Assembly (NCBI RefSeq): GCF_003990045.1
Contig: NZ_RZGZ01000002.1
Location: 558,001 to 622,000 of the forward strand
Reading direction: 5' to 3'
Source: Labedella endophytica
Lineage (GTDB): Bacteria; Actinomycetota; Actinomycetes; Actinomycetales; Microbacteriaceae
Length of the DNA: 64,000 nucleotides
Each line of letters starts with the position of its first letter. The first letter of the stretch is position 1. Of this stretch, positions 1-64,000 are shown in pieces. The position numbers and the translations under genes are program-made. Below the pieces are notes generated by a model. That model did not search any database, had not been told where the DNA came from, and saw only the letters and a program-made list of their open reading frames with translations.

Positions 1-910
1 CGGACGACCCCCGGCGGCCGAGTCCCGAGCCGATGACGGATCCGGATGCGACCTGCGTGGTGGAGAGCGCGAAGCCGAGGTGGCTCGACGCGAGGATCGT
101 CGCGGCCGTGCTCGTCTCGGCCGCGAAACCCTGGGCCGGCTTGACGGCCGTGAGTCCGGTTCCGAGGGTCTTGATGATGCGCCAGCCGCCCATGTAGGTG
201 CCGAGGGCGATCGCGAGCGCGCACGCGATCACGACCCACAGCTGGGGCCCTTCCTGCGCGGCGTCCTGCATACCGACCGTGACGAGGGCGAGCGTGATGA
301 CGCCCATCGTCTTCTGCGCGTCGTTGGTGCCGTGGGCGAGCGCGACGAGGGAGGACGAGAAGATCTGGGCGTACCGGAAACCGGAACGCCCATCGGGGCG
401 GCCGTCGTAGCGGCGGGTGATCGAGTACGCCATCTTGGTCGCGGCGAACGCGACGAGACCGGCGGTGACGGGAGCGAGGAGCGCGGGGAAGATGACCTTC
501 GACAGGAGCACGCCGTAGTCGATCGCGTTCACTCCGAAGCCGACGATCGCCGCACCGATGAGTCCGCCGAAGAGCGCGTGCGAGGAGCTCGACGGCAGCC
601 CGTACAGCCACGTGACCATGTTCCACACGATCGCACCGATGAGCCCGGCGAGGATCAGCTCCGGAGAGATGAGGATCCCCGAGTCGCCCTCGCGGATGAT
701 GCCGCTCGAGATCGTCTTCGCGACCTCCGTCGAGAGGAACGCTCCCACGAGGTTCAGAATCGCGGCGAGCGTGACGGCCACCTTCGGCTTCATCGCGCCC
801 GTCGCGATCGGCGTGGCCATGGCGTTCGCCGTGTCGTGGAACCCGTTCGTGAAGTCGAAGAACAGCGCGAGGGCAATGACGAGGACGATGAGGAGGGTGA
901 CTTCTTCCAC
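1..910 (-). CDS. pit: PiT-family inorganic phosphate transporter (C-terminus off window)
   Basis: Predicted low-affinity phosphate symporter of the cytoplasmic membrane. The 303 visible residues begin with a hydrophobic helix carrying the PiT signature DFTNGFHDTAN (residues 19-29). The matching second-half signature ALAHGTNDAQKTMG lies near residue 187, so both family repeats are at least partly present. The protein is cut by the left edge of the window. The GTG at 910 is chosen because it leads straight into the first membrane helix; no strong ribosome-binding site is visible, so the start is uncertain. An 11-nt direct repeat resembling an actinobacterial PHO box lies 43-64 nt upstream, suggesting phosphate-starvation control. 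The family call is firm; substrate and regulation are inferred. Confidence 0.93.
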   Translation of the reverse strand, partial: MEEVTLLIVLVIALALFFDFTNGFHDTANAMATPIATGAMKPKVAVTLAAILNLVGAFLSTEVAKTISSGIIREGDSGILISPELILAGLIGAIVWNMVTWLYGLPSSSSHALFGGLIGAAIVGFGVNAIDYGVLLSKVIFPALLAPVTAGLVAFAATKMAYSITRRYDGRPDGRSGFRYAQIFSSSLVALAHGTNDAQKTMGVITLALVTVGMQDAAQEGPQLWVVIACALAIALGTYMGGWRIIKTLGTGLTAVKPAQGFAAETSTAATILASSHLGFALSTTQVASGSVIGSGLGRRGSS

Positions 911-952
911 CGGGCGTGCTCTCTGGTCGAGGGACCCCGGGCACGTCGATCC

Positions 953-974
953 GTTCACGAGAGGTTCACGGAGA
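953..974. promoter_or_regulatory. Candidate PHO box (two 11-nt direct repeats)
   Basis: Two adjacent 11-nt units, GTTCACGAGAG (953-963) and GTTCACGGAGA (964-974), share GTTCAC at exact 11-nt spacing. This matches the direct-repeat-unit layout of the Streptomyces PhoP PHO box. The site lies just upstream of the phosphate transporter start at 910. The motif is seen directly; binding by a PhoP/RegX3-type regulator is inference. Confidence 0.5.
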
Positions 975-1041
975 TGTAGGCGGCGAGGGCTTGCCTGTTC
1001 AGGCTCTGGAAATCTTTGCACCCGACCGAGCGCAGGTCAAT

Positions 1042-1551
1042 TCAGTCCCGACCCCTGGCGGCGAAGCCCGGATGGTCGCTCGCGACGACCGTCGAGAGGT
1101 CGGCATCGAACTCGAAGAACGCGTTGACGCAGCCTCCGGCGAGGACCCCGGGGAGCCAGAAGCGGGCGTCGTCCCACATGCGCTCGAAAGGCGGTGAAGC
1201 GATGGGCCACCATTCCGGGACGAGCTCGTCGGACGGCACGCCGTCCCCCGTGAATGCGCGGCTGACGAAGACGAAGGACCGCTGCGACCACGACGGCTTC
1301 GTCGGGAAACGGTAGTCGAGGACGCCACGAGGCTCGAGGGCCGACGGGTCGACGACGATGCCGGTCTCCTCGGCGACCTCCCGGATGACCGCCTCCGCGG
1401 GCGTCTCCCCCGGCGCGAGCTTGCCGCCGGGTCCGACCGACCGGCCGACGCCGAGACCGGTGAGCTTGCGCCCGATCAGGACCTCCTCGCCGACCGCGCT
1501 CGGGCGGAGGAGGTAGCAGACCGCGACGTCGGGGTGCCGGTCTCCCGTCAC
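1042..1551 (-). CDS. NUDIX hydrolase, MTH1-like (8-oxo-dGTP diphosphatase type)
   Basis: Likely sanitizes oxidized purine nucleotides. The NUDIX box GX5EX7REVAEETGI spans residues 43-65, with metal-binding glutamates in REVAEE. The C-terminal stretch around EWWPIASPPFERMWDDARFW resembles the substrate-pocket segment of human MTH1 (FKDMWPDDSYWF), so an MTH1-like branch is favoured over Ap4A or ADP-ribose hydrolases. GTG 1551 is chosen (169 aa) because it starts just before the first beta strand. A longer reading from ATG 1608 is open but overlaps the upstream aldo-keto reductase by 47 nt with an unconserved-looking extension. The gene follows the reductase on the same strand, and the two are probably co-transcribed. 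Confidence 0.85.
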   Translation of the reverse strand: MTGDRHPDVAVCYLLRPSAVGEEVLIGRKLTGLGVGRSVGPGGKLAPGETPAEAVIREVAEETGIVVDPSALEPRGVLDYRFPTKPSWSQRSFVFVSRAFTGDGVPSDELVPEWWPIASPPFERMWDDARFWLPGVLAGGCVNAFFEFDADLSTVVASDHPGFAARGRD

Positions 1552-1561
1552 GAGAGGGGGC

Positions 1562-2401
1562 TCACATCTCCTCGTGGGTCGTCGGGTCGCCGCCGAAGAG
1601 GCGACCATCGGGCCGGCCGAGGGCGGTGATCGCGTCGACGTCGTCCTCGCTCAGCTCGAATCCGAAGATGTCGAGGTTCTCCTTCTGTCGCGACGGCGTC
1701 GCGGACTTCGGGATCGCGATGACACCGCGCTCGACGTGCCAACGGAGAACGACCTGACCGGGGGTGACGCCGTACTTCTCGGCGATCGAGGTGACGACCT
1801 CGTTCTCGTGCGGCTTGGCGGCCTTGCCGAGGGGGCTCCAGGCTTCCGTGACGATGTCGTGCTCTTCGTGGAAGGCGAGCAGCTCGGCCTGGGGGAAGTA
1901 GGGGTGCAGCTCCACCTGATTCACGGCCGGCATGACGCCGGTCTCGTCGACGAGCCGCGTCAGGTAGTCGGCCGTGAAGTTCGAGACGCCGATCGAACGC
2001 GCGAGCCCGCGCGAACGCAGTTCGATCATCGCGCGCCACGTGTCGACGAAGCGGTCGCGCGACGGGTTGGGCCAGTGGATGAGGTAGAGATCGACGTGGT
2101 CGACGCCGAGGCGCTCGAGCGAACCGGTGAGGGAACGAAGAGTCTCGTCGTAGCCGTGGTCGCGGCCGGGCACCTTGGTCGTGATCTGGACGTCCTCGCG
2201 CGGGAGACCGGATGCCCGCAGCGCCTCGCCGACCTCGACCTCGTTGTCGTAGTTCACGGCGGTGTCGAGCAGGCGGTAGCCGGCGTCGAGCGCGGAGCGG
2301 ATCGCCGTCACTCCCTCCTCGCCCTTCAAGGGGTACGTGCCGAAACCGATCTGGGGGAACTCGTGGCCGTCGTCGAGGCGGATGGCGGGAATCGAAGTCA
2401 T
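1562..2401 (-). CDS. Aldo/keto reductase (AKR5-like, 2,5-diketogluconate reductase type)
   Basis: NADPH-dependent carbonyl reductase with a TIM-barrel fold, 279 aa, the usual family length. The catalytic tetrad is visible: Asp46 and Tyr51 in DTAVNYD, Lys76 in TTKVPG and His109 in LIHWPNP. The C-terminal cofactor motif IPKSATPSRQKENL is also present. The protein resembles YafB/DkgB and plant-type AKR4/5 enzymes; the true substrate cannot be told from sequence. The start ATG 2401 lies 6 nt after a TAGGGT -10 box, so translation is probably leaderless. The gene is divergent from the S9 peptidase at 2440 with only 38 bp between the two starts. Confidence 0.92.
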   Translation of the reverse strand: MTSIPAIRLDDGHEFPQIGFGTYPLKGEEGVTAIRSALDAGYRLLDTAVNYDNEVEVGEALRASGLPREDVQITTKVPGRDHGYDETLRSLTGSLERLGVDHVDLYLIHWPNPSRDRFVDTWRAMIELRSRGLARSIGVSNFTADYLTRLVDETGVMPAVNQVELHPYFPQAELLAFHEEHDIVTEAWSPLGKAAKPHENEVVTSIAEKYGVTPGQVVLRWHVERGVIAIPKSATPSRQKENLDIFGFELSEDDVDAITALGRPDGRLFGGDPTTHEEM

Positions 2402-2407
2402 GTTCCG

Positions 2408-2432
2408 ACCCTACGCGCCCGGGCGTTAGCGT
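2408..2432. promoter_or_regulatory. Divergent leaderless promoters for AKR and S9 peptidase
   Basis: On the minus strand TAGGGT (2408-2413) ends 6 nt before ATG 2401. On the plus strand TAGCGT (2427-2432) ends 7 nt before ATG 2440. Neither start has a Shine-Dalgarno sequence, and there is no room for a leader. The boxes are seen directly; transcription start positions are inferred from the usual -10 to +1 distance. Confidence 0.6.
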
Positions 2433-2439
2433 TGTGTGC

Positions 2440-4563
2440 ATGACGCATTCCGAACCGCCCGTGGCGGCGAAGCGACCGATCCCCCGCACCCATCACGGAG
2501 ACGTCTTCGAGGATCCCTACGAGTGGCTCCGGGAGAAGGAATCCCCCGACGTGATCGCCCATCTCGAGGCCGAGAACTCCTTCACCGACGCGAGCACCGC
2601 CCACCTGGCGGGGTTGCGCACCCGCATCTTCGAGGAGATCAGGTCGCGCACGCTCGAGACCGATCTCTCCGTGCCCGTGCGGGAGGGCGACTACTGGTAC
2701 TACTCCCGCAGCTTCGAGGGCAAGGAATACGGCGTGCACTGCCGAGCGCCGATCACCTCGCCGGACGACTGGACGCCTCCCAAGCTCGATGCCGAGACGG
2801 AGGTGCCGGGAGAGGAGATCCTCCTCGACGGCAACATCGAGGCCGACGGTCACGACTTCTTCCGCATCGGCAGCTTCGACGTGTCGCGTGACGGCGCCCG
2901 CCTCCTGTTCGGTGTCGACACCGAGGGTGACGAACGATACGTCCTGCGCATCCGCGACCTCGCGACCGGAATCCAGCTGGCCGACGAGATCCCCGGCACG
3001 TTCTCCGGCGCGATGTTCTCCCCCGACGGTCGATTCGTCTTCTATTCCACGGTGGACGACGCGTGGCGGCCCGACACGATCTGGCGGCACGAGGTCGGCA
3101 CGGAGGTCGCCGCGGACGTCGTCGTGCACAAGGAGGAGGACGAGCGATTCTGGGGCGGCATCGGGCTGACCCGCAGCGGCGACTACCTCGTCATCGGACT
3201 GGGCTCGTCCGTGACGAGCGAGTACCTCATCGCACCGGCCTCCGATCCCACCTCCGAGTTCCGCGTCGTGTGGCCGCGCAGGGAGGGCGTCGAGTACTCC
3301 ATCGAGCACGCTCGCATCGGTCACGACTCCGTCCTCCTGATCCTGCACAACGACGGAGCCCCCAACTTCGAGCTCGTCGCGGTGTCGCCCGAGGAGCCGG
3401 GCACAGGGCCGGCCGATGCCACCGTCGTGATCGCTCACAGCGAGGAGCGCCGGCTCGAGGCCGTCGACGCGTTCGCGCACCATCTCGCTTTCTCCTACCG
3501 ACGCGACGGGCTGACCCAGGTGGGCACGACCCTGCTCGGGCCGGATTCCACGATCGCGGACATCGCGATCGACGAGCTCGCCTTCGACGAGCCCCTCTAC
3601 TCCGTCGGTTTCGGCGGCAACCCCGAGTGGGAGCAGCCCACGCTCCGCATCGGCTTCGGCTCGTTCGTCACACCCTCGAGCGTGTTCGATTGCGACGTCC
3701 GCACCGGCGAGCGCACGCTGCTCAAGCAGCAGCAGGTCCTCGGCGGCTACGACCCCGCCGAGTACGAGCAGGCGCGTGAGTGGGCGACGGCCGAGGACGG
3801 CACGCGTGTGCCCATCTCCCTCGTATGGCGGCAGGACGGCGAGACGGGACCGCGGCCGTTCCTGCTCTACGGCTACGGCTCGTACGAGGCGAGCATGGAC
3901 CCGGCCCTCTCGATCGCACGGCTGTCGATGCTCGACCGCGGGGCCGGCTTCGCGATCGCCCATGTCCGCGGCGGCGGTGAGCTCGGACGCTCCTGGTACG
4001 AGGAGGGCAAGCTCCTCGTCAAGAAGAACACGTTCACCGACTTCGTCGCGAGCGCCCGCCACCTCGTCGATGCCGGGATCGCCCGACCCGATGCTCTCGT
4101 CGCCGAGGGCGGAAGCGCCGGCGGTCTCCTCATGGGCGCGGTCGCGAACCTCGCCCCTGAGCTCTTCTCCGGGATCCACGCGTCCGTCCCGTTCGTCGAC
4201 GCGCTCACGACGATCCTCGACCCGAGCCTGCCGCTCACGGTGATCGAGTGGGACGAGTGGGGCGACCCGCTGCACGATCCGGACGTCTACGCATACATGA
4301 AGACGTACTCGCCGTACGAGAACGTGCGCGAGGGGGCTCAGTACCCGCGGATCCTCGCGACGACGAGCCTCAACGACACCCGCGTCTACTACGTCGAGCC
4401 CGCGAAGTGGGTGGCGCGCCTGCGCGAGGTCGGCGCTCCCGCGCTCCTCAAGACGGAGATGGTCGCGGGCCACGGTGGCGTGAGCGGGCGCTACGCGCAG
4501 TGGCACGAGCGTGCGTTCGAACTCGCCTGGATCCTCGACGCCCTCGGCGTCGCCGACGCCTGA
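2440..4563 (+). CDS. ptrB: S9A prolyl oligopeptidase family, oligopeptidase B-like
   Basis: Serine peptidase of 707 aa with the two-domain layout of the family: an N-terminal seven-bladed propeller (about residues 70-400) followed by an alpha/beta-hydrolase domain. The catalytic triad is visible as Ser559 in GGSAGG, Asp646 in LNDTRVYY and His678 in AGHGG. The N-terminus RTHHGDVFEDPYEWLR is typical of oligopeptidase B, which cleaves short peptides after basic residues in the cytoplasm; no signal peptide is visible. ATG 2440 is chosen because an open upstream extension to 2212 is merely the antisense of the reductase. Prolyl rather than basic specificity cannot be excluded. It is convergent with pfkA across a large inverted repeat. 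Confidence 0.92.
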   Translation: MTHSEPPVAAKRPIPRTHHGDVFEDPYEWLREKESPDVIAHLEAENSFTDASTAHLAGLRTRIFEEIRSRTLETDLSVPVREGDYWYYSRSFEGKEYGVHCRAPITSPDDWTPPKLDAETEVPGEEILLDGNIEADGHDFFRIGSFDVSRDGARLLFGVDTEGDERYVLRIRDLATGIQLADEIPGTFSGAMFSPDGRFVFYSTVDDAWRPDTIWRHEVGTEVAADVVVHKEEDERFWGGIGLTRSGDYLVIGLGSSVTSEYLIAPASDPTSEFRVVWPRREGVEYSIEHARIGHDSVLLILHNDGAPNFELVAVSPEEPGTGPADATVVIAHSEERRLEAVDAFAHHLAFSYRRDGLTQVGTTLLGPDSTIADIAIDELAFDEPLYSVGFGGNPEWEQPTLRIGFGSFVTPSSVFDCDVRTGERTLLKQQQVLGGYDPAEYEQAREWATAEDGTRVPISLVWRQDGETGPRPFLLYGYGSYEASMDPALSIARLSMLDRGAGFAIAHVRGGGELGRSWYEEGKLLVKKNTFTDFVASARHLVDAGIARPDALVAEGGSAGGLLMGAVANLAPELFSGIHASVPFVDALTTILDPSLPLTVIEWDEWGDPLHDPDVYAYMKTYSPYENVREGAQYPRILATTSLNDTRVYYVEPAKWVARLREVGAPALLKTEMVAGHGGVSGRYAQWHERAFELAWILDALGVADA

Positions 4564-4592
4564 CCGCTGGGGCACCGCCGGTCCCGTCCCAT

Positions 4593-4656
4593 CGCGAAAG
4601 TGCGGACTTTCGCCCCCCGATCACTGTCCGAGGGGGCGAAAGTCCGCACTTTCGCG
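4593..4656. terminator. Bidirectional terminator-like nested palindrome
   Basis: A perfect 25-bp inverted repeat has arms 4593-4617 and 4632-4656 and a 14-nt loop. Each arm contains its own palindrome (GCGAAAGT-GCGG-ACTTTCGC or its complement), so it can fold as one long hairpin or two small ones. It lies 30 nt after the peptidase stop and 20 nt after the pfkA stop, between convergent genes. The runs of C/G at the inner stem and the lack of a U-tract are unlike a classical intrinsic terminator. Confidence 0.6.
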
Positions 4657-4676
4657 GAGGTTGTGAGGGCTACGGG

Positions 4677-5705
4677 TCAGCCGAAGAGGATCGAGGCTTC
4701 CTCGTAACGGTCCTCGGGGACCGTCTTGAGGCGGCCGACGGCGTCTTCGAACGGGACGTTGACGACCTCGGTGCCGCGGAGGGCGACCATCGTGCCCCAC
4801 TCCTCGCGCATGATGGAGTCGATCGCCGCCATGCCGAGGCGGGTCGACAGCACACGGTCGTACGCACTCGGCACGCCGCCGCGCTGCAGGTGGCCGAGCA
4901 CGGTCGCGCGCGATTCGACACCCGTGCGGGCCTCGATCTCGGGTGCGAGCATGTCGGCGATGCCACCGAGGCGCGGACGGTTGAACGCGTCGAGCCCCTT
5001 CTCGGAGTGCGCCGTCTCCATCGTGTTGAGGGTGAAGCCCTCAGCCACGACGACGATCGGGGCACGGCCGCGGTCGGACACCTGCTGCACCCAGTCGCAG
5101 ATCTGCTCCATCGACTGGGGCTGCTCGGGGATGAGGATCGCGTGGGCGCCCGCCGCCATACCCGCGTGGAGCGCGATCCAGCCGACGTGCCGACCCATGA
5201 CCTCGACGACCATGCAGCGCTTGTGCGACTCGGCCGTGGTGCGGACGCGGTCGATCGCCTCCGTGGCGATCTCCACGGCGGTGTCGAAGCCGAACGAGTA
5301 GTCGGTGGCGTCGAGGTCGTTGTCGATCGTCTTCGGCACGCCCACGATCTTGAGGCCTGCGTCGGTCAGGCGCTTGGCGGCCGCGAGGGTGCCTTCGCCG
5401 CCGATCGCGATGAGCGCGTCGACCCCGATGCGGTCGAGCGTCGCCTGCACGTTCTCGGGACCGCCGTGGGGGCCCTCGAACGGATTCGTGCGGCTCGTCC
5501 CGAGGATCGTGCCGCCCTGCTTGCCGAGCCCGCGCACGGTGTGGCGGTCGAGAGGCATCGTGAGGCCCTCGACGACGCCCTTCCATCCGTCCCGGATGCC
5601 GATGAAGGACTGGTTGTGGATCTTGGTCCCCTTGAGGACGGCACCGCGGATGACCGCGTTGAGTCCGGGGCAATCGCCACCGCTCGTGAGCACACCAATT
5701 CGCAT
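4677..5705 (-). CDS. pfkA: ATP-dependent 6-phosphofructokinase
   Basis: Commits fructose 6-phosphate to glycolysis. It is 342 aa with the PFK signatures: N-terminal nucleotide loop IGVLTSGGDCPGLNA (residues 3-17), IGGEGTL (101-107) and catalytic TIDND (126-130, base Asp128). The residue after GGE is Gly105 (E. coli Gly104), which fits ATP rather than pyrophosphate as donor, while Lys125 in VPKTIDND (E. coli Gly124) is the combination typical of actinobacterial ATP-PFKs. The start is supported by an AAAGG ribosome-binding site 7 nt upstream. The gene is transcribed alone and is divergent from the mycoredoxin gene. Confidence 0.96.
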   Translation of the reverse strand: MRIGVLTSGGDCPGLNAVIRGAVLKGTKIHNQSFIGIRDGWKGVVEGLTMPLDRHTVRGLGKQGGTILGTSRTNPFEGPHGGPENVQATLDRIGVDALIAIGGEGTLAAAKRLTDAGLKIVGVPKTIDNDLDATDYSFGFDTAVEIATEAIDRVRTTAESHKRCMVVEVMGRHVGWIALHAGMAAGAHAILIPEQPQSMEQICDWVQQVSDRGRAPIVVVAEGFTLNTMETAHSEKGLDAFNRPRLGGIADMLAPEIEARTGVESRATVLGHLQRGGVPSAYDRVLSTRLGMAAIDSIMREEWGTMVALRGTEVVNVPFEDAVGRLKTVPEDRYEEASILFG

Positions 5706-5788
5706 CGAGTTCGCCTTTCGACTCAGTCGCGGCGTTTACCTCGCTGGCGCGATCGCCGCCACCACGACCCTAGCGCGTGGGAGCGGAG

Positions 5789-5794
5789 TAATCT
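5789..5794 (+). promoter_or_regulatory. -10 box TAATCT, leaderless promoter of mycoredoxin gene
   Basis: TAATCT ends 7 nt before ATG 5802. There is no Shine-Dalgarno sequence in the intervening GACAGTC, so the transcript probably begins at or next to the start codon. Confidence 0.55.
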
Positions 5795-5801
5795 GACAGT
5801 C

Positions 5802-6059
5802 ATGGACTACACCCCTGAACCCTCGAGCGTCACCATGTTCACGACCGAGTGGTGCGGGTACTGCGCTCGCCTCAAGAAGCAGCTCGACGGTGCCGGCATC
5901 TCCTACACCGAGATCGACATCGAGAACGTGGACGGCACCGCCGAATACGTCGCGAGCGTCAACGGCGGCAACCAGACCGTGCCGACGATCGTCTTCCCCG
6001 ACGGCACCACCGCCACGAACCCGTCCCTCCACGAGGTCAAGCAGCGCATCTCCGCTTGA
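5802..6059 (+). CDS. mrx1: Mycoredoxin-1-like glutaredoxin
   Basis: Small 85-aa thioredoxin-fold protein. The active site is WCGYC (Cys18, Cys21) with a cis-proline at TVPT (Pro61), followed by VFPDGTTATNPS. The sequence is very close in pattern to mycobacterial mycoredoxin-1 (SWCGYCLRLK, SVNGGNRTVPT), which reduces protein-mycothiol mixed disulfides in Actinobacteria; this agrees with a mycothiol-using organism. Start ATG 5802 is set by the TAATCT -10 box 7 nt upstream; a much longer in-frame reading is only antisense of pfkA. It is convergent with the SNF2 helicase gene. Confidence 0.93.
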   Translation: MDYTPEPSSVTMFTTEWCGYCARLKKQLDGAGISYTEIDIENVDGTAEYVASVNGGNQTVPTIVFPDGTTATNPSLHEVKQRISA

Positions 6060-6078
6060 GCCGGTCACGCCCCACGAA

Positions 6079-6138
6079 CTGAGGCGTTCGAGCGCCTTCG
6101 CTCCGGTGGACCGGGAGGAAGACGCTCGAACGCCTCAG
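6079..6138. terminator. Convergent hairpin between mycoredoxin and helicase genes
   Basis: A 16-bp perfect inverted repeat has arms 6079-6094 and 6123-6138 around a 28-nt G/C-rich loop, midway between two convergent stop codons (6059 and 6161). It is probably a bidirectional terminator; no U-tract is visible. Confidence 0.5.
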
Positions 6139-6160
6139 ATGGTAGGGCGGTGAAGCGGGG

Positions 6161-8311
6161 CTAGGCCGCGTCCTCGATGGCCTGACCGAGCAGGTGGATG
6201 AGGGCGTTGAGCTGCACGGAGTCGCTCGAGCCGGCGTCCTGATCGGACCCGTCGAGGGCTCGCGCCGCGAGGCCCTGCTTGGAGTCGATGAGCTCGGCGA
6301 TCTTCGTGTCGATCGTGTGCGCGGCGATGATGCGCCACGCGGTGACGGGCTCGTCCTGTCCGATGCGGTGCACGCGGTCGATCGCCTGGGTCTGCTCGGC
6401 GGCCGTCCACGACAGCTCGGCGAGCACGACGTTGGACGCCGCCTGCAGGTTCACGCCGACGCCGGCCGCGGTCAGCGAGCAGACTGCGATCGAGACGGAG
6501 TCGTCCGTGTTGAAGGCGTCGATGGCGGCCTGGCGGGCGATGGCCTGCTGGTCGCCGCGGATCGACACCGTGCCGATACCGCGCGCCTGGAACACACGTT
6601 CGGCCTGATCCATCACGTCGATGTGCTTCGCGAAGAACACGACCTTGCCGACCGATCGCGCGAGTTGCGCGGTGTAGTCGGCGGCGAGTCCGGCCTTCGC
6701 CTGGCCGATCTTCCGCACCATCGTGAAGACGTTCTCCTGGCCGCCGGAGGACTTCGCCTCGTCGAGCTCGGACTGGGCCACCATGCGCACGAGTTCCGTG
6801 GACGGGTCGCGCCAGTCGTCGCCTCGGGCACCCGCCGCGCGCTGGTAGCGCGTGAGGAGCCGGGCGCCGAGCTCGCGCTCCGCGTCGCGGATCGAGCGAC
6901 CGAAGTCGTCGTCGAGCTCCACGGGGAGGTCGGCGACGCGCTTCGCGGGCAGGTCCGCGGCGACGTCGACCTTGCGGCGACGGACGATTCCCATGTCGAT
7001 GACGGCTTCGCGCGCCTCGCGGTAGAAGCCGTGGTCGGCCGGCGTCAGGCCGGTCGCGTCGAGGCGTTCCATGAGCTCCGGCATGGGCTTGTCGTTCGAC
7101 ACCCAGCCGAGGAACTGCCAGATGGCGTTGAAGTCCTCGACGTCGTTGATGAGGGGCGTTCCCGTGAGCGCGAGCATGAGGGGGTCGCCTCCCGGAGCCC
7201 TCTCGCGGATGCGCTGCGCGAGCGACAGCACGTGCTGCGACCGCTGCGAGTGGAGGTTCTTGATGAAGTGGGCCTCGTCGACGACCATGCCCTTGAAGCC
7301 GAGCTGGCCGAGCCACCCGAGGTGACGGTCGAGGACCTCGTAGTTGACGATGACGACGTCGGCGAACGCGTCGATGTCGCGGCCGTCGCCGTGGATGACC
7401 GTCGCGCGACGCAGGGGCGTCCAGCGCTCCACCTCGCGCGCCCAGTTCATCTTCACGACGTTGGGGACGATGACGAGCAGCGGATACGCGTCGGCGATGG
7501 ACGCCGCGAGCACCGACTGCGCGGTCTTGCCGAGGCCGGGCTCGTCGGCGAGGAGGAAGCTGCGGTGCCCCTCCCGCACGGCCTCGACGAAGCGGGCCTG
7601 GTGGTGCATGATCTCCATGCCGCGGGGGGCGAGGCGGTCGATCTCCGGGGCCTCGGGCAGCTCCATGGAGGCAGCCCCTCCCCCGGCGCCCTGCTCGAAC
7701 GCCTTGTAGAGCGGGCTCATGAGCTCCCAGCCGTCGAGACGGCGGCGGGGAACCGTGGTGGGCTCGGCCTTGCTGAAGTCCGGCGGGAGGAACGGGTTCG
7801 CGAGCTGGCGCGAGACCACGGACTGCGGCAGCACCTGACGCTCGGCGAGCTCCGCCGGGATCATCGACGGCACCTCGACCTTCTGCGTCGAGATGATGAG
7901 CTCGTCGGGGCTCAGCTCCGCGCCGGACTCGATGAGCCAGTCGCGGCGAAGCCGCTGGGCGACGGGGCTCGTGGTCTGGTCGACCTCGAGCAGCGCGATG
8001 AGCGACGTGTCGCGGGCGGCGGTCTTCGCGAGGATCTGGGCGACGCCGTCGAGCCGCTTGAGCAGCTCGGCACGGGCGGCGGGGTCGAGCGCGACGTCGG
8101 CCTTGACGCGCGCGCGCTCCTCGCGGACGAGGAAGGCGATGACCTGGAACTTGACCCGGTTCGTAGGGCCGACCTTGCCCTTCTGGGCTTTGGCCTCGAC
8201 CTCGCGCACCTTGCGCGCGAGGATCGGGATGAGCGGCGCATCGTCGTCGTGACGCGCGACGGTGCGGCTGGACGATCGTCCCGACGAACGACGGTGACCG
8301 GTGTACGGCAT
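6161..8311 (-). CDS. SNF2-family DEAH helicase/translocase
   Basis: Superfamily 2 DNA-dependent ATPase of 716 aa. It shows Walker A DEPGLGKTAQS (Lys262), a DEAH box VVDEAHF (345-348), motif III TGTPL, and a C-terminal helicase domain with GVGVNLQAASNVV and the SNF2 motif VI DRVHRIGQ (about 645-655). The N-terminal 200 residues have no domain I recognise. SNF2 ATPases remodel protein-DNA complexes or act in repair; the specific role is unknown. The start ATG 8311 has a strong AGGAGG site 4 nt upstream; longer in-frame readings extend into non-coding DNA. It is transcribed alone with a leader of about 120 nt if TAGAAT at 8439-8444 is its -10 box. Confidence 0.9.
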   Translation of the reverse strand: MPYTGHRRSSGRSSSRTVARHDDDAPLIPILARKVREVEAKAQKGKVGPTNRVKFQVIAFLVREERARVKADVALDPAARAELLKRLDGVAQILAKTAARDTSLIALLEVDQTTSPVAQRLRRDWLIESGAELSPDELIISTQKVEVPSMIPAELAERQVLPQSVVSRQLANPFLPPDFSKAEPTTVPRRRLDGWELMSPLYKAFEQGAGGGAASMELPEAPEIDRLAPRGMEIMHHQARFVEAVREGHRSFLLADEPGLGKTAQSVLAASIADAYPLLVIVPNVVKMNWAREVERWTPLRRATVIHGDGRDIDAFADVVIVNYEVLDRHLGWLGQLGFKGMVVDEAHFIKNLHSQRSQHVLSLAQRIRERAPGGDPLMLALTGTPLINDVEDFNAIWQFLGWVSNDKPMPELMERLDATGLTPADHGFYREAREAVIDMGIVRRRKVDVAADLPAKRVADLPVELDDDFGRSIRDAERELGARLLTRYQRAAGARGDDWRDPSTELVRMVAQSELDEAKSSGGQENVFTMVRKIGQAKAGLAADYTAQLARSVGKVVFFAKHIDVMDQAERVFQARGIGTVSIRGDQQAIARQAAIDAFNTDDSVSIAVCSLTAAGVGVNLQAASNVVLAELSWTAAEQTQAIDRVHRIGQDEPVTAWRIIAAHTIDTKIAELIDSKQGLAARALDGSDQDAGSSDSVQLNALIHLLGQAIEDAA

Positions 8312-8438
8312 GCTCCTCCTGAGCAGTCGAGGATCCGACGCGGGAGCATCGGCCTGATCGAGTCGGCTCCCGTGCTTTCGCAGATCAACGCGGATGACAC
8401 TCGCGGATCGTCGAACCCCCACGGGAGGCGATGAGCCC

Positions 8439-8444
8439 ATTCTA
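8439..8444 (-). promoter_or_regulatory. Candidate -10 box TAGAAT for helicase gene
   Basis: TAGAAT on the minus strand is the only good -10 match in the 190-bp gap between the esterase and helicase genes. It would give a 5' leader of about 120 nt. No clear -35 box is visible. Confidence 0.3.
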
Positions 8445-8501
8445 CGGCACGGCGACCGCTCCCGCGCACGGGGTTCCGGGCGGCCGCCCGCCGGGCTCCG
8501 G

Positions 8502-9263
8502 TCAGGCCGGAGGCGTGATCTCGGTCCAGGCGCCGTACTTCGCGGCACGGCCGTCGCCGGAGGAACGTCCCGTGAGCCGGCGCTGGATCCACGGCACGAC
8601 GTGCTCGCGGTAGTACGCGAGCTCGTCGCGGATGTTCTTCCCGGATGCGCCCCCTGGAGCGTCGATGACCCAGTGCGACGGGTGCTCGTAGCCGAGCGTC
8701 GCGAGTACGCGGGCCGCGACCCGCTGGTGTCCGATCGGACCGAGGTGCAGTCGGTCGTGCGACCAGTAGGCGGAGCGCGCGAGCTCGGAATCCGACCAGT
8801 TGTCGGCGAAGAGCACTCCCCGGTCCGCGGCGAGCGCGGCGACCCGTTCGTTGAGGGCGTCTCCCTTGGCCTCGATGCGCGCGCGCATCGGCAGCCCGCC
8901 CGTGGGGTTCGCCCCGCTCAGGAGCACGAGCTGCGCTCCCGATTCGGCCACACGGTCGAGCACGGCGCCGATGCGCGCGAGCAGGAGCGTGGGATCGGAC
9001 TTCGGGCGCAGCATGTCGTTCCCGCCGCCGTTGAACGTCACGAGCGTGGGCCCGAGGGCGATCGCGGGTTCGAGCTGCTGATCGATGATGGGGCCGAGAA
9101 GTCGGCCGCGGATCGCGAGGTTCGCGTAGAGGACACGGGCACCCGAGGCGGCGAGGCCCTCCGCGACGAGGTCGGCCCAGCCGCGCACGCTCCCGTCGGG
9201 CCGATCGTCCCCCACGCCCTCCGTGAAGCTGTCCCCGAGCGCGACGTACCTGATCTCGTCCAT
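8502..9263 (-). CDS. SGNH/GDSL-family hydrolase (esterase)
   Basis: Probable esterase or acyl hydrolase, 253 aa. The SGNH blocks are visible: GDS with nucleophile Ser12, block III GGGND with Asn82, and block V DRLH with Asp170 and His173. No signal peptide is present, so it is likely cytoplasmic. ATG 9263 is chosen; a GTG immediately before it (9266) is equally readable. The ribosome-binding site TGAGGTG belongs to the last copy of a 41-bp tandem repeat that forms the whole upstream region, so the start sits inside the repeat edge. The substrate is unknown. Confidence 0.87.
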   Translation of the reverse strand: MDEIRYVALGDSFTEGVGDDRPDGSVRGWADLVAEGLAASGARVLYANLAIRGRLLGPIIDQQLEPAIALGPTLVTFNGGGNDMLRPKSDPTLLLARIGAVLDRVAESGAQLVLLSGANPTGGLPMRARIEAKGDALNERVAALAADRGVLFADNWSDSELARSAYWSHDRLHLGPIGHQRVAARVLATLGYEHPSHWVIDAPGGASGKNIRDELAYYREHVVPWIQRRLTGRSSGDGRAAKYGAWTEITPPA

Positions 9264-9405
9264 CACCTCAGTCTCGCACCGTCAGCACGGGTCAGCGGCA
9301 CGAGCATCTCAGGCTCACACCGTTGGAACGCGTCGGCGGCATCGGCACCTCAGTCTCGCACCGTCAGCACAGGTCGGCGGCACGAGCATCTCAGGCTCAC
9401 ACCGT
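9264..9405 (-). repeat. 41-bp minisatellite in the 5' region of the SGNH gene
   Basis: On the minus strand a unit beginning ACGGTGYGAG-M-CTGAGRTG starts at 9405, 9364, 9323 and 9282, exactly 41 nt apart. Alternate copies are more alike, so a strict 60-bp match with 82-bp period is also seen (9264-9323 against 9346-9405). The fourth copy runs into the ATG of the esterase and provides its Shine-Dalgarno-like TGAGGTG. A degraded extra copy may lie just upstream (9406-9420). Confidence 0.85.
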
Positions 9406-9426
9406 CCCGTCAGCGCCACCGCGGAC

Positions 9427-9822
9427 TCAGTCCTCGTAGCCGACGAGCCAGCGCACGCCGTAGCGGTCGCGGACCTGGCCGTCGGTCGCTCCCCACGGGC
9501 GCTTCTGCAGGGGATCGAGCACGGTGCCGCCGTCGGACAGTCGCTCGAACCAGCGGGTCAGGGTCTCCCCGTCGGCCGTGCCGAGGAGGGTCACGCTGAC
9601 GCCGGTCATCGAGACCGGCTCCTCGTCGCCCGCCGTGTCGGAGGCGAACAGGCCGACCGGTCCGCTCAGGACCCCGTGGGCGATCGCGTCGGCCGGGCCG
9701 TCGGTGCGCCCGAACTCGTCGAACGTGTGCAGCTCGACCTCGGCGTCGAAGGCGCGCGCATAGAACCCCAGTGCCTCGGCGGCGGTGCCGGGGAAGGACA
9801 GGTAGAGGCCGATGCCGCTCAC
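9427..9822 (-). CDS. VOC-superfamily protein (PhnB-like)
   Basis: A 131-aa protein of the glyoxalase/bleomycin-resistance fold, closest in pattern to PhnB-like 3-demethylubiquinone methyltransferase-like proteins: FPGTAAEALGFYARAF at the N-terminus, PVSMTGVSVTLLGTADGETLTRWFERLSDGG in the middle and WGATDGQVRDRYGVRWLV at the end. These proteins form metal-containing dimers, but most lack an assigned reaction. The GTG start at 9822 overlaps by 4 nt (GTGA) the stop of a small upstream reading frame, consistent with translational coupling. The function is unknown beyond the fold. Confidence 0.85.
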   Translation of the reverse strand: MSGIGLYLSFPGTAAEALGFYARAFDAEVELHTFDEFGRTDGPADAIAHGVLSGPVGLFASDTAGDEEPVSMTGVSVTLLGTADGETLTRWFERLSDGGTVLDPLQKRPWGATDGQVRDRYGVRWLVGYED

Positions 9823-9977
9823 GAGGCGACCACCGGGGGCGTCGGCTGCGGCAGGAGGTCGACGAGCGGGTCGGCGAGGCGGTCGTCGCGCGACCCCGGC
9901 CGGGCGGACACTCGCACGTCGCGAGGCGACTCGGAGGCGGAAAAGCCGGGAATGCGCATGGCCGGTGGGTATCCCAT
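9819..9977 (-). CDS. Possible small protein coupled to the VOC gene
   Basis: A 52-residue reading frame beginning MGYPPAMRIPGFSASES and ending in a Pro-rich tail. It is not a family I recognise. Two points support it: its TGA overlaps the downstream GTG start as GTGA, the coupling pattern used throughout this window, and a TACACT -10 box (10014-10019, minus strand) would place a transcription start about 30 nt before ATG 9977. Against it, no Shine-Dalgarno site is visible and the residue composition (Arg, Pro, Ser) could arise by chance in GC-rich DNA. ATG 9959 is an alternative start. Confidence 0.35.
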   Translation of the reverse strand: MGYPPAMRIPGFSASESPRDVRVSARPGSRDDRLADPLVDLLPQPTPPVVAS

Positions 9978-10124
9978 CGTCGTCGATCGGTCGCGGTTCG
10001 CCCAGTGTACGCCGCGCTCAGTTCGATGGACGAGGGGTCTCCCGTTGGCAGGATCCCGTGGATGCATTCGGGGTGAGGGCGCAAGCCCCTCCCAGACGAT
10101 TCGTTCTCTCGCCACGATCGGAGC
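9978..10124. other. Intergenic region between divergent genes
   Basis: About 150 bp separating the VOC unit and the DUF3140 gene. It holds the TACACT box for the minus strand (10014-10019). For the plus strand I see only a weak CGGAGC ribosome-binding site just before ATG 10125. No repeat or hairpin of note is visible. Confidence 0.4.
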
Positions 10125-10466
10125 ATGAGCGATTCAGAGAAGAACGACGCAGACGACATCCGGCGCGAGTTCCACGAGGCGGTCAACATGACCGCCTCGG
10201 AGCTCTCCGACTGGCTCGAGACCGACGACTCGAAGAGCGTCGGCCAGAAGGACGACGGAGGGGAGTCGACCGGCCACAAGAGCGGCCGACGCATCGTCGA
10301 CCTCCTGCACACGAAGAAGGACGACCTGAGCGACGACGATCTCTCCCACATGAGGAAGGTCGTGGGGTACGTCTCCCGGCACACCGCCCAACGGCCGTCG
10401 GGCGACGTGTCCGACACCCCGTGGCGTTACTCCCTCATGAATTGGGGCCACGACCCCGTGAAATGA
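10125..10466 (+). CDS. DUF3140 family protein
   Basis: A 113-aa hydrophilic cytoplasmic protein matching DUF3140 over its full length. Seen features are EFHEAVNMTASELSDWLETDDSKSVGQ near the N-terminus, ESTGHKSGRRIVDLL in the middle, HMRKVVGYVSRHTAQRP, and the diagnostic C-terminal WRYSLMNWGHDP. The family occurs as short stand-alone proteins in bacteria and has no established biochemical role; some are found next to stress or DNA-binding genes. It is followed by a membrane protein on the same strand with a separate promoter. Confidence 0.88.
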   Translation: MSDSEKNDADDIRREFHEAVNMTASELSDWLETDDSKSVGQKDDGGESTGHKSGRRIVDLLHTKKDDLSDDDLSHMRKVVGYVSRHTAQRPSGDVSDTPWRYSLMNWGHDPVK

Positions 10467-10485
10467 GCCGGACCCGTCTCATCGC

Positions 10486-10516
10486 TACGCTGTCCTTCGT
10501 GGGGACAGGGACGTGA
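10486..10516 (+). promoter_or_regulatory. Leaderless five-codon upstream ORF before the membrane protein gene
   Basis: TACGCT (10486-10491) ends 7 nt before a GTG at 10499, the same geometry as the leaderless promoters in this window. That GTG opens a reading frame of five codons (MGTGT) whose TGA (10514-10516) overlaps the GTG start of the next gene at 10513. This would make the mini-ORF a translational entry point for the gene. The geometry is seen; function is inferred. Confidence 0.4.
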
Positions 10517-11601
10517 GCGCACAGCCGGATACGACGGCACTCACGGCGGCGGTCAGTCGGAGTGAGGTGAAGGACTTCCGCCGACGGGAGAAGTCGAACC
10601 GCCGCTGGTTCGACACCACGAACGTCTGGGTCATCGTGATCGTCGTGATCGCGGTCCTCGTCGGGGGCCTCCCGCTGATCCGTTTCGTCCTGGGATCGAC
10701 GGACGGTGATGCCGAGACGAATGCTCCGTCCGTCCCACTCGCGGTCGCCGGCATCGCCGGCCTGCTGATCGTTTTGGTGCGCCTGCACGGACGATCGGCC
10801 TGGGCCGCACGATTGCGACGATCCAGATTCGCCGAGGCGAACGGTTTGGTCTACGACGAGCCGGCCGACGTGGCCGAGTATCCGGGGGCCGCCTTCTCCG
10901 CCGGTCACAGTCAGTCGCGCGACGTGCGGTTCCGCTCTGTCGACGGACCGTACGCCGAGTTCGGAACGTACAGCTGGTCCGTCGGCAGCGGGAAAGGCAA
11001 ACGCAACTATCGGATCGGCTTCGCCGCGATGCGACTCGAGCAGCCGCTCCCCCACATGGTGCTCGACCTGCGCGACAACAACGGTTTCTTCGGAGTCGGC
11101 ATCATCCCGTTCCGTTTCGATCGCGACCAGGTCCTCTCGCTCGAGGGCGACTTCGATCGGTACTTCACGCTGTACTGCCCGAGCGACTACGAGCGTGATG
11201 CGCTCTACGTCTTCACTCCGGACGTGATGGCGCTCCTCATCGACGAGTCGGACCAGTTCGATGTGGAGATCGTCGACGACTGGGTCTTCTTCTATTCCAC
11301 CCGCGCGTTCGACGTGGACGAACCGGCCACCTGGCAGCGACTGTTCCGCATCCGCGACACCATCGTCGCGAAGCTGCATCGTGTGTCCGGCCGATACCGC
11401 GACGACCGCGTCCCCGGCCAGGACGCGCCCGTGCTGGCTCCGATCACGGCCTCGGCGACGACCGCTCGCCGTGGTTCAGGCCGCGTCAGGGTGGTGGCGC
11501 CGGCCGGCCGGCGCTTGCGGTCGAGCGCGCCGTGGCTGGCGGTCCTCGTCCTCGCCGGGATCGTCGCCATCGTCTGGTTCGTCCCGCAGCTCCTGATGTG
11601 A
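10513..11601 (+). CDS. Membrane protein, DUF3137-like
   Basis: A 362-aa protein with three predicted membrane segments (about residues 39-58, 75-92 and 336-355) and a large soluble middle domain (about 100-300) containing repeated Phe/Asp/Tyr-rich strands such as NNGFFGVGIIPFRFDRDQ. The arrangement of two N-terminal helices followed by a soluble domain resembles DUF3137 proteins, but I hold that family call loosely. GTG 10513 is the start, overlapping the stop of a five-codon upstream frame. The function is unknown. It is convergent with copA. Confidence 0.75.
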   Translation: MSAQPDTTALTAAVSRSEVKDFRRREKSNRRWFDTTNVWVIVIVVIAVLVGGLPLIRFVLGSTDGDAETNAPSVPLAVAGIAGLLIVLVRLHGRSAWAARLRRSRFAEANGLVYDEPADVAEYPGAAFSAGHSQSRDVRFRSVDGPYAEFGTYSWSVGSGKGKRNYRIGFAAMRLEQPLPHMVLDLRDNNGFFGVGIIPFRFDRDQVLSLEGDFDRYFTLYCPSDYERDALYVFTPDVMALLIDESDQFDVEIVDDWVFFYSTRAFDVDEPATWQRLFRIRDTIVAKLHRVSGRYRDDRVPGQDAPVLAPITASATTARRGSGRVRVVAPAGRRLRSSAPWLAVLVLAGIVAIVWFVPQLLM

Positions 11602-11657
11602 CCGGCGCCGTCAGACCCGGTCTCTGTCCGTTTCGGCCCACTTCGCGCTGCAGGTCT

Positions 11658-11693
11658 TGGTGAACGCGGCAGAAATTGCTGCCGCGTCCACCA
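11658..11693. terminator. Convergent hairpin between membrane protein gene and copA
   Basis: The stem is TGGTG + ACGCGGCAG (11658-11672) pairing with CTGCCGCGT + CACCA (11679-11693), with one internal mismatch and a 6-nt AAATTG loop. It lies between convergent stops at 11601 and 11760. The 13-nt sequence CTGCAGCGCGTCG also occurs twice just downstream (about 11698-11735). Confidence 0.55.
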
Positions 11694-11759
11694 GATCCTG
11701 CAGCGCGTCGAGCAGGAACTGCAGCGCGTCGGGCGCGGGGTGGCGCGAGGCCTCGCGGG

Positions 11760-14129
11760 TCAGCGCGGGACGCGGGGTGTGAAGCCGCGCAGTCGCAGGC
11801 TGTTGAGCACCACGAAGACGCTCGAGAAGGCCATCGCGGCGCCCGCGATCATGGGGTTGAGCAGGCCGAGGGCCGCGAGCGGGATCGCCGCGACGTTGTA
11901 GGCGAAGGCCCAGAACAGGTTGCCCCGGATGATGCCGAGCGTGCGCCGCGAGAGGGCGATGGCGTCGACCGCTCCCGAGAGCCCCTCGCGTACGAGGGTG
12001 ATGTCGGCCGCGTGCATCGCGGCGTCCGTCCCCCCGCCCATGGCGATGCCGAGATCGGCTGCGGCGAGCGCCGCCGCGTCGTTGACGCCGTCGCCCACCA
12101 TCGCGACCGACCGTCCCTCGGACTGCAACCGGCGGATCTCGTCGACCTTGCCCTCGGGGAGCACATCCGCGACGACGCGCTCGATGCCGAGCGATCCGGC
12201 GACGCGACGCGCGACGGCTGCGGCGTCTCCCGTGAGGAGGACCGGCTCGAGTCCGAGCGCGCGGAACGCCCGGACGGCCTCGTCACTGTCCGTGCGGACG
12301 GTGTCGGACAGCTCGACGACGGCGCGCACGCGTCCGTCGATCGCGACGACGACGGCGGTGCGCCCCTCGGCGGCGGACGCGGCGAGGGCCGAATCGAGGT
12401 CCTCCCCGCGGGCGATCCCGAGCCCCGCGACGAACGAGGCGCGGCCGATCGCCACCGGCCGTGCCTCGACGGTGCCCTGGACGCCGAGTCCGTCGGTCGA
12501 GCGGAAGTCGTCGACCTCCACACGCTCGTCGACCGGAACGGCCGCCACGATGGCTCGCGCGATCGGGTGCTCGGAGGCGACCTCGAGAGAGGCCGCGATC
12601 CTGAGGACGCCGGCCTCGGTGGTGCCGTCCTCGCCGGCGTCCGAGTCGGCGGCGCCGATGAGGGTCACGCCGGAGACCGACAGCTCGCCCGTCGTGAGGG
12701 TCCCGGTCTTGTCGAGCACGACCGTGTCGACGCCCTTCGCGGCCTCGAGAGCATCGGGTCCCGTGATCAGCACGCCGAGCCGTGCGCCACGGCCGGTCCC
12801 CACGAGCAGGGCGACGGGTGTCGCGAGCCCGAGCGCACACGGGCACGCGATGATGAGCACCGCGACGGCCGCGCTGAAGGCGGCGGCGCTCGATCCCCCG
12901 AGCAGCAGCCAGGTGGCGACGGTGCCGAGCGCGAGCACGATGACGATCGGGACGAAGACGGCCGAGATGCGATCGGCGAGGCGCTGGATGCGGCCCTTCT
13001 CGGTCTGCGCGTCCTCGACGAGGCGGGCGATGTGCGACAACCGCGTGTCGGCCCCGATCGCCGAGGCGCGGACGAACAACCGCCCACCCGAGACGATCGT
13101 GCCACCCGTGACCGGGTCTCCCGCCGACACGTCGATCGGCACCGATTCGCCCGTGATCATGCTCGCGTCCACGGCGGCCCCACCCTCGACGACGAGGCCG
13201 TCGGTGGCGATCTTCTCCCCCGGGCGCACGACGAAGACGTCGCCGACCGCGAGCTCCTCGATGGGCACGAGCACCTCCTCGCGAGCGGTGGCCAGCAGTT
13301 CGCCGGTGCGAGCCGGTCGATCGCGCAGCACGGTGACCTCGCGGGCGCCGAGCTCGAGGAGTGACCGGAGGGCCTCTCCGGCTGAGCGCTTCGACCGGTT
13401 CTCGATGACCCGACCGAGCAGGAGGAGCACGGTGACCCCGGCAGCGACCTCGAGGTAGATCGCCGACGACGGGTCCTCGCCGGTCGGAAGGAGCGAGAAT
13501 TCGTGGCGCATACCGGGCATGCCGGCCATGCCGAAGAACAGGGCCCACACGGACCAGAAGTACGCGGCGAAGGTACCGAGCGTGATGAGCGTATCCATCG
13601 TCACGGAGCCGTGGCGCAGGGTCACGGCGGTGGAGCGGTGGAACGGGAATCCGCCCCAGAACACCACGGGCGTCGCGAGCACGAGCGACAACCACTGCCA
13701 GTTCGTGAACTGCCAGGCGGGAACCATCGCGAGGATCACCACGGGGATCGCGAGGACGGAACTCACGACGAGCCGGCTCGTGAGCGTCGTGGCGCCGGTG
13801 GTCCCGTCACCGTGGTCCATGTGGGACATCCCGCCGTCGTGCTCGGCCGACGGGGGCGAGGACGGCGTCGAGGTCTTCGGCGGCTGCTCCACGGTCGCCG
13901 TGTAGCCGGCGGCGCCGACCGCGGCGACGAGCTCGTCGAGGGCGACACCGGTCGGGAAGGTCACGCGCGCCTTCTCCGTCGCGAGGTTGACGCGTGCGCT
14001 GACGCCGTCGATCTTCTCGAGGCGTTTCTCGACGCGCGCGACGCAACTGGCGCACGTCATCCCATCGATCAGGAGCGTCGCCGTGCCGCTCGGTGCGTTC
14101 TCGTCCGTCACTTCGTCCGTTGTCCGCAT
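11760..14129 (-). CDS. copA: Copper-exporting P1B-type ATPase
   Basis: Exports Cu(I) across the cytoplasmic membrane using ATP. The 789 residues hold one N-terminal heavy-metal domain with GMTCASC (Cys26, Cys29), a His/Met-rich linker (HDGGMSHMDHGDG), eight predicted membrane helices, the transmembrane metal site ACPCALG (Cys429-Pro-Cys431), the TGES actuator loop, the phosphorylation motif DKTGT (Asp473), the nucleotide-binding HP dipeptide in SEHPIARAI, and the hinge GDGVNDAAAL. The CPC motif indicates Cu(I)/Ag(I). ATG 14129 is chosen over an open frame reaching 14153, because the latter would start inside a CsoR-type operator. No csoR or copZ gene is adjacent. Confidence 0.95.
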   Translation of the reverse strand: MRTTDEVTDENAPSGTATLLIDGMTCASCVARVEKRLEKIDGVSARVNLATEKARVTFPTGVALDELVAAVGAAGYTATVEQPPKTSTPSSPPSAEHDGGMSHMDHGDGTTGATTLTSRLVVSSVLAIPVVILAMVPAWQFTNWQWLSLVLATPVVFWGGFPFHRSTAVTLRHGSVTMDTLITLGTFAAYFWSVWALFFGMAGMPGMRHEFSLLPTGEDPSSAIYLEVAAGVTVLLLLGRVIENRSKRSAGEALRSLLELGAREVTVLRDRPARTGELLATAREEVLVPIEELAVGDVFVVRPGEKIATDGLVVEGGAAVDASMITGESVPIDVSAGDPVTGGTIVSGGRLFVRASAIGADTRLSHIARLVEDAQTEKGRIQRLADRISAVFVPIVIVLALGTVATWLLLGGSSAAAFSAAVAVLIIACPCALGLATPVALLVGTGRGARLGVLITGPDALEAAKGVDTVVLDKTGTLTTGELSVSGVTLIGAADSDAGEDGTTEAGVLRIAASLEVASEHPIARAIVAAVPVDERVEVDDFRSTDGLGVQGTVEARPVAIGRASFVAGLGIARGEDLDSALAASAAEGRTAVVVAIDGRVRAVVELSDTVRTDSDEAVRAFRALGLEPVLLTGDAAAVARRVAGSLGIERVVADVLPEGKVDEIRRLQSEGRSVAMVGDGVNDAAALAAADLGIAMGGGTDAAMHAADITLVREGLSGAVDAIALSRRTLGIIRGNLFWAFAYNVAAIPLAALGLLNPMIAGAAMAFSSVFVVLNSLRLRGFTPRVPR

Positions 14130-14144
14130 AACACGCACAACCAT

Positions 14145-14161
14145 ATACCCCAAGGGGGTAT
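14145..14161. promoter_or_regulatory. CsoR-type copper operator upstream of copA
   Basis: The inverted repeat ATACCCC-AAG-GGGGTAT has perfect 7-nt arms about a 3-nt centre, ending 16 nt before the copA ATG. It matches the G/C-run palindrome bound by CsoR-family Cu(I) repressors (TACCC...GGGTA). It abuts the likely -10 element TATGGT of copA (minus strand, just before ATG 14129), so repressor binding would block RNA polymerase. Confidence 0.75.
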
Positions 14162-14206
14162 TCCGTCATGAGCGGTCACGATCCGCCGGAGCCCCGTCCA
14201 CACCCG

Positions 14207-14212
14207 TAGGCT
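14207..14212 (+). promoter_or_regulatory. -10 box TAGGCT, leaderless promoter of mmuM
   Basis: TAGGCT ends 6 nt before GTG 14219, and the gap is CCCCC-rich with no ribosome-binding site. It is about 45 bp from the copA CsoR-type operator, in a divergent arrangement. Confidence 0.55.
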
Positions 14213-14218
14213 GCCCCC

Positions 14219-15121
14219 GTGAGCACCTTCACGCACCTCCTCGCCGCGGCCCCCGTGGTCCTCGACGGCGGGCTCGGCACCCTTCTCGACGCACGCGGTC
14301 ACGACGTCGCCGGGCCGCTCTGGAGCGCTCGCGTGCTGCGCGAGCAGCCGGAGGCGATCGAGGCGGCCCACGACGAATTCTTCGAGGCCGGCGCGATGGT
14401 GGCCACCTCGGCCTCCTACCAGGTCTCCCGCGACGGCTTCCGCCGAGCCGGGCTCAGCGAGACCGAGGCCGACACGGCGCTCGACACGAGCGTGCGGCTC
14501 GCCCGGGCGGCGGCGGATCGCGCCGGGGACGGTCGCGTCGTGGCCGCGTCGGTCGGGCCGTTCGGGGCCACTCGGGCCGACGGCTCGGAGTACCACGGCG
14601 CCTATGGGCTCACCGTGGACGAGCTCGCCGCGTGGCACCGCCCGCGCATCGAGGCGCTCTGGGCGGCGGGGCCCGACGTGCTCGCGATCGAGACGATCCC
14701 CTCGCTCGCGGAGGCCGAAGCGATCGCCCGCGCCCTCGAGGGGACGGGCGCCGTCGCGTGGCTGAGCTACACGGTCGCGGGCGGCCAGACCCGCGCGGGC
14801 GAATCCCTCGGTGACGCCTTCGCCATCGCCGATGCGACCCCGGAGATCGTCGCGACAGGAGTCAACTGCTGCGCACCGATCGAGGTCTCGGTGGCACTGC
14901 GGGCGCTGCGGAGCCGGTCGGACAAGCCGGCGGTCGTCTACCCGAACTCGGGCGAGGAATGGGACGCGAAGAACCGCCGCTGGATGGGGAGCCCAGCCCT
15001 CCCTCCGGAGCTCGTCGACGAGTGGGTGCACGAGGGCGCCTCCGCCATCGGCGGATGCTGCCGCGTCGGCCCCGAGCACATCGCTCTCATCGGCGACGCG
15101 GTCGGCCGCTCCCGGCACTGA
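14219..15121 (+). CDS. mmuM: Homocysteine S-methyltransferase
   Basis: Makes methionine from homocysteine using S-methylmethionine or S-adenosylmethionine as methyl donor. It is 300 aa, the usual length for MmuM-like enzymes. The zinc thiolate ligands are visible as Cys217 (GVNCCAP) and the pair Cys280-Cys281 (IGGCCRVGP); the N-terminal LDGGLGTLLDARGHD and the SASYQVS segment are also family marks. Cytoplasmic, one TIM barrel. GTG 14219 follows a TAGGCT -10 box by 6 nt. No amino-acid permease (mmuP) lies beside it, so the methyl donor source is not indicated by context. Confidence 0.92.
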   Translation: MSTFTHLLAAAPVVLDGGLGTLLDARGHDVAGPLWSARVLREQPEAIEAAHDEFFEAGAMVATSASYQVSRDGFRRAGLSETEADTALDTSVRLARAAADRAGDGRVVAASVGPFGATRADGSEYHGAYGLTVDELAAWHRPRIEALWAAGPDVLAIETIPSLAEAEAIARALEGTGAVAWLSYTVAGGQTRAGESLGDAFAIADATPEIVATGVNCCAPIEVSVALRALRSRSDKPAVVYPNSGEEWDAKNRRWMGSPALPPELVDEWVHEGASAIGGCCRVGPEHIALIGDAVGRSRH

Positions 15122-15143
15122 CGGCGACGCCCCGCCGCGTGCC

Positions 15144-16004
15144 TCAGCGCAGGGACTGGGTGTGCCAGACCGTCTTGATCTCCGTCCACGCGATGACACG
15201 CTCGAGGCTCTGCGCCACCGCGTCCTCCGCCTGCGACGGCCGCAATACCCGCGTGAGCGTGTCCGCCGCGGCGATCTCCAGATCGACCCAGTCGAGGGAC
15301 CCCGCCCCCGTGAGGTCGAGGCCGTCGACGTCCGCGTGCGAGGCAAGCCACGGCGCGATCTCCGCCGGCGAACCCGTGAGCACGTTGACGACACCCTTCG
15401 GCACGTCGCTCGTCGCGAGCACCTCGGCGAACGTCATCGCCGGGAGCGGGAAGCGTTCGCTCGCGATCACCACGACGGTGTTCCCGGCGACGAGCGCCGG
15501 CGCCACGACGTTGACCAGCCCGAGGAGGGGCGAGTCCTGCGGCGCGACGATCGCGATGACACCGGAGGGCACGGGGACGGAGAGGTTGAAGTACGGACCG
15601 GAGACGGGGTTCGCGCCGCCGACGAGCTGCGCGTACTTGTCCGCCCACCCCGCGTACCAGACCCAGCGGTCGATCGACGCGTCGACGTCCGCCACGGCGT
15701 CGCGCTCGGAGAGCCCGAGACCCGAACGCAGCTCGTCCACGAACTGGGCCCGGCGGCCCTCCATCATCTCGGCGATCCGGTAGAGCACCTGTCCGCGGTT
15801 GTAGGCGGTGGCGCCCGACCACCCGCCGACGGCGCCACGCGCCGCGACGACCGCGTTGCGCGCGTCCTTGCGCGACGCCTGGGCGGCATTGGCGAGGAAG
15901 ACCCCGGCCGGATCCGCGACCGCGTAGGTGCGACCCGATTCGCTCCGGGGGAACGCTCCCCCGATGTAGAGCTTGTACGTCTTCGCCACCGCGAGCCTCG
16001 TCAC
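15144..16004 (-). CDS. Truncated, catalytically incomplete aldehyde dehydrogenase-like protein
   Basis: A 286-aa protein with the N-terminal NAD-binding part of the ALDH fold (LYIGGAFPRSESGRTY, ANAAQASRKDARNAV, YNRGQVLYRIAEMME, SGVIAIVAPQDSPLLGLVNVVAPALVAGNTVVV). It ends before the catalytic domain: there is no LELGGK glutamate and no active-site cysteine. It is not simply a broken gene: the GTG start overlaps by 4 nt (GTGA) the stop of the full ALDH upstream. The pair adds up to 785 aa, the length and order of two-domain ALDH16 proteins, whose second domain is also non-catalytic. It is probably a structural partner of the active enzyme; this is inference. Confidence 0.82.
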   Translation of the reverse strand: MTRLAVAKTYKLYIGGAFPRSESGRTYAVADPAGVFLANAAQASRKDARNAVVAARGAVGGWSGATAYNRGQVLYRIAEMMEGRRAQFVDELRSGLGLSERDAVADVDASIDRWVWYAGWADKYAQLVGGANPVSGPYFNLSVPVPSGVIAIVAPQDSPLLGLVNVVAPALVAGNTVVVIASERFPLPAMTFAEVLATSDVPKGVVNVLTGSPAEIAPWLASHADVDGLDLTGAGSLDWVDLEIAAADTLTRVLRPSQAEDAVAQSLERVIAWTEIKTVWHTQSLR

Positions 16005-17500
16005 TTCCTCGTCCCCTTCTTCCGCGGCGTCGCCGCTTGTTCCGTCTGCACGGTCGATGCGCCGCCGGACGCCGCGAGGTACGCCGCGAGCCCGTGGCGA
16101 CCGCCCTCGCGGCCGTAGCCCGATTCCTTGAATCCGCCGAACGGGCTCGAGGGGTCGAACTTGTTGAACGTGTTCGCCCACACGACGCCGGCGCGCAGGT
16201 CGTTCGCGATCGCGAGGATCTTGCTGCCCTTGTCCGACCAGATGCCTGCGGAGAGCCCGTACGGCGTGTTGTTGGCCTTCGCGACCGCCTCGGCCGGCGT
16301 GCGGAACGTGAGCACGGAGAGCACGGGGCCGAAGATCTCGTCGCGCGCGATCCGGTGCGACGTGTCGACGCCCGTGAAGATCGTCGGGGCGAACCAGAAC
16401 CCGTTCTCGGGCAGCTCGCACGCGGGGCTCCACCGTTCGGCGCCCTCCCGTTCCCCGATCTCGCTGAGGGATCGGATGCGCTCGAGCTGCGCCGCCGAGT
16501 TGATCGCACCGATGTCGGTGTTCTTGTCGAGAGGGTCACCCACCCGCAGCGTCTCCATACGGCGCTTGAGCTTCTCGATCACCTCGTCGTGCACGTTCTC
16601 CTGCACGAGGAGGCGGGACCCGGCGCAGCAGACGTGGCCCTGGTTGAAGAAGATCCCGTTGACGATGCCCTCGACCGCCTGGTCGACGGGGGCGTCGTCG
16701 AACACGATGTTCGCCGCCTTGCCTCCGAGCTCGAGCGTCAGCCGCTTCGAGGAACCCGCGACCTGCTTCGCGATCGCACGGCCGACGGCGGTCGACCCAG
16801 TGAAGGCCACCTTGTCGATCCCGGGATGGGTGACGAGCGCGCTGCCGGTGTCGCCCGCGCCGGTGACGATGTTGACGACGCCGGGAGGGAGATCCGCCTG
16901 CTGCAGGATCTCCGCGAAGAGCAGGGCCGTGAGCGGCGTGGTCTCCGCGGGCTTCAGCACAACGGTGTTGCCCGCCGCGAGGGCCGGCGCGATCTTCCAC
17001 GCGAGCATGAGCAGCGGGAAGTTCCACGGGATGACCTGCCCGGCCACGCCGAGGGCGCGCGGCGCGCTGCCGAGGCCTGCGTGCTCGAGCTTGTCCGCCC
17101 ATCCCGCGTAGTAGAAGAACCAGGCGGCCACGAGGGGCACGTCGACGTCCCGCGACTCCCGGATCGGCTTGCCGTTGTCGAGGCTCTCGGCCACGGCGAG
17201 CTCGCGGGCCCGCTCCTGGACGAGCCGGGCGATGCGGAAGAGGTACTTCCCGCGATCCGCCCCGGACATCCGCGACCACACGGTGTCGTAGGCCCGGCGG
17301 GCGGCGCGGACGGCTCGATCGACGTCCGCCTCCGACGCGCTCTGGACGGTCGTGATGTGCTTCTCGGTGGCCGGGGAGATGGTCGCGAAGGTACCTCCCG
17401 TGCCATCGACGAAGGCGCCGTCGATGAAGAGCCCGTATTCGGGCTTGAGGTCGAGGATGGACGCCGATTCGGGCGCCGGGGCGTAGTCGAGGAATGTCAT
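16001..17500 (-). CDS. NAD(P)-dependent aldehyde dehydrogenase
   Basis: Full-length 499-aa ALDH, cytoplasmic. The catalytic features are present: VIPWNFPLLM cofactor segment, KPAETTPLTA, FTGSTAVG, general-base glutamate in LTLELGGKAA, nucleophile cysteine in FFNQGHVCCAGSR, and the C-terminal SPFGGFKESGYGREGG. It follows deoC in an operon (20-bp gap, AAGGA ribosome-binding site before ATG 17500), so acetaldehyde released by DeoC is its probable substrate, giving acetate. It overlaps the truncated ALDH-like gene downstream by 4 nt, and the two resemble the two halves of ALDH16. Confidence 0.93.
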   Translation of the reverse strand: MTFLDYAPAPESASILDLKPEYGLFIDGAFVDGTGGTFATISPATEKHITTVQSASEADVDRAVRAARRAYDTVWSRMSGADRGKYLFRIARLVQERARELAVAESLDNGKPIRESRDVDVPLVAAWFFYYAGWADKLEHAGLGSAPRALGVAGQVIPWNFPLLMLAWKIAPALAAGNTVVLKPAETTPLTALLFAEILQQADLPPGVVNIVTGAGDTGSALVTHPGIDKVAFTGSTAVGRAIAKQVAGSSKRLTLELGGKAANIVFDDAPVDQAVEGIVNGIFFNQGHVCCAGSRLLVQENVHDEVIEKLKRRMETLRVGDPLDKNTDIGAINSAAQLERIRSLSEIGEREGAERWSPACELPENGFWFAPTIFTGVDTSHRIARDEIFGPVLSVLTFRTPAEAVAKANNTPYGLSAGIWSDKGSKILAIANDLRAGVVWANTFNKFDPSSPFGGFKESGYGREGGRHGLAAYLAASGGASTVQTEQAATPRKKGTRK

Positions 17501-17519
17501 GATCGTCCTTCTTCTCGCG

Positions 17520-18530
17520 TCAGACGACGGAGACGTAGTCGGGGCCCGAGTAGCGGCCGGTCGCGATCTTCTGCTTCTGCATGAGCACGTCGTCGAGCAG
17601 GCTCGATGCGCCGAAACGGAAGAGGTGCGGCGAGAGCCATTCCTCTCCGACCGTCTCGGCGACGGCGACGAGGTAGGAGATGGCGTCCTTCGACGTGCGG
17701 ATGCCGCCGGCGGGCTTCACCCCGATCCGCTGACCCGTGGCGAGGTGCCAGTCGCGCACGACCTCGAGCATGAGGAGCGTCACGGGGAGGGTGGCGGCGG
17801 GGGCCACCTTGCCCGTGGAGGTCTTGATGAAGTCACCGCCCGCGAGGATCGCGAGCCAGGAGGCGCGTCGCACGTTGTCGTAGGTCGAGAGTTCGCCGGT
17901 CTCGAGGATGACCTTGAGGTGGGCGTGGCTCCCGTCCGGGCGGCGGCAGGCCTGCTCCACGGCGACGATCTCGTCGTAGACCTGGCCGAAGCGCCCGGAG
18001 AGGAACGCCCCGCGGTCGATGACCATGTCGATCTCGTCGGCCCCAGCGGCCACTGCGTCGGAGGTGTCCTGGAGCTTGACGGCAAGGGACGCGCGCCCGC
18101 TCGGGAAGGCCGTCGACACGGCGGCGACGGCGATGTCGCCCCCGGCCGCGGCGTGATGGCGTCCGAGCGCCGAGACGGCGTGGCCGACCATGTCGTTGTA
18201 GACGCACACGGCCGCGACCCGGCCGACGGAGGGGTCGCCCGGGTCCGGCGAGATCGCCTTCGACACGAGGGACCGCACCCGCCCGGGGGTGTCGGAGCCC
18301 TCGAGGGTCGTGAGGTCGATGAGTGAGACGATCGTGTCGAGCGCTGCCGCCTTCGACGCGGTCTTGATGGACCGCGTACCGAGGGTCGCGGCGCGCTGCT
18401 CGAGGCCCACGGCGTCCACTCCCGGGAGACCGTGGAGGAACCGTCGCAGCGCCGCGTCCGTCGCGGGCCCGTCGAAGGGCCGGACGAGGGCGCGGTCCGC
18501 GGGGGCCGCTGGAGTGTCGGTATCGGTCAT
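17520..18530 (-). CDS. deoC: Deoxyribose-phosphate aldolase
   Basis: Splits 2-deoxyribose 5-phosphate into glyceraldehyde 3-phosphate and acetaldehyde. It is 336 aa, the longer form of the family (E. coli is about 259), with an N-terminal extension. The Schiff-base lysine is Lys236 in DFIKTSTG and the second catalytic lysine is Lys272 in GVKPAGGIRT; the motif EIDMVIDRGAF is also typical. Its ATG (18530) overlaps the stop of the SorC-type regulator gene as ATGA, so it is translated in coupling with its own regulator. The downstream ALDH pair completes the pathway. Confidence 0.96.
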   Translation of the reverse strand: MTDTDTPAAPADRALVRPFDGPATDAALRRFLHGLPGVDAVGLEQRAATLGTRSIKTASKAAALDTIVSLIDLTTLEGSDTPGRVRSLVSKAISPDPGDPSVGRVAAVCVYNDMVGHAVSALGRHHAAAGGDIAVAAVSTAFPSGRASLAVKLQDTSDAVAAGADEIDMVIDRGAFLSGRFGQVYDEIVAVEQACRRPDGSHAHLKVILETGELSTYDNVRRASWLAILAGGDFIKTSTGKVAPAATLPVTLLMLEVVRDWHLATGQRIGVKPAGGIRTSKDAISYLVAVAETVGEEWLSPHLFRFGASSLLDDVLMQKQKIATGRYSGPDYVSVV

Positions 18531-19543
18531 GTCGTCGTCCTTCTAGAGGGGTGTCGAGGGGAGGAATCCTGTGAGCCGCCGGGATCGTCGGGGGGATGGA
18601 CGGCCGCGAGCAGCGCGTTCGCGATGCCCTCGTCGGTCACGAGCACCGTGCAGAGGCCGCTCGCCACGATCGCTCGTGCCACCGCGACCTTCTCGGCACC
18701 GGAAACCACCGCGATCGTGCGGGCGGCCTCGCGCAAGCGCTCGAGAGGGAGGCCGACCGTGCGCTCGTCGAGCCCCGGGTCGACGATGCGGCCGTCGGCG
18801 TCGATGTAGCGGCCCACGACGTCGCCGACGGCTCCGCGGCGCACGAGCTCCTCCATGTCGTCGCGGCGCAGGTAGCCGCTCTCGATGTGGGCCGAGTCCG
18901 GAGTCGTCGCGCCCGCGCTGAAGAGGTACACGTCCGCGCTCGCGGCCAGGTCGAGGATGCCGGCGACCGTGCGGTCGCTCTCGATGCTCCGCTTCGTCTC
19001 GACCCGCTCGAGGATCGCCGGGCTCGGCAGCAGGGTCGCCCCTCCACCGGCCTTCCGAGCGATCTCGACGGCGGTCGCGGCTGCGGTTCCGGAGCGGCGG
19101 TTGACGCTCACTCCCCCGTTGATCTGCACGACGGCGACGCCTGATGCCCACCCCTCGGGCAGCGCGTTCGCGACGGATAGGAGGGTGCGACCCCAGCTGA
19201 TGCCGAGGGTGCGCGGGACGGGACGGAGCGCCGTGAGGTGGTCGGCCGCCGCGGTGGCGACGCGAGCGGCGACCTCCGCCGCATCCGCCGCGTCGCCGAC
19301 GGGCACGACCACGGCGTCCGCGAGGCCGAAGCGTTCGCCGAGCGCGCGCTCGAGTCCGAGCCGGCGGGCCCGGGGGTGGACGATCTCGATGCGGATGAAG
19401 CCGCGCTGCTTCGCCGTGGCGAGGAGGCGGCCGACCTTCCAGCGCGTGAGTCCGAGGATCGCGCCGATCTCGTCCTGGGTCTTGTCCTCGTCGTAGTAGA
19501 GCTCGGCGGCGCGGACGGAGAGCAGTTCGTCGTCGATCTTCAC
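18527..19543 (-). CDS. SorC/DeoR-type sugar-binding transcriptional regulator
   Basis: A 338-aa regulator with an N-terminal helix-turn-helix (about residues 15-45, KTQDEIGAILGLTRWKVGRLLATAKQRG) and a C-terminal SorC sugar-phosphate-binding domain (GISWGRTLLSVANAL, VVQINGG, VYLFSAGA, VVGRYIDADG). First gene of the operon with deoC and two ALDH-like genes, so it is probably a deoxyribose 5-phosphate-responsive repressor, like B. subtilis DeoR of the same family. GTG 19543 is chosen because an AAGGGAG site lies 8 nt upstream; a longer frame runs to 19771 through the promoter region. A TGCTCA-CA-TGAGCA palindrome at 19626 may be its operator. Confidence 0.9.
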   Translation of the reverse strand: MKIDDELLSVRAAELYYDEDKTQDEIGAILGLTRWKVGRLLATAKQRGFIRIEIVHPRARRLGLERALGERFGLADAVVVPVGDAADAAEVAARVATAAADHLTALRPVPRTLGISWGRTLLSVANALPEGWASGVAVVQINGGVSVNRRSGTAAATAVEIARKAGGGATLLPSPAILERVETKRSIESDRTVAGILDLAASADVYLFSAGATTPDSAHIESGYLRRDDMEELVRRGAVGDVVGRYIDADGRIVDPGLDERTVGLPLERLREAARTIAVVSGAEKVAVARAIVASGLCTVLVTDEGIANALLAAVHPPDDPGGSQDSSPRHPSRRTTT

Positions 19544-19625
19544 GGCGCCGCTCCCTTCGACTCTGACGGTGGCGAGTCCCACGATAGGGCGGCGATGTGC
19601 GCGAGACAACGACGGAGCGGCGTCC

Positions 19626-19639
19626 TGCTCACATGAGCA
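19626..19639. promoter_or_regulatory. Candidate operator palindrome TGCTCA-N2-TGAGCA
   Basis: A perfect 6-bp inverted repeat with a 2-nt centre, lying in the 164-bp divergent gap about 80 nt upstream of the SorC-type gene and 69 nt upstream of the gene at 19708. It is the only clear symmetrical site in this gap. Assignment to the SorC protein is inferred from position. Confidence 0.4.
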
Positions 19640-19695
19640 CAGCGGCCAGCGTCGGCGCTCACTCGTTGCCCTCCCGCCGGACACCCGGCGCGGCG

Positions 19696-19701
19696 TAGTC
19701 T
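19696..19701 (+). promoter_or_regulatory. -10 box TAGTCT, leaderless promoter
   Basis: TAGTCT ends 6 nt (GGCCGC) before ATG 19708 with no Shine-Dalgarno sequence between. Confidence 0.55.
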
Positions 19702-19707
19702 GGCCGC

Positions 19708-20382
19708 ATGGCACGCTCAACCACCGCCGCCGACGCTCGCGGACCGCAGATCGCCAGCGCTCTCGAGACACTCGCGGACGCGCTGTCGACCCTGACCGAT
19801 CCCCAATGGGAAGCGGAGAGCCTCTGCGAGGGGTGGAGCACGAAGGTCGCCGTCGCGCACCTGGCCTGGCGGGTCGGTTCCCCGACCTCGCGACTGGCCA
19901 CGGACGTCGCGCGCGCCACGGTCGCGGGGCGCCACCTCAACCCCATGGCCTCCTTCGACGGGATCGCGCGGGAGCGGGCGGCGGCCGCGTCGGGCCCCGA
20001 CCTCGTGGGAGAGCTGCGGCTCATCGCCGCAGACAAGCGCGCCGGACGCGGACGGACGAACCCCGGCGAGCTCTTCGAGGTGGTGGTGCACGGCTACGAC
20101 GCCGCCCACCCGTCAGGACTGCGGGTGCCGTTCGCCGCGACGGCGACCCACGCGGTGGGACGGCAGGCCGCCTCCCTCGCGGCGCCCCGCGTGCGCTTCG
20201 CCCTGCGCACCCGCACGATGCTCGCGGGCGACGACGGCTGGAGCGTCGGACGCGGCCCCGTCATCGAGGGCACGGCGGAGAGCGTCATCCTCTACCTCAC
20301 GGGCCGTCGCTCCCCGAAGGTCGGCCGCCGCCGCGTCCTCGCGCCGCTGCCGCCCGGCGCGCCGCACCCCGGCATCGTCTGA
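19708..20382 (+). CDS. Maleylpyruvate isomerase/DinB-like family protein (TIGR03083 type)
   Basis: A 224-aa protein with the actinobacterial N-terminal DinB-like domain: ALADALSTLTDPQWEAESLCEGWSTKVAVAHLAWR (the WSxxxxVAHL metal-binding histidine region) and a later VVVHGYDAAHPSG with further metal-ligand histidines. Members of this group include mycothiol-dependent isomerases and transferases, which fits an actinobacterium, but this member's substrate is unknown. ATG 19708 follows a TAGTCT -10 box by 6 nt. It is convergent with ribF with only 19 bp between stops, so one terminator must serve both or transcripts overlap. Confidence 0.8.
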   Translation: MARSTTAADARGPQIASALETLADALSTLTDPQWEAESLCEGWSTKVAVAHLAWRVGSPTSRLATDVARATVAGRHLNPMASFDGIARERAAAASGPDLVGELRLIAADKRAGRGRTNPGELFEVVVHGYDAAHPSGLRVPFAATATHAVGRQAASLAAPRVRFALRTRTMLAGDDGWSVGRGPVIEGTAESVILYLTGRRSPKVGRRRVLAPLPPGAPHPGIV

Positions 20383-20401
20383 GCCACGCTCGCCGACGTG
20401 A

Positions 20402-21337
20402 TCAGCCGCAGCCGAGGACCTCGCGGACGCGCTCGACGTCGTTCGTCATCTGGGCGATGAGCGGTTCGATCCCCTCGTACGCCACCATGCCGCGGATCCG
20501 CTCGACGAACCGCACGTCCACGACCTTGCCGTAGAGGTCGATGTCCTGGTCGAGCAGGTACGCCTCCACCTGGCGCTGCGGCACACCCTCGAACGTCGGG
20601 TTGTCGCCCACTGAGATCGCGGTGGGATAGACCGATCCATCCACCTCGAACCAGCCGGCGTAGATCCCGTCGGCGGGGATGAGGCCGTCCGAGTCGGGCG
20701 AGAGGTTCGCCGTCGGGAAGCCGAGTTCGCGCCCGCGCTTCGCGCCATGCACGACGACGCCGCGAACGGTGGGGACGTGGCCGAGCAGTTCACCGGCGCC
20801 CGCGACGTCGCCGTCGGCGAGGAGCGAGCGGATCCGCGTCGACGAGACCCGGCCAGCATCGCCGACCAGGACATCGCCGATGGTACGCACGGTGAAGCCG
20901 TGGACGCGTCCCAGCCGCTCGAGCTCGGCCACGTCGCCCGCGCCGCCGCGGCCGAAGCGGAAGTCTTCGCCGACGAGGACCGAGCGGGCGTGCACCCGCT
21001 CGACGAGCACGTGTGAGACGAAGTCCTCGGCGCTCAAGTGCGCGAGGGCCTCGTCGAAGGTGAGAAGCAGAGTGGCATCGACTCCGGTCTCCCCGAGCAG
21101 ACGCAGCTTCTGCTCGACCCCGACGAGCGTCTCCGGGCAGAGCTCCGGCCGCAGGAGGGCGAGGGGGTGGCGGTCGAAGGTCACGACGACGCTCGCGAGG
21201 CCCGCTGAGTGAGCATCGGCGAGGAGCTCCCCGATGACGGCGCGGTGGCCGGCGTGCACGCCGTCGAACTTGCCGATCGTCACGGCAGACGGCCCGAAGT
21301 CCGCGGGGACCTCGCCGGGCCCGTCGAAGACGATCAT
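20402..21337 (-). CDS. ribF: Bifunctional riboflavin kinase / FAD synthetase
   Basis: Converts riboflavin to FMN and then FAD. It is 311 aa with an N-terminal FMN adenylyltransferase domain (VTIGKFDGVHAGHRAVI, residues 19-35; GEDFRFGRGGAGD; VSSTRIRSLL) and a C-terminal flavokinase domain (RGVVVHGAKRGRELGFPTANL with the PTAN metal/ATP motif, and ISVGDNPTF). ATG 21337 overlaps by 4 nt (ATGA) the stop of a small membrane-protein gene upstream; the run truB - two membrane proteins - ribF is tightly coupled. A longer frame reaching 22111 is spurious. Confidence 0.96.
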   Translation of the reverse strand: MIVFDGPGEVPADFGPSAVTIGKFDGVHAGHRAVIGELLADAHSAGLASVVVTFDRHPLALLRPELCPETLVGVEQKLRLLGETGVDATLLLTFDEALAHLSAEDFVSHVLVERVHARSVLVGEDFRFGRGGAGDVAELERLGRVHGFTVRTIGDVLVGDAGRVSSTRIRSLLADGDVAGAGELLGHVPTVRGVVVHGAKRGRELGFPTANLSPDSDGLIPADGIYAGWFEVDGSVYPTAISVGDNPTFEGVPQRQVEAYLLDQDIDLYGKVVDVRFVERIRGMVAYEGIEPLIAQMTNDVERVREVLGCG

Positions 21338-21786
21338 GCGCCGGTCACGCGTTCGCTCGGCCGCTGCGCGGTGACGACCGGTCGACGACGACGAAGGTAG
21401 AGCAGTCCGAGGACCGGGAGCACGAGGGGGATGAAGAGGTAGCCGGCGCCGAACCAGCTCCACACCGAGGCGTGGGCGAAGAGCTCGGGCACGACGAGGC
21501 TCATCGTGCCGACGACGAGGACGCCGACGAGCTCGAATCCGATCGTCGCGAGGGCCACGCGGCGCCACGTCTCGCCCGGTGCGACGAGCGCGATCGTCGC
21601 GAGGATGTAGACGACGGCGGCGAGTGCCGAGAGCGAGTACGCGACGGGCGCCTCGTCGAACTCGGAGACGATCTGGTAGAAGGACCGACCGGTCGCGGCG
21701 AGGGCCAGGATCGCATACACGACGACGAGGACCCGGCCGATGCCTGCGGAGGAGCTCTGCTCGGGCGGGGAGGTGGACGCGGTCAT
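21334..21786 (-). CDS. Small integral membrane protein, four predicted helices
   Basis: A 150-aa protein with hydrophobic segments at about residues 17-35, 48-68, 77-97 and 105-128, a Ser/Thr/Pro-rich N-terminus and a basic C-terminal tail (YLRRRRPVV). I do not recognise a family. It is probably a structural or accessory membrane protein. It lies inside the truB-ribF operon, with its TGA overlapping the ribF ATG. A second, similarly sized membrane protein precedes it, and the two may function together. Confidence 0.75.
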   Translation of the reverse strand: MTASTSPPEQSSSAGIGRVLVVVYAILALAATGRSFYQIVSEFDEAPVAYSLSALAAVVYILATIALVAPGETWRRVALATIGFELVGVLVVGTMSLVVPELFAHASVWSWFGAGYLFIPLVLPVLGLLYLRRRRPVVTAQRPSERVTGA

Positions 21787-21798
21787 AGAACCCCCAGT

Positions 21799-22167
21799 CT
21801 ATCCGCCCTGGACGAACCAGATCTGGTGCATGCGGTACACCATGACGGCGATCGCGAGGTTGGCCACCCCGAGGATCACCGTCGCCCACTTCGAGCGGTC
21901 GATGAGGGCCCAGAAGCCGGCGCCGACGGGCAGGAGGATCGCCGATCCGAGGTACAGGCCGAACTCGAGGGCGTCGCCGGTGGGGTCGTTGCCGACCGCC
22001 GGGGAGACGATCGAGACGACGAGCTGCACGATGAGGAGGACCTCCACGAGGGCGGTCGCCCCGAGCGTGAGGTCGCTCGGCTTCCGTCCGGCGAGGCCCA
22101 GCACGAGGCACAGGAGCCCCGCGATGATCGCGACGGCGACCTGGACGATCGTGAGTGCGTCGATCAT
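21799..22167 (-). CDS. Small integral membrane protein
   Basis: A 122-aa protein, almost entirely hydrophobic, with four predicted helices (about residues 5-25, 37-57, 70-88 and 96-114) and the C-terminal sequence MVYRMHQIWFVQGG. No family is recognised, though this small-membrane-protein type is common in Actinobacteria. ATG 22167 overlaps the truB stop as ATGA; longer open frames upstream are shadows of truB. Its placement between truB and ribF, normally adjacent genes, is the main contextual clue. Confidence 0.78.
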   Translation of the reverse strand: MIDALTIVQVAVAIIAGLLCLVLGLAGRKPSDLTLGATALVEVLLIVQLVVSIVSPAVGNDPTGDALEFGLYLGSAILLPVGAGFWALIDRSKWATVILGVANLAIAVMVYRMHQIWFVQGG

Positions 22168-23087
22168 GGCGCCTCCTCGACGGGGAAGTTGGCGAGGACC
22201 CGGAGCGCCCCGCGTTCGACGTGGGCGATCCCGACGAGACGTCCGTCGGGAGCGACGGCTGCGAGAGGGCCGTCGGGTACGTCGTCTCCGTGCGGCACGA
22301 CCTTCTTGCCGTGTCCGAGGTCGACGGCCTCGTCGCTGGTCAGATCGAGCACGGGGAGGAAGCGCCCGGCGGCGGCGGTCGGGGGCAGGAGGGCCGCCCC
22401 GACGGTCGCCTCGGTGTCGTCGGAGGCCTCCGCGAGGGCGTCGAGCGTCCGGGCGTCCGTCACGGAGAACGGCCCGATGCGGGATCGGCGGAGCGCCGTC
22501 AGGTGCCCGCCCACGCCGAGGCCTGCGCCGAGATCGCGGGCGAGGGCGCGGATGTAGGTCCCGCTCGAGCACTCGACGCGCACGTCCACGTCGATCGCGG
22601 TCTCGGATCGTCGAATGTCGAGTACCTCGAACGCGGAGATCGTGACGGTGCGCGCCGCGAGGCTCACGTCCTCCCCCGCGCGCACCTTCGCGTACGAACG
22701 GACACCGTCCACCTTGATCGCGCTCACGGCCGAGGGGACCTGTTCGATCTCCCCCGTCAACGCGGCGATTCCAGCGCGCACGGCATCGTCGGTCACGGCC
22801 GCGAGTGCCTCCGGAGACGCGGTCTCGAGCACCTCGCCCTCTCGATCGTCGGTCACCGTGGTCCCACCGAGTCGGATCGTGGCGAGGTACTCCTTGTCGG
22901 CCCCGACGATCCACGTCAGGAGACGCGTTGACGGCCCGAGCCCCAGCACGAGCAGTCCCGTGGCCATGGGGTCGAGGGTGCCGGCATGGCCGACCTTCCG
23001 CGTGCCGGCGAGGCGACGCACGCGAGAGACGACCCCGTGGCTCGTCATCCCGTCGGGCTTGTCGACGAGGAGGATTCCGTTCGGCAT
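22164..23087 (-). CDS. truB: tRNA pseudouridine(55) synthase
   Basis: Forms pseudouridine 55 in the T-loop of tRNAs. The 307 residues start NGILLVDKPDGMTSH and carry motif II HAGTLDPMATGLLVLG with catalytic Asp39. Later VECSSGTYIRALARDLG and GHLTALRRSRIGPF are typical, and a C-terminal PUA-like region follows. ATG 23087 is the natural start, 4 nt after the uridine kinase-like gene stop (23092). In related genomes truB follows rbfA directly; here the two are separated by mutY, an Nramp-like gene and the kinase-like gene. Confidence 0.97.
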   Translation of the reverse strand: MPNGILLVDKPDGMTSHGVVSRVRRLAGTRKVGHAGTLDPMATGLLVLGLGPSTRLLTWIVGADKEYLATIRLGGTTVTDDREGEVLETASPEALAAVTDDAVRAGIAALTGEIEQVPSAVSAIKVDGVRSYAKVRAGEDVSLAARTVTISAFEVLDIRRSETAIDVDVRVECSSGTYIRALARDLGAGLGVGGHLTALRRSRIGPFSVTDARTLDALAEASDDTEATVGAALLPPTAAAGRFLPVLDLTSDEAVDLGHGKKVVPHGDDVPDGPLAAVAPDGRLVGIAHVERGALRVLANFPVEEAP

Positions 23088-23091
23088 CGGA

Positions 23092-23766
23092 TCAGCAGCT
23101 GTCCGCGAAGCGGCGGACGGGCACGCCCGGATCGGCGTTGTCGACGATCGCGACGGCGCGCGTACGCGGGCGGACCTCGGCGACGTAGAGGCGCTGGCCC
23201 TGCGTGTATCGCGCATTGCTCGGGGCATCCGGATCCGAGTCGGTGCCGTCGCGCTCGGCGACCCTCGCCGCGGCGACCTCGCGCGGGACCTCGAGGTTGA
23301 TCGAGTAGTTCCAGAGTCCGATGAGCTCCGGGCGGTGGAGGAAGATCCCGTCCACGATGAGCACGGCGTCCGGCGGCGCGATCGAGGGTTCCCCCTCGAC
23401 GGGTCGGTCCTCCTCGACGTCGAAGACGGCCGTGCGGAACGACTCGTCCCCACCGCGACGGAACGGGGTGATGAGCTCGTCCCGGAAGGCCTGGTAGTCG
23501 TACGAGTCGCGGTAGAAGCCCTCGGGCGAGTCGCGGCCGACCGCGTAGCGCTCGGCGCTCGGTCGATGGAAGTCGTCGATGCTCGCCCGCACCACAGCGT
23601 GATCGCGCTCCGCGAAGGTCGCTGCGAGTGCGTCGGCGAACACGGTCGTGCCCGCGCCGTCGAGTCCGTCGACGGCCACCACGGGGCGACCGGTGCTGTA
23701 GTGCAGGAGGATCTCGTCGCGCAGCTCGCGCAGCAGCGCGAGGCGCGCGGGGGTGTCGGCGCTCAT
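23092..23766 (-). CDS. Uridine kinase-like P-loop protein with altered Walker A
   Basis: A 224-aa NTPase-fold protein of the actinobacterial uridine kinase group: VVAVDGLDGAGTT (residues 29-41), ASIDDFHRPSAERY with the phosphate-acceptor DDFH, SYDYQAFRDEL, and AVLIVDGIFLHRPEL with Walker B. The P-loop lysine expected at position 40 (GxxGxGK[ST]) is threonine (codon ACG), one base from AAG. The rest of the fold is intact, so it may have reduced activity or use another residue. ATG 23766 follows a TACGCT -10 box by 6 nt; the GGGAGC between could also act as a ribosome-binding site. It is divergent from mutY. Confidence 0.82.
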   Translation of the reverse strand: MSADTPARLALLRELRDEILLHYSTGRPVVAVDGLDGAGTTVFADALAATFAERDHAVVRASIDDFHRPSAERYAVGRDSPEGFYRDSYDYQAFRDELITPFRRGGDESFRTAVFDVEEDRPVEGEPSIAPPDAVLIVDGIFLHRPELIGLWNYSINLEVPREVAAARVAERDGTDSDPDAPSNARYTQGQRLYVAEVRPRTRAVAIVDNADPGVPVRRFADSC

Positions 23767-23772
23767 GCTCCC

Positions 23773-23778
23773 AGCGTA
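23773..23778 (-). promoter_or_regulatory. -10 box TACGCT before the uridine kinase-like gene
   Basis: On the minus strand TACGCT ends 6 nt before ATG 23766. This promoter would also serve truB, the two membrane protein genes and ribF downstream. Confidence 0.5.
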
Positions 23779-23860
23779 CTTCCCGTCGAGCCGCGGGCGG
23801 CTCGACGGACGGGTGGATCGACCGGGATCCGCGCCGACCGGATCCCGCCGGGCGAGCGCT

Positions 23861-23866
23861 TAGAGT
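23861..23866 (+). promoter_or_regulatory. -10 box TAGAGT, leaderless promoter of mutY
   Basis: TAGAGT ends 6 nt (CGAGAG) before GTG 23873. Confidence 0.5.
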
Positions 23867-23872
23867 CGAGAG

Positions 23873-24793
23873 GTGACGGACGAGCGACCGAAGGGCGGGG
23901 ATGACGACTCCCCCGGACCGGCGATCGCGACAGCGGTCGCCGAGTGGTACCGGGAGCACCAGCGGGACCTCCCCTGGCGTCGTCCCGGCTTCAGCGCATG
24001 GGGCACCCTCGTGAGCGAGTTCATGCTGCAGCAGACCCCCGTCGTGCGCGTGATCCCGCGTCTCGAGGCCTGGCTCGAGCGCTGGCCCACTCCGGCCGAC
24101 CTCGCCGCCTCCCCACCGGGGGACGCCGTGCGCGCCTGGGACAACCTCGGCTACCCGCGTCGCGCGCTCTGGCTCCACGCGGCGGCGATGCAGATCGTCG
24201 AGCGTCACGGCGGCGCGGTGCCCCGCGACGTCGACGCGCTCCTCGCCCTCACGGGCATCGGCGACTACACGGCTCGGGCCGTCGCCGTCTTCTCCTTCGG
24301 CGACCGTCACCCCGTGGTCGACACCAACACGCGCCGCGTCATCGCACGGGCTGTGCTCGGCCAGGGGCAGCCGGGACCGCCGCACGGCCGTCGCGATCTC
24401 GCCGCGATGGACGCGCTGCTGCCGGACGACGTCGCGGAGTCGACGGTCGTGAACGCCGGGATGATGGAGCTCGGCGCCGTCGTGTGCGTGGCCAGGACGC
24501 CGCTCTGCGACGCGTGTCCGCTCCGCGACGCGTGCGCGTGGCGGGCGGCCGGCTACCCCGCCTACGACGGACCGACGAAGGCGATCCAGAAGGCGTACGA
24601 GGGAAGCGATCGACACGTCCGCGGACTCATCATGCGCGAACTCCGCGCAGCGCACACCCCGGTGACGGACGCCGAGATCGCCACCCTCTGGCCGGACCAG
24701 ACCCAACGGGACCGCGCCCTCGCCGGCCTCCTCGCCGACGGCCTCGCGGTCCGCTCCCCCACCCCAGACGCCCCCGGCTACCTCCTCCCCTGA
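23873..24793 (+). CDS. mutY: A/G-specific adenine glycosylase
   Basis: Removes adenine mispaired with 8-oxoguanine. It is 306 aa, with catalytic Glu49 in SEFMLQQTPV, the helix-hairpin-helix LTGIGDYTARAV, catalytic Asp150 in VVDTNTRR, and a 4Fe-4S cluster loop with cysteines at about 205, 212, 215 and 221 (Cx6Cx2Cx5C). It is shorter than E. coli MutY and lacks the C-terminal NUDIX-like 8-oxoG recognition domain, as in several actinobacterial MutYs. GTG 23873 is set by the TAGAGT -10 box. It shares a divergent promoter region with the uridine kinase-like gene and ends just before a long palindrome. Confidence 0.95.
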   Translation: MTDERPKGGDDDSPGPAIATAVAEWYREHQRDLPWRRPGFSAWGTLVSEFMLQQTPVVRVIPRLEAWLERWPTPADLAASPPGDAVRAWDNLGYPRRALWLHAAAMQIVERHGGAVPRDVDALLALTGIGDYTARAVAVFSFGDRHPVVDTNTRRVIARAVLGQGQPGPPHGRRDLAAMDALLPDDVAESTVVNAGMMELGAVVCVARTPLCDACPLRDACAWRAAGYPAYDGPTKAIQKAYEGSDRHVRGLIMRELRAAHTPVTDAEIATLWPDQTQRDRALAGLLADGLAVRSPTPDAPGYLLP

Positions 24794-24799
24794 CCCCCG

Positions 24800-24857
24800 G
24801 TACCAAAAAACTTCCTTTGTGCTCGAATTTTCAAGCACTGAGGAAGTTTTTTGGTAC
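24800..24857. repeat. Long palindrome, copy 1, after mutY
   Basis: Arms 24800-24816 and 24841-24857 are a perfect 17-bp inverted repeat, and the interior (GTGCTcGAA tt TTCaAGCAC) pairs except for one mismatch, so nearly the whole 58 bp is self-complementary. The left half reads AAAAAACTTCC-TT-TGTGC, nearly identical to copy 2 at 26210. The A/T-runs would give a U-tract in either direction, so it can act as an intrinsic terminator for mutY. Confidence 0.75.
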
Positions 24858-24886
24858 GGGAGAGGTGGGGCGGGTGAGGGAATGGC

Positions 24887-24892
24887 TAGGGT
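24887..24892 (+). promoter_or_regulatory. -10 box TAGGGT, leaderless promoter of the Nramp-like gene
   Basis: TAGGGT ends 6 nt (CGGGAA) before ATG 24899. Confidence 0.55.
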
Positions 24893-24898
24893 CGGGAA

Positions 24899-26188
24899 AT
24901 GGTGAACGACGACGCAGCCACTGACCTCCGCCCTCCCTCGATGGACGAGCCGCCTCCTCGATGGCGGATCATCGGCCCCGGTCTCGTGGTCGCGGCGACC
25001 GGGATCGGCGCCGGCGACCTCGTCGCCACGCTCGTGGCCGGCAGCCGATTCGGCTACACCCTGCTCTGGGCCGCGATCGTCGGCGTGCTCATCAAGATCG
25101 CTCTCGTCGAAGGCGCGGGACGCTGGTCGCTCGCGAGCGGTCGGACCATGTTCGAGGGCTGGCGGCTCGCCGGTCGCTGGACGGTCGTGTTCTTCGCGCC
25201 GTACATCGTGATCTGGGGCTTCGTCTACGGCGCCGCCGCCATGTCGAGCACGGCGCTCCCGCTCGCCGCGCTCTTCCCGTCCGTGCACCTCAACGTGTTC
25301 GCCATCGCCTCCGGGCTCGTCGGCGCCCTCATCGTGTGGTTCGGGCGCTACAAGGTCTTCGAGTACGTGATCGCGTTCTTCGTCGGACTCATGTTCGTCA
25401 CGGTCGTGGGTGCCGCGGTCGTCACAGTGCCCAACCTCGGCGAGCTCGTGACCGGACTCGTCCCCCGCATCCCCGAGGGTTCCCTGATCTACACGCTGAG
25501 CCTCGCCGGCGGAGTAGGCGGCACCATCACCCTCGCGGCCTACGGATACTGGCTGCGGGAGAAGGGATGGACGACGCCGCGCTGGATGCGCGTCATGCGG
25601 ATCGACAACAGCGTCGCGTACGTCGTCTCCGGCATCTTCGTGATCTCGATGCTCGTGGTGGGAGCGGAACTGCTCTATTCGTCGGGCGTGACGATCGCCG
25701 ACGGTGAAGGCGGACTGCTCGATCTGGCGGACGTGCTCCGGGAACGCTACGGCGTCTTCATGAGCTACTTCTTCCTCATCGGCTTCTGGGCGTCGTCGTT
25801 CTCGTCCATCCTCGGGGTGTGGAACGGTGTCTCGCTCATGTTCGCGGACTTCCTCGGCACGGTCAGGGGTCTCGCGGAGGACGACCCGCGACGCAAGATC
25901 GGCGGTCTCTACTACCGCCTCTACATCGTGTGGCTCACGATCCCGCCGATGGCGCTGCTCTTCCTTGGCCGGCCCATCGGCCTGATCGTCGCCTACGGCG
26001 CGCTCGGCGCCCTCTTCATGCCGTTCCTCGCCGTGACACTCCTCTACCTGCTGAATTCGCGCCACATGCCGAAGCCGCACCGGAACACGTGGTGGCTCAA
26101 CGGCATCCTCGGGATCATCGCCGCTCTCTTCGTCGCTCTCGGTGCCAACGAACTCGTCAAGGCCGTCGCCCCGCTCTTCTCACCCTGA
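24899..26188 (+). CDS. Nramp-related divalent metal transporter, non-canonical
   Basis: A 429-aa membrane protein of the Nramp/APC fold with about 11 predicted helices. The N-terminus RIIGPGLVVAATGIGAGDLVATLVAG aligns with Nramp helix 1, but the metal-binding DPGN is replaced by TGIGAGD (residues 34-40), and no MPH motif is visible in helix 6. It therefore belongs to a divergent Nramp-related group, and the transported ion cannot be stated. The gene is monocistronic, starts 6 nt after TAGGGT, and is bracketed by two related palindromes. Its position (with mutY) separates rbfA from truB, suggesting a cassette-like insertion into the conserved block. Confidence 0.82.
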   Translation: MVNDDAATDLRPPSMDEPPPRWRIIGPGLVVAATGIGAGDLVATLVAGSRFGYTLLWAAIVGVLIKIALVEGAGRWSLASGRTMFEGWRLAGRWTVVFFAPYIVIWGFVYGAAAMSSTALPLAALFPSVHLNVFAIASGLVGALIVWFGRYKVFEYVIAFFVGLMFVTVVGAAVVTVPNLGELVTGLVPRIPEGSLIYTLSLAGGVGGTITLAAYGYWLREKGWTTPRWMRVMRIDNSVAYVVSGIFVISMLVVGAELLYSSGVTIADGEGGLLDLADVLRERYGVFMSYFFLIGFWASSFSSILGVWNGVSLMFADFLGTVRGLAEDDPRRKIGGLYYRLYIVWLTIPPMALLFLGRPIGLIVAYGALGALFMPFLAVTLLYLLNSRHMPKPHRNTWWLNGILGIIAALFVALGANELVKAVAPLFSP

Positions 26189-26209
26189 ACAGCTCCGCTC
26201 CCCCCACAA

Positions 26210-26253
26210 AAAACTTCCCCTGTGCTCGAATATTCGAGCACAGGGGAAGTTTT
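26210..26253. repeat. Perfect 44-bp palindrome, copy 2, after the Nramp-like gene
   Basis: Positions 26210-26231 and 26232-26253 are exact reverse complements with no spacer, and outer CCCCC (26201-26205) / GGGGG (26256-26260) extend the stem past a small internal loop. The centre is CGAATATTCG. It lies between convergent stops (26188 and 26271) and is probably a bidirectional terminator. Its left half is nearly identical to that of the palindrome at 24800. Confidence 0.8.
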
Positions 26254-26270
26254 CAGGGGGTAGAGCGGGG

Positions 26271-26741
26271 CTAGCGAGAGGCGGGGGTCTCGTCCGTGTC
26301 GCTCTCGTCGTCGTCCTCGAATTCGCGGGGCTTGACGTACGGATCGGCGTCGCCGGCGTAGGCGGCGGACGCCGCCATACGCTCGGTCTCCGCGTCGCGC
26401 TCGCGCGCCTCGCGGAGCAGGTCGTCGATGGCCGCGGCGTTCTCGGGCACCGCGTCGAGCTGGAACTCGAGCGTCGGAGTGAGTCGCGCGGTGATGTTGC
26501 GTCCCACCTCCGAACGCAGGAGGCCCGTCGCGGCAGCGAGGGCCGCCGAGCTGTCCGCGCGCTCCTCGTCGGTGCCGTACACGGTGTAGAACACCGTCGC
26601 GTGCTGGAGATCGCCCGTCATCTGGACGTCCGTGATCGTGACGAAACCGAGCCGCGGGTCCCGGAGGCCCTTCTGGAGCCGCGCTGCCACGATCTCCTTG
26701 ATGCGGTCGCCGAGTTTCTTCGCGCGAGCGTGATCAACCAT
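26271..26741 (-). CDS. rbfA: 30S ribosome-binding factor A
   Basis: Late 30S maturation factor. It is 156 aa: RARKLGDRIKEIVA-type N-terminal helix, DPRLGFVTITDVQMTGDLQHATVFYTVYG (the KH-like domain with the family-typical DPRLGFVTIT), SEVGRNITARLTPTLEFQLD, then an acidic, disordered tail rich in Asp/Glu. ATG 26741 has an AAGGAAG site 4 nt upstream. It follows infB in the nusA operon across a short gap holding a hairpin. The next gene downstream is convergent, so the operon ends here. Confidence 0.96.
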   Translation of the reverse strand: MVDHARAKKLGDRIKEIVAARLQKGLRDPRLGFVTITDVQMTGDLQHATVFYTVYGTDEERADSSAALAAATGLLRSEVGRNITARLTPTLEFQLDAVPENAAAIDDLLREARERDAETERMAASAAYAGDADPYVKPREFEDDDESDTDETPASR

Positions 26742-26804
26742 CGATCTTCCTTCCTCAATACCGGCTGCGACACCCTGTCGCCGCCGGTGTGACGGAGATG
26801 AGAA

Positions 26805-26832
26805 TGCCCGCCGACCCGAAGGCCGGCGGGCA
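26805..26832 (-). terminator. Hairpin between infB and rbfA
   Basis: Arms TGCCCGCCG (26805-26813) and CGGCGGGCA (26824-26832) with a 10-nt loop begin 12 nt after the infB stop. There is no long U-tract, so it may be an attenuator or an RNA-processing/stability element that sets the infB:rbfA ratio rather than a full stop. Confidence 0.5.
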
Positions 26833-26843
26833 CACCGTGCGGA

Positions 26844-29654
26844 CTAGCCGCGCGGCTTCTCCTTCATCTCGATCGTTTCGATCTCGTCACCGAGCTGGAT
26901 GTCGTTGAACTTGCCGAGACCGATACCGGCCTCGTAGTCCGTACGCACCTCGGTGACATCGTCCTTGAAACGACGCAGCGACTCGATCGCGAGGTTGTCC
27001 CCCACGACGACACCCTCGCGGATGACGCGCGCCTTGGCGTTTCGCGTGATCGTTCCCGACCGCACGATGACACCGGCGATGTTGCCGAACTTGGAGGACC
27101 GGAAGATCTCGCGGATTTCCGCGACACCCGACTGGACCTCTTCGTACTCCGGCTTGAGCATTCCGGTGAGGCTCGACTCGACGTCGTCGAGGGCGTTGTA
27201 GATGACCGAGTAGAACCGGATGTCCACACCCTCACGAGCGGCGCGCTCGCGGGCCTTCGGATCGGGGCGCACGTTGAACCCGATGATGATCGCATTGTCG
27301 ATCGTCGCGAGGTTCACGTCCGACTCCGTCACCGCACCGACACCGCGGTGGATGATGCGCAGCTGGACCGAGTCGTCGACCTCGATCTTGAGGAGCGACT
27401 CCTCGAGCGCCTCGACGGCACCCGACACGTCGCCCTTGATGATGAGGTTGAGCGACTCGACCTTGCCCTCTTCGAGAGCACGGGTGAAGTCCTCGAGGCT
27501 GATGCGCTTGCGAGCCTTGGCGAGCGACGCATTGCGCTCGGCCGCTTCGCGCTTCTCGGCGATCTGACGGGCGGTACGGTCCTCCTCGGTGACGAGGAAG
27601 GTGTCACCCGCTCGCGGAACGCTCGAGAGCCCCTGCACCTGGACGGGACGCGACGGGCCGGCCTCGAGGACCGTGTCGCCGTTCTCGTCCATCATGGCGC
27701 GGACGCGTCCGTACGCCGTTCCGGCGACGATCGCGTCGCCGACCCGGAGCGTTCCGGACTGGATGAGCACCGTGGCGACCGAACCGCGACCCTTGTCGAG
27801 CTTGGCCTCGATGGCGACACCGCGAGCGTCCTTGTCCGGGTTCGCACGCATGTCGAGTCCCGCGTCGGCCGTGAGGAGCACGGCGTCGAGCAGCTGCGGG
27901 ATACCGATGTTGTTGAGCGCGGACACATCGACGAACATGACGTCTCCACCGAACTCCTCGGCGACGAGACCGTACTCGGTGAGCTGCTGGCGCACCTTGG
28001 ACGGGTTCGCACCCGCCTTGTCGATCTTGTTCACCGCGACCACGATCGGGACGTTGGCGGCCTGGGCGTGGTTCAACGCCTCGACCGTCTGCGGCATGAT
28101 GCCGTCGTCCGCCGCGACCACGAGGATCGCGATGTCCGTGACCTGGGCACCACGAGCACGCATGGCGGTGAACGCCTCGTGACCCGGGGTGTCGATGAAG
28201 GTGATGGCGCGGTCGATGCCCTCGTGCTCGGCGTGCACCTGGTACGCACCGATGTGCTGCGTGATGCCACCTGCCTCGCCGGCGACGACGTTGGCGTTGC
28301 GGATCGCGTCGAGGAGGCGCGTCTTACCGTGGTCGACGTGACCCATGACCGTGACCACGGGGGGCCGCGCCACGAGGTCCTCGTCGCTCTCGCCCTCGAG
28401 CTCGGCATCGATGTCGATGTCGAAGCCCTCGAGGAGCTCGCGGTCCTCGTCCTCCGGGGAGACCATCTGGATCTTGTAGCCGAGCTCGTCGCCGAGCACG
28501 CCGAACGTGGACTCGTCGAGCGACTCCGTGGCCGTCGCCATCTCACCGAGGTGGAACAGCACGGTCACGAGGTTGCCGGGGCTCGCATCGATCTTGTCGG
28601 CGAAGTCAGCGATCGAGGCGCCGCGGCGCAGACGCACGATGGTGGTGCCGTCGCCGCGCGGGACCTGCACACCGCCGATCGACGGGGCCTCCCGCATCTC
28701 GAATTCTTGCCTCTTCGTCCGCTTCGACTTGCGCGACTTGCTCTTGCCGCCACCGCGACCGAAGGCACCAGCGGTACCACCGCCGGGTCCACGGCCACGA
28801 CCGCCGCCGCCACCCGGACGACCGGCGAAACCGCCGGCCGGACGCTGGGCGAAGCCACCGGCCGCACCCGGAGCGCCACCGGCACCGCCGGGACGCTGGA
28901 AACCACCGGGACCACCGGGGCGACCGCCGCCGGCACCACCGGGACGCTGGAAGCCACCGCCGCCGGGACGACCGCCGGCACCGGCGGGACGAGGCCCACC
29001 GGGACGCGGGGTACCGGGACGCGGCGCCTGCGGGCGCGGGATGTTCGAGGGATTCGGCGTCGCGGCCGGGCGCTGGCCCATGCCCTGAGCGCTCGCGAAC
29101 GGGTTGTTACCCGGACGCGGGCCGGCGGGACGGGATCCCATGCCCTGCGAGCTCGAGAAGGGGTTGTTACCGGGGCGCGGGGCTCCCGGACGCGGGCCGC
29201 CGGGGCTCGCCGCGGGGGCGGAACCGTCGGTCGGCGCCGGAGCGGCGGCCTCGGCTGCGGGGGCCTCGTCGGCCTTCGCAGCGGGAGCTGCCGGGGCGGC
29301 GGGGGCCGCCGGAGCGGCGGGCGCCTTCTCCTCGGCGGCCGCGGGGGCCGGCGCGGGGGCAGGTGCCGGAGCCGGCGTGGCCTTGGGGGCCGGAGCCGGT
29401 CCCGGGCGGTTCGCCGACGGGCGGCTCGCGCCGGGGCGAGCCGCCGTCGATGCCGCGGGCTTGGATGCGTCGGCCGCAGGCGCGGCTGCGCCGGCGGCTT
29501 CGAGGGCCGCACGCAGCTTGCGTGCGACGGGGGGTTCAATGCTCGAGGACGGTCCCTTGACGAATTCGCCCAATTCCTTGAGCTTCGCGAGGGCGACCTT
29601 GCTGTCTACGCCGAGTTCGGATGCGATCTCGTGTACGCGTGGTTTGGCAGCCAC
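26844..29654 (-). CDS. infB: Translation initiation factor IF-2
   Basis: GTPase that brings initiator tRNA to the 30S subunit. It is 936 aa. Order: IF2-N subdomain (residues 1-50, [23 protein letters not shown]), a long Ala/Pro then Gly/Arg/Pro-rich low-complexity linker (about 55-310) with repeats such as FQRPGGAGG and RPGNNPF, a second IF2-N-like part, the G domain (G1 GHVDHGKT 438-445, G3 DTPGHEAF, G4 NKID), then domains II-IV. GTG 29654 has an AGGAGA site. The linker is unusually glycine-rich. Cotranscribed with ylxR and nusA. Confidence 0.98.
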
Positions 29655-29737
29655 TTCTCTCCTGTCTGGGTCTCCCCAGGCAGGGGGGACCGTTAGTTGT
29701 GGACGGGTCTCATTTCGAGCCGCTCATCAGTTGTCCA

Positions 29738-29983
29738 TTAGCCGTTCAGCCTGTTCTCTAGTGAGTTCGTGTCGAGGGCGGTCCGCACACGGAAGGCCCG
29801 GGCGAATGCCCGCTTCTTCTCGGCGAGTCGGAAGCACTCGATGTCGGGATGCAGCCACGCTCCGCGTCCTGGAAGGGCCGCACGATCGTCGGGGACGACA
29901 TGGGATTCTCGGACGACAAGCCGCATGAGAGCTGACCTGTTTGAGCGCGAACGGCAACCGACGCACGTTCTGACAGCTTCCAT
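29738..29983 (-). CDS. ylxR: YlxR family RNA-binding protein (DUF448)
   Basis: An 81-aa basic protein with the YlxR signatures: RTCVGCR (Cys7, Cys10) at the N-terminus, LMRLVV, then LPGRGAWLHPDIECFRLAEKKRAFARAFR. YlxR proteins lie between nusA and infB in many bacteria; Bacillus YlxR is reported to influence transcription and RNase P. The start ATG 29983 has an excellent AGGAGG site. Here it is separated from nusA by 327 bp of repetitive DNA instead of the usual few bases. Confidence 0.93.
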   Translation of the reverse strand: MEAVRTCVGCRSRSNRSALMRLVVRESHVVPDDRAALPGRGAWLHPDIECFRLAEKKRAFARAFRVRTALDTNSLENRLNG

Positions 29984-30310
29984 CCTACACCTCCTCCGGG
30001 GGACAGCCCGATTCGGGTCCGCGTGCTCCCGGCATGCTCACGGCGAACGCCGTCCGGTTTGTACGTTTCCTCACCGAGGAGCGAGGCCGCCTATTCGTCG
30101 AGGATCGAATCCGGCTGGATGCGGCACTCACGGACATTCGTCGAAGCGCTCGCACGCCCCCCGACGAATGCGCGAAGATCGACATCCAGCCGGACCATTC
30201 CTATTCGTCGAGGATCGAATCCGGCTGGATGCGGTACTCACGGACATTCGTCGAAGCGCTCGCACGCCCCCCGACGGATGCGCGAAGATCGACATCCAGC
30301 CGGACCATTC
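29984..30310. other. Expanded nusA-ylxR spacer
   Basis: This 327-bp stretch has no gene I can support. 30091-30310 is two 110-bp repeat units made from copies of the nusA 3' end. 29984-30090 is unique and holds the ylxR ribosome-binding site (AGGAGG before 29983). Short reading frames cross the repeats on both strands, but they are by-products of duplicated nusA codons and have no own start signals. Confidence 0.8.
30091..30310 (-). repeat. Tandem 110-bp repeats derived from the nusA 3' end
   Basis: Units 30091-30200 and 30201-30310 differ only at two positions (30125/30235 and 30167/30277). Each unit begins with a 31-bp direct copy of the last nusA codons and stop (compare 30311-30341), and ends with a 25-bp inverted copy of nusA 30330-30354 (at 30170-30194 and 30280-30304). 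Between these lies a 48-bp spacer containing a further ATTCGTCG/CGACGAAT inverted pair, perfect in unit 1 and with one mismatch in unit 2. The unit period (110) is not a multiple of three. Confidence 0.95.
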
Positions 30311-30354
30311 CTATTCGTCGAGGATCGAATCCGGCTGGATGTCGATCTTCGCGC
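30280..30354 (-). terminator. 25-bp hairpin enclosing the nusA stop codon
   Basis: Arms 30280-30304 and 30330-30354 are exactly complementary and enclose a 25-nt loop that contains the nusA TAG (30311-30313). One arm lies inside the nusA coding sequence. There is no U-tract. In mRNA it could act as a terminator, attenuator or 3' stabilising element between nusA and ylxR-infB. Confidence 0.6.
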
Positions 30355-31297
30355 CCGTCAGCTTCGCGGCGAGGCGGGCGTTCTGGCCCTCCTTGCCGAT
30401 CGCGAGCGAGAGCTGGTAGTCGGGCACGAGCGCCCGCACGGCCTTGATGCTCTGATCGAGCACGAACGTCGACGTCACCTTGGCCGGCGACAGCGCATTC
30501 CCCACGAACGTCGCAAGGTCGGGCGAGTAGTCGACGATGTCGATCTTCTCGGTGCCGAGCTCCTCGGTGACGGCGCGAACACGACGGCCCATCTCACCGA
30601 TGCAGGCGCCCTTCGCGTTGATGGCCGGGTCCGTGGCGCGCACGGCGATCTTCGTGCGGTGTCCGGCCTCGCGGGCGAGCGACACGATCTCCACGAGACC
30701 CGAGGCGATCTCGGGGACCTCGAGAGCGAAGAGCTTCCGGACGAGGGACGGGTGGGTGCGGGACACCGTGATCGACGGTCCTTTCATCCCCTTCGACACG
30801 CTCGTCACGTAGACGCGGATACGGGAGCCGTGCTTGTACTGCTCGCCCGGCACCTGCTCCTCCGGCGGCATGATGGCCTCGATCGTGCCGAGGTCGACGT
30901 GGATCATCTTCGGGTTCGGGCCCTGCTGGATGACGCCGGCGACGATGTCGCCCTCTCGCCCCTTGAACTCGCCGAGCACCGCGTCGTCCGCGATGTCGCG
31001 GAGACGCTGGTTGATGACCTGCTTCGCCGCGAAGGCGGCGATGCGTCCGAAGTCGTCCGGCAGGGTCTCCGATTCGCCGATGACGTTTCCGTCGTCGTCC
31101 TTCTCGGGGACAAGCACGGCGATGTGGCCGGTCTTGCGATCCAGGTGGACGCGAGCCTCGCTCGGGTCGCCGCCCGACTGCAGCTCGTTCTTCTGGTAGG
31201 CGGTCAGGATCGCCTGCTCGATGATGTGCACCAGTTCGTCGAACGGGATCTCCCGCTCGCGTTCCATCATCTTCAGGACAGTGAGATCGATGTCCAC
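30311..31297 (-). CDS. nusA: Transcription termination/antitermination protein NusA
   Basis: RNA polymerase elongation factor modulating pausing, termination and antitermination. It is 328 aa, the short actinobacterial form without the C-terminal acidic repeats of E. coli. Order: N-terminal polymerase-binding domain (1-110, MMEREREIPFDELVHIIEQA), S1 domain (about 115-190, GREGDIVAGVIQQG), two KH domains (about 200-320) with DPAINAKGACIGEMGRRV and LAIGKEGQNARLAAKLTGAKIDI. GTG 31297 has an ATGGAGG site 4 nt upstream. It begins the nusA-ylxR-infB-rbfA operon; rimP, the usual upstream partner, is not between proS and nusA. Confidence 0.97.
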   Translation of the reverse strand: MDIDLTVLKMMEREREIPFDELVHIIEQAILTAYQKNELQSGGDPSEARVHLDRKTGHIAVLVPEKDDDGNVIGESETLPDDFGRIAAFAAKQVINQRLRDIADDAVLGEFKGREGDIVAGVIQQGPNPKMIHVDLGTIEAIMPPEEQVPGEQYKHGSRIRVYVTSVSKGMKGPSITVSRTHPSLVRKLFALEVPEIASGLVEIVSLAREAGHRTKIAVRATDPAINAKGACIGEMGRRVRAVTEELGTEKIDIVDYSPDLATFVGNALSPAKVTSTFVLDQSIKAVRALVPDYQLSLAIGKEGQNARLAAKLTGAKIDIQPDSILDE

Positions 31298-31616
31298 GAC
31301 GCCTCCATATTCAGCTCTCGCCGACGCGAACCGCGCGTCGGACTACTGACCAAGGTTACCCGACCGCACAGCGCGCGGCACCCGGCCCGGGTACCGCGCC
31401 GCCGTCGTCACCGCATTCGACGTCGCCGGGTTGACGCGAATCGTCGCGTGGAAACGAACCGCGCGACCGATTGCGACCACTCTCCGAACGCGCAGTCACA
31501 GGATTGTCGCGAATCGTCGTCGGACGCCGCCGTGGACGACGTTTCGCGTCGACTCGGGGTACCTTCGGACGCCGAATCGCGGCGTCGCAGCGGCCGCCTC
31601 GTCGCGCCGCGCGCGA
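31298..31616 (-). other. nusA leader and promoter region
   Basis: A 319-bp stretch without a gene between proS and nusA. A TAACCT -10 candidate lies at 31353-31358 on the minus strand. Downstream of it a perfect 8-bp hairpin (CCGACGCG / CGCGTCGG, 31321-31341) sits in the predicted nusA leader. Further upstream CGCGAATCGTCG occurs twice (about 31435 and 31512), and the segment is rich in short CG palindromes. I see no trace of rimP. Confidence 0.5.
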
Positions 31617-33395
31617 CTAGACGGAGCGGAAGCGGGCGACCGTCTCGGCCGCGTCGGCGATCGCGACGGGCTCGCGCTCGCCCGTCCGCCGATCCCAGAC
31701 CTCGACGGTCCCCTCGCCCACGCCGCGGCCTGCGATCACGATGATCGGGACCCCGATGAGCTCGGCATCGCCGAACTTCACGCCGGGAGACACCTTGGGT
31801 CGGTCGTCGTAGAGCACGTCGAGTCCCACGGACTCGAGCTCGGCCGAGATGCCCTCGGCGGTCTCGAAGACGAGCGGGTCCTTGCCGGTCGCGACGACGT
31901 GCACGTCGAAGGGCGCGACGGTGAGGGGCCAGACGAGACCGCGGTCGTCGTTGTTGAGCTCGGCGATCGTCGCGAGGACGCGTGTGATGCCGATGCCGTA
32001 GGACCCCATCGTGACGGTGACGAGCTTGCCGTTCTCGTCGAGGACTTTCAGACCGAGCGCGTGGGCGAACTTGCGGCCGAGCTGGAAGACGTGCCCGAGC
32101 TCCATTCCGCGAGCGAGTTCGACCGGTCCGGAACCGTCGGGTGCGGGATCCCCTGCGACGACGGTGGACGCCTCGACGACGCCGTCGGCCGTGAAGTCGC
32201 GGCCGGCGACGAGCCCGAAGACGTGCCGTCCCTGCTCGTTCGCACCGGTGATCCACTCCGTGCCGTCGACGACGCGGGGGTCCACGAGGTAGCGGATCCC
32301 CGTGATCGACTCCTCGCCGAGCACCGCGCCGGCGGGCGACCACGGTCCGATGTAGCCCTTCACGAGGCCGGGATTCTTTGCGAAGTCGGTCTCGGTCGCC
32401 GCTTCGACCTCGGCGGGCGCGAACGCCACCTCGATGCGCTTGAGATCGACGTCGCGGTCGCCGGGGAGGCCCACGATGACGAGTTCCCGGGTGCCGTCGA
32501 GAGCGACGAGCGCGAGCACGACGTTCTTGAGCGTGTCGGCGGCGGTCCAGGGGCGACCGTCGTCCCGCGGGTGATGGGCGTTCGCGACATCGACGAGCGT
32601 CTGGATGGTGGGGGTGTCGGGGGTGTCGTGCACGACCGCGTCGGCGAGACCCTCGATGGGACGGGCCTCGGGCACGACCGTCGTGAAGGCTTCGACGTTC
32701 GCCGCGTACCCACCGGCCGAGCGGACGAAGGTGTCCTCGCCGACGGGCGTCGGGTGCAGGAATTCCTCGCTCTGCGAACCCCCCATGGCGCCGGCATCGG
32801 CCTTGACGATGACGTACTCGAGGCCGAGGCGGGAGAAGATCCGCTCGTACGCGTCGCGCTGTCTCTGGTAGCTCGCATCGAGACCGGCGTCGGTGTAGTC
32901 GAAGGAGTACGCATCCTTCATCGTGAACTCGCGACCGCGCAGCAGGCCGGCGCGCGGACGCGCCTCGTCCCGGTACTTGTCCTGGATCTGGTAGATCGAC
33001 AGGGGCAGGTCCTTGTAACTCGCGTAGAGGTCCTTCACGAGGAGGGTGAAGACCTCCTCGTGCGTCGGCGCGAGGAGGTAGTCGGCACCCTTGCGGTCCT
33101 GGAGGCGGAACAGCGCGTCTCCGTACTCCTCCCACCGTCCCGTCGCCTCGAAGGGCTCGCGCGGGAGCAGCGCAGGGAAGTGCACCTCGAAGGCGCCGGC
33201 GGCGGCCATCTCCTCGCGCACGATGGCCTCGATCTTGGCCTTCACCTTCAAGCCGATCGGGAGCCAGGCGAAGACTCCGGGTGCCTGGCGCCGGATGTAG
33301 CCGGCGCGCACGAGCAAGCGGTGACTCGTCACCTCCGCATCGGAGGGGTCGTCACGGAGCGTACGGAGGAAGTAGGTCGATAGGCGCGTTACCAC
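31617..33395 (-). CDS. proS: Prolyl-tRNA synthetase (bacterial type)
   Basis: Charges tRNA-Pro. It is 592 aa with class II motifs: motif 1 region [17 protein letters not shown], motif 2 [26 protein letters not shown], motif 3 [13 protein letters not shown], and the bacterial-type editing insertion between motifs 2 and 3 (about residues 225-405, with [17 protein letters not shown] and [10 protein letters not shown]-type segments). A C-terminal anticodon-binding domain follows ([11 protein letters not shown] onward). GTG 33395 follows a TAGCAT -10 box by 6 nt, so it is probably leaderless. It lies upstream of nusA but has its own 320-bp separation from it. Confidence 0.97.
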
Positions 33396-33401
33396 TCGTC
33401 C

Positions 33402-33407
33402 ATGCTA
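33402..33407 (-). promoter_or_regulatory. -10 box TAGCAT, leaderless promoter of proS
   Basis: On the minus strand TAGCAT ends 6 nt (GGACGA) before GTG 33395. Confidence 0.55.
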
Positions 33408-33444
33408 GTCCGCGCAGGCTGCCGAGCCCCGCCCGGGCCGGCAC

Positions 33445-34203
33445 TCACCAGGGCTTCTCCGCGTATTCGCCGCCGCCGCGCTGATCGGCCTCCGCGTCGC
33501 GGCGGTCCTGCTCGGCCTGGTCGCCGCGATCCTCGAGGTCCTGCTCGGGCGATTGCCCGCCATCGGCGTCCTCGCCATCGCCCTGACCGCCGCCGTCCTC
33601 CGTTCCCGGAGGCGGCGTCTCGACGGCGTCCTGCTTGCCCTCGATCCGGGACTCCGCGTCCTCCAGCTGCGCTCCCGGCGGAGGCGGCTCACTCGGGTCC
33701 TCCGGGGGTTCCATCGCCTCGCCCTCGAAGCAGCCGTCGTCCTCCCCCGCCCGGATCACGGCGAGCGCCGTGTCGTAGATGAGCGACGCGCCGCGCAGGT
33801 ACCCCGCGTCGGCGTAGATGTCGCCGAGCTCCTCCCACGCGAGGGCGAGATTCACTCGCACGTCGCAGGAGTGCTCCGCCGGTGCGAGTTCGAGCGCGGT
33901 GGAGAGGTCGTCGGTGGCGTCGTTGTACAGCTGCGCCCGGGCTGAGGCGGTGCCGCGGTCGTAGTACGCGATCCACGGCTCGAACCAGTTGAGGGTCATG
34001 AGTGCGTCGCTCGCGGCGATGCTCTCGTCGAAGCGGCCGGTCTCGCTCGCGTCGATCGCGTCCTGCGCGGTGAGCGAGAGCCCACCGAGCTTCACGGACG
34101 TGGCGAGCAGGAGGAGGACGACGGGGAGCGACCACCAGAGCAGCCGCCATCGACGACGCCGGACGGCCCCGGGGGTCACGCGGCGTTCGGTGCGCTCAGC
34201 CAT
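33445..34203 (-). CDS. TPR-containing membrane-anchored protein (BatC-like position)
   Basis: A 252-aa protein with one N-terminal membrane anchor (about residues 21-43, after an Arg-rich start), TPR-like helices (about 70-155, ASDALMTLNWFEPWIAYYDRGTASARAQLYNDATDDLSTALELAP and VRVNLALAWEELGDIYA), and a charged, Pro/Gly/Asp-rich disordered C-terminal half. Last gene of the MoxR-DUF58-VWA cluster, where Bat operons carry a TPR protein. ATG 34203 overlaps the upstream VWA gene by 8 bp. The function is inferred from context only. Confidence 0.8.
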   Translation of the reverse strand: MAERTERRVTPGAVRRRRWRLLWWSLPVVLLLLATSVKLGGLSLTAQDAIDASETGRFDESIAASDALMTLNWFEPWIAYYDRGTASARAQLYNDATDDLSTALELAPAEHSCDVRVNLALAWEELGDIYADAGYLRGASLIYDTALAVIRAGEDDGCFEGEAMEPPEDPSEPPPPGAQLEDAESRIEGKQDAVETPPPGTEDGGGQGDGEDADGGQSPEQDLEDRGDQAEQDRRDAEADQRGGGEYAEKPW

Positions 34204-35230
34204 GGGATGCCCTCCGTCCGTCGCGCCTGCCCGCGCCCGATCGGCCGACGACGCCGGAGCGCAGGACGGCCGCGAGCATCCACGCGAGCTCGACGAGGGC
34301 GAGCGCCGCGAGCGGGATCGCGGCGATCCAGTAGAGCTCCCCCTGAGCCGCCGGCACCTCGCCCGCAGACTCGACGTCCCCGACGCGGACGCCGTCGGTG
34401 GCCTCGGCCACCGACGTGTCGGCGTCGCGGTGGATGTAGGGCAGGCCGAGCTGCTCGGCGATGGTCCCGAGCGCCTGCTCGTCGATGCGCGAGATCGCAT
34501 CGGTCCCCGTCGAGTAGTCCTGGATGTAGCTCTGCTCTGTCCCGTCGTCGTAGCCGGTGTACTGCTTCATGGGCCCCCCGGCCTCCGTCCCGTAACCGAG
34601 CACCGCGCCGCCGTCGACGGCGGCCGAGAGCTCCGCGAACGTCCCCGGCTCTCGACCACTCGTCTGCTCCCCGTCTCCGAGGTAGTAGAGGATGCGCGAT
34701 CGTTCGGGGTTCTCAGCCGCGTCCTCCGTGAGGATGCCCGTGAGGTACTCGACCGGCTCGTCGATGCTGCTGCCCGCGGAGTACGTCGTGATCTCCTGCT
34801 CGAGCGCCCGCGTCGCCTGGGCGAGCGCCGACACGTCCGTCGTGAGGGGCACCCGGTGCACGGTGACCGCGTCGAAGGTCACGAGGGAGACCCGGGCGCC
34901 GATGAGCCGCTCGGCGATGGCGAGCACGTCCTCCCGCACCCCGTCGAGTCGCGGTTCACCGTCGCCCCAGTCCTCCGCGGCCATGCTGCTCGTCGTGTCG
35001 ACGACGAAGTACACGTCGACGTCGCCGGAGGCAGCGGGGGGAAGGGTCGGCGCCGGCAGAGCGGGCCGCAGAGCGATGACGGCGAGCAGGAGCACCATCA
35101 CGAGACGCGAGAGCCACATCCACCGCGATCGGCCGGAACCCGGGGAGACGAGCTGCACGATTGCGAAGACGGCGAGCGCCCCGGCGACGACGACGAGGAA
35201 CCAGACGGGCAGGACGGGGTCGAGGATCAT
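34196..35230 (-). CDS. VWA-domain membrane protein (BatA/BatB-like)
   Basis: A 344-aa protein with two N-terminal membrane helices (about residues 8-28 and 42-58), a von Willebrand A domain (about 75-280) whose metal site reads VDTTSSM, and a C-terminal helix (about 306-330). The VWA domain probably faces the outside. Together with the MoxR ATPase and DUF58 protein it forms the operon type linked to envelope stress or aerotolerance in other bacteria. ATG 35230 overlaps the previous gene's stop as ATGA. The partner ligand is unknown. Confidence 0.85.
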   Translation of the reverse strand: MILDPVLPVWFLVVVAGALAVFAIVQLVSPGSGRSRWMWLSRLVMVLLLAVIALRPALPAPTLPPAASGDVDVYFVVDTTSSMAAEDWGDGEPRLDGVREDVLAIAERLIGARVSLVTFDAVTVHRVPLTTDVSALAQATRALEQEITTYSAGSSIDEPVEYLTGILTEDAAENPERSRILYYLGDGEQTSGREPGTFAELSAAVDGGAVLGYGTEAGGPMKQYTGYDDGTEQSYIQDYSTGTDAISRIDEQALGTIAEQLGLPYIHRDADTSVAEATDGVRVGDVESAGEVPAAQGELYWIAAIPLAALALVELAWMLAAVLRSGVVGRSGAGRRDGRRASHG

Positions 35231-36216
35231 CGGCGCAACCTCCAACCCGCGAACATCACGGCGGCGAGGGCCGCGAAGCCCGCGAGCACGGGGAAGGTGG
35301 GCTCGTCCGTGACCACGAGGATCGGCTCACCCGTGAAGCGTTCCGCCTGGCGTTCCTGAACCTGCTCGACGATCGAGGGAACGGCGTTCGGGTCGTCGAG
35401 CGCCCAATAGGAGCCGCCGGTCCCCTCCACGACCTCGCGCATCTCGTCGGCGAACTCGCCGATGTAGTCGAGGCTCTCGACGTCACCGGGGTTGAGGCCG
35501 AAGACGAGGACGTCCTTCGATTGCGCGAACTCCCCGGCCTCCGGCAGGGTCATGATCTGCTCACCCGCGACGTAGTTGTCGGTGGCGAAGACGATGGAGC
35601 GGGAGCGCTCCGTATCGAGGTCGTCGAAGCGCATGACGCACGAGGCGAGCCCGTCGCCGATCATCGAGGACCCGTTGCCGAGGAGCGTTCCGTTCGCGAA
35701 GGCCCAGTCGGTGTCGGGGTCGACAAGATCCGCGTGGAGGGCGTCGAGCTGCTCACGGGCGTAGGCGTAATCGCTCGTCAGGGGGAACGACGTCACGGCG
35801 GACGCGTTGAAGAGCACGAGGCCGATGCGTTCGCCGTCGAACTCCTCGGTGAGCTGGGAGAACGTCTCGACGATCTGGGCGTCGTAGTCGATCATCGACC
35901 CGGAGACGTCGAGGCACAGGACGATGTCGCGGTTGCGCATCTCCGGCTGCACCGTCGTGAGCGACACGAGCCGGCCGGACAGGATCACGGCGGCCGCGCT
36001 GAGGAGGGTCGCCGCGACGAGCACGGTGGCGAGCAGCATGCGGTACCGGCGGAGGGCCCTGGCGTAGCCGGGCAAGGCCGTGAGGCGCTCGCCATGCGCG
36101 ACGTGCACGGCGGCGTCCTCTCCGCGGTGTGCACGCCGCCGGAGCACGACGACGAGGACGACGGCCGCCGCGACGACGACCCAGCCGATGACGAGTCCGA
36201 TGTTGACGAGGCTCAT
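35227..36216 (-). CDS. VWA-domain membrane protein with intact MIDAS (BatA-like)
   Basis: A 329-aa protein with an N-terminal helix (residues 5-26), a second helix (about 60-80), and a VWA domain with an intact metal-ion-dependent adhesion site LDVSGS (Asp103, Ser105, Ser107). The domain runs to about residue 290, followed by a C-terminal helix (about 305-324). It is the canonical partner of the next VWA gene, which overlaps it by ATGA. MoxR ATPases are thought to act on such VWA proteins to assist metal insertion or complex assembly; that role here is inference. Confidence 0.88.
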   Translation of the reverse strand: MSLVNIGLVIGWVVVAAAVVLVVVLRRRAHRGEDAAVHVAHGERLTALPGYARALRRYRMLLATVLVAATLLSAAAVILSGRLVSLTTVQPEMRNRDIVLCLDVSGSMIDYDAQIVETFSQLTEEFDGERIGLVLFNASAVTSFPLTSDYAYAREQLDALHADLVDPDTDWAFANGTLLGNGSSMIGDGLASCVMRFDDLDTERSRSIVFATDNYVAGEQIMTLPEAGEFAQSKDVLVFGLNPGDVESLDYIGEFADEMREVVEGTGGSYWALDDPNAVPSIVEQVQERQAERFTGEPILVVTDEPTFPVLAGFAALAAVMFAGWRLRR

Positions 36217-36223
36217 CGCGCGC

Positions 36224-36703
36224 TCACCACCAGGACACCACGGCCTGCTTGGCGACGTCGGCTGAACGGCGTACGTCCCCCGATTCGACGCTCGCGAACT
36301 CGGCCGGGTAGTACACGGCCACCGCGTGGGCGATCGACCCGAGGCGGGCCGCCGTGAGGTCGTCGAGGGTCATGACATCGGCGCGCACTCCCGACGCCTC
36401 CTGCGCGTAGAGCCGGACGAGGGAGCCGAGCTTCCGGTGGGCCGCCCGCCGCGTGAGAGCGCCGTCGTCGTACGCGGCGACGACCTCGTCGACGAGCCCC
36501 AGATACCGGGCGCGCAGCTCCTCCCGCGAGGGCGCCGGAACCGCTTCGACATCGGGCACCGTCACGCTCTCGGTCGCCCGCCGCGACCACCACCACACGA
36601 AGACGTACCAGAGCACGACGAGCACCACGATGGCGATCGCGATCGCCATCCATCCCCACCAGTACTGCGCCAGCGGGTTGTAATCGGCGTCACCTCCGAG
36701 CAT
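36224..36703 (-). CDS. Small membrane protein of the MoxR/VWA operon
   Basis: A 159-aa protein with a Trp-rich N-terminal helix (about residues 14-38, WWGWMAIAIAIVVLVVLWYVFVWWW) and a soluble helical domain containing REELRARYLGLVDEVVAAYDDGALTRRAAHRKLGSLVRLYA. The size and position between DUF58 and VWA genes match DUF4381/BatD-like small components, but I do not claim a family. ATG 36703 overlaps the DUF58 gene by 14 bp; an upstream open extension to 36769 lies within that gene. Confidence 0.75.
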   Translation of the reverse strand: MLGGDADYNPLAQYWWGWMAIAIAIVVLVVLWYVFVWWWSRRATESVTVPDVEAVPAPSREELRARYLGLVDEVVAAYDDGALTRRAAHRKLGSLVRLYAQEASGVRADVMTLDDLTAARLGSIAHAVAVYYPAEFASVESGDVRRSADVAKQAVVSWW

Positions 36704-37577
36704 GGTTGTGCGCCTCGATGAGTCGGAGGACGGCCGGCACGACCTCGGAAGACCGCGCCACCCGTACATGGGAGACGGCGAGCGCGTCGAGACGGTCGGC
36801 GCTGCGCGTCGCGCGCTCGACCTCCGCCTCGAGGAACGCGGAGCGGAGCCGTCGATCGCGGCGGAGGAAGTCGGGGATGCCGCGATCGTCCGCGACGTCC
36901 ACCATGGGCCGCGTCGCCCAGTCGGCGGACATGACGTCGGCGTCGCCGACGGTCACCCAGAGAATCTCGTGCTGCACGGCGAGTCGCCGGACGAGCTGCT
37001 CCGTCTCCTCGTCGATGGCCGCGTCGTCGACCACGACGACGAGCAGCATGCGCTTCCGCACCGTGCGCACCACGCGCTCGAGCAGGGCGTGCACGTCGCT
37101 CGGCGCGCCGTCGAGGCGGGCGCGCTCGACGACCACCTGCAGGAGGCGTTCAAGGTGGGACTCCGCGCCCTTCGGCTCGAGCAGCCGCACCTCGTCCGCG
37201 TCACCAGCGATGAGGCCCACACGATCGCCGTGCCGCACGGCGATGTAGCCGAGCACGCCCGCGACGAGCACGGCCACGTCGCGCTTCGGCTCGCCCCCGG
37301 CTCCGGCGGCGGCGAGGTCACGGCCCGTGTCGACGACGAGCGTCACGGTCTGCTTCCGGTGCGCGATGAACTGCTTCACGAGCGGATAGCCGGCCCGCGC
37401 GGTCGCCTTCCAGTCGATGTCGCGGATCTCGTCCCCGGGGACGTAGGGGCGGATGTCGTCGAACTCGTGGCTCTTGCCGCGGAAGATGGACGCGTACTCG
37501 CCGTCGAGCATCCCCCGCACGCGACGATGCGCCCTGATCGACAGGGTGGTCTTCACGCGCGTGAGGAGGGCGGTCAC
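36690..37577 (-). CDS. DUF58 domain protein
   Basis: A 295-aa soluble protein of the DUF58 family: FRGKSHEFDDIRPYVPGDEIRDIDWKATARAGYPLVKQFI (residues about 33-72) is the diagnostic core, followed by a degenerate VWA-like fold with TVTLVVDTGRDLAAAG. It lies directly downstream of moxR (10-bp gap) as in nearly all such operons. The biochemical role is unknown; it may be a cytoplasmic adaptor between the MoxR ATPase and the membrane VWA proteins. Confidence 0.9.
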   Translation of the reverse strand: MTALLTRVKTTLSIRAHRRVRGMLDGEYASIFRGKSHEFDDIRPYVPGDEIRDIDWKATARAGYPLVKQFIAHRKQTVTLVVDTGRDLAAAGAGGEPKRDVAVLVAGVLGYIAVRHGDRVGLIAGDADEVRLLEPKGAESHLERLLQVVVERARLDGAPSDVHALLERVVRTVRKRMLLVVVVDDAAIDEETEQLVRRLAVQHEILWVTVGDADVMSADWATRPMVDVADDRGIPDFLRRDRRLRSAFLEAEVERATRSADRLDALAVSHVRVARSSEVVPAVLRLIEAHNHARR

Positions 37578-37587
37578 CGCTGGTGCC

Positions 37588-38634
37588 TCACGGGACCTGG
37601 ACGACGCCGAAGATGGCGTCGATGACCGTCTCCGGCTTCACGTCGTCCGCGATCGCCTCGAAGCCGAGGATGAGACGGTGGCGGAGCACCTGGTGGCGGT
37701 AGGCCTTTACGTCCTCGGGGATGACGTGCTCGCGACCGGCGAGCAGGGCGAGGGCGCGCGCGACCGTCGCGAACGCGATGCTCGCGCGGGGGCTCGCCCC
37801 GTACTCCACGTACGACGCGAGCTTCGGCGGTAGATAGGTCGCCACGTTCCGGGTCACGTAGACCGTCTGCACGATGTAGGCGAGGATCGCCTGGTCCAGG
37901 TAGATGCGCGGCACGAGGGACTGCAGGAACAGGACGTCCTCGACGCTCACGCGCGGCGCCCGCGACTCGTGGCGGAAGACGCCCGCGTTCACGCGCCGCA
38001 CGATCTCGGCCTCCTCGGCGATCGAGGGGTAGTCGAGCACCTCCTTGATGAGGAAGCGGTCGAGCTGGGCCTCCGGCAGGTGGTAGGTGCCCTCCTGCTC
38101 GATGGGGTTCTGCGTGGCGAGCACGAGGAACGGCTCCGGGAGCGCGTAGTTCACTCCGCCCACGGAGGTCTGCTTCTCCTGCATCGCCTCGAGCATCGCG
38201 GACTGCGTCTTGGCGCTCGAGCGGTTCACCTCGTCGAGCAGGACGAAGTTGGCGTGCACGGGTCCGAGTTGCGTGGTGAACTCCGCGGTGCGCGGGTCGT
38301 AGATCTGCGTGCCCACGATGTCGGAGGGCAGGAGGTCCGGCGTGCACTGGATGCGTCGGAAGCTACCGCCCACCGCGTCCGCGATCGTCTCGGCCGCGGT
38401 GGTCTTCGCGAGTCCCGGCACGCTCTCGAGGAGCACGTGTCCGCCGGTGAGGAGCGCGACGAGCAGGCTCGTGCGGAGGCTCGACTGACCGACGACCTTC
38501 TCGTCGAAGCGCGACGCGATGGCGGAGATGATCCCGCGGGCTCGTTCGAGCTCCTCGCGCGTCACGGTGGTCGTGGTCGTGGGCTGCTCGATCACGGAAA
38601 CGGTCCCCCGGAGTCTGTCGTCGCTGATCCGCAT
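37588..38634 (-). CDS. moxR: MoxR-family AAA+ ATPase
   Basis: A 348-aa AAA+ ATPase with the MoxR-type Walker A LLESVPGLAKTTAAE, Walker B FVLLDEVNRSSAKTQSAMLEAMQE, sensor 1 LATQNPIEQEGTYHLPEAQLDRF, and C-terminal lid domain. It is predicted to act as a cytoplasmic chaperone for the VWA proteins in the same operon. ATG 38634 is the upstream start; GTG 38595 with a better GGGGGA ribosome-binding site is an alternative that removes 13 residues. A TAGACT -10 box at 38660-38665 (minus strand) leaves a leader of about 20 nt for ATG 38634. Confidence 0.93.
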   Translation of the reverse strand: MRISDDRLRGTVSVIEQPTTTTTVTREELERARGIISAIASRFDEKVVGQSSLRTSLLVALLTGGHVLLESVPGLAKTTAAETIADAVGGSFRRIQCTPDLLPSDIVGTQIYDPRTAEFTTQLGPVHANFVLLDEVNRSSAKTQSAMLEAMQEKQTSVGGVNYALPEPFLVLATQNPIEQEGTYHLPEAQLDRFLIKEVLDYPSIAEEAEIVRRVNAGVFRHESRAPRVSVEDVLFLQSLVPRIYLDQAILAYIVQTVYVTRNVATYLPPKLASYVEYGASPRASIAFATVARALALLAGREHVIPEDVKAYRHQVLRHRLILGFEAIADDVKPETVIDAIFGVVQVP

Positions 38635-38659
38635 CGGGGACGGGCCCCGGCGTCCCGTC

Positions 38660-38665
38660 AGTCTA
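38660..38665 (-). promoter_or_regulatory. -10 box TAGACT for the moxR operon
   Basis: TAGACT on the minus strand lies about 25 nt before ATG 38634 and about 65 nt before GTG 38595. Unlike most promoters here it is not positioned for leaderless translation. Confidence 0.45.
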
Positions 38666-38783
38666 CGTGCGTCCGGCGCGCGGCTCCTCCGGATGCGGGG
38701 ATCTCACGGGCCCGTCTCCGGCGCGCCCGAGCTGAGCGCGCCGGGAACCGTCTGGTGGGCTTCAAAGGCACCACATAAGAGCC

Positions 38784-38810
38784 GAGGCGCCATGTAGAGG
38801 TGGCGCCCTC
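38784..38810 (-). terminator. Hairpin downstream of ispG
   Basis: The stem GA-G-GGCGCCA / TGGCGCC-TC (38784-38792 with 38801-38810, one bulge) has an 8-nt loop and begins 24 nt after the ispG stop. It is probably a terminator separating ispG from the moxR operon; no long U-tract is present. Confidence 0.5.
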
Positions 38811-38834
38811 GAGCCGCACGAGCGCCGTGGGGGG

Positions 38835-39995
38835 TCAGTGGGCGCCGACGGAGACGGTGGGGGTGCCTGTCGATGCGTCGTCTGCGGGGATTTCCGCCGC
38901 GATCCGATTGGCCTCGCGGATGAGGGTCGCGACGATCTCCGACTCGGGGACGGTCGCGATGACCTCGCCCTTGACGAAGATCTGGCCCTTGCCGTTGCCC
39001 GAGGCGACACCGAGGTCGGCCTCGCGGGCCTCGCCCGGGCCGTTCACGACGCAGCCCATGACGGCGACCCGCAGCGGCACGGACATGCCCTCGAGTCCCG
39101 TCGTGACGTCCTCGGCGAGCGAGTAGACGTCCACCTGGGCGCGCCCGCAGCTCGGGCACGACACGATCTCGAGCTTGCGCTCACGGAGGTTGAGCGACTG
39201 GAGGATCTGGAGCCCCACCTTGACCTCTTCGACGGGAGGCGCGGAGAGGGAGACACGGATCGTGTCCCCGATGCCCTCCGCGAGGAGGATGCCGAAGGCC
39301 GTCGCACTCTTGATCGTGCCCTGGAAGGCCGGACCGGCCTCCGTGACACCGAGGTGCAGGGGCCAGTCGCCGCGCTCGGCGAGCAGGCGGTACGCCTTCA
39401 CCATCACGATGGGGTCGTTGTGCTTCACGGAGATCTTGAAGTCGTGGAAGTCGTGCTCCTCGAAGAGGCTCGCCTCCCACTGGGCGCTCTCGGCGAGCGC
39501 CTCGGGGGTCGCCTTGCCGTACTTCTGAAGGATGCGCGGATCGAGCGACCCCGCGTTCACGCCGATGCGGATACTCACGCCCGCGTCCTTCGCCGCCTTG
39601 GCGATCTCACCCACCCGGTCGTCGAACTTGCGGATGTTGCCCGGGTTCACGCGCACGGCGGCGCACCCGGCGTCGATCGCGGCGAAGACGTAGTTCGGCT
39701 GGAAGTGGATGTCCGCGATCACGGGGATCTGGCTCTTCTTCGCGATGATCGGGAGCGTCTCGGCGTCGTCGCGGGTCGGCACGGCGACGCGCACGATGTC
39801 GCAACCGGACGCGGTGAGCTCGGCGATCTGCTGGAGGGTCGCGTTGATGTCCGTCGTCGGCGTCGTGGTCATCGACTGCACGCTCACGGGGGCGTCGCCG
39901 CCCACGAGCACGCTTCCGACCTTGATCTGGCGCGACTTCCGACGGGGGGCGAGGACTTCGGGAACGCTCGGCATTCCCAGATTCACTGCGGGCAC
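38835..39995 (-). CDS. ispG: 4-hydroxy-3-methylbut-2-enyl diphosphate synthase (flavodoxin)
   Basis: Penultimate step of the MEP isoprenoid pathway, making HMBPP with a 4Fe-4S cluster. It is 386 aa with an N-terminal TIM barrel ([36 protein letters not shown]) and a C-terminal cluster domain with cysteine ligands Cys280 and Cys283 (SCPSCGR) and Cys315 ([11 protein letters not shown]); the glutamate in NGPGEA is the fourth ligand. GTG 39995 follows a TAGGAT -10 box by 6 nt. dxr of the same pathway lies 4 kb away; rseP is between them. Confidence 0.97.
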
Positions 39996-40001
39996 GGTGT
40001 C

Positions 40002-40007
40002 ATCCTA
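40002..40007 (-). promoter_or_regulatory. -10 box TAGGAT, leaderless promoter of ispG
   Basis: On the minus strand TAGGAT ends 6 nt (GACACC) before GTG 39995. Confidence 0.55.
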
Positions 40008-40085
40008 CGCGCGGCCACCTGACACCGGGCCGAGTCCCGCGAGGGGGTTGCGGGGCTCCCGCACGGCCGCTCGGAGCGCCCTGCT

Positions 40086-40215
40086 CGGCCGAACGCTGAG
40101 CGGACGGCCACACGCCGACCGGACGGCCGAACGCTGAGCGGACGGACGCTGACCGGACGGCCGGACGCCGACCGGACGGATCTGACCGGCCGCACGCCGC
40201 TCAGCCGGACGCGGC
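40086..40215. repeat. Degenerate 15-19-bp tandem repeat between rseP and ispG
   Basis: A run of units starting CGGACGG or CGGCCG: CGGACGGCCACACGCCGAC (40101-40119), CGGACGGCCGAACGCTGAG (40120-40138), CGGACGGACGCTGAC (40139-40153), CGGACGGCCGGACGCCGAC (40154-40172), CGGACGGATCTGAC (40173-40186), with weaker units on both sides. It fills most of the 220-bp spacer downstream of rseP. No gene is supported here. Confidence 0.75.
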
Positions 40216-41592
40216 TCAGCCGAACAGGTTGATCGGCTTGACGATGTCCGCGTAGATCAGCAGGAGGCTCATGGCGCCGAGCACGATCACGACGCCGAAG
40301 GTGAGGGGCATGAGCTTCGCCGAGTCGACCGGACCGGGGTCCGGCTTCCTGCGCAGCTTCGCGAACCAGCGGCGCACCGCCTCGAAGAGAGCCGTCAGGA
40401 TGTGTCCGCCGTCGAGCGGCAGCAGGGGGACGAGGTTGAAGACGAAGAGCATGGCGTTGAGCGAGGCGAGGATCCCGAGCATGGCCGAGGCCTTGCTCGC
40501 GATCGGGACCTCGTCGAGCGCGGCGACCTCGCCGGCGATCCGGCCGACTCCCACGACGCTCATGGGACCGTTCGGGTCGCGCTCCCCCGGGCCGAAGGCC
40601 GCGACGGCCGTGTCGACGAGTCGCTGCGGCAGGTTCACGATGACGTTCACGACGCCGCCGATGGCGTCGCCCACGGCGGGCAGGACCGCGGTGGCGGGCT
40701 GCTGGACCAGCTCCGACGTGGGCGAGATGCCCGCGAATCCGACGTCCTGCACGACCTCCTCACCGTCGCGCTCGACCGGCCGACCGTTCGCGTCGTACAC
40801 ATAACGCTCGGTCAGGAGCGGAGTGAGGGACACCGTGACGTCCGCGCCGTCCCGGTCGACGACGACCGAGAGGGGGTCTCCGGCCGAGTCGCGGATGACA
40901 GCGGACAGCTGCTCCCACGATGACATCGTCTCGCCGTCGATGCTCATGATCCGATCGCCCGGCTGCAGCCCGGCCGCGGCTCCCGGGGCCTGCGGGTCGC
41001 CGCTCTCGCACGTCGTGCGACCGGCGGTGGACGAGAGCGCGCACTCCGAGACGGCACTGAGGGTCGTCGTCGACTGCGCCGTCCCGATACCCATGAGGAG
41101 CACCGCGAAGAGCACGACCGACAGGATGAGGTTCATGACGGGGCCGCCGAGCATCACCACGATGCGCTTCCAGACGGGCAGCCGGTAGAAGGTGCGGTCC
41201 TCGTCGCCCGCACCGATCGTGTCGGCGCTCGCCTCCCGCGCGTCCTGCACGAGCGTGTCGAAGTATCGGGCGCGTCGCGCGGGCTCCTTCGACGTGGACA
41301 GCTGTTGGATGAAACCGGTGGTCGATTCGGTCGCTCTCTCGCCCGGCGCGGTGGGCGGGAACATCCCGATCATCGAGATGTAGCCACCGAGCGGGACCAT
41401 CTTCACCCCGTACTCGGTCTCACCCTTCTTCCGCGACCAGATCGTCTTGCCGAAACCGATCATGTACTGCGTGACGCGCACGCCGAAGATCTTCGCGGGA
41501 ACCAGGTGCCCGACCTCGTGCAGCCCGATGGACACGACGAGGCCCACGAGGATGATGAGCACGCCGAGGATGTACAGAAGGACCGATTCCAC
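40216..41592 (-). CDS. rseP: Site-2 protease (M50 zinc metalloprotease, RseP-like)
   Basis: Intramembrane protease that clips membrane-bound anti-sigma factors and signal peptides. It is 458 aa, with HEVGH (residues 25-29) in the first helix, a PDZ domain in the middle (about 165-290, GLQPGDRIMSIDG), the FNLVPLLPLDGGHI second zinc motif, and about four membrane segments. The start is set at GTG 41592 because TATCGT lies 6 nt upstream of it, the spacing used by other leaderless genes here; the longer GTG 41598 is possible. In many Actinobacteria rseP, ispG and dxr are neighbours, as here. Confidence 0.94.
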   Translation of the reverse strand: MESVLLYILGVLIILVGLVVSIGLHEVGHLVPAKIFGVRVTQYMIGFGKTIWSRKKGETEYGVKMVPLGGYISMIGMFPPTAPGERATESTTGFIQQLSTSKEPARRARYFDTLVQDAREASADTIGAGDEDRTFYRLPVWKRIVVMLGGPVMNLILSVVLFAVLLMGIGTAQSTTTLSAVSECALSSTAGRTTCESGDPQAPGAAAGLQPGDRIMSIDGETMSSWEQLSAVIRDSAGDPLSVVVDRDGADVTVSLTPLLTERYVYDANGRPVERDGEEVVQDVGFAGISPTSELVQQPATAVLPAVGDAIGGVVNVIVNLPQRLVDTAVAAFGPGERDPNGPMSVVGVGRIAGEVAALDEVPIASKASAMLGILASLNAMLFVFNLVPLLPLDGGHILTALFEAVRRWFAKLRRKPDPGPVDSAKLMPLTFGVVIVLGAMSLLLIYADIVKPINLFG

Positions 41593-41598
41593 GAGCAC

Positions 41599-41604
41599 AC
41601 GATA
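41599..41604 (-). promoter_or_regulatory. -10 box TATCGT, leaderless promoter of rseP
   Basis: On the minus strand TATCGT ends 6 nt (GTGCTC) before GTG 41592. A GTG at 41598 directly abuts the box and would lie upstream of the expected transcription start. Confidence 0.5.
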
Positions 41605-41699
41605 CAGCCGCGCCCCGTGATCGGCCTCCCGCTCCCCTGTGAGACTATGGAGAACTGCGGGGGCGGTCGCCTCCGGTCGCGAGAGGCAAGTGAGGCGCA

Positions 41700-43268
41700 G
41701 TGGATTCGTACGGGCCCGCAGCGATGCGTCCGACGACGCTCAGCCCCGTCTCCCTCGTCGGTATCGAACACGACTTCGACCTCCGCCGCGTCCGCGGACT
41801 CGCGGGCGGCGATCCGTGGGTCTCCGGCGTCACGATCGACGGGTCCTCCGTCGTGCAGGGCGACCTCTACGTGGGCCTTCCCGGCGCTCGGCACCACGGG
41901 GCGTCCTTCGCCTCCCAGGCGGTCGACGCCGGTGCGATCGCGATCCTGACCGACGATGCCGGGATGCTCCTGCTCGACCGCGGCATCGGCGTCCCCGTGC
42001 TGGTCAGCTCGAGAGAGTTGCGGCCCCTCGTGGGATCGATCGCCGCGACCGTCTACGACACGGGCTCTCTCGATCTGCCGTTCTTCGCCATCACCGGCAC
42101 CAACGGGAAGACCTCGACCACACACTTCCTCGAAGCCCTGCTCACGGGCCTCGGACTCGTACCGGGCGTGAGCTCCACGGCCGAGCGTCGCATCGGCGCC
42201 ACCGTGATCCCGTCGAAGCTCACGACACCGGAGTCCGCCGAACTGCACGCGATCGTCGCACGGATGGCCGAGTCGGGCGCGCGCAGCGTCGTCATCGAGG
42301 TGAGCGCGCACGCGCTCACACGCCACCGGGTCGACGGCTTCGTCTTCGACGTCTCGGCCTTCACGAACCTCAGCCACGACCACCTCGACGACTACGTCGA
42401 CATGGATGCCTACCTCGCGGCGAAGGTGGAGCTCTTCACGTCGACCCGTTCGCGGCGGGCCGTCGTGAACCTCGACACGCCGGCCGGCGCCACGGTCGTC
42501 GCGCGCTCGGAGGTCCCGGTCGTGACGATCGCGACGGTGCCGGTGGACGGCCCGGCTCCCGCGGCCGACTGGACCGTTGAGATCACCGAGGAGAGCCTCG
42601 ACCACACCGCGTTCACCCTGAGCCACGACCACCACGGCGCCCTGTCCGCCCGCGTTCCCGTGGTCGGGCGCCACATGGCCGCGAACGGTGGGCTCGCCGT
42701 CGCGATGCTCGTCGAGGCCGGCCACTCGCTCGCCGAGGTCGCCGCGTCCCTCGGCGCCGACGGCCTCATCGACGCCGACCTCCCGGCCCGTGCCGTGCGC
42801 ATCCCGGTGTCGACGGGACCGGCCGTCTTCATCGACTCGGGCCACAGCCCGGACGCCTTCGAGAAGACCCTGTCCTCGCTCCGCCGCCTCACCCGCGGCC
42901 GCCTCGTCGCGGTCATCGGCGCGAACGGCGACCGCGACACGACGAAGCGCGACGACATGGGGGCAGCCGCCGCGCTCGGGTCAGACCTCGTCATCGTGAC
43001 CGACCACCACCCGCGGGGGGAGGACCCGGCCGTCATCCGCGCCGCCGTCGTCGCGGGCGCCCTGTTCGCACGACCGGACGTCGACGTGCGCGACATCGCC
43101 GACCCGGCCACCGCGATCCGAGCGGCCGTCTCCGACGCCGCCGAGGGCGACGTCGTGGTCTGGATGGGTCTCGCGGGCAAGGACCACCGTGAACTCGACG
43201 GCACGACCGTCCCGTTCTCCGTGCCCGACGAGACGATCGCCGCGCTGCACGACGCCGGCTGGAACTGA
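41700..43268 (+). CDS. Mur ligase family protein, MurE-like
   Basis: ATP-dependent amide ligase fold of 522 aa in three domains: N-terminal UDP-sugar-binding-like domain (about 1-125), central ATPase with ITGTNGKTSTTHF (P-loop 133-139) and NLSHDHLDDYVDMDAYLAAKVELF, and C-terminal ligand-binding domain (about 365-522). The position equivalent to the MurE amino-acid motif (DNPR in meso-DAP enzymes) reads TDHHPRGEDP (Asp435-His-His-Pro-Arg), so the added amino acid is probably not meso-DAP. No other cell-wall gene is adjacent, so this is likely a second MurE-type enzyme outside the dcw cluster. ATG 41724 is an alternative start. The substrate is unknown. Confidence 0.85.
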   Translation: MDSYGPAAMRPTTLSPVSLVGIEHDFDLRRVRGLAGGDPWVSGVTIDGSSVVQGDLYVGLPGARHHGASFASQAVDAGAIAILTDDAGMLLLDRGIGVPVLVSSRELRPLVGSIAATVYDTGSLDLPFFAITGTNGKTSTTHFLEALLTGLGLVPGVSSTAERRIGATVIPSKLTTPESAELHAIVARMAESGARSVVIEVSAHALTRHRVDGFVFDVSAFTNLSHDHLDDYVDMDAYLAAKVELFTSTRSRRAVVNLDTPAGATVVARSEVPVVTIATVPVDGPAPAADWTVEITEESLDHTAFTLSHDHHGALSARVPVVGRHMAANGGLAVAMLVEAGHSLAEVAASLGADGLIDADLPARAVRIPVSTGPAVFIDSGHSPDAFEKTLSSLRRLTRGRLVAVIGANGDRDTTKRDDMGAAAALGSDLVIVTDHHPRGEDPAVIRAAVVAGALFARPDVDVRDIADPATAIRAAVSDAAEGDVVVWMGLAGKDHRELDGTTVPFSVPDETIAALHDAGWN

Positions 43269-43319
43269 CGCTTCCGCGTCAGCGCTTCGTCGTCCCGGCG
43301 CCTCCCGAGTCGTCGTCGG

Positions 43320-44402
43320 TCAGGTCGCTGCGATGAGGGTACGAGCTGCCTCCCGCGCCCAACGCTCGGCCTCGGCGAGCGCCTCCCGCGTCAGCTCCCC
43401 CTCCGAGGCGTGGCGGTCGACGACACGGCGGATCGTCTCCATGATGTCGAGGTAGCCGATGGCGCCGTCGTGGAAGGCCTCCACGGCCTCCTCGTTCGCG
43501 GCGTTGAAGACGGCGGGGAAGGTTCCTCCCGCGCGACCGACCGTCTTGGCGAGCTCGACGGCCGGGAAGGCGTCGGTGTCGAGGGGTTCGAACGTCCAGG
43601 TGCTCGCGGTCGTCCAGTCGAGCGGGCGCCCCACTCCGGCGACCCGGTGCGGCCAGTCGAGGCCGAGCGAGATGGGGAGGCGCATGTCGGGAGGGGACGC
43701 CTGAAGGATGGAGGACCCGTCGACGAACTCGACCATCGAATGCACGATCGACTGAGGGTGCACGACCACGTCGATCCGCTCGTACGGCACGTCGAAGAGG
43801 TGGTGGGCCTCGATGACCTCGAGCCCCTTGTTGACGAGCGTCGCGGAATTGGTCGTGACCACGCGACCCATGTCCCAGGTGGGGTGAGCGAGCGCCTCCG
43901 CCGGAGAGACGTCGGCGAGCGCGGCGCGCTGGCGACCGCGGAACGGACCCCCCGACGCGGTGAGGACGAGGCGTCGCACCTCCGACGGGGTGCCGGAGAG
44001 GAGGGCCTGCGCGATCGCCGAGTGCTCCGAATCGACGGGCACGATCTGCCCGGGCCGGGCGATCGCCGTCACGAGGTCGCCGCCGACGATGAGGGATTCC
44101 TTGTTCGCGAGGGCGAGCGTGCGACCCGACTCGAGCGCCGCGATGGTCGGGCCGAGGCCGACCGAACCGGTGATGCCGTTGAGCACGACGTCGGCGTCGA
44201 CCGAGCGGACGAGCCGTTCGGCGTCGACCGCTCCGATGGCGGTGTCGTCGACCCCGAACAGCTCGGCCTGGGCGGCGAGGCCCTCGCGGTCGCGGCCGGC
44301 GGCGAGGCCGACGACCTCGAACCTCTCCGGATTGGCGCGGATGACCTCGAGGGCCTGGGTGCCGATGGAGCCGGTGGAACCGAGCAGGATGACGCGACGC
44401 AT
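43320..44402 (-). CDS. dxr: 1-deoxy-D-xylulose-5-phosphate reductoisomerase
   Basis: Second step of the MEP pathway, NADPH-dependent conversion of DXP to MEP. It is 360 aa, with [17 protein letters not shown] nucleotide-binding loop at the N-terminus, [24 protein letters not shown] with metal ligands, TASGGPFRG, and [16 protein letters not shown]. The C-terminus is somewhat shorter than E. coli Dxr (398 aa). ATG 44402 follows a TAGCCT -10 box by 6 nt. It is convergent with the MurE-like gene (51-bp gap). Confidence 0.97.
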
Positions 44403-44408
44403 CCCGTC

Positions 44409-44414
44409 AGGCTA
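44409..44414 (-). promoter_or_regulatory. -10 box TAGCCT, leaderless promoter of dxr
   Basis: On the minus strand TAGCCT ends 6 nt (GACGGG) before ATG 44402. Confidence 0.55.
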
Positions 44415-44465
44415 GCGCGCTGCGCCGTCCCGCACCGGAGGGTATCGGCGACCCGTGGGGCCGGG

Positions 44466-45476
44466 TCAGTCGGTGCCCTCCGCGGCCGGCACCGTGCTCG
44501 TCGCGAGGATGTCGACGACGAAGACGAGCGTGTCCGTTCCCTCGATGCCGGCCTGGCTGTTGCCCGCCTCGCCGTATCCGAGCGCCGGCGGGATGATCAC
44601 GATGACCTGGCTTCCGACCTGCTGGCCGACGAGCGCCTGCTTGAAGCCGTCGACGACCTGCTCGGTGTTGAACGACGCGGGCGCCCCGTTCGCCCAGCTC
44701 TCGTCGAAGACCTCGCCTGTGCGCCAGATGACGCCCTTGTACTGGACGGTGACGTTGTCGCCTTCAGCGACGGTGTCCCCGTCGCCCTGGAGCAAGGTCG
44801 CGAGCTGTAGTTCTGTGGGCGCGTCGGCGTCCGGGATCGTGATGGTCGGCGCTCCTGTGTCGTCGAGCTCGACGCCGGGGAAGCCCTCGGTGGGGTCGAC
44901 GGGGGTGCCGGTCGCACGCGTGGGGAGGATGGAGACGATGTCGGCGACGATGACGATCGAGTCACCGGGGGCGACCTCTCCGCCCTCGGAGCCCTGGTCA
45001 CCGAAGGCGTCGCCTGCCGCGACGACCGAGACGATCCGCGAGCCGACGGTCGCGCACTCGATGGTGCGGACGAGCCCGGCGATGTACTGGGTGTCGTCGA
45101 CGGTGATCTGCTGCGCCGTGCCCTCGCCGTACGCGGTCTGGGAGAACTGCTCCCCGGTGGCGCCGCCGTAGACGGTGAGCTCCACGCCGACGGTGTCGCC
45201 CGGCTGGGTCTCGTCGCCGTCACCCTCGACGATCGCGCGCCGCTCGGTCGTGTCGACCGACACGGGGGTGGGGATCTCGACGGTGGGTGCGGTGCCGAGG
45301 TCGTCGCTCACGACGACCGAGTCGACGGCGTCCCCCGAGGTGGTGTCGGCGCACGTGGCCGCCTCCGCGGTGGGGGCGCTCGTGGTCTCGCCGGGGGCCG
45401 GGGAACCGGCGCAGCCCGCGAGCAGGAGGGCCGTCGCCGGGATCACGGCGAGCAGGGACAGGGAGCGAGAGCGCAT
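44466..45476 (-). CDS. FKBP-type peptidyl-prolyl isomerase lipoprotein
   Basis: A 336-aa exported lipoprotein: signal peptide MRSRSLSLLAVIPATALLLAG with lipobox cysteine Cys22, a Thr/Ala-rich linker, then two FKBP-like domains. The second (about residues 235-330, EGDNVTVQYKGVIWRTGEVFDESWANG, FKQALVGQQVGSQVIVIIPPALGYGE, GTDTLVFVVDIL) is a recognisable FKBP domain; the first (about 80-205) is degenerate and may be a chaperone module. It probably assists folding of secreted proteins at the outer membrane face. It is divergent from plsC. Confidence 0.9.
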   Translation of the reverse strand: MRSRSLSLLAVIPATALLLAGCAGSPAPGETTSAPTAEAATCADTTSGDAVDSVVVSDDLGTAPTVEIPTPVSVDTTERRAIVEGDGDETQPGDTVGVELTVYGGATGEQFSQTAYGEGTAQQITVDDTQYIAGLVRTIECATVGSRIVSVVAAGDAFGDQGSEGGEVAPGDSIVIVADIVSILPTRATGTPVDPTEGFPGVELDDTGAPTITIPDADAPTELQLATLLQGDGDTVAEGDNVTVQYKGVIWRTGEVFDESWANGAPASFNTEQVVDGFKQALVGQQVGSQVIVIIPPALGYGEAGNSQAGIEGTDTLVFVVDILATSTVPAAEGTD

Positions 45477-45614
45477 GGAGGAGGACCTTCGACGGGGACG
45501 ATGTCACACCAGCCTGCCGCATGAAGGTGACGGAACGCTGCACGGGGCGGTCGGGACGGTGCAGGGATGGCGGCCGCACGGGCCGCCATTCCCGCCGGGG
45601 AATGCCCGGTGACG

Positions 45615-45620
45615 TACTCT
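45615..45620 (+). promoter_or_regulatory. -10 box TACTCT, leaderless promoter of the acyltransferase gene
   Basis: TACTCT ends 6 nt (CGACGG) before GTG 45627. Confidence 0.5.
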
Positions 45621-45626
45621 CGACGG

Positions 45627-46415
45627 GTGCCAGACCCCGCCTCTTCCGAGTCCTCCGCGATGGAGACACCCGCGAGCGACCCGTCGGCCGCGTCACGGCC
45701 CGGGTTCGTGTATTGGCTCGGGCGCAGCATCCTCCGACCCGTCGTGCGGGTCATGTGGCGACCGCGCATCGAGGGCCGCCGCAACGTTCCGAAGCGCGGC
45801 CGGGTCATCCTCGCAAGCAACCACCTGTCGTTCATCGACAGCATCGCGATCCCCGTCGCCGCTCCCCGCCCCGTTCAGTTCCTCGCGAAGTCGACGTACT
45901 TCGACGGCACGGGCCCGCGCGGCTGGGTGAACCGCACGTTCTTCGGATCGATCGGGGCGGTCGGGGTGGACCGGGCGTCCGGTCAGGCCGCCCAGGCCGC
46001 TCTCGACCAGGGGCGGCGCATCCTCGAGACCGAGAGCGCCTTCGCCATCTACCCGGAGGGCACGCGCTCGATCGACGGACGCCTCTACCGCGGGCGCACC
46101 GGTGTCGCGTGGCTCGCGCTCACGACGGGGGCCCCCGTCGTGCCCGTCGGGCTCGTAGGCACCGACGAGGTGATGCCGGTGGGCAGCTCGCGACCGCGCT
46201 TCAAGCGCATCACCGTCCGATTCGGCGAGCCGATCGACGTGTCGCGGTTCGGTCCGGCGGAGTCCGGGAAGGCGCGGCGCCTCGCGACCGACGAGATCAT
46301 GGCCGCCATCCACGCTCTGAGCGGGCAGGACCTGGCGGGTTCCTACAACGAGGCGCCCCCGGTCGACGCGATGGAGAAGATCAAGCGAGCGGTGCTCCGC
46401 CCCGAGCGACTCTGA
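45627..46415 (+). CDS. plsC: 1-acyl-sn-glycerol-3-phosphate acyltransferase family (PlsC-like)
   Basis: Membrane-associated phospholipid biosynthesis enzyme of the LPLAT family. It is 262 aa with the HX4D motif SNHLSFID (His66, Asp71), the glycerol-phosphate-binding YPEGTRS, and a VPVGLVG segment. A hydrophobic N-terminal part anchors it. GTG 45627 is set by the TACTCT -10 box; upstream ATG/GTG codons in frame have no promoter or ribosome-binding support. Actinobacteria have several such paralogues, so whether this one is the main AGPAT is unknown. Confidence 0.88.
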   Translation: MPDPASSESSAMETPASDPSAASRPGFVYWLGRSILRPVVRVMWRPRIEGRRNVPKRGRVILASNHLSFIDSIAIPVAAPRPVQFLAKSTYFDGTGPRGWVNRTFFGSIGAVGVDRASGQAAQAALDQGRRILETESAFAIYPEGTRSIDGRLYRGRTGVAWLALTTGAPVVPVGLVGTDEVMPVGSSRPRFKRITVRFGEPIDVSRFGPAESGKARRLATDEIMAAIHALSGQDLAGSYNEAPPVDAMEKIKRAVLRPERL

Positions 46416-46466
46416 TCGCCCTGTGGGCGCCGGTCCCGTCGGCGGGCGGCGGCCGCGCGGGCGACG

Positions 46467-46943
46467 TCAGGACGACGCGACGACGATCGTCGGTTCGTGC
46501 CGCACCGGGAAGTTCACGGAGTTGGCGATGAAGCAGAGCTCGTTGGCGCGCGCGTGCGCGGCCGTCGCCGCCTCGACCATCGACGCGGACGCCACGGTGA
46601 CCTCTGGCCGCAGGACGACCTCCGTGAAGGCGCCGCTCGAGCGACCGTCCTCGGTCATCGTGCCGACGGCGGAGTCGCGATAGCCGGTGACGACGACGCC
46701 CTCCGTCACGGCGACGTGGAGGTAGGACAGCAGGTGGCACTGCGCGAGGGCCCCCAGGAGGAGTTGCTCGGGGTTCCACCGGTCGGGATCGCCGCGGAAG
46801 GGCTTGTCCGCCGAGCCCGCGATCGGATCGGCGGCGATGCTCGAGAGCTCGACCCGGCGGGAGTAGTCGCGGTAGCCGCTCGTCCCCGTTCCGAGGTCTC
46901 CCTGCCATTCGACGTCGACGGAGTAGTGGTGTTCACCGAGCAT
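46467..46943 (-). CDS. OsmC/Ohr-family peroxiredoxin-like protein
   Basis: A 158-aa thiol peroxidase of the OsmC family. The two redox cysteines are Cys69 (ALAQCHLLSYLHVA) and Cys137 (NELCFIANSVNFPV), and the Glu60 in NPEQLLLGALA is at the expected position. It detoxifies organic hydroperoxides in the cytoplasm. ATG 46943 is chosen at MLGEHHYSVDVEW, where the family N-terminal strand begins. No TANNNT box at leaderless distance is visible. Divergent from ansA; convergent with plsC (51-bp gap). Confidence 0.9.
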   Translation of the reverse strand: MLGEHHYSVDVEWQGDLGTGTSGYRDYSRRVELSSIAADPIAGSADKPFRGDPDRWNPEQLLLGALAQCHLLSYLHVAVTEGVVVTGYRDSAVGTMTEDGRSSGAFTEVVLRPEVTVASASMVEAATAAHARANELCFIANSVNFPVRHEPTIVVASS

Positions 46944-47054
46944 GATCCCAGTGTTCCACACGGCGCCGGCGGGCGACCCGGGCAGCCCGCGATCGGGGTG
47001 GGCCACGGCGGGCGGCGATGTGCCCGCACGCCCGCGGTGAGGCTGACCCACGGT

Positions 47055-47060
47055 TAGGCT
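47055..47060 (+). promoter_or_regulatory. -10 box TAGGCT for ansA
   Basis: TAGGCT lies 40 nt before ATG 47101, leaving a leader of about 34 nt with an AGGAGGG ribosome-binding site, so this transcript is leadered. Confidence 0.5.
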
Positions 47061-47100
47061 GGGGAGTCGTCGGCGCGAGGCCGACCAGGAGGGATGTCGC

Positions 47101-48102
47101 ATGTCGTCGACGGGAACGTTCACCCCGGTTGAGGCCGCCGAGCTCGCGGTCGTGGAGCGCTCCGGCTTCGTCGAGTCGCGTCACATCGGTTCCGCCGTGG
47201 TCCTCTCCCCCGACGGCACGGTCCTTCGCAGCCACGGCTCTCCGAACGCCCCCGTCTTCCCGCGGTCGAGCATGAAGCCGTTCCAGGCCCTCGCCGTGCT
47301 CAACGCGGGAGTCGCGCTTCGCGACGAGCAGGCCGCTCTCGCGACGGCGAGTCACGCGGGGACGACTCGTCACGTGTCGGTGGTGCGCTCCATGCTCGCG
47401 ACGGCCGCTCTCACCGAGGACGCGCTGCAGTGCCCGATGGACTGGCCGCTCGATCGCTCGACGCGGGACGAGCTGATCGGTTCGCACCACGGCCAGTCGC
47501 GTCTGTTCATGAACTGCTCGGGCAAGCACGCCGCGATGCTGCTCGCGTGCGTCACGAACGGGTGGCCCATCGACTCGTACCTCGACGTCGCCCACCCGCT
47601 TCAGGTCGCCGTGCGAGACACCGTCGAGCGACTGACGGGCGAGCGCCCCGCGGCCACCGCCGTGGACGGGTGCGGCGCCCCGGTCTTCGCCATCGGACTC
47701 ACCGCGCTCGCCCGTGGCATCCAGAAGATCGCGACGGCGTCGGTCTCCTCCCCCTTCGCTCTGTATCGCAACGCGGCGATCATCGTCGACGCCGTGCGTC
47801 GTCACCCCTGGGCGATCGACGGTCCTGGACGCGACAACACCGTCGCCATCGAACGACTCGGTGTCTTCGCCAAGGGCGGGGCCGAGGGCGTCATGGTGAT
47901 GACCGCCCCCGATGGCACGACCGTGACCTCGAAGACGCTCGACGGCAGCTCACGGGCCGCGACCGTGGTGGCCCTCGCGCTCCTGGTCGAGGCCGGCGCG
48001 CTCGAGAGGGCCGCCGTCGACGCGGTGCTCCCGGACCTCCACCTCGACGTGCTGGGCGGCGGAGTGCCCGTCGGGCGCATCCGTTCCGTGGTGGGCGCCT
48101 GA
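47101..48102 (+). CDS. L-asparaginase II (Rhizobium ReAV/AnsA2-type)
   Basis: Hydrolyses asparagine to aspartate. It is 333 aa of the class 3 (Rhizobium etli-type) family, unrelated to E. coli asparaginases. The catalytic Ser-x-x-Lys motif is seen at RSSMKPFQ (Ser56, Lys59), followed by ASHAGTTRH, FMNCSGKHAAMLLAC with the conserved cysteine, and VDGCGAPVFAI. Cytoplasmic, no signal peptide. ATG 47101 has an AGGAGGG ribosome-binding site and a -10 box. It is convergent with the EccC-like gene. Confidence 0.92.
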   Translation: MSSTGTFTPVEAAELAVVERSGFVESRHIGSAVVLSPDGTVLRSHGSPNAPVFPRSSMKPFQALAVLNAGVALRDEQAALATASHAGTTRHVSVVRSMLATAALTEDALQCPMDWPLDRSTRDELIGSHHGQSRLFMNCSGKHAAMLLACVTNGWPIDSYLDVAHPLQVAVRDTVERLTGERPAATAVDGCGAPVFAIGLTALARGIQKIATASVSSPFALYRNAAIIVDAVRRHPWAIDGPGRDNTVAIERLGVFAKGGAEGVMVMTAPDGTTVTSKTLDGSSRAATVVALALLVEAGALERAAVDAVLPDLHLDVLGGGVPVGRIRSVVGA

Positions 48103-48175
48103 CGCTCCCCCCAGGCGGTACGACGCCCGGGTCGGTCTGCCGCTCCGGGCCCAGACGCCGGTCCGGCACGGCTCG

Positions 48176-51100
48176 TCATGGCGCATCCCGACGCTCCCTG
48201 CTCCGACCCGAGCCGGGGACGTCCCGGGGCGGGCGACCGCGACGCGCCCCACCCCGGTCGTCGCGCTGAGTCGCTTCGAACCGGGCGCGCGTGACCGGCA
48301 GACCTGGACGCACGACCCAGGCACGTCCGGCACCCGCCTCGATCCACGGCGGGAGCTCGTTCCGACGCGTGAGTGATCGGAACTCGGCGGCACTCGCGTC
48401 CTCCACCACGACCGTCGCCGTCGTGCGGAGCGCCGTCAGCAGCGCCCACTGCTGTTGCCACGCGTCGAGGTCCCCTACGACCACCGTCGACCCGGACGGC
48501 GCGGTCACGTCGTCGATCCGCAGGGACCCACGTTCCGCTCCCAGGACGACGACCTCGGCGTCGTCGCGCTCGCGTGCCGAGCGCGCCCGCTCGACGGGAC
48601 GGCGCGTGACGACCATGGTGAGTCCGGGCTCCACTCGGACGGCCGCCGGGCCCGCGGGTGCCCCGCGACGCTCCCGCGGCGCTCCGGCTTCGAGACACGC
48701 CACCTGCAGTTCCCGACCCAGCCACACACCGCTCCCCGGTCGGCGGTCGGGCCGGAACGACGAGCTCTCCGCCCCGGACAGCACGTGTTCGTTGCGCGAG
48801 GTGCTCCCGAGCCTCACCGTCGAGCCCACGAGATCACCGAGGACGAGGACGTCGGCCGTGGCCCGGTGCGCCGTGAGCACCACGTACACACCACCCGCCG
48901 GGCCGGAGCGGAGCACCTCGACGAGCGCGGTCCGAGCCGACCGGCCGTACTCCTCTCCCCAGCGCGCGATGAGCACATCGAGGTCGTCGAGGAGGACGAG
49001 ACAGCGCTCGACCGGCGTGGAGGCCGTAGCCGACAAGGACCGGGCCGACAGTTCCTGAAGCGCGTCCCATGCACCCTCCGGATCCGTGGGGATGCGGACC
49101 ACCGACCAGCCGTCGACCCGCTGCTCCTCGAGCACGTCCAGGAGGGTCGAGGAGCCCCGACCGGACGAACCGAGCACGAGCATGTGACCGTCGGACGCCG
49201 GGTCGTACACGGCGGTCGGTTGACTCTGCTCGGCGGGGAGGTCGAACCGGCCGAGCACGAAGCCGGTCTCGGGGCGGTCGAGCGTGTCGAGGCCGACCCG
49301 TGCCGGTAGGGGGTCGAGCCACGGACGGCGGGACGTCGAACCGGATGCGGCGCGCCCGACGCCCTGGACGTCGGTCGCTGTCGTGGCGGCCACCTGAGCG
49401 AGGAGCGGCGGCCGTCCGGCGAGGCTCGCGACGACCCGGCCCGGCTGGGAGGACGGGAGTGCCGCCGCGTCGGGTGTGCCCACCACGGCGATGCTGTCCC
49501 CCGCGTTGTTGACGCGCAGGCTGATCCGGATGTCGCAGTTCGCGAGGACTCCGTCGCGCACGGCCGCCGCCGGCCGCTGCGTGCACAGCACGAGGTGGAC
49601 CCCGAGGGATCGTCCGCGCGCGGCGAGGTCGACGAAGACGCCGTGCAGATCCGGGAACGACTCGATCATCGCGGCGAACTCGTCCACGACGATGACGAGC
49701 CTCGCGATCGATCCGGGTCGCGCGTCCTTCAGGTCGCGGACTCCGGCTTCGTGGAGGAGCCTCTCCCGCTGACGGAGTTCGGCGCGCAGGCTCGCCAAGG
49801 CCCGATCGGCGGTCGCCTCGTCGAGGTCCGTCACGAGACCGACGACGTGCGGCAGCCCCACTACCTCGCCAAAGGTCGCGCCTCCCTTGAAGTCGAAGAG
49901 GAGCAGAGAGAGGTGCTCCGGGGTCGTGCTCGCCGCGAGCGACGTCGCCCACGTGATGAGGAGTTCGCTCTTCCCGCTGCCCGTCGTCCCGCCGATCACC
50001 GCGTGGGGTCCGTCGCCCACGAGGTCGACGACCAGGGGACCGTGTGCGGTCGCCCCGATCGGTACGGCGAGCCCGCGGCCCGGTCGGACGTCCGCGAGCG
50101 GGAGCTCGTCGAATCGCAGACTCGACGGGGGTTCGCTACTCCGCGGCGACATCCCGAGCGCGACGGCGTCGGAGGCCATGGCGGTCGAGAAGCGCGTGGC
50201 ATCCGGAACGGAGACCGGCTCAGGGACCGCCTCCACCTCGTCGAGAGAGTCGGCCCTCCTCCAGACGACGCGCAGCGGCGATCGGCACTCGACGATCTCG
50301 GTGCAGGAGGAGGGGAGATCGGCGACGCTCGGCGCGATCACGATCCGGAGGTCCGCGTCGGTGCCGGTGGCCCGCGATCGGTCGGTCCGGACGACGCCGG
50401 ATGGGCTGCTCGTCGAGTACTCGAGCACGCTGGCCGTCACCCGCCGGCTCATGCCGCCCGTCGACGACGGTGCGTGGGCACGTCGGAGCGCGTGCGGGAG
50501 ATCGGCGAGCGCGTCCCACCCCGCGTCGGGGAGGGTGACGAGTTCGAGCGCATCGGGTCCCGCAGCGTGCGCGAGCTGGATGACGAGCCCGCGCGCGACG
50601 GCCCGCGCGAGCACCGCAGGCCCGACGACGCCGATGCCGTGACGGGCGTCGACGAGGACGGGAACGTCCTCGACGATCGACGCCGTGCGGGTCAGCTCCG
50701 CCGTCGCCGCGCCGTCGCCGTCCGCGGTCGCTCCGGGCGGGACACCCCCGTCGAGGACGAGGGTGCTCGCGCCCGCCCCTGCCCCGATGCTCACGCGACT
50801 CGCGCTCTCCGCCGGCATCCGCCACCGCGCGTCCGTCCGACCGGTCTCGACGATCTGCGATGCCGCGGGATGCTCGGCCCAGCGCCGGCGGCGTTCGATC
50901 GTGTGCGCCCGGCGCACGGCCTCCTCCGCCTGCTCCAGCTCGGCCACGAAGCGGCGGCGTGCCGCGCGGTGCCGACGACGGCCTCCGAGTCCCGCGTCGA
51001 CGTAGCCGGCGATCGCCATGACCGGTCCGAACGCGGCGAACATGAGTGCGAAGGGCGACCGGGTGACCGCCCACATCGCAAGCGAGACGATCACGGGCGC

Positions 51101-51217
51101 GATGACCGCCACCACGGGGAAAGGATGCGGCTCGGGAGCCGCGGGCGGGGACGGGAGGGCGAGTCGGGTCGGTGCGGTGGAGCGGGGTGACGGCATGCCG
51201 CCGATCACATCACGCAC
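48176..51217 (-). CDS. FtsK/SpoIIIE-type ATPase, EccC-like (type VII secretion)
   Basis: A 1013-aa membrane ATPase with two N-terminal helices (about residues 35-52 and 55-75), a domain before the motor, then an FtsK/SpoIIIE domain with Walker A GGTTGSGKSELL (Lys416), LLLFDFKGGATF, and Walker B LVIVVDEFAAM (Asp512). A second P-loop-like domain follows with GSSGRGSST near residue 689, where the lysine is serine, so it is probably inactive. This architecture fits EccC of WXG100/ESX-type secretion, which uses several ATPase domains of which some are inactive. No WXG100 or EccB/D/E genes are in the window. The transported substrate is unknown. Confidence 0.85.
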   Translation of the reverse strand: MRDVIGGMPSPRSTAPTRLALPSPPAAPEPHPFPVVAVIAPVIVSLAMWAVTRSPFALMFAAFGPVMAIAGYVDAGLGGRRRHRAARRRFVAELEQAEEAVRRAHTIERRRRWAEHPAASQIVETGRTDARWRMPAESASRVSIGAGAGASTLVLDGGVPPGATADGDGAATAELTRTASIVEDVPVLVDARHGIGVVGPAVLARAVARGLVIQLAHAAGPDALELVTLPDAGWDALADLPHALRRAHAPSSTGGMSRRVTASVLEYSTSSPSGVVRTDRSRATGTDADLRIVIAPSVADLPSSCTEIVECRSPLRVVWRRADSLDEVEAVPEPVSVPDATRFSTAMASDAVALGMSPRSSEPPSSLRFDELPLADVRPGRGLAVPIGATAHGPLVVDLVGDGPHAVIGGTTGSGKSELLITWATSLAASTTPEHLSLLLFDFKGGATFGEVVGLPHVVGLVTDLDEATADRALASLRAELRQRERLLHEAGVRDLKDARPGSIARLVIVVDEFAAMIESFPDLHGVFVDLAARGRSLGVHLVLCTQRPAAAVRDGVLANCDIRISLRVNNAGDSIAVVGTPDAAALPSSQPGRVVASLAGRPPLLAQVAATTATDVQGVGRAASGSTSRRPWLDPLPARVGLDTLDRPETGFVLGRFDLPAEQSQPTAVYDPASDGHMLVLGSSGRGSSTLLDVLEEQRVDGWSVVRIPTDPEGAWDALQELSARSLSATASTPVERCLVLLDDLDVLIARWGEEYGRSARTALVEVLRSGPAGGVYVVLTAHRATADVLVLGDLVGSTVRLGSTSRNEHVLSGAESSSFRPDRRPGSGVWLGRELQVACLEAGAPRERRGAPAGPAAVRVEPGLTMVVTRRPVERARSARERDDAEVVVLGAERGSLRIDDVTAPSGSTVVVGDLDAWQQQWALLTALRTTATVVVEDASAAEFRSLTRRNELPPWIEAGAGRAWVVRPGLPVTRARFEATQRDDRGGARRGRPPRDVPGSGRSRERRDAP

Positions 51218-51292
51218 ACAGGTGCCGGAGGTGGTGGAGCCGACCGATCGGGGAGAACGCGTCGATCGGTTCCCTGGGGACGACGGAGCGCG

Positions 51293-52099
51293 TCAGGCCT
51301 CTCGGGCGGCGGTGTCGTCGCGCAGGAGTGCGTCGAGCACGATCACGGAGATGTTGTCGCGGCCCCCGTTCTCGACCGCGGCATCGACGAGAAGCCGCGC
51401 GGCCTCCGCCGGGGTGCTCCCGAGGAGGAGGTAGTGACGGATGCCGTAGTCGGTGAGCTCTTTCGTGAGCCCGTCGGAGCAGACCACCCAGCGGGTGTCC
51501 GTCTCGATGGGGGCCACGAGATAGTCCGGGACGGGGTCCTCGGAGAAGCCGACGGCGCGGGTGATCACGTTGCCGTGCGGGTGCGTCTCCGCCTCGTCAG
51601 GGGTGATGGCCCCGATCGCGATGAGTTCTTGCACGACGGAGTGGTCGGTCGTGACCTGGGAGAGCACGTCGCCGTCGAGCCGGTAGACCCGCGAATCGCC
51701 GATGTTGAAGACCGTCCATCCGGGCCGACCGTCGTGGAGCCCGAAGACGAGTCCCGTCACGGTGGTCCCGGTGCCCGGCGAGACGTCTTCGACGGATTCC
51801 GCGAGGTCGACGACCGCCAGCCGCAGGGCGTCCTCGATCGCCGTCTCCGAGACGGGACCGTCGTCCGCCGTCGCGAGTTCCTGCAGTCGCGACGTGACGG
51901 CGGCGCTCGCGACCTCGCCGGCGGTGTATCCGCCCATGCCGTCGGCGACCGCGACGATCGGGAACTCGACGATGAGGGAGTCCTGGTTGACGTCGCGTCG
52001 ACGACCGGTGTCGCTGATCGCCGCCCAATCGAGTTCCACCCGCTGCCCCGCTCCCGCGTCGACGACGCGGGAGGACACGAACGCGATGGTCTCGGTCAC
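51293..52099 (-). CDS. PP2C-family serine/threonine phosphatase
   Basis: A 268-aa soluble Mg/Mn-dependent protein phosphatase. The metal aspartates are visible in VNQDS (after ISDTGRRR), VADGMGGYTAGEVAS, CSDGLTKEL and GGRDNISVIV. The N-terminus has no membrane helix. Its start is GTG 52099 with an AAGGG site 7 nt upstream. It lies immediately upstream of the EccC-like gene on the same strand (75-bp gap), so it may regulate that secretion module, as PP2C/kinase/FHA genes do next to EccC homologues elsewhere. Confidence 0.92.
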   Translation of the reverse strand: MTETIAFVSSRVVDAGAGQRVELDWAAISDTGRRRDVNQDSLIVEFPIVAVADGMGGYTAGEVASAAVTSRLQELATADDGPVSETAIEDALRLAVVDLAESVEDVSPGTGTTVTGLVFGLHDGRPGWTVFNIGDSRVYRLDGDVLSQVTTDHSVVQELIAIGAITPDEAETHPHGNVITRAVGFSEDPVPDYLVAPIETDTRWVVCSDGLTKELTDYGIRHYLLLGSTPAEAARLLVDAAVENGGRDNISVIVLDALLRDDTAAREA

Positions 52100-52201
52100 C
52101 GATGAACCCTTCGAGGTCGACGGGCGCCTGGGTGTGGGCGCTCTCCAGGAAATCCTAGCGGCGCCACGGACGGACGCCGTCCACCGCGCCCACCGGCGCC
52201 G

Positions 52202-53164
52202 TCAGGAGAAGAGCGCTCCGATGAGGGCGATGTCCTCGTCGCTCGCGTCCCACGCGGTCGCCGCGAGGGCGTTCTGGGCGATCTGCTCCGGTCGAGTGGC
52301 CCCGGCGATGACGCTCGTGAGGGCCGGCTGCGCGAGCAACCAGGCGACCGTGGCCTGCAGCATCGTGATGTCGCGCTCGCTGCAGAAGGTCTCGAACTGT
52401 TCGATCGCGTCCCACGGAGCGTTCTCGAGCAGGTGCGGGCGCTGACGCATGATGCGCGAGTCGTTCGGCCCGCCGGACCGGCTGAACTTGCCGGTGAAGA
52501 GGCCGTTGTAGAGCGGGAAGTAGGGCAGGAACCCGAGGCCGTAGGCGTCGAGGGCGGGGAGCAGTTCCTTCTCCGCGTCGCGCACGATCAGGCTGTACTC
52601 GTTCTGCGCGGACACGAACGCGGCGGTGCCGGCGGACTGCGCGGCCCAATCGGCCTCGACGGCCTGCCAGCCGGAGAAGTTCGAGTGGCCGATGTAACGG
52701 ACCTTCCCCTCGACGACGAGCTCGTCGAGGGCCGCGAGGGTCTCCTCGATCGGCGTGATCGGGTCGGGCGTGTGGAGCTGGTAGAGGTCGATCCAGTCCG
52801 TCTGGAGGCGGCGGAGCGAAGCCTCGACGGCGAGCCGGACATAACGGCGCGATCCCTTCGCGCCCCAGCTCGGGATGCCGACCTCGTAGTCGCTGTGCCC
52901 GAACTTCGTGGCCACGATCACCTGGTCGCGGCGGCCCCGGAGGCTGTTGCCCATGAGCGTCTCGCTGAGGCCCGGCTCCTTGCCGTAGATGTCGGCGGTG
53001 TCGAAGAGGGTCACTCCCGCGTCGATCGCCGCGCTCACGACGGCGTCCGTGCCGGCCTGGGTCTCCGTGACGGTGCCGGATCGACCGAAGTTGTTGCACC
53101 CGATCCCGACGCTCGAGACCATGAGTCCGGAGGGGCCGAGGGGGCGGTATTCCATGTCTGCCAT
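52202..53164 (-). CDS. Aldo/keto reductase (AKR11/Kv-beta-like)
   Basis: A 320-aa NADPH-dependent reductase. The tetrad is visible: Asp and Tyr in FDTADIYGKEPG, Lys in IVATKFGH, His in LYQLHTPDP. The N-terminus YRPLGPSGLMVSSVGIGCNNFG and the C-terminal VIAGATRPEQI identify the AKR7/11-type group (L-glyceraldehyde 3-phosphate reductase or YhdN-like). The physiological aldehyde is unknown. ATG 53164 follows a TAGCCT -10 box by 6 nt. It is unrelated in subfamily to the reductase at 1562. Confidence 0.91.
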   Translation of the reverse strand: MADMEYRPLGPSGLMVSSVGIGCNNFGRSGTVTETQAGTDAVVSAAIDAGVTLFDTADIYGKEPGLSETLMGNSLRGRRDQVIVATKFGHSDYEVGIPSWGAKGSRRYVRLAVEASLRRLQTDWIDLYQLHTPDPITPIEETLAALDELVVEGKVRYIGHSNFSGWQAVEADWAAQSAGTAAFVSAQNEYSLIVRDAEKELLPALDAYGLGFLPYFPLYNGLFTGKFSRSGGPNDSRIMRQRPHLLENAPWDAIEQFETFCSERDITMLQATVAWLLAQPALTSVIAGATRPEQIAQNALAATAWDASDEDIALIGALFS

Positions 53165-53170
53165 GCCCCC

Positions 53171-53176
53171 AGGCTA
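53171..53176 (-). promoter_or_regulatory. -10 box TAGCCT, leaderless promoter of the second aldo/keto reductase
   Basis: On the minus strand TAGCCT ends 6 nt (GGGGGC) before ATG 53164. Confidence 0.5.
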
Positions 53177-53285
53177 GTCCCGGCGGAGCGGGCGACCGGG
53201 CGGTTGACTCGTCGTCCACAGATGACTCACGCCGGGCGTTCTCCCCCGGCGACACCCTCGAGGAGAGGGCGCCCATCCCCGCCCG

Positions 53286-53291
53286 TATTCT
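53286..53291 (+). promoter_or_regulatory. -10 box TATTCT, leaderless promoter of tag
   Basis: TATTCT ends 6 nt (CGGGGC) before ATG 53298. Confidence 0.55.
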
Positions 53292-53297
53292 CGGGGC

Positions 53298-53948
53298 ATG
53301 GACACTCCCGCTCGCCCCGACCGACCGATCCCCGACGCCACGGCCACACCCGTCACCCCTCCGCGGCCCGCGCTCGTCGTGGGAGCGGACGGCCGGTCGC
53401 GTTGCTCGTGGTGCGGCGACGACCCCGAGTACCAGCGCTATCACGACGAGGAGTGGGGGCGCCCGCTGCGCGGCGATCGGGCGGTCTTCGAGAAGATCAG
53501 CCTCGAGGCGTTCCAGTCGGGGCTGTCGTGGATCACCATCCTGCGCCGGCGCCCGGGCTTCCGCACCGCGTTCGCCGACTTCGACCTCGAGACGGTCGCC
53601 CGCATGGACGACGACGACGTCGTGCGGCTCATGGGCGACGCCGCCATCATCCGCAACCGCCGCAAGATCGAGGCGACGATCGGCAACGCCCGTGCCGCAC
53701 TCGCGCTCGAGGGGTCTCTGTCCGACCTCGTGTGGAGCTTCGCTCCGAACGATGGCGACCGGCCTCGTCCGCGAACGTGGGACGACATCGACACCACGAC
53801 CCCCGCGTCGCACGCGCTCAGCTCGGAGCTCCGGGCCCGCGGCTTCCGCTTCGTCGGTCCCACCACCATGCACGCCCTCATGCAATCCGGCGGGCTCGTC
53901 GACGACCATTTCGAGGGCTGCTGGCGCGCTGGCGACCCCGCCGCGTGA
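53298..53948 (+). CDS. tag: DNA-3-methyladenine glycosylase I
   Basis: Excises 3-methyladenine from alkylated DNA. It is 216 aa with a Pro-rich N-terminal extension of about 33 residues before the core RCSWCGDDPEYQRYHDEEWG. The zinc-knuckle ligands are Cys at RCSW, His in YHDEEW, and the C-terminal His and Cys in HFEGCWR. Other family marks are FEKISLEAFQSGLSWITILRRR and GFRFVGPTTMHALMQ. ATG 53298 is set by the TATTCT -10 box. It is convergent with yaaA across a 50-bp gap. Confidence 0.95.
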   Translation: MDTPARPDRPIPDATATPVTPPRPALVVGADGRSRCSWCGDDPEYQRYHDEEWGRPLRGDRAVFEKISLEAFQSGLSWITILRRRPGFRTAFADFDLETVARMDDDDVVRLMGDAAIIRNRRKIEATIGNARAALALEGSLSDLVWSFAPNDGDRPRPRTWDDIDTTTPASHALSSELRARGFRFVGPTTMHALMQSGGLVDDHFEGCWRAGDPAA

Positions 53949-53998
53949 GATCTGTCGCCTGATCGCAGACCGACCCGCGGTGTTGCCGGCCGACGGTG

Positions 53999-54799
53999 CT
54001 AGGCGGGGCGTGACGCGGCGGTCGGCGACGCGGCGGCGGCGGACGCGGCGGCGGGCACGAGCAGGTCCCACTCCCCTGCTACGGCGCCAGGGGTGAGGGT
54101 GAAGCCCGCTGCATCTCCCCAGGCGGCCAGGTCCTCAACGTCGTCGAAGTCCTCGGCGTTCTCCAGGATCGCGCGCGCGAAGAGGCCTTTGGTCTTCTTG
54201 TTGAAGTGGTTGAGGGCACGACGCCGCCCGGTGTCGTCCACCGAGACGACGCGCACGTAGACGCTGCGCTCGGGCGCTGAGATCGGGGCGAGCTCCGCAT
54301 ACCCCTCCGAGCGCAGGTCCACGACGAGCCCGCCGACCGCGGTGAGCGCGGCGCCCGCCGGAGCGGACCACACCGCCGGCAGACGCATCCCGGGCAGCTT
54401 CGACGAGTGCGACAGGCGATACCCGGGTACCGGGTCGAGCGCCCCGATCGGCCCGAAGAGGGCCGACTGGATCACGAGATGCCGAGCGGCGAAATCACGG
54501 GCCGTCTCGCTCAGGGTACCGGCGTCCAACGCGTCGTAGAGGACACCGGTGTACCGATCGATCGCAGGGACCGTGGGCGATCGCCGGACCGCACGGTTGA
54601 TCGCGACCTCCCCGTGCCCCCGGGGCCCGAGCTTCAGCGCCGTGACGGCCTCCTCCTGGTCCGCCGACAGCTCGAGGAGCGCCGCGATCACCCGTGATCG
54701 CACGCGAGTGAGCTCCGGGAACCGGAGGGCGCCGAGCAACAGCGAACGCCCCGTGCCTCCCTGGACCTTCGTCTCGGACGGAGGGAGCAGGAGCAGCAC
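53999..54799 (-). CDS. yaaA: YaaA family peroxide-stress protein (DUF328)
   Basis: A 266-aa cytoplasmic protein of the YaaA family, which limits Fenton damage in E. coli by lowering free iron. Seen: MLLLLPPSETK at the N-terminus, DRYTGVLYDAL, SALFGPIGALDPVPGYRLSHSSKLPG, and the C-terminal NHFNKKTKGLFARAIL. An Ala-rich tail follows. GTG 54799 lies 35 nt after the atpC stop on the same strand with no terminator visible, so it may be the last gene of the ATP synthase transcript. Confidence 0.92.
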   Translation of the reverse strand: MLLLLPPSETKVQGGTGRSLLLGALRFPELTRVRSRVIAALLELSADQEEAVTALKLGPRGHGEVAINRAVRRSPTVPAIDRYTGVLYDALDAGTLSETARDFAARHLVIQSALFGPIGALDPVPGYRLSHSSKLPGMRLPAVWSAPAGAALTAVGGLVVDLRSEGYAELAPISAPERSVYVRVVSVDDTGRRRALNHFNKKTKGLFARAILENAEDFDDVEDLAAWGDAAGFTLTPGAVAGEWDLLVPAAASAAAASPTAASRPA

Positions 54800-54834
54800 G
54801 GGGCGTTCGGAGGTGTGGAGCTACGGGACGCAGG

Positions 54835-55104
54835 CTACGAGGCGAGGCTCGCGGCGCCCGCCACGATCGAGACGACGTTCTTCTCGACCGAGAGGAATCC
54901 GTCTTCGGCGTTGGCGGTCAGCTTGCTTCCGTCGGTCAAGGTGAGGCGGACCTCACCCTTCGCGAGGATCGCGAGCATCGGCTCGTGGCCGGGGAGGATA
55001 CCGATCTCGCCCTCGACGGTGCGAGCGACGACCATCGACGCCTCGCCGGTCCACACTTCGTGGTCCGCGGCGACGACGCTGACGGAGAGCGGAGTACCCG
55101 CCAT
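54835..55104 (-). CDS. atpC: F1 ATP synthase epsilon subunit
   Basis: Rotor subunit coupling gamma to the c-ring and inhibiting ATP hydrolysis. It is only 89 aa: the N-terminal beta-sandwich is complete (LSVSVVAADHEVWTGEASMVVARTVEGEIGILPGHEPMLAIL) but the C-terminal two-helix domain seen in E. coli (138 aa) is missing. Such short epsilons are known in some Actinobacteria. ATG 55104 has an AAGGAGA site; a longer frame to 55137 overlaps atpD. Confidence 0.95.
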   Translation of the reverse strand: MAGTPLSVSVVAADHEVWTGEASMVVARTVEGEIGILPGHEPMLAILAKGEVRLTLTDGSKLTANAEDGFLSVEKNVVSIVAGAASLAS

Positions 55105-55106
55105 GA

Positions 55107-57499
<2,393 letters not shown>

Positions 57500-57502
57500 G
57501 GA

Positions 57503-59140
57503 CTAGCGGCGACCCTTCACGATCTTCTCCTGGCCGACGTTCTCGGCCTCGAGGGAGTCGACGTCCTCTGACCCCGGGTCGCCGATCCCCTGGCCGTCGC
57601 CGGCCTGGAACTCGAGGGCGAAGGCGTCGATCGCCTTCTCCATCTCGGCGGCGGTGGCGTCGTCGAGGACGTTGGTCTCCCGGAGCGTGGTGAGCACGTT
57701 CGTGTTGCGGGCGAGGTAGTCGAGCATCTCGCGCTCGAAACGCAGGACGTCCTCGATCGCGATGGTGTCGAGCTTGCCCTTCGTGCCGGCCCAGATCGAG
57801 ACGACCTGGTCCTCCACGGGGTAGGGCGAGTACTGCGGCTGCTTGAGCAGCTCGGTGAGGCGTGCGCCTCGGGCGAGCTGGCGGCGGCTGGCCGGGTCGA
57901 GGTCCGACGCGAACATCGCGAAGGCCTCGAGCGAGCGGTACTGGGCGAGCTCGAGCTTGAGCGTTCCGGAGACCTTCTTGATCGACTTCACCTGCGCGTC
58001 GCCACCGACTCGGGAGACCGAGATTCCCACGTCGACCGCGGGACGCTGGTTGGAGTTGAAGAGGTCGGACTGGAGGAAGATCTGACCGTCGGTGATCGAG
58101 ATCACGTTGGTGGGGATGTACGCCGAGACGTCGTTCGCCTTGGTCTCGATGATGGGCAGACCCGTCATCGAACCGGCGCCGAGCTCGTCGGACAGCTTCG
58201 CGCAACGCTCGAGCAGGCGGGAGTGCAGGTAGAACACGTCGCCGGGGTATGCCTCACGTCCCGGCGGGCGGCGCAGCAGCAGCGACACGGCGCGGTAGGC
58301 CTCGGCCTGCTTCGACAGGTCGTCGAAGATGATGAGGACGTGCTTGCCCTGATACATCCAGTGCTGGCCGATGGCCGAGCCGGTGTAGGGGGCGAGGTAC
58401 TTGAAGCCGGCGGGGTCGGACGCGGGGGCCGCGACGATCGTCGTGTACTCCATGGCTCCGGCCTCTTCGAGCGCACCCTTGACGGAGGCGATCGTGGAGC
58501 CCTTCTGGCCGATCGCGACGTAGATGCAGCGGACCTGCTTGTTCTCGTCGCCCGAGTCCCAGTTGGCCTTCTGGTTGATGATCGTGTCGATCGCGATGGC
58601 CGTCTTACCGGTCTGGCGGTCGCCGATGATGAGCTGACGCTGGCCACGGCCGATCGGGATCATGGCGTCGATCGCCTTGATGCCCGTCTGCATGGGCTCG
58701 TGGACCGACTTGCGCTGCATGACGCCGGGGGCCTGGAGCTCGAGAGCACGACGGCCCTCCTCGACGATGTCGCCGAGGCCGTCGATGGGGTTTCCGAGCG
58801 TGTCGACGACACGGCCGAGGTAACCGTCTCCGACGGAGACCGACAGAACCTCACCGGTGCGGGTGACCTCCTGGCCCTCCTCGATTCCGGTGAACTCGCC
58901 GAGGACGACGACACCGATCTCGTCCTCGTCCAGGTTGAGCGCGAGGCCCAGCGTGCCATCGGCGAAGCGGATGAGCTCGTTCGCCATGACGCCGGGGAGA
59001 CCCTCGACGTGGGCGATGCCGTCCGCAGCGTTGGTGACGTGGCCGACCTCGGTCGCACCGGCCGACGGCGACTCGTACGAGTCGACGAAGTCCTTCAGCG
59101 CACTCCGGATGTCGTCGGCGCTGATCGTGGATTCTGCCAT
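57503..59140 (-). CDS. atpA: F1 ATP synthase alpha subunit
   Basis: Non-catalytic nucleotide-binding subunit, 545 aa, with P-loop [21 protein letters not shown]-type segment ([12 protein letters not shown]), and the catalytic arginine region [10 protein letters not shown]. The C-terminus carries an acidic tail of about 30 residues ([18 protein letters not shown]) beyond the normal end. Two ATG codons are adjacent (59143, 59140); 59140 is preferred because AGGGA is then at a usable distance. Confidence 0.98.
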
Positions 59141-59189
59141 CATGTTCCCTATTCTGTGAGGCCCGTGAAGCCTCGTGCTGAGCGCCGGA

Positions 59190-59984
59190 CTAACCGGCGA
59201 GTTGAAGTCTGAGTTCGGCGAGACGGGTGGAGATCGTTCCGTCGTACACGTCGTTTCCGACCGCGATCCGCACTCCGCCCTCGGTTGCGGCATCGACGAC
59301 GGTGTTCAGCTCGAAGCGGCGGCCGTAGATCGCCGTGAGGCGCTCGGAGATCGCTCGCGTGTGCTCCTCGTCGAGGGGGACGGCCGAGGAGACGGTCGCG
59401 AGACCGAATCCGAGCTCGTCAGCCACCACGGCCGCTGCCGAGGCGACGAGGGTGTGGAAACGCCGACCGCGGTGACGGGTGGCGAGCTCCCGCACGATCG
59501 CGAGGGTCTGCTCGGACACCGAGGCGCCGAAGATGCGCTCGACGAGAGCACCCTTCGCCTCGTCCGACGCAGCACGCGAGCCGAGCGCGAGCTCGAGCTC
59601 GGCGTTGGACGCCACGATCCGTCCGACCTCGAGCAGTTCGCTCGCGACGTCGACGCCCTCGGGCGCCGACGAGGCGGCGGCGCGCTGCCCGGTTTCGGCG
59701 ACGGCCGCGACGAGGCCGCGGCTGTCGGACCAGCGAGCGGCTGCGATGGTCTGCAGCACCTCGATGGTGGTGGGGTTGAACGACCGGAAGACCGACGACA
59801 CCAAGCGCTGCTTGGCCGAACGGTTCGCCGACGGGTCGGACAGCGCCGACCGGAGCCGCCTCGACGATCCGAGGAGGCTCGCGGCCGACAGAAGCTCGGA
59901 GGCCACCGTGGACGACCCCCGAGTGTCGAGGGTCCGCAGCGTGCCGCGGACCGTCTCCATCGCTATCCGGGATGCGGCGCCCAT
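59190..59984 (-). CDS. atpH: F1 ATP synthase delta subunit
   Basis: Peripheral stalk subunit linking F1 to the b dimer, 264 aa, longer than E. coli delta (177 aa), with an extended N-terminal helical region. Seen: [27 protein letters not shown] and a C-terminal [48 protein letters not shown] that matches the delta C-terminal domain, including DGTI-type turns. It begins 1 nt after the atpF stop. Confidence 0.96.
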
Positions 59985-59985
59985 G

Positions 59986-60540
59986 TCAGCCCTTCGCCTT
60001 CGCGGGCTCGTTGAGGCCCGAGATGAACTGGTCGACCACCGAAGCGGACCGACGATCGTCCTTCAGGCTCTCGCCGATGACGCGCGACGCGAGATCGATG
60101 GCCATGCCACCGAGCTCGTTGCGGACCGACACGAGAGCCGCCTGGCGCTCGGCTTCGATCTGCACGTGGGCGTTCGCGACGATGCGCTCGGCCTCCGCGT
60201 TGGCGTCGGCCTTGAACTCGGCGAGGATCGTCGAGCCTTCGGCACGAGCGTTCTCACGGATCTTGGCCGCCTCCTGGCGTGCTTCGCGCAGGAGGGTGTT
60301 GTACTGGTCGAGCGTCGCGTCGGCCTCGGCCTGAGCGGCCTCCGCCTTGGCGATGCCGCCTTCGATCGTGGCCGTCCGGTCGTCCATGACCGCGGTGAAC
60401 CGCGGGATGACGAACTTCCAGAAGAAGACGAGGATGATAATGAAGGGCACGATCGACCACACGATGTCGTACACCGCGGGGATGAACAGCTCGATTCCTT
60501 CGGGGGCTTCACCCCCCGCCGCCTGATTCACGTCCTGCAT
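59986..60540 (-). CDS. atpF: F0 ATP synthase b subunit
   Basis: Stator subunit, 184 aa. One N-terminal membrane helix (about residues 22-45, AVYDIVWSIVPFIIILVFFWKFVIP) followed by a long charged helix with RTATIEGGIAKAEAAQAEADATLDQYNTLLREARQEAAKIRENA, typical of b. It precedes atpH with 1 nt between. The Shine-Dalgarno site before ATG 60540 is weak, so translation may be coupled to atpE. Confidence 0.96.
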   Translation of the reverse strand: MQDVNQAAGGEAPEGIELFIPAVYDIVWSIVPFIIILVFFWKFVIPRFTAVMDDRTATIEGGIAKAEAAQAEADATLDQYNTLLREARQEAAKIRENARAEGSTILAEFKADANAEAERIVANAHVQIEAERQAALVSVRNELGGMAIDLASRVIGESLKDDRRSASVVDQFISGLNEPAKAKG

Positions 60541-60552
60541 ATGCGCGGCCGC

Positions 60553-60831
<279 letters not shown>

Positions 60832-61665
60832 TCAGTGCTCTTCCGCGACGGACTGCTGGATGTAGACCGCGGAGAGAAGCGTGAAGATGTAGGCCTGCAG
60901 GAGGGCGACGGCGAATTCGATGACCGTCATGACGATGCCGCCGATGAGGGTCAGGACGCCGAAGGCGCTCGCGAAGCCGAGTCCCTCTCCCGTGATGAAC
61001 AGGAAGTGGGTCGCGGCGAAGCAGAGGACGAGCAGGAGGTGCCCGACCATCATGTTGAGCAGGAGTCGCAGGGAGAGCGAGATGGGCCGGACGATGAAGA
61101 CGTTGAGCAGCTCGACCGGGGCCAGGATGAAGTGCATCGGCCACGGGACGCCCGGGAGGAACAGCTGGTTCTTGAAGAACCGCAGTCCGCCGTGCTGCTT
61201 GATGCCCGCATAGACGAAGGCGATGTAGCCGGCGAGGGCGAAGACGACCGGGACGATGAAGATCGAGGTTCCCGCGATGTTGAGCCCCGGGATGATTCCC
61301 GTGATGTTCATCGCGAGGATGCCGAAGAACATGGCGGCGAGGAGCGGCAGGAAGCGTCGTCCGTCCTTCTCGCCGAGGATCTGGTCGACGATCTGGACCT
61401 TCACGAAGTCGATGGCCATCTCGGCGATCGTCTGTCCGCGTCCCGGCACCCGTGTGGTGCGGCGGAGCGCGATGTAGAAGAGCAGGAGGAGGGCGGCGAC
61501 CGCGAGAAGACGCACCAGGACGATGCGGTTCATCTCGAAGGGGGTGCCCTCGAAGAAGATCGCGGGAGGGAAGAACTCCGCGAGAGTGGGCGGGTGGAAC
61601 TCGCCGTCGTCATGCGTGGACGTCACGAAACCGAGATGAGCGGCAAGAGTGGCTGTGCTGACCAA
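60832..61665 (-). CDS. atpB: F0 ATP synthase a subunit
   Basis: Stator proton channel, 277 aa with 5-6 membrane helices. The essential arginine lies in RPISLSLRLLLNMMVGH, and the C-terminal helix contains VIEFAVALLQAYIFTLLSAVYIQQS. The start codon is TTG (61665), preceded by AGGAGA at 8 nt; no ATG/GTG is closer to the expected N-terminus (a downstream ATG would remove the first segment). TTG starts are rare and would limit translation. Confidence 0.96.
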   Translation of the reverse strand: MVSTATLAAHLGFVTSTHDDGEFHPPTLAEFFPPAIFFEGTPFEMNRIVLVRLLAVAALLLLFYIALRRTTRVPGRGQTIAEMAIDFVKVQIVDQILGEKDGRRFLPLLAAMFFGILAMNITGIIPGLNIAGTSIFIVPVVFALAGYIAFVYAGIKQHGGLRFFKNQLFLPGVPWPMHFILAPVELLNVFIVRPISLSLRLLLNMMVGHLLLVLCFAATHFLFITGEGLGFASAFGVLTLIGGIVMTVIEFAVALLQAYIFTLLSAVYIQQSVAEEH

Positions 61666-61783
61666 CAGCGGTTTCTCCTATGGTCGGGGCGTGCCGCCTG
61701 CATCCAACACCATCGTGGGGGGCGCAATCGGCCAGACACACTTCTAGCCGGGCTAGATGCATGTCAGTCGGGGAACGCTTTCT

Positions 61784-61810
61784 ACCCTACCAAATGAAAA
61801 GCGTCGTCAA
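61784..61810 (-). promoter_or_regulatory. Candidate promoter of the atp operon
   Basis: On the minus strand TTGACG (61805-61810) and TAGGGT (61784-61789) are separated by 15 nt, shorter than the 16-18 nt optimum, upstream of atpB. The 160-bp gap (61666-61825) otherwise holds no gene. Some transcripts may also come from the tsaC-atpI promoter further upstream. Confidence 0.4.
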
Positions 61811-61825
61811 CACTCGGCGGCCGCC

Positions 61826-62272
61826 TCAGGAGTCGTCGCGACTCTCGGCGGGGGCGGTCGGGAGCTGGGTCACGGGTACGCGACCGCGCAGGACGACGAC
61901 CGAGTCGACGATCACCGTGGCGATGGCCGTGACGATGAGCGTGCCTCCGAGCACCGTGGGGTCGATCCACGGCTGGTCCCGCAGGAGCAGGATGAGCACG
62001 AGGAAGACCACGAACTTCAGCATCCAGGCGCCGAGCACGACGGCCATGAAGAGCGTCGGGTAGAGCGGGTTGGCCTGGAAACGGTTCGCGAACAGGATGC
62101 TGAAGGCCGTGATCGCGAGGAACAGCAGACCCATCGCCGCGCCGACGATCGCGCTCGTGACGCCCACTCCCCCGGCGACCGCGTTGCCGATGATCGCCGC
62201 GCCCACCGCGATGACCACCGCGAGGACGGCACCCCAGACGAGGGCCTTCTTGAGAACGGCGGTGACGGTCAT
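61826..62272 (-). CDS. atpI: AtpI-like membrane protein
   Basis: A 148-aa protein with four predicted membrane helices (about residues 9-29, 40-62, 74-98, 106-125) lying just upstream of atpB, the usual place for atpI, which helps c-ring assembly or Mg uptake in other bacteria. The sequence lacks clear AtpI motifs, so the call is mainly positional. ATG 62272 overlaps the stop of the WecA-like gene as ATGA. Confidence 0.7.
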   Translation of the reverse strand: MTVTAVLKKALVWGAVLAVVIAVGAAIIGNAVAGGVGVTSAIVGAAMGLLFLAITAFSILFANRFQANPLYPTLFMAVVLGAWMLKFVVFLVLILLLRDQPWIDPTVLGGTLIVTAIATVIVDSVVVLRGRVPVTQLPTAPAESRDDS

Positions 62273-63588
62273 TTCTGCTCCTTCGGGGGGCGGTGCGGGT
62301 GCGACTCGTCGTCGGGCCCGGCGCCGTCGGCGTCGAGGCTCTCGGCGAGCTGGATGACGGACGCCGGGACCGGCGCGTCGGGGCTGCGGTCGTTGGCGGC
62401 CGCGTCGAGCGGGTCGAAGGCGGCGATGTCGGCATGCACCGCCGCGTCCTCGGGGAGCGACTGGGCGGCCGTCTCCACGGACTTCCGGCGCCCGAGGGGC
62501 GCGAGGGTGACGATCGTGCAGACGACGACGCCCACGATGAGTGTCGTGAGGGCGATCGTGTACGGCTGGAAGACGAAGAACATGAGGCTCGAGACCGAGA
62601 TCACGATCGTCCAGGCGTAGAAGATGAGGACGGCCTGGATCTGCGTGTGCCCCATGTCGAGCAGGCGGTGGTGCAGATGCAACCGGTCCGCACTGAACGG
62701 CGACTTACCGGCGCGCAGGCGACGGGTGACCGCGAGTCCGAAGTCGAGCAGCGGGACCACGAGGATCGCGAACGGCAGGATGATCGGGATGAAGGCACCG
62801 ATGAGCTGTGTACGGCCGAAGCGGTCGGGGCCCTCGATGAAGGCTGGGTCCATCTGGCCCGTGATCGCGATGGCGCTCGTGGCCATGAGGAGCCCCACGA
62901 GGAGCGCGCCGGCGTCGCCCATGAAGAGCTTCGCCGGGTGCCAGTTGAGCGGCAGGAAGCCCGCACACACGCCGCACAGCACCGCGGAGATGAGGAGCGA
63001 GAGGCTGAAGTAGTCGGACGGGCTGATCTCGCGGACGAGCAGGTAGCCGTAGAGGAAGAACACCCCGTTGGCGATGAGGCTCACGCCCGCGACGAGGCCG
63101 TCGAGGCCGTCGATGAAGTTGACGGCGTTCATGACGAGAACGATCGCGAACACCGTCATCGCGACGCTCATCCACCCGGATCCCACCGTGAGGCCGCCGA
63201 TCGGGAGCGAGTAGATCTGGACCCCGAGCCAGGCGATGAGGCCGGCCGCGAGGAATTGACCGGCGAGCTTGATCATCCAGTCGAGGTCCCAGATGTCGTC
63301 GGCCATGCCGATGACGACGATCATGAACGCCGCCCCGAGGATGGCCCAAACGGGTCCGGGATTGGCGAAGATCAGCCGGTAGTAGGGATTGAACGACGCG
63401 ACGACGAAGGCGGCGACGACTCCGAGGAACATCGCGATCCCGCCGAGGCGCGGCGTGGGACGCGTGTGCACGTCTCGCGTGCGGATCTCCGGGTAGAGCT
63501 TCCACTTGTGCGCCGCCCGCAGCACCACGAGGCACAGGACGTAGGTGACGATCGCGGCGAACCCGGCGATGAGGACGTACTGGATCAT
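62269..63588 (-). CDS. Undecaprenyl-phosphate glycosyl-1-phosphate transferase (WecA/TagO/MraY family)
   Basis: Membrane enzyme of about 11 helices, 439 aa, that starts lipid-linked polysaccharide or teichoic-type polymer synthesis on undecaprenyl phosphate. Seen: DVHTRPTPRLGGIAMFLG, MADDIWDLDWMIKLAGQ, VNFIDGLDGLVAGVSLIANGVFF, LPLNWHPAKLFMGDAGALLVG (the HPAKxFMGDxG catalytic loop) and SADRLHLHHRLLDMGH. This distinguishes it from MraY. ATG 63588 overlaps the tsaC stop as ATGA; a longer frame to 63603 lies inside tsaC. A charged 110-residue C-terminal tail is unusual. Confidence 0.93.
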   Translation of the reverse strand: MIQYVLIAGFAAIVTYVLCLVVLRAAHKWKLYPEIRTRDVHTRPTPRLGGIAMFLGVVAAFVVASFNPYYRLIFANPGPVWAILGAAFMIVVIGMADDIWDLDWMIKLAGQFLAAGLIAWLGVQIYSLPIGGLTVGSGWMSVAMTVFAIVLVMNAVNFIDGLDGLVAGVSLIANGVFFLYGYLLVREISPSDYFSLSLLISAVLCGVCAGFLPLNWHPAKLFMGDAGALLVGLLMATSAIAITGQMDPAFIEGPDRFGRTQLIGAFIPIILPFAILVVPLLDFGLAVTRRLRAGKSPFSADRLHLHHRLLDMGHTQIQAVLIFYAWTIVISVSSLMFFVFQPYTIALTTLIVGVVVCTIVTLAPLGRRKSVETAAQSLPEDAAVHADIAAFDPLDAAANDRSPDAPVPASVIQLAESLDADGAGPDDESHPHRPPKEQK

Positions 63589-64000
63589 GAGTCGTCGGGC
63601 CACCCGCCGCCGGCGAGGGTGGTCCCGAGAACGCGTCGGAGCTCCTCGCCCGAGACGGCGCCGTTGCGCAGGATCGTGATCTTGCCGTCGGGGAGGGCGA
63701 GCTGGGTCGCGTCGATGATCGTGGACGCGCCCGAGTCTCCGCTCGGCCCGCCGTCGAGGTAGACGGACACGCTCTCGCCGAGCATGGCCTCGGCCTCGGC
63801 CGCCGTGGTGGCGGCCGGCTGGCCCGTGAGGTTGGCCGACGACACCGCGAGCGGGCCGGTCTCCTCGAGCAGCTCGAGCGCGAGCGGGTTGGCGGGCATG
63901 CGGAGGGCGACCGTTCCGGCTGTCTCGCCGAGGTCCCAGGAGAGGGAGGGCTGGGCCTGCATGACGATCGTGAGTCCGCCAGGCCAGAATTCGGTCACGA
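63585..64000 (-). CDS. tsaC: L-threonylcarbamoyladenylate synthase (N-terminus off window)
   Basis: Makes threonylcarbamoyl-AMP for the t6A37 modification of tRNAs. The visible 137 residues are the C-terminal two thirds of a YrdC/Sua5 domain: FWPGGLTIVMQAQ, TVALRMPANPLALELLEETGPLAVSSANLTGQPAATTAAE, and DGGPSGDSGASTIIDAT. The N-terminal part with the KxR motif is beyond the right edge. It ends with an ATGA overlap into the WecA-like gene, so the order tsaC-wecA-atpI-atpB forms one coupled unit. Confidence 0.93.
   Translation of the reverse strand, partial: VTEFWPGGLTIVMQAQPSLSWDLGETAGTVALRMPANPLALELLEETGPLAVSSANLTGQPAATTAAEAEAMLGESVSVYLDGGPSGDSGASTIIDATQLALPDGKITILRNGAVSGEELRRVLGTTLAGGGWPDDS

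Follow-up and report, generated by a model that had tools for sequence, protein, structure and literature searches.

Tandem repeats with units of 58, 57 and 54-56 bp are found at lpdA-glpD2, dop and cysG-efpA, respectively, in Mycobacterium tuberculosis (PMC12817950). The lpdA repeat stands 12 bp upstream of its gene, that of cysG 29 bp, and both genes are described as leaderless (PMC12817950). According to the same report, the number of units in these promoter tandem repeats (PTRs) varies between isolates and lineages. Variation within a culture, at 10^-2 to 10^-3 per chromosome, is described there for dop and lpdA and was not seen for cysG, while expression with four lpdA copies is put at 12.5 times that with a single copy (PMC12817950). 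Repeat number is elsewhere cited as linked to lpdA expression (PMC9213004), and the reported number of lpdA repeats is two in H37Rv and three in H37Ra (PMC2440308). Dose is apparently not the whole story at this gene, since the lpdA transcript of H37Ra, higher in culture, is given as lower in macrophages (PMC2440308).

Leaderless genes, which account on average for 19.2% in Actinobacteria, are described as carrying TANNNT some 12 bp upstream of the start (PMC3160421). For M. tuberculosis, 73% of primary starts are reported to have the same element 7-12 bp upstream, with no conserved -35 motif (PMC3898074).

In the fungus Aspergillus fumigatus, a promoter stretch of 34 or 46 bp is duplicated upstream of cyp51A (TR34/TR46) and the repeats hold transcription-factor sites. 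Promoter duplication is also known at pbp4 of Staphylococcus aureus. MIRUs, for their part, are a repeat family present at many loci. Those of senX3-regX3 in M. tuberculosis, of 77 and 53 bp, are reported to drive the downstream gene (PMC4213456).

The array described here, from a 64,000-nucleotide stretch of Labedella endophytica DNA (hereafter the window), looks closest to the M. tuberculosis PTRs of lpdA, dop and cysG. Such a repeat appears to be new in Microbacteriaceae: among the matches listed in literature searches, Labedella papers included, no title dealt with such an array in this family, and the print record may hold some. On the published descriptions, the likeness lies in an actinobacterial host, tandem units of 41-58 bp directly upstream of a gene and a unit number that differs between lineages. 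The Labedella case differs in that its unit, predicted -10 box included, reaches right up to the ATG, in that a difference in copy number is seen only between species, and in that it is known here from sequence alone. The senX3-regX3 MIRUs similarly form tandem units between two genes, but the Labedella array is confined to a single locus; cyp51A shares with it duplication upstream of one gene.

Structure and surroundings of the array

The features of the region are as follows.

8502-9263, minus strand: SGNH/GDSL hydrolase gene, ATG start, 253 amino acids (Pfam PF13472, E 1.1e-28)
9263-9307, minus strand: small upstream frame of 14 codons, its ATG in unit 3 and its TGA overlapping the hydrolase ATG (TGATG)
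9264-9282, minus strand: truncated repeat unit 4, 19 bp, predicted -10 box GAGACT at 9275-9270, 6 nt before the ATG
9283-9323, minus strand: repeat unit 3, 41 bp, -10-like GAGCCT at 9316-9311
9324-9364, minus strand: repeat unit 2, 41 bp, -10-like GAGACT at 9357-9352
9365-9405, minus strand: repeat unit 1, 41 bp, -10-like GAGCCT at 9398-9393
9427-9822, minus strand: VOC/glyoxalase-family gene (PF00903, E 1.3e-6), upstream in the same direction and bounding the array on its left

Between the VOC-family gene and the hydrolase ATG, the minus strand thus carries three complete units of 41 bp and a partial one of 19 bp. Reading of both strands and the TRF call (9267-9406, period 41, 3.4 copies, score 187) bear out the preliminary description as regards the period and the minus-strand starts at 9405, 9364, 9323 and 9282, at each of which ACGGTG forms the first bases of the unit. 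For comparison, the best TRF score in 300 dinucleotide shuffles of the surrounding 1001 bp was 62, and none of these had a period of 30 or more. Unit 4 ends at 9264, flush with the hydrolase ATG at 9263-9261. As had been claimed, the sequence immediately before the start codon does come from the array, and TGAGGTG adjoins the ATG.

Alternate units are the more alike, again as described: units 1 and 3 are identical at 39/41 positions, whereas neighbours (1-2 and 2-3) agree at 30/41. Truncated unit 4 matches unit 2 at 17/17 positions and units 1 and 3 at 14/17 each, and the array as a whole matches itself at 86/126 positions at a lag of 41 and at 65/85 at a lag of 82. The suggestion that growth proceeded by duplication of a two-unit block fares less evenly. 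Duplication of 82 bp at a time would account for the alternation; the 24 bp to the left of core 1, however, match those to the left of core 3 at 7 places only (24/41 identities minus the 17 core bases). The genome is assembled in 14 contigs, in which near-identical 82-bp blocks might have collapsed.

Each of the four cores reads TG-N-GAGMCT, so that TG, A2 and T6 are retained in every copy. In upstream copies 1 and 3 the box is altered to GAGCCT, and no start codon stands at the predicted +1 of any upstream copy.

The array sequence is present at one locus in the genome. When up to 2 mismatches were allowed, the 17-bp core pattern matched the genome four times in the array and four times elsewhere, compared with five matches for the reversed pattern. 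Within the window, a degenerate core at 3 mismatches gave four matches, all in the array and all exact; the same search produced at least four matches in 7 of 100 shuffles too, the core alone being not rare. No match to the 27-base unit pattern was obtained among viral contigs. A dispersed, MIRU-like repeat family was considered and rejected, given the single locus and core matches elsewhere that do not exceed those of the reversed pattern.

The hydrolase has a single, weak sequence relative in the PDB (5mal, E 8.5e-7), and no NCBIfam name was found for it. The 14-codon frame upstream of it is probably incidental. Also near the array is a DUF3140 gene (window 10125-10466), similar genes to which occur on Streptomyces, Paracoccus and Sphingomonas plasmid records.

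Comparison with other Labedella genomes

A genus search found three other Labedella genomes, one per species. In each of them the core stands once, immediately ahead of the same ATG, and there is no array, whereas the window has four cores. Core number does vary, as the preliminary description allowed for, and it does so between species. The nearest congener (G001) likewise has the VOC gene next to the hydrolase, with 43 bp from its stop to the hydrolase ATG rather than the 163 bp found here; the difference of 120 bp is close to three units.

GAGACT preceded by TGC lies at exactly the same place in all four Labedella. Identical columns among the four number 18/24 at -24 to -1, compared with 3/36 at -60 to -25, and 16 invariant columns form one run from -20 to -5. 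This run exceeds general similarity, since only 21/40 third codon positions are identical over the first 40 codons of the hydrolase. The sole conserved upstream block in the four species is the block that the array repeats.

Orthologues and the predicted -10 box

Orthologues were represented by the best 80 of 343 relatives, 54-84% identical and mostly from Leucobacter and Microbacterium. Among these, 70/80 have TANNNT, usually as TAGGCT or similar, placed 6 nt (62 cases) or 7 nt (8 cases) before an in-frame start. The ten misses among the best 80 comprise two Labedella loci, six sequences without such a box and two in which no start codon was found. A nearest-start rule, blind to the box, was applied to 81 rows (L087, which has no motif, left out; G001 and the window added) and gave a gap of 6 or 7 in 48/81 and of 15 or 16 in 21 more, with other gaps at 0-2 loci each. 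The gaps of 15 or 16 would fit a GTG codon lying in frame 9 nt into the gene. Judged by the placing of box and start, the orthologue layout is that of leaderless genes. Box position is like that published for such genes (PMC3160421, PMC3898074), with the difference that the four Labedella have G as its first base.

The window has GAGACT at the place of the orthologue -10 hexamer, with A2 and T6 kept and the first T not. In the host genome, open reading frames (ORFs) chosen by length and codon GC pattern show TANNNT before candidate starts at a gap of 6 in 37/270 and at a gap of 7 in 10/270; a fresh sample gave 25/245 and 10/245, respectively, and other gaps were represented by 0-6 ORFs in both samples. 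GANNNT has no clear peak at gap 6-7 in these samples. TGN-GANNNT at gap 6 was seen four times in the first sample (the hydrolase included) and once in the fresh one, a failure to repeat for which we do not claim GANNNT or TGN-GANNNT as a general -10 box of this genome. A scan of 8400-10600 for consensus sigma-70-type promoters found none. GAGACT is termed a predicted -10 box on the strength of its position in the orthologues and its conservation; the first T of the consensus is missing from it and GANNNT is not clearly enriched.

A probable promoter repeat of a leaderless gene

The array is best explained, with a probability that we put at roughly 55%, as a promoter tandem repeat of a leaderless hydrolase gene, the extra copies of which would tune transcription. 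RNA polymerase would recognise the -10 box 6 nt before the hydrolase ATG, and the transcript would begin at or beside the A of that codon. DNA ending at the start codon, core promoter included, would have been multiplied by slippage or unequal recombination in the lineage of the window, leaving three further core copies upstream, each with TG-N-GAGMCT. The likeliest function of these copies would be to offer polymerase additional weak sites, raising or tuning transcription, with expression depending on a copy number that the same slippage or recombination could change.

By this account what the repeat duplicates is most likely the core promoter and not a 5' UTR. The array had been taken to fill a transcribed leader, a view not supported by the leaderless layout of 70 of the best 80 of 343 orthologues: that layout, and the predicted -10 box held by the last unit, place the array upstream of the predicted transcription start. 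TGAGGTG would then be the stretch between the predicted -10 box and the start. A duplication that ends at a leaderless start codon carries the whole core promoter and has no leader to disturb, and the locus illustrates how a repeat adjoining a start codon invites a mistaken reading as leader sequence. Should the copies be active, tuning leaderless genes through the number of promoter copies would be an option for other actinobacteria as well, and not one confined to the tuberculosis bacterium.

Alternative explanations

The array may instead be a neutral minisatellite, slippage having multiplied DNA that chanced to abut the start codon; the final unit alone would then count, and the remaining ones would be without effect. 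We consider this almost as likely as a promoter repeat, if somewhat short of an even chance, because the box reads GAGCCT in copies 1 and 3, the upstream copies lack start codons at +1 and the five other arrays read in the genome are unlike this one. The array is, moreover, absent from the three congeners and from the other orthologous upstream regions examined: in the 400 bp upstream of each of 81 orthologues (the best 80 of 343 relatives plus G001), no array with a period of 30 or more reached a TRF score of 50, although shorter-period arrays were present in 9/81, the strongest being that of L063 (period 20, score 104). Neutrality is likewise favoured by the absence of dispersed copies, by the 11/41 places at which units 1 and 2 already differ and by further arrays of similar score, which the genome sample contains in both coding and non-coding DNA. 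Against it, the core is slightly better kept between neighbouring units (14/17) than the rest of the unit (16/24), a comparison of few sites.

In a stronger form of the promoter-repeat reading, the array would be a phase-variable promoter-dose switch, in which the count of complete extended -10 copies before the leaderless gene varies from cell to cell within a culture and hydrolase output scales with it. Copy-number tuning or phase variation of the hydrolase is possible by analogy with the M. tuberculosis promoter repeats; a switch of the kind just outlined we regard as unlikely. If real, such a switch would carry the promoter-repeat mechanism of M. tuberculosis over to Microbacteriaceae, the unit here stopping exactly where transcription and translation both begin.

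Considerably less probable is a transcribed leader with a Shine-Dalgarno site, in which copy number would change leader length or fold. Three of the four Labedella do have GAGG 2 nt before the ATG, and TGAGGTG had accordingly been put forward as a ribosome site. However, a spacing of 2 nt between GAGG and ATG is too short for a Shine-Dalgarno site, which counts against such a leader. The nearest congener (G001/L011) has GACG in place of GAGG, and on these two grounds GAGG is not a credible site; the orthologues, moreover, are laid out as leaderless. The leader structure that had been envisaged finds no support in RNA folding, the predicted fold being no better than those of shuffled sequences (z 0.28), and the window contains no Rfam match at gathering thresholds. 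A structured leader or riboswitch is accordingly rejected.

Translational coupling, of a kind known for mycobacterial MIRU repeats, would have transcripts from the VOC gene, which runs in the same direction, or from the upstream copies read through the 14-codon frame (9307 to 9263) and its TGATG overlap, and is the least probable of all, since 41 is not a multiple of 3 and every unit therefore shifts the frame, the frame's ATG sits in unit 3, which the congeners lack, and L040 has GCGATG and hence no overlap.

Other tandem repeats in the genome

Five further arrays of the genome were read, three of them chosen as lying upstream of an ORF. In none of the five is a -10 box repeated together with a start codon, so that promoter repeats of this type are not a habit of the genome. 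TANNNT was seen by eye in two of the five (L165 and window 40086-40189), in each case in the stretch that separates the array from the gene.

At window 40086-40189, three copies of a 34-bp repeat lie between the minus-strand ORFs 38835-39995 and 40216-41598; a leaderless-like TAGGAT 6 nt before a GTG follows about 90 bp downstream, outside the array. Elsewhere in the same genome, L165 3760-3840 (a 21-bp repeat) and L150 11788-11965 (a 96-bp repeat) are both placed just upstream of a plus-strand ORF, while L147 7069-7258, where two convergent ORFs face each other with their 3' ends, holds an imperfect duplication of 99 bp between them.

The window also contains a 110-bp tandem repeat (30090-30341; 2.3 copies, 98% identical) with inverted repeats inside it, situated at the 3' end of a nusA-like gene (30311-31297, minus strand; Pfam). 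The three congeners match parts of it only. Contig C13 of G002 begins inside a matching stretch, and an array may therefore break that assembly. Finally, repeats of 51 and 60 bp are found at 28874-29192, inside the gene for translation initiation factor IF-2 (26844-29654, minus strand).
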